From Candidatus Methylomirabilis sp. (GTDB lineage Bacteria > DYJV01), in NCBI GenBank assembly GCA_020722945.1, contig DYJV01000080.1:1-8831 (forward strand): 8,831 nt of DNA. Reading direction: 5' to 3'. How positions within the stretch are numbered: position 1 is the first letter of the stretch; the number at the start of each line of letters is the position of its first letter. Shown here piece by piece: positions 1 to 8,831 of the stretch. Below the pieces are notes generated by a model, which ran no database searches, was not told the origin of the DNA, and saw only the letters and a program-made list of their open reading frames with translations. The position numbers were made by a program, and so were the translations under genes.

Positions 1-141
1 ATTTATCATTGTTAATACTGGTAAGCTGATAATAGTAGTGGCTGCCTGTTTTTTATCTTTTTTCTTGCTGTTCTGATATACAGAAATTAACTATAGCATA
101 GCAGATTTGATAAACCAACAATCAAAATAAATACCTCTAAC

Positions 142-174
142 ACTATAATCAAAAATTCACTACTCGGTTATAGT
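142..174. repeat. Small inverted repeat (hairpin) in AT-rich intergenic DNA
   Basis: ACTATAATC at 142-150 pairs with GGTTATAGT at 166-174: nine pairs including one G-T wobble, with a 15-nt loop. No T-tract follows on either strand, so it is not a convincing terminator. It could be an operator-like dyad or chance in AT-rich DNA. Apart from this, positions 1-245 hold nothing I can support as a gene. Confidence 0.25.
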
Positions 175-245
175 AATTTCATATAGTTACAAATCAAAAA
201 AACGCAATTTTTTAACTCTTTTTATATTTTTTTGACAAACTTAGG

Positions 246-727
246 TTAGGTGGTAGCCGACTCTCCAATTGCATACCACCTTACGTCGTCAATGTCACTC
301 ACCACCTGATAAGCGTGGACTGCAACACTTACGAACTCGCAGTCCGGCGAGCTTAGGAATCCCTCAAGACCAGGGTGCCGTGCCAGGTGTGTAACTATGT
401 GAGCCTGTCGAGCCTCATCCGGCATCTTAATCACTTCACCAAGTGCTGTGATGACTAACCCCTCTGACCTGAACACCTATTATAGCCCTCTCTGTCCTCA
501 ATGAGAATCGCCACCTGTCGATCTTCAAGGATACTCTTATACTTAAGTGTGTCACGATACGTAGCGAACGCGAGGAACCGTATGTCCTCTAACGGAGTGA
601 AGGCGATGAGGCTGGCGTGAGGCTGACCATTGCGTTGGGTAGCCAGAACAGCAAGCCGGTTACTTTCAAGCACGCACCGGATGGTGTCTTGAATCTCTAT
701 AGGTTCTTTTGCCATACTATCACTCAT
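246..727 (-). pseudogene. Frameshifted pyridoxamine-5'-phosphate-oxidase-like flavin split-barrel gene
   Basis: Two minus-strand reading frames together look like one protein of about 150 residues of the FMN-binding split-barrel (PNPOx-like) superfamily. The N-terminal part (frame 455-727) includes LAVLATQRNGQPHASLIAF, then a segment rich in FLAFATYRDTLKYKSILED and VAILIEDRE, as expected for the first strands and FMN-contacting region. The C-terminal part (frame 246-476) resumes with VITALGEV, then LARHPGLEGFLSSPDC, a typical family C-terminal half. The frame changes at about 465-490, just after the IEDREGYNR segment. The upstream frame then stops soon, and the downstream frame has only stops (CTA TAA TAG) just before its first GTG. 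A single-base indel would explain this, from mutation or sequencing error. A Shine-Dalgarno-like GGAGGTAAGGAG lies upstream of the N-terminal start. Base composition here is near half G+C by eye, unlike the AT-rich trp genes, which suggests acquisition by transfer. Exact substrate unknown; many members bind FMN, F420 or heme. Confidence 0.7.
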
Positions 728-776
728 TCAGTCATTTGCTCCTTACCTCCAAAGATTTCTGCCAAATAAAATCAGA

Positions 777-1044
777 TTAGGTGTAGTAATGAAAAATATC
801 AAATTTTTCAGATAATATACCAGAAAAACTCATAAAATTTTTCTCTTCTCTTTTTTCTAACGGCAGTATTATTATTTCTATTTTCATATTTTTAAATCTG
901 ATAAATTCCATATTTGTTACATTTAAGTCTTTTTCTGTAAAATATTCACTTAATCAAATAGCTTCCATAAATATTGCCCACTTAAAATAGTTTAAAACCT
1001 TGTTCTTTAAATTCTTCTATTTTAATCTCTAAATCTTCTACCTT
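777..1044 (-). pseudogene. Decayed AT-rich coding remnant, unidentified
   Basis: Read on the minus strand, this stretch gives protein-like sequence broken by one frame change and one in-frame stop. From the upstream end it reads VEDLEIKIEEFKEQGFKLF, then a TAA at 982-984. A one-base shift restores KWAIFMEAI, interrupted by TGA at 954-956. The same frame then stays open for 58 codons (LSEYFTEKDLNVTNMEFIRF, later IEIIILPLEKREEKNFM) to a TAA at 777-779. The Lys/Glu-rich, regular character looks like former coding sequence, but I do not recognise a family. Its upstream end abuts the terminal repeat of the 1045-1383 element, so insertion there may have cut the gene. In DNA this AT-rich, an open frame of 58 codons could also be chance. 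Confidence 0.3.
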
Positions 1045-1383
1045 AATATGTCAAGCAAGTTGACCACATTTTTTAACATTTACTATCTGCTTGCCACCCC
1101 TCCATAGAGGGGAATTAAAAGCGGTCTGAAGGGTGTAAGGGTAAAATAGTTACCATTTGGTGGTTTTTAGTGTTTAGAACAGGAAAAAAATAAAAGCAAA
1201 GAGGTTTTATTTTTGCTTTGGATGTTATAGTTTTTTTAAAAAATTCCCCTCTACGGAGGGGTGGACAGTGAAGCTGGACGGGGTGCTCATTCTTTATTTT
1301 TTTCCTCTAAAAACTCCCAACTAATCACTATCTTTTCTCCCCATATTTTTTTCAATTTATGGGGTCAACTTTCTTGACATATT
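1045..1383. mobile_element. MITE-like non-coding element with 24-bp terminal inverted repeats
   Basis: The left end (1045-1068) begins AATATGTCAAG and continues to AGTTGACCACA. The right end (1360-1383), reverse-complemented, begins AATATGTCAAG and continues to AGTTGACCCCA. The two 24-mers match at 22 positions, mismatching at 1056 and 1066. The 339-bp interior has no substantial open frame, so this looks like a non-autonomous miniature inverted-repeat element or a decayed insertion sequence. I see no clear target-site duplication (flanks CTACCTT and GGGAGGA). A second inverted-repeat pair (1094-1116/1242-1264) is nested inside. A 7-bp stem, CCCCATA/TATGGGG (1339-1345/1358-1364), overlaps the right end. 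The element ends 53 bp before the trp -35 box. Confidence 0.55.
1094..1264. repeat. Nested 23-bp inverted repeats, each itself palindromic (CCCCTC...GAGGGG)
   Basis: The left arm at 1094-1116 (CCACCCCTCC, then ATAGAGGGGAATT) and the right arm at 1242-1264 (AATTCCCCTCT, then ACGGAGGGGTGG) are reverse complements with one mismatch in 23. Each arm also contains its own 6-bp hairpin, CCCCTC/GAGGGG, with a 4-nt loop (CATA on the left, TACG on the right). The arms enclose about 125 bp of AT-rich DNA including a smaller AAAGCAAA/TTTGCTTT dyad near 1197-1220. Palindromes of this CCCCTC...GAGGGGTGG type resemble dispersed intergenic repeats I have seen in other bacterial genomes. That resemblance is from memory and not verified here. 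Confidence 0.6.
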
Positions 1384-1436
1384 GGGAGGACAACACCTCA
1401 ATAGAGAAAAATGTCAGCAAACCTTAAAAAAATTTA

Positions 1437-1465
1437 TTGACATAATATTTTTTCTCTGTTATCTG
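1437..1465 (+). promoter_or_regulatory. Predicted trp operon sigma-70 promoter with extended -10
   Basis: A perfect -35 box TTGACA lies at 1437-1442. A 17-nt spacer leads to TATCTG at 1460-1465, preceded by the extended -10 dinucleotide TG at 1457-1458 (TGTTATCTG). An A-rich stretch (AAAAAAATTTA, 1426-1436) directly upstream resembles an UP element. The -10 hexamer matches the consensus in only three positions, but the extended TG and ideal spacing compensate. Predicted transcription start is around 1471-1473, at the first AUG of the leader peptide. I see no TrpR-type operator overlapping it. Confidence 0.65.
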
Positions 1466-1471
1466 GCAAAA

Positions 1472-1531
1472 ATGATGACAAATATAAATACTCTTACAAC
1501 AAATTGGTGGTGGAATAGCAAAATGATTTAG
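1472..1531 (+). CDS. trpL: trp operon leader peptide (WWW), possibly leaderless
   Basis: A 19-codon frame starts at tandem ATG ATG and ends TAG at 1529-1531. It encodes MMTNINTLTTN, then three consecutive Trp codons (TGG at 1505, 1508 and 1511), then NSKMI. Three successive Trp codons in a 19-residue peptide placed between a promoter and a terminator hairpin ahead of trpE are the hallmark of ribosome-mediated attenuation. The peptide itself is not expected to have an enzymatic role. Its translation speed reports charged tRNA-Trp supply. No Shine-Dalgarno sequence is visible upstream, and the predicted transcript starts within a base or two of the first AUG, so initiation may be leaderless with either AUG used. 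Leaderless trpL is known from Sinorhizobium meliloti. The stop codon overlaps attenuator strand 2 by one base. Confidence 0.85.
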   Translation: MMTNINTLTTNWWWNSKMI

Positions 1532-1549
1532 GTCATCTATCACCAATTT
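1501..1549 (+). promoter_or_regulatory. Attenuator 1:2 hairpin pairing the Trp codons with strand 2
   Basis: Strand 1 (1501-1514, AAATTGGTGGTGGA), which contains the three Trp codons, pairs with strand 2 (1536-1549, TCTATCACCAATTT). The stem has 14 continuous pairs including two G-U wobbles, and the loop has 21 nt. In the standard model this is the pausing structure. When the leader is not translated, it occupies strand 2 and lets the 3:4 terminator form. Confidence 0.8.
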
Positions 1550-1579
1550 ACATATTTTGGGCTGTGTGGTTAGATGACC
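1531..1579 (+). promoter_or_regulatory. Attenuator 2:3 antiterminator
   Basis: GGTCATCTA (1531-1539) is perfectly complementary to TAGATGACC (1571-1579). After a single bulged U (1570), four more pairs join 1540-1543 to 1566-1569 (one of them G-U), giving 13 pairs in all. Formation uses the loop of the downstream terminator, the top of its 5' arm, and three bases of its 3' arm, so it should exclude 3:4. A ribosome stalled on codons 1505-1513 would cover strand 1 but leave 1531 onward free, favouring this structure and readthrough. A ribosome reaching the stop at 1529-1531 would mask strand 2. Confidence 0.8.
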
Positions 1580-1599
1580 ACACAGCCTTTTTTGTTTTT
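1560..1599 (+). terminator. Intrinsic terminator T1 (attenuator 3:4)
   Basis: GGCTGTGTGGT (1560-1570) pairs without mismatch with ACCACACAGCC (1577-1587), an 11-bp stem closed by a 6-nt loop (TAGATG). Six T residues follow (1588-1593), then G and five more T. This is a strong rho-independent terminator lying between the leader peptide and trpE. It is mutually exclusive with the 1531-1579 antiterminator. Confidence 0.9.
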
Positions 1600-1610
1600 A
1601 TGGGGCTGTG
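1581..1610 (+). promoter_or_regulatory. Predicted 4:5 anti-terminator pairing between T1 and T2
   Basis: CACAGCC (1581-1587, the 3' arm of T1) is complementary to GGCTGTG (1604-1610, the 5' arm of T2). Two further G-U pairs (1588-1589 with 1602-1603) extend it, and the loop is about 12 nt. It can coexist with the 2:3 antiterminator, which ends at 1579, but it excludes both T1 and T2. This would let release of strand 4 disarm the second terminator. It is weaker than T2 itself, so it would have to act kinetically, by forming before strand 6 is transcribed. Confidence 0.5.
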
Positions 1611-1636
1611 GAAGATTTTTCACAGTCCTTTTTTTT
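1603..1636 (+). terminator. Second tandem intrinsic terminator T2 in the trp leader
   Basis: GGGCTGTGGAA (1603-1613) pairs with TTTTCACAGTCC in the region 1618-1628, an 11-bp stem with two G-U wobbles and a 4-nt loop (GATT). Eight T residues follow (1629-1636). It resembles T1 in its arms (GGCTGTG/CACAG), suggesting a tandem duplication about 44 nt downstream. It ends 22 nt before the trpE Shine-Dalgarno sequence, so any transcript reaching trpE must read through two terminators. Confidence 0.85.
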
Positions 1637-1658
1637 GGTCTTTTTATGGATTATTTTT

Positions 1659-1665
1659 AGGAGGT
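1659..1665 (+). promoter_or_regulatory. Ribosome binding site deciding the trpE start
   Basis: AGGAGGT, a near-perfect Shine-Dalgarno sequence, lies 5 nt before the TTG at 1671. It fixes that codon as the trpE start. The in-frame GTG at 1608 lies inside terminator T2 and has no such site. Confidence 0.85.
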
Positions 1666-1670
1666 TAATT

Positions 1671-3110
1671 TTGATAACACCATCTTTTGAAAAGTTACAA
1701 AATATAGTTGCTGATTATGACCGTATAACTTTTTACAAAGAAGTTGCTGGAGATATATTTACCCCTGTCTCTCTACTGAAGAGTTTTTCAAATGAAAAGT
1801 ATCTTGTTCTGCTTGAAAGCTCCAAGCTTGATAAGACATTCTCACGATTTTCATTCTTCTCTAAAAGTCCTAAAAATATAACCCTTTTTAAGGGTAATAG
1901 TGGTGACCCTATCTCGTATCTATCAGATAGATTAAAAGTAGAACGAGTATATTCAGGTATGGAGCTTGGAGATTTTACAGGTGGTTATGTAGGGTTTTTG
2001 GGGTATGAATCTGTAAATTATATAAATATTCTAAGAGGTAGAGTAAAAGAGTCATCAGACGATAATATTTCAGGTTTTATGGAGATTGACACCTTTTATG
2101 TATTTGATAACTACACCAACAAACTTTTTGCTGCGTGCAACTTAAAAGTTACCCCCTCTGTGTCTGATTTGTATAAAAATGGAGAAGACACTTTAAATCA
2201 CTTAATAGATGAGCTCTTTAACAAGAAGAATGAGTATTCAGGTAGAAGTGAGATTGTAGGAGAGCTTAATTTTGAAAAAGAGTATAACAGAGACGATTTT
2301 ATTGCTATTGTGAATAACATTAAGGGTGATATTGTTGATGGTGAGGTTATACAGACTGTTTTCTCAGAGAAATTTACTCTCAATCATAAGATCAATCCCA
2401 TTTCATTTTATAGGGCGATAAGGAATATTAACCCATCTCCGTATCTGTTTTACCTCAAATTTGATGATTTTGTTTTATTGGGTTCATCACCTGAAACTCA
2501 TCTTAAAGTTGAGAGGAATGTAGCCACACTCAAGCCTATTGCAGGGACATACCCTATTTCAGAAAATATAGATGAGAGCTGCTACCAACTCCTTAATGAC
2601 GAGAAGGAGCTTGCAGAACACCTTATGTTGCTCGACCTTGCAAGAAATGATCTTTATCAAGGGTGCCAAGAGAGTAGTGTTGAGGTGGTAAAAGGTTTTA
2701 CAACAGAGCAGTATTCACATGTTATTCATATTGTATCTGAGGTAAAGGGTGTTTTGATGGACGATGTTACCCCTTTTCAGCTTTTTTGTAAAACATTCCC
2801 TGCTGGAACAGTTTCAGGTGCTCCAAAGGTTAGAGCTATTGAGCTGATAGATAAGTATGAAAGTTCTACGAGGGGCTTTTATGCTGGATGTATAGGTTAT
2901 TTTGGATTTGATGGAAATCTTGATACTTGCATTACAATCAGGAGTGCTCTGGTTGAGAAGGATAAAGTTGTATTAAGAGCAGGTGCTGGAATTGTTGCTG
3001 ATAGCATTCCAGATAATGAGCTAAAAGAGGTTGAACGAAAGCTCGGTGCAATGTTTAAGGCTTTTGAAGTGATAAAAAATCTGGAGGAAAACAATGTTTT
3101 TATTAGTTGA
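1671..3110 (+). CDS. trpE: Anthranilate synthase component I
   Basis: Converts chorismate to anthranilate using ammonia delivered by TrpG; first committed step of tryptophan synthesis, in the cytoplasm. The predicted product is 479 residues from the TTG start. This is close to the usual length, and the N-terminus (ITPSFEKLQNIVADYDRITFYKEV) matches the family pattern. The N-terminal domain carries LLESS near residues 47-51, the motif that binds tryptophan for feedback inhibition. The chorismate-binding domain shows PIAGTYP (about 289), LMLLDLARNDL (about 317-327), the SHVIHIVSEVKG block with the active-site His (about 348-352), PAGTVSGAPK (about 377-386), then GFYAGCIGYFGFDG and LRAGAGIVADS. 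The common TRPRG-like segment after IAG is TYPIS here. The gene lies directly behind the tandem attenuator and its end overlaps trpG by 17 nt. TrpE rather than PabB is favoured by the trp operon, the Trp leader and the LLES motif. Confidence 0.97.
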   Translation: MITPSFEKLQNIVADYDRITFYKEVAGDIFTPVSLLKSFSNEKYLVLLESSKLDKTFSRFSFFSKSPKNITLFKGNSGDPISYLSDRLKVERVYSGMELGDFTGGYVGFLGYESVNYINILRGRVKESSDDNISGFMEIDTFYVFDNYTNKLFAACNLKVTPSVSDLYKNGEDTLNHLIDELFNKKNEYSGRSEIVGELNFEKEYNRDDFIAIVNNIKGDIVDGEVIQTVFSEKFTLNHKINPISFYRAIRNINPSPYLFYLKFDDFVLLGSSPETHLKVERNVATLKPIAGTYPISENIDESCYQLLNDEKELAEHLMLLDLARNDLYQGCQESSVEVVKGFTTEQYSHVIHIVSEVKGVLMDDVTPFQLFCKTFPAGTVSGAPKVRAIELIDKYESSTRGFYAGCIGYFGFDGNLDTCITIRSALVEKDKVVLRAGAGIVADSIPDNELKEVERKLGAMFKAFEVIKNLEENNVFIS

Positions 3111-3678
3111 TAACTACGACTCTTTCACATACAACCTTGCCGCACTTTTCAAAAAACTTGGTTGTGAGTTGACAATATTAAAAAATGACCAATTTGTTGA
3201 TTGTGAAAAATTTGAAGGAATTATTTTGTCACCTGGTCCTTCAAGCCCAGTAAATTCAGGGACTACCCTTAAATATATCAGTAAATACATCGGTTTGAAG
3301 CCAATTTTTGGTGTGTGTCTTGGGATGCAGGCAATAGGGTTCTCTTTAGGTTTTAAGATAAGGCACTCCAAAACTGTTATGCATGGGAAAGTTGATCAGA
3401 TAAATATTAAATCTCACAATTGTCTTTTTAAAGGAATTAAAAGTTTAAAAGCTGTAAGATACCACTCGCTTGCAGTTGATATTCCAAAGGAGCATCGGTA
3501 TGTCTCTGCTATTGCAAAATCTGATAGTGAGATAATGGCAATAGAGGATGTCAGTAAAGGTTTTTTTGCTGTTCAATTTCATCCTGAATCTTTTTTGAGT
3601 GAGTATGGTGATAAAATTGGAAAAAATTTTATAGATTTCTGTAAAATGAAAAATTTGGAGGGTAGAGATGGTAAGTAG
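3094..3678 (+). CDS. trpG: Anthranilate synthase component II, glutamine amidotransferase
   Basis: Class I glutamine amidotransferase that hydrolyses glutamine and channels ammonia to TrpE. At 194 residues it is normal for a stand-alone TrpG. The opening MFLLVDNYDSFTYNL is the standard family start. The oxyanion loop SPGPSSPVNSG (about 46-56) follows, then the nucleophile Cys75 in FGVCLGMQAIG, and His163 with Glu165 in QFHPESF complete the triad. Trp- and folate-pathway amidotransferases are often shared, so this protein may also serve PabB. The ATG is preceded by CTGGAGG inside the 3' end of trpE, so the two genes overlap by 17 nt and are probably translationally coupled, which would suit a fixed-ratio complex. 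The gene is not fused to trpD, unlike in enterobacteria. Confidence 0.97.
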   Translation: MFLLVDNYDSFTYNLAALFKKLGCELTILKNDQFVDCEKFEGIILSPGPSSPVNSGTTLKYISKYIGLKPIFGVCLGMQAIGFSLGFKIRHSKTVMHGKVDQINIKSHNCLFKGIKSLKAVRYHSLAVDIPKEHRYVSAIAKSDSEIMAIEDVSKGFFAVQFHPESFLSEYGDKIGKNFIDFCKMKNLEGRDGK

Positions 3679-4666
3679 TGTATTATCAAAATTATTTGAC
3701 AAAAAAGATCTTTCTATTGAGGAAACTCAAGTTTTGTTTGAAAAGATATTCAGTGGTGAGCTTAAAGATGTTGAAATTGCTGCTATACTTACTTCACTAA
3801 AATTAAAAGGTGAGGTTGTTGATGAAATTGCGGGTGCTATTCTTGCTGTGGACAGATTTAAAATAAAGGTCAAGAAGCATAAATCTCCTGCCATAGATAC
3901 TTGTGGGACAGGTGGTGATTACAAAAATTGTATAAATGTATCAACTGCTGTTGCAATACTTATGTCAGCAATTGGTGAGGAGGTTGTAAAGCATGGGAAT
4001 TCTGCACAGAGTGGTAAAATTGGTTCTGCTGATATTTTAAGAGAGTTTAATATCCCTTGTGATCTTCATAAAGATGAAGCAGAGAAATTTTTACAGAAGC
4101 ATAATTTTGTTTTCCTCTTTGCTCCATTTTATCACCCTGCAATGAAGTATGTTGCACCTATAAGAAAAGCATTAAAAACGAGGACAATTTTTAATTTTAT
4201 AGGTCCTTTTGTAAACCCTGCTGATCCAGAGATCCAGTTTACAGGTATCAGTAATTTAGATTCTATGAAAAAAATAGTTGATGCTCTTATAAAAGCAGGC
4301 AGAAAAGATATAGTTATCTATTCATCTTACGATGGTTACGATGAATTTTCTACAAATGCACCCACTGAATGTTATGAGATAAGGGAAGATTATGTCAAAA
4401 AATTTCGTATCAATCCAAACGATTTTTTTAAACCGTTTCAAATGCCTTTTGTATCAGATAAAGATGATGCAAAGAGTAAATTTTTAGATGGGATTTCAGG
4501 TGCTGATAAAAATCTTGCAAAGCTCATTTCACTCAACTCAATTTTGCCAATAAAGTATATTAAAGGTTTAAATTCATTTAAAGAAAGTTTTGATATAGCA
4601 ATGGATGCAATTTATTCAGGGTTGGTTCTTACAAAATTTAGAGAGCTTCAGATTGTAGGTTCTTGA
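3668..4666 (+). CDS. trpD: Anthranilate phosphoribosyltransferase
   Basis: Transfers phosphoribose from PRPP to anthranilate, giving phosphoribosylanthranilate. The 332-residue product has the usual length and order. There is a helical N-terminal domain, the PRPP loop DTCGTGGD (about 77-84), the KHGN block (108-111) and SGKIGSAD. Arg166, in PIRKALKTRTIFNFIGPFVNP, is the expected anthranilate-site arginine. The magnesium-binding Asp-Glu pair is at 225-226 (YDEFSTNAPTE). The usual KHGNR motif reads KHGNS here, and the following serine-rich stretch is SAQSGKIG rather than the common SSKSG type. The other nucleoside phosphoribosyltransferases of this fold do not fit the context as well. The start ATG follows GGAGGGTAGAG and overlaps the end of trpG by 11 nt. 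A 25-nt gap separates it from trpC. Confidence 0.96.
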   Translation: MVSSVLSKLFDKKDLSIEETQVLFEKIFSGELKDVEIAAILTSLKLKGEVVDEIAGAILAVDRFKIKVKKHKSPAIDTCGTGGDYKNCINVSTAVAILMSAIGEEVVKHGNSAQSGKIGSADILREFNIPCDLHKDEAEKFLQKHNFVFLFAPFYHPAMKYVAPIRKALKTRTIFNFIGPFVNPADPEIQFTGISNLDSMKKIVDALIKAGRKDIVIYSSYDGYDEFSTNAPTECYEIREDYVKKFRINPNDFFKPFQMPFVSDKDDAKSKFLDGISGADKNLAKLISLNSILPIKYIKGLNSFKESFDIAMDAIYSGLVLTKFRELQIVGS

Positions 4667-4691
4667 TTTTTCAATACAAAAAGGGAGTAAG

Positions 4692-5447
4692 ATGATAACA
4701 TTAGAAGATATTGTTGCAATCAAATATAAAGAGATAGAAGAGTTAGAATCTCTCCAAATAGAGAGAGAAAGGGTTGTTCATCCTCTAACAAATTTTATAA
4801 AGGACAAGCCTTTTATCTCAGAGATAAAAAAAAGTTCACCATCTATGGGGAGTATTGCTTTTAATCTCAATATTGAAGAGCAGGCTAAAAGTTACCAAAG
4901 ATATGGTGCAGGAGCTATAAGTGTTCTCACTGAAAAGAATTTCTTCTCAGGAAGCATAGATGATTTGATGAGAGTGGCTAAAGTGGTTGATATCCCTATT
5001 TTGTGCAAAGATTTTTTTCTAAATATAAAACAAGTTTTAAATGCTTATAATGCTGGTGCAGATGTTATTCTGATTATAGCCTCAATTCTTGACCAAGAGA
5101 GGATGGGAGTTCTTGTTTGTGAGGCAGAGAGGCTTGGTTTGTCAATTATATTTGAGATACATGAGATGGATGAGTTTGATAAAGTAAAAAATTTTAAGCC
5201 TCAATTTTTAGGAGTAAACAGCAGAGATTTAAAAAGTATGAAGATTGATAAGTTAAAATGTGCAGAAACAATCTCAAAATTGTCACAGAGTAAAGAGTTC
5301 TTTATAATTGCTGAAAGTGGAATAGAATCTGGTGATGATATAAAACTTTTTAGAAATGCAGGTGCTGATGCTTTCCTGATAGGGACATCACTTATGAGAA
5401 CAGATGACCTCAGAGGTAAGTTTGAGGAGTTTTACAGATGTTTGTAA
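4692..5447 (+). CDS. trpC: Indole-3-glycerol-phosphate synthase
   Basis: TIM-barrel enzyme that decarboxylates and closes carboxyphenylaminodeoxyribulose phosphate to indole-3-glycerol phosphate. The 251-residue length is typical of the monofunctional form. The expected catalytic and binding residues are visible: Glu44 and Lys46 in FISEIKKSSPSMG, Lys106 in ILCKDFF, Glu154 in IIFEIHEMDEF, Asn175 in GVNSRDL (usually GINNRDL), and Glu207-Ser208 in IAESGIESGDD. The phosphate-binding end GADAFLIGTSLMR is near residue 225. The ATG follows AAGGGAGTAAG. The 3' end overlaps trpF by 10 nt, so synthase and isomerase are separate but coupled proteins rather than the TrpCF fusion of enterobacteria. Confidence 0.97.
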   Translation: MITLEDIVAIKYKEIEELESLQIERERVVHPLTNFIKDKPFISEIKKSSPSMGSIAFNLNIEEQAKSYQRYGAGAISVLTEKNFFSGSIDDLMRVAKVVDIPILCKDFFLNIKQVLNAYNAGADVILIIASILDQERMGVLVCEAERLGLSIIFEIHEMDEFDKVKNFKPQFLGVNSRDLKSMKIDKLKCAETISKLSQSKEFFIIAESGIESGDDIKLFRNAGADAFLIGTSLMRTDDLRGKFEEFYRCL

Positions 5448-5986
5448 AAGTCTGTGGATTGAAAAATATAGAGCAGATTGATTGGGCTATTGAGTTGGGC
5501 TATGATGCTATTGGAGTTGTTGTTTACAAAGGCAGTAAAAGGTATGTTGGAGAATCAGCCGCATCTGATATCTTAAATTACTCATCTGGTAAGATAAAAA
5601 GTGTTGTTGTCAGTATGACTTTTGAAGATGTTGCTCCATATATTGATAAATGTGATTATTACCAAATTTATGATTCTGTCAATATTGATAATGAGAAATT
5701 TATATTTGCAACAGATAGTGAGAGAGATTTCAGTTTCTGTAAATATATTATTTACGATTCAAGTAAAGGTTCTGGTGTTTATACAGGTTTTCCAAAGTGG
5801 CTTAACAAATATAAAGATAAATTGATTATTGCAGGTGGTTTGAATATCAATAATGTAGTCCAAACACTCTCAGAAATAACCCCTTTTGGTATTGATATAT
5901 CAAGTGGAGTAGAGGGTAAAAATGGCAAAGATTTCTATCTTATGAAAAAATTTATTGAGAAAGTAAGGAAAGGAGAAGAGCATTGA
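5438..5986 (+). CDS. trpF: Phosphoribosylanthranilate isomerase (short, divergent)
   Basis: Amadori isomerase converting phosphoribosylanthranilate to its deoxyribulose form, the TrpC substrate. At 182 residues it is shorter than the usual roughly 200. The N-terminus [28 protein letters not shown] is clearly TrpF, with the general-base Cys6. Asp107 ([10 protein letters not shown]) sits where the catalytic general-acid aspartate of the LLD motif is expected. The C-terminal [11 protein letters not shown] and [15 protein letters not shown] (Asp153) are well conserved. The characteristic QLHG segment is replaced by QIYD (76-79), and the usual SPRYV reads GSKRYV. Both proposed catalytic residues remain, so I expect an active enzyme. 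The gene overlaps trpC by 10 nt and ends in TGA overlapping the TTG start of trpB (TTGA, 5983-5986). Confidence 0.93.
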
Positions 5987-7140
5987 AAGGATTTTATGGA
6001 AGTTATGGTGGACAATTTGTTGCAGAAACCCTTATTCCAGCTCTTGATAACCTTGAAAATGTATTTTTCAAGTTGAAAGAGGATGATGAATTTAATAAAA
6101 AAGTCAATTACTACCTTCAAAATTATGCTGGGCGACCCACACCTGTATATTTTGCAGAAAATTTGTCAAAAAAATATGGTATAGAGATATACTTAAAAAG
6201 GGAGGATCTACTCCATACAGGAGCCCACAAGATAAATAATACAATAGGGCAGGGGCTTATTGCAAAATATTCAGGGAAAAAGCGAGTCATTGCAGAGACA
6301 GGAGCAGGACAGCATGGACTTGCTACTGCAACAGTAGCAGCACTACTTGGATTAAAATGCACAATTTATATGGGTAGTATTGATATCAAGAGACAGCAGC
6401 CAAATGTAAAGAAGATGAAACTTCTTGGTGCTGAAGTTATTGAGGTGACAGAGGGGAGTCAGACTTTAAAAGATGCAACCAACCATGCACTAAAAGATTG
6501 GGTTACAAATGTTGAGAACACTCATTATATTATAGGTTCTGTTGTAGGTCCATACCCTTTTCCTGAAATAGTTGCACATTTTCAGAGTGTTATTGGCACT
6601 GAAGCGTTAGATTTTTTCAAAAATGGTAATATTATGCCCGATTATGTAATTGCATGTGTTGGTGGTGGGAGTAATGCAATAGGGATATTCAGGGCTTTTT
6701 TAAATGAAAATGTAAAACTTATAGGAGTTGAAGCAGGTGGTGTTTCTGATAAAGATGGGGGGAATGCAAAGACGTTAAATTTAGGTAGACCAGGTATACT
6801 GCATGGTGCACTTAGTTATCTTCTTCAGGATAAGAATTGTCAGGTTCTTCCTGTTCATTCAATATCCGCAGGCCTTGATTATCCGGGAGTTGGGCCTGAG
6901 CATTCATTTTTAAAAGATAGTGGAAGAGTTGAATATGTAAGTGTAAAGGATAAGGATGCACTTTATGCTTTTAGGGAGTTGTCTGTATCAGAGGGGATAA
7001 TCCCTGCTCTTGAATCGAGTCATGCACTTGCTTATCTACTTGTAAACAGAGATTTATTTAGAAACAGTAAAGTTCTGATAAATCTTTCAGGTAGAGGAGA
7101 TAAAGATTTTATTATTGTTCAAAACATATTAAATCTATAA
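5983..7140 (+). CDS. trpB: Tryptophan synthase beta chain
   Basis: PLP enzyme that condenses indole with L-serine to give L-tryptophan and forms an alpha2beta2 complex with TrpA. The 385-residue product is of the TrpB1 type. It opens [15 protein letters not shown], carries the PLP Schiff-base Lys83 in [12 protein letters not shown] and the catalytic Glu105 in AETGAGQHG, and has the phosphate loop GGGSNAIG (about 226-233). It ends with [17 protein letters not shown] and the COMM-domain region are intact, which argues for a partner-dependent rather than a stand-alone TrpB2 enzyme. The start is TTG at 5983, preceded by AAGGAAAGGAGAAG and overlapping the trpF stop codon. Eleven nt separate it from trpA. 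Confidence 0.98.
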
Positions 7141-7151
7141 AGGGGGCGGTT

Positions 7152-7856
7152 TTGAAAGGAATATATATCGTTGGTGGGTATCCTGATATGAGGACATTTG
7201 TGAAAGAGGTTGATATTATCAGTAAACTTGGCTTAGATTTTATAGAGATTGGAATACCTTTTTCTGAACCTGTTGCAGATGGTCCTGTTATAAGTTCTGC
7301 TATCCATGATTCTATAGAGGGTGGTATGACTACTAATAAGATACTTGATTTTGTGAAAACAGTTGATAGGAAAGTTATAAAGGTCTATATTATGACATAC
7401 AGTAATATTATATTTAGTTATGGACTTGAGAAGTTTTCAAAAGATTTTGGTAAATTTATAAATTCAGTGATTATTGCAGATCTCCCTAATAGAATGCACA
7501 GTTTCTTCTATGAAAAAGGTTTTACTATCCCTATAATTCCATTTGTTACCCCTGAAACAAGGGTTGAGGATATGAAACTGCTAAAAGAGAAAAAGGGTGA
7601 TTTTATATATTTTATAGGGATCAGGGGGGTTACAGGTGGTAATATGAATAGTAAAAAAGATGAAGTTGCCTCAAAAATTGCTGAATTGAGAAAGTTTACA
7701 AAGAAGAAAATTATTTTAGGATTTGGTCTAAAAAATAGAGATGATGCTCTTGAAGCCTTGAAGATAGCTGATGGATATGTAGTTGGCACTGAAGCTGTCA
7801 AACGACAGAAAGAACCTGATCTCTTTGAACAATTTATTTTTAATATTATAAAGTAA
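7152..7856 (+). CDS. trpA: Tryptophan synthase alpha chain (short N-terminus)
   Basis: TIM-barrel lyase splitting indole-3-glycerol phosphate into indole, passed by tunnel to TrpB, and glyceraldehyde 3-phosphate. Both catalytic residues are seen in the signature block: Glu32 in FIEIGIPFSEP and Asp43 in VADGP, with the 11-residue spacing of Glu49/Asp60 in the E. coli enzyme. Loop 6 reads YFIGIRGVTGGN, and the phosphate-binding end has LGFGL and VVGTEAVK (commonly GSAIVK). At 234 residues it is about 30 shorter than E. coli TrpA, with some 17 residues missing at the N-terminus, so the protein begins directly at the first barrel strand. Short archaeal TrpAs are similar. The TTG start is chosen because AAAGGGGGCGG lies just upstream. 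The signature FSDP is FSEP here. Confidence 0.95.
   Translation: MKGIYIVGGYPDMRTFVKEVDIISKLGLDFIEIGIPFSEPVADGPVISSAIHDSIEGGMTTNKILDFVKTVDRKVIKVYIMTYSNIIFSYGLEKFSKDFGKFINSVIIADLPNRMHSFFYEKGFTIPIIPFVTPETRVEDMKLLKEKKGDFIYFIGIRGVTGGNMNSKKDEVASKIAELRKFTKKKIILGFGLKNRDDALEALKIADGYVVGTEAVKRQKEPDLFEQFIFNIIK
7825..7852 (+). promoter_or_regulatory. Possible internal promoter ahead of the aldolase gene
   Basis: TTGAAC (7825-7830) and TATAAA (7847-7852) are separated by 16 nt and lie in the last codons of trpA. The predicted start is near 7859, giving a short untranslated region before the aldolase. Such a promoter would let the aldolase be made when the trp attenuator is closed. In AT-rich DNA chance matches are common. 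Confidence 0.3.
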
Positions 7857-7892
7857 AATTTTGAATAGTAAAATTTTTTTTTGGGGGTCAAG

Positions 7893-8705
7893 ATGTTTGG
7901 CAAAAGTATTAGATTTCAAAGGATAAAAGATAGAAAGAGTGGTAGATTTATTCTCCTTCCTCTCGATCATGGAGTCTCTGTTGGTCCGATAGATGGAATT
8001 GCTAATATAAAGAGTGTTGTAAAATGTGCATCAAATGGTGGTGCTACCGGTGTTATACTTCATAAAGGACTTGTTCAGCACAGTTTCTCTGATACTTCAA
8101 TTAATACAGGGTTGATAGTTCATCTATCTGCATCAACTTCTTTTTCACCGTATCCCAACTCAAAGATAACTGTTTGTAGTGTTGAGGAAGCTATAAGACT
8201 TGGTGCTGATGCGGTCTCAGTTCATGTAAACCTTGGAGATCTAAATGAACGGGAGATGCTTGCTCAATTTGGTAAAGCAGCAGAATCTGCGTCTATCTGG
8301 GGTCTACCTCTTCTTGCAATGGTCTATGCAAGGGGTGAAAAGATAAAGAGTAGTTATGAACCTGATACTATTGCACATTGTGCAAGAGTTGCTGCAGAGC
8401 TCGGTGCAGATGTTGTAAAAGTATCTTATACAGGGGATCGAGAGTCTTTTAGAAATGTTGTTGATTCAACCCCTATACCTGTGGTAATTGCTGGTGGTGA
8501 AAAGATAGATAGTGAAGAGAAACTTTTAAAGATGGTTGAGGATTCAATTTCAGCAGGTGGAGCAGGTATTTCGATAGGACGAAATATATTTCAAGCAAGA
8601 AATCCTCGCAAGATGTTGTTAGCTCTTGGTATGATAGTCAGAGATCATAAAACAAGTGGGGAGGCTTTTGATTTTTTAACAAATGATTCGGCGGAAGTGG
8701 AGTAA
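7893..8705 (+). CDS. DeoC/LacD-family aldolase, probable 2-amino-3,7-dideoxy-D-threo-hept-6-ulosonate (ADTH) synthase
   Basis: The 270-residue TIM-barrel aldolase closely resembles, from memory, the Methanocaldococcus MJ0400 group. That enzyme condenses 6-deoxy-5-ketofructose 1-phosphate with L-aspartate semialdehyde, the first step of the DAHP-independent route to 3-dehydroquinate. Key residues are Asp25 in LLPLDHGVSVGP, Tyr145 in MVYARGEKI, and the Schiff-base Lys176 in DVVKVSYTGD. The 25/145/176 spacing equals that of Asp33/Tyr153/Lys184 in MJ0400. Other matching blocks are GGATGVILHKGLVQHS, LIVHLSASTSFSP, AIRLGADAVSVHVN and GISIGRNIFQ. The ATG at 7893 is preferred because GGGGGTC lies 5 nt upstream. 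The in-frame TTG at 7881 overlaps that site. It sits 36 nt after trpA, same strand, so aromatic biosynthesis is the likely role. Class I fructose-bisphosphate aldolase activity cannot be excluded. Confidence 0.85.
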   Translation: MFGKSIRFQRIKDRKSGRFILLPLDHGVSVGPIDGIANIKSVVKCASNGGATGVILHKGLVQHSFSDTSINTGLIVHLSASTSFSPYPNSKITVCSVEEAIRLGADAVSVHVNLGDLNEREMLAQFGKAAESASIWGLPLLAMVYARGEKIKSSYEPDTIAHCARVAAELGADVVKVSYTGDRESFRNVVDSTPIPVVIAGGEKIDSEEKLLKMVEDSISAGGAGISIGRNIFQARNPRKMLLALGMIVRDHKTSGEAFDFLTNDSAEVE

Positions 8706-8831
8706 AGATTTTATATATCTATCAGGGTTGCTACTGCTATATCTTATTATAACATTTTACAACCTTGGTTCAAGAGATGTGCCTTCTACATATTGGCAAG
8801 GAGAGGAAACAGGTCTTATTTTTGAGATTAG
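8683..8831 (+). CDS. Membrane protein, 5' part only (runs off the window)
   Basis: An open frame starts with ATG inside the aldolase gene, overlapping it by 23 nt, and stays open for 49 codons to the window edge. The visible product starts MIRRKWSKDF, then a hydrophobic stretch YLSGLLLLYLIITFY (about residues 12-26), then NLGSRDVPSTYWQGEETGLI. A positively charged N-terminus followed by one transmembrane helix suggests an inner-membrane protein or signal anchor with the rest periplasmic. The segment after the helix reminds me of multi-membrane glycosyltransferases of the dolichyl-phosphate-mannose (GT-C) type, but 49 residues are too few to decide. No close Shine-Dalgarno is seen (GGGAGG is about 19 nt upstream), so translation is probably coupled to the aldolase. 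Confidence 0.6.
   Translation, partial: MIRRKWSKDFIYLSGLLLLYLIITFYNLGSRDVPSTYWQGEETGLIFEI

Follow-up and report, generated by a model that had tools for sequence, protein, structure and literature searches.

Organisation of the locus

The window, that is, the whole 8,831-nt stretch of DNA analysed here, is an entire contig (G000:C150), and its source phylum holds just two genomes in the searched set. On the plus strand it carries a tryptophan biosynthesis operon that is closed by a gene for 2-amino-3,7-dideoxy-D-threo-hept-6-ulosonate synthase (7881-8705), the entry step of an alternative aromatic pathway. The leader upstream of trpE and the operon itself comprise the following features:

1437-1465, plus strand: candidate promoter, TTGACA-17-TATCTG, read by eye and absent from the sites listed by a consensus scan
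1472-1531, plus strand: leader peptide ORF of 19 codons by translation (MMTNINTLTTNWWWNSKMI, then stop), with TGG TGG TGG (WWW) at 1505-1513
1501-1514, plus strand: strand 1, which holds the Trp codons; 14 of 14 positions pair with 1536-1549 (1:2 hairpin, -16.9 kcal/mol)
1531-1549, plus strand: strand 2, whose partner is strand 1 (through 1536-1549) or strand 3 (through 1531-1545)
1559-1588, plus strand: terminator T1, formed by strands 3 and 4 (stem 1559-1571/1576-1588, with a T tract that reaches 1593; -23.1 kcal/mol)
1576-1589, plus strand: strand 4, the 3' arm of T1, with strand 5 as alternative partner (pair check and energies)
1602-1613, plus strand: strand 5, the 5' arm of T2, of which 1602-1610 pairs with 1581-1589
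1602-1636, plus strand: terminator T2, formed by strands 5 and 6 (stem 1602-1613/1618-1629, with a run of eight T, 1629-1636; -16.5 kcal/mol)
1671-3110, plus strand: trpE, read from the sequence, with a TTG start preceded by AGGAGG (together 1659-1673)
1671-8705, plus strand: the regulated operon, trpE-trpG-trpD-trpC-trpF-trpB-trpA and the synthase gene

As in other ribosome-mediated trp attenuators, a short ORF with tandem Trp codons precedes trp biosynthesis genes, the 1:2, 2:3 and 3:4 pairings are mutually exclusive and 3:4 is an intrinsic terminator. The 2:3 helix consists of 1531-1539/1571-1579, which a bulged stretch extends to about 1545/1565 (-17.8 kcal/mol). In an Rfam scan of the window no family attained its gathering threshold, Trp_leader included. 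Judged from the sequence, the leader is thus a ribosome-mediated trp attenuator by anatomy and not an Rfam Trp_leader by score. The candidate promoter would start the transcript a few bases before the leader ATG, which would make the leader peptide near-leaderless. Both this leader (1437-1475) and one in the phylum-mate G001 (L003, about 3720-3757, minus strand) open with ATGATG a few bases past promoter-like sequence, suggesting near-leaderless leader peptides in the two genomes.

A terminator scan of the plus strand of the window found two terminator-like sites, T1 and T2, which are 13 nt apart; T1 is the stronger hairpin and has its own T tract. The WWW leader peptide, the four-strand attenuator and the second terminator with eight T described in the initial annotation were all recovered by translation, pair check, scan and energies. 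The complementarity that it had placed between the two terminators (1581-1587/1604-1610, 7 bp) is real and extends slightly further, to 9 bp (1581-1589/1602-1610, with seven Watson-Crick and two G-U pairs), and this 4:5 pairing has an energy of -13.6 kcal/mol as a hairpin and -15.3 kcal/mol as a duplex.

A small ORF runs over T2, from an ATG at 1600 to a TAA at 1668 (MGLWKIFHSPFFWSFYGLFLGG, then stop), and contains two Trp codons. It is open and begins just before T2, so that its translation might be thought to open the terminator. We consider this highly improbable: the upstream sequence (TTTTTGTTTTTATG) has no Shine-Dalgarno motif, the ORF is missing from most other leaders, in which strand 5 comes after TTTAA or similar, and ribosomes translating it would also open T2 when Trp is in excess.

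Elsewhere in the window, the stretch 240-727 is apparently richer in G+C than its flanks and carries, on the minus strand, part of a gene for a PPOX-class F420-dependent oxidoreductase. It looks misplaced next to the AT-rich trp operon and may have been acquired recently or be a contaminant, contamination of the bin standing at 5.8%. An inverted repeat (CCACCCCTCCATAGAGGGG/CCCCTCTACGGAGGGGTGG, at 1085-1110 and 1243-1262) encloses about 130 bp and is followed by GGACGGGGTG; in appearance it is a short repeat of the mobile or REP-like kind, and a comparable GACGGGGTG stretch occurs in L063 near 14430.

A proposed switch over two terminators

We propose that the leader is a ribosome-mediated Trp attenuator in which two intrinsic terminators in series answer to one sensing event, a reading that we think rather probable. 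When charged tRNA-Trp is ample, or when no ribosome is present, 3:4 would form, giving T1 and locking strand 4; strand 5 would then be free, 5:6 would give T2, and polymerases leaking past T1 would meet a second stop. When a ribosome stalls on the Trp codons, 2:3 would form and leave strand 4 free, and strand 5, on leaving the polymerase, would pair with strand 4 before strand 6 is synthesised. The 4:5 helix would delay T2 and stabilise the 2:3 state, and both terminators would be disarmed, in the case of T2 at least in part. Since a T2 in constant operation would keep the operon silent, we infer that there must be a route past it. The purpose of the arrangement may be low basal read-through: no match to a Trp repressor was found in the source genome or in G001, an absence that would fit the need for a tight RNA switch. 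In both of these genomes hisG and leuA closely follow other genes (his and leuA-type loci, judged by gene layout).

Co-transcriptional folding of the leader

The order of folding was modelled with a co-transcriptional master equation over locally optimal structures with findpath barriers, adding one base per step at 30 nt/s, with a rate prefactor of 2e5 per second in standard runs; polymerase shielding, pausing and NusA lie outside the model. When the ribosome was held at the Trp codons, T1 was 0, 2:3 was 1.00 and 4:5, which arose immediately on the emergence of strand 5, was 0.89-0.94, and T2 was 0.06-0.11 at stem completion, the spread coming from differing limits on the states kept. If 4:5 was forbidden by an energy penalty, T2 in the stalled run was 1.00, and T1 and T2 were both 1.00 in runs with no ribosome or with one placed at the stop codon. 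The simulation therefore returned the two states that the initial annotation had predicted, namely 2:3 with 4:5 on stalling (T2 at 6-11%) and T1 with T2 when Trp is supplied.

The fate of T2 under stalling varied with the prefactor: it stayed at zero at 2e4, was 0.70 at stem completion and 0.96 two bases later at 2e6 (a tenfold increase), and reached 99% at 2e7. The 2:3 antiterminator held at every setting tried. At equilibrium in the window, T1 together with T2 is favoured, and 5:6 is more stable than 4:5. In the model, the disarming of T2 in the window is kinetic and incomplete, and starvation probably delays T2 rather than abolishing it, because the disarming fades at higher prefactor and T1 with T2 win at equilibrium. 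The relay as first annotated, in which stalling disarms both terminators, thus stands as a scheme that is coherent in the co-transcriptional model and whose layout is kept in independent leaders; what needs qualifying is a T2 switched off outright, given the tenfold change in rate at which the effect fades and the equilibrium state.

That T2 is thermodynamically favoured over 4:5 also speaks for the main rival to the relay, in which T2 is a back-up terminator, a duplicate of T1 that lowers the leak in Trp excess, and 4:5 is a by-product of the duplication with little effect, T2 being leaky. The two terminator units have in common GGCTGTG...CACAG and a TTTTTATGG tail, with P 0.03 for their local alignment, and tandem terminators are generally ordinary. 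We nonetheless consider a back-up unlikely, since starved cells could not express the operon past a T2 that is strong and unconditional and since the comparative evidence given below bears against it.

Chance and recurrence of the layout

The 4:5 match was rarely equalled by chance in the source genome. When the T2 5' arm was shuffled, 1.2% of trials gave a 4:5 energy as good as that observed, and of 90 terminator 5' arms taken from 206 kb of this genome none paired with strand 4 at -15.3 or better, while random terminator pairs attained 4:5-level pairing in 0.5% of cases. Tandem terminator pairs less than 30 nt apart numbered just 2 in these 206 kb.

The plasmid collection gave no match, and a scan of named genome contigs for relatives returned distant trpE only. 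The same layout was nevertheless observed upstream of trpE in at least three other phyla, as two terminators behind a leader peptide that contains WW or WWW, the 3' arm of T1 being complementary to the 5' arm of T2. The phyla of the source genome, G045 and G022 are distinct, each having been searched as fully as the collection allows, and the class of G046 lies outside all three; the layout is therefore present in at least four phyla, including that of the window. In the phylum of G022 it occurs in 5/5 trpE-bearing genomes from two families. The G046 leader (MIQNWWWPAAFDAM, then stop) has two terminators with complementary T1 3' and T2 5' arms, and is one of 11 two-terminator leaders in its class (G046 and ten more), spread over several families; other families of this class carry a single terminator. 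The G045 leader likewise has two terminators with 4:5, its peptide (...WNNMGGLPRG, then stop) being truncated by the contig end. G032 and G179, which could share the phylum of G046, show the same layout with different sequences. L200 and L208 are possible further cases with an ambiguous T1/T2 assignment, L200 probably being misassigned, and single-terminator Trp leaders are found in other phyla (for example L169, L203, L205, L207 and L210). In the single-terminator leaders L100, L101, L103 and L112 of the G046 class, Trp codons occur among numerous Tyr and Phe codons (as in NFGFWFWYWYYYY), which suggests broader aromatic sensing.

Modelled under starvation, 4:5 reached at least 0.93 in L091, L092, L093, L094, L096, L098, L099, L108, L123, L144 and L146 (dropping to 0.42 two bases later in L096) and only 0.61 in L095; forbidding 4:5 brought T2 to 1.00 in L092, L094 and L108. 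A clean relay was absent from the model runs of L097, L132, L142, L145 and L198, with T2 coexisting with partial 4:5 in L132. Some of these outcomes hinge on where the edge of the stalled ribosome is placed, those of L123 and L132 having changed with its position.

Maintenance of the 4:5 pairing

Cognate strands 4 and 5 pair better than strands swapped between leaders. Across 14 leaders, with kinship left in, the energies were -17.0 for cognate versus -13.3 kcal/mol for swapped pairs, and 0 of 20,000 permutations were as good; for seven group representatives, one of which is the probably misassigned L200, contributing nothing, they were -17.9 versus -12.9 kcal/mol (exact P 0.0008). Within the order of G046, 94/96 4:5 cells pair (97.9%). 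One position there is altered on both sides, from U-A to C-G, and at five others just one partner differs (for instance G replaced by A opposite U, or C by U opposite G), most of these one-sided changes being G-U-compatible. The covariation count for 4:5 in this order was not above shuffles (119 of 500), because the strands vary little, and 5:6 and 3:4 outperform 4:5 in the same count. All 5 trpE-bearing genomes of the G022 phylum have the same strand 5 (GGCCGTGGG, nine invariant bases), and strand 6 varies among them.

These patterns argue against T2 as a simple back-up terminator, in that the complementarity of strand 5 to strand 4 is kept across several families and phyla despite different arms, and in that, of the two T2 arms in the G022 phylum, strand 5 is the better conserved. 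The between-group result for 4:5 could also be imitated if T1 had been duplicated repeatedly; long retention within groups is not easily explained in this way.

Two attenuators in series in G001

The compact two-terminator layout is absent from G001, the sole other genome of the source phylum. This genome has two complete Trp attenuators in series (L003, 3380-3730 and 2960-3110, minus strand), each comprising a separate leader peptide (MMKNNYWWSWWK... and MIIQNSTWCWWWNN...) and one terminator, the terminators having a common GCCGTGGG/CCCACGGC core. The other member of the phylum therefore also places two Trp-controlled terminators in series, by a different route. The second G001 leader has a Shine-Dalgarno motif, unlike the leader with the ATGATG start. 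Between the two attenuators lie matches to RelB-like and ParE_toxin (ParE-like) genes, and this toxin-antitoxin pair appears, from its position, to be under Trp attenuation.

The G001 arrangement raises the possibility that T2 in the window is the leftover of a second complete Trp attenuator. The 13 nt between T1 and T2 and the lack of any trace there of a second leader peptide with a Shine-Dalgarno motif make such an origin improbable, as does the recurrence of the compact layout in other phyla. It would in any case be an account of history and not a competing mechanism, and it could hold alongside the relay.

Relation to known attenuators

The relay proposed here has counterparts in known systems. 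With the classical trp attenuator (E. coli trpL type; Rfam Trp_leader) the window leader has in common the Trp-rich leader peptide, strands 1-4, the 2:3 antiterminator and the 3:4 terminator before trpE, to which it adds T2 and the alternative 4:5. Models of attenuation based on E. coli trp describe a four-strand switch with basal read-through of 10-15% (PMC1183508). The his leader of enteric bacteria has six strands, which fold as AB/CD/EF versus BC/DE, and a stalled ribosome triggers B:C and then D:E (PMC10989985); Elf and Ehrenberg argued that, in an operon whose only control is attenuation, the extra his hairpin reduces basal read-through (PMC1183508). The six-strand relay is shared, in that the fourth strand of the window leader can pair with the fifth to the exclusion of the last terminator (in the window, kinetically only). 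In his, however, a U run follows E:F only, whereas in the window both 3:4 and 5:6 are terminators and the amino acid is Trp.

The ermK attenuator is summarised as ribosome-mediated, with a pair of Rho-independent terminators next to each other (PMC4335068, which cites Kwak et al., 1991). At that level of description it shares leader-peptide stalling over two adjacent terminators, and it differs in that stalling is macrolide-induced and the gene confers resistance, whereas the window has a Trp sensor and a trp operon. The rimP leader of Gammaproteobacteria has two terminators in tandem, with arm motifs that are inverse, and possibly an antiterminator (PMC2965389); the tandem terminators are shared, and differ in being described with no Trp leader peptide, before another gene and probably under another signal. 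By analogy, the window leader would work mechanistically like the his relay with its middle hairpin turned into a terminator, or like ermK with a Trp sensor.

A literature search for tandem or double terminators with trp attenuation, which took in few subscription journals, found no described trp leader of this arrangement. The earlier remark that no such trp leader was known may stand, but the six-strand relay itself is established in his, and two adjacent terminators in ermK.

Implications

The window leader is probably a real and little-noticed variant of the classic tryptophan attenuator, because the same layout recurs with different sequences in several other phyla. That these leaders form a widespread, undescribed class of trp attenuator, in which one stall would switch two terminators in series through 2:3 and 4:5 and give a low basal level and a steep response with no Trp repressor, is a plausible but tentative proposal, about which we retain slightly more doubt than conviction. 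Annotation should check for a second terminator past trp attenuators. The window leader offers a clean test case for control by kinetic rather than equilibrium RNA folding, and a double-terminator trp leader would unite the his and ermK designs in one scheme. If recurrent, the double-terminator version would show how leak can be lowered and the response steepened by RNA alone, without a Trp repressor.
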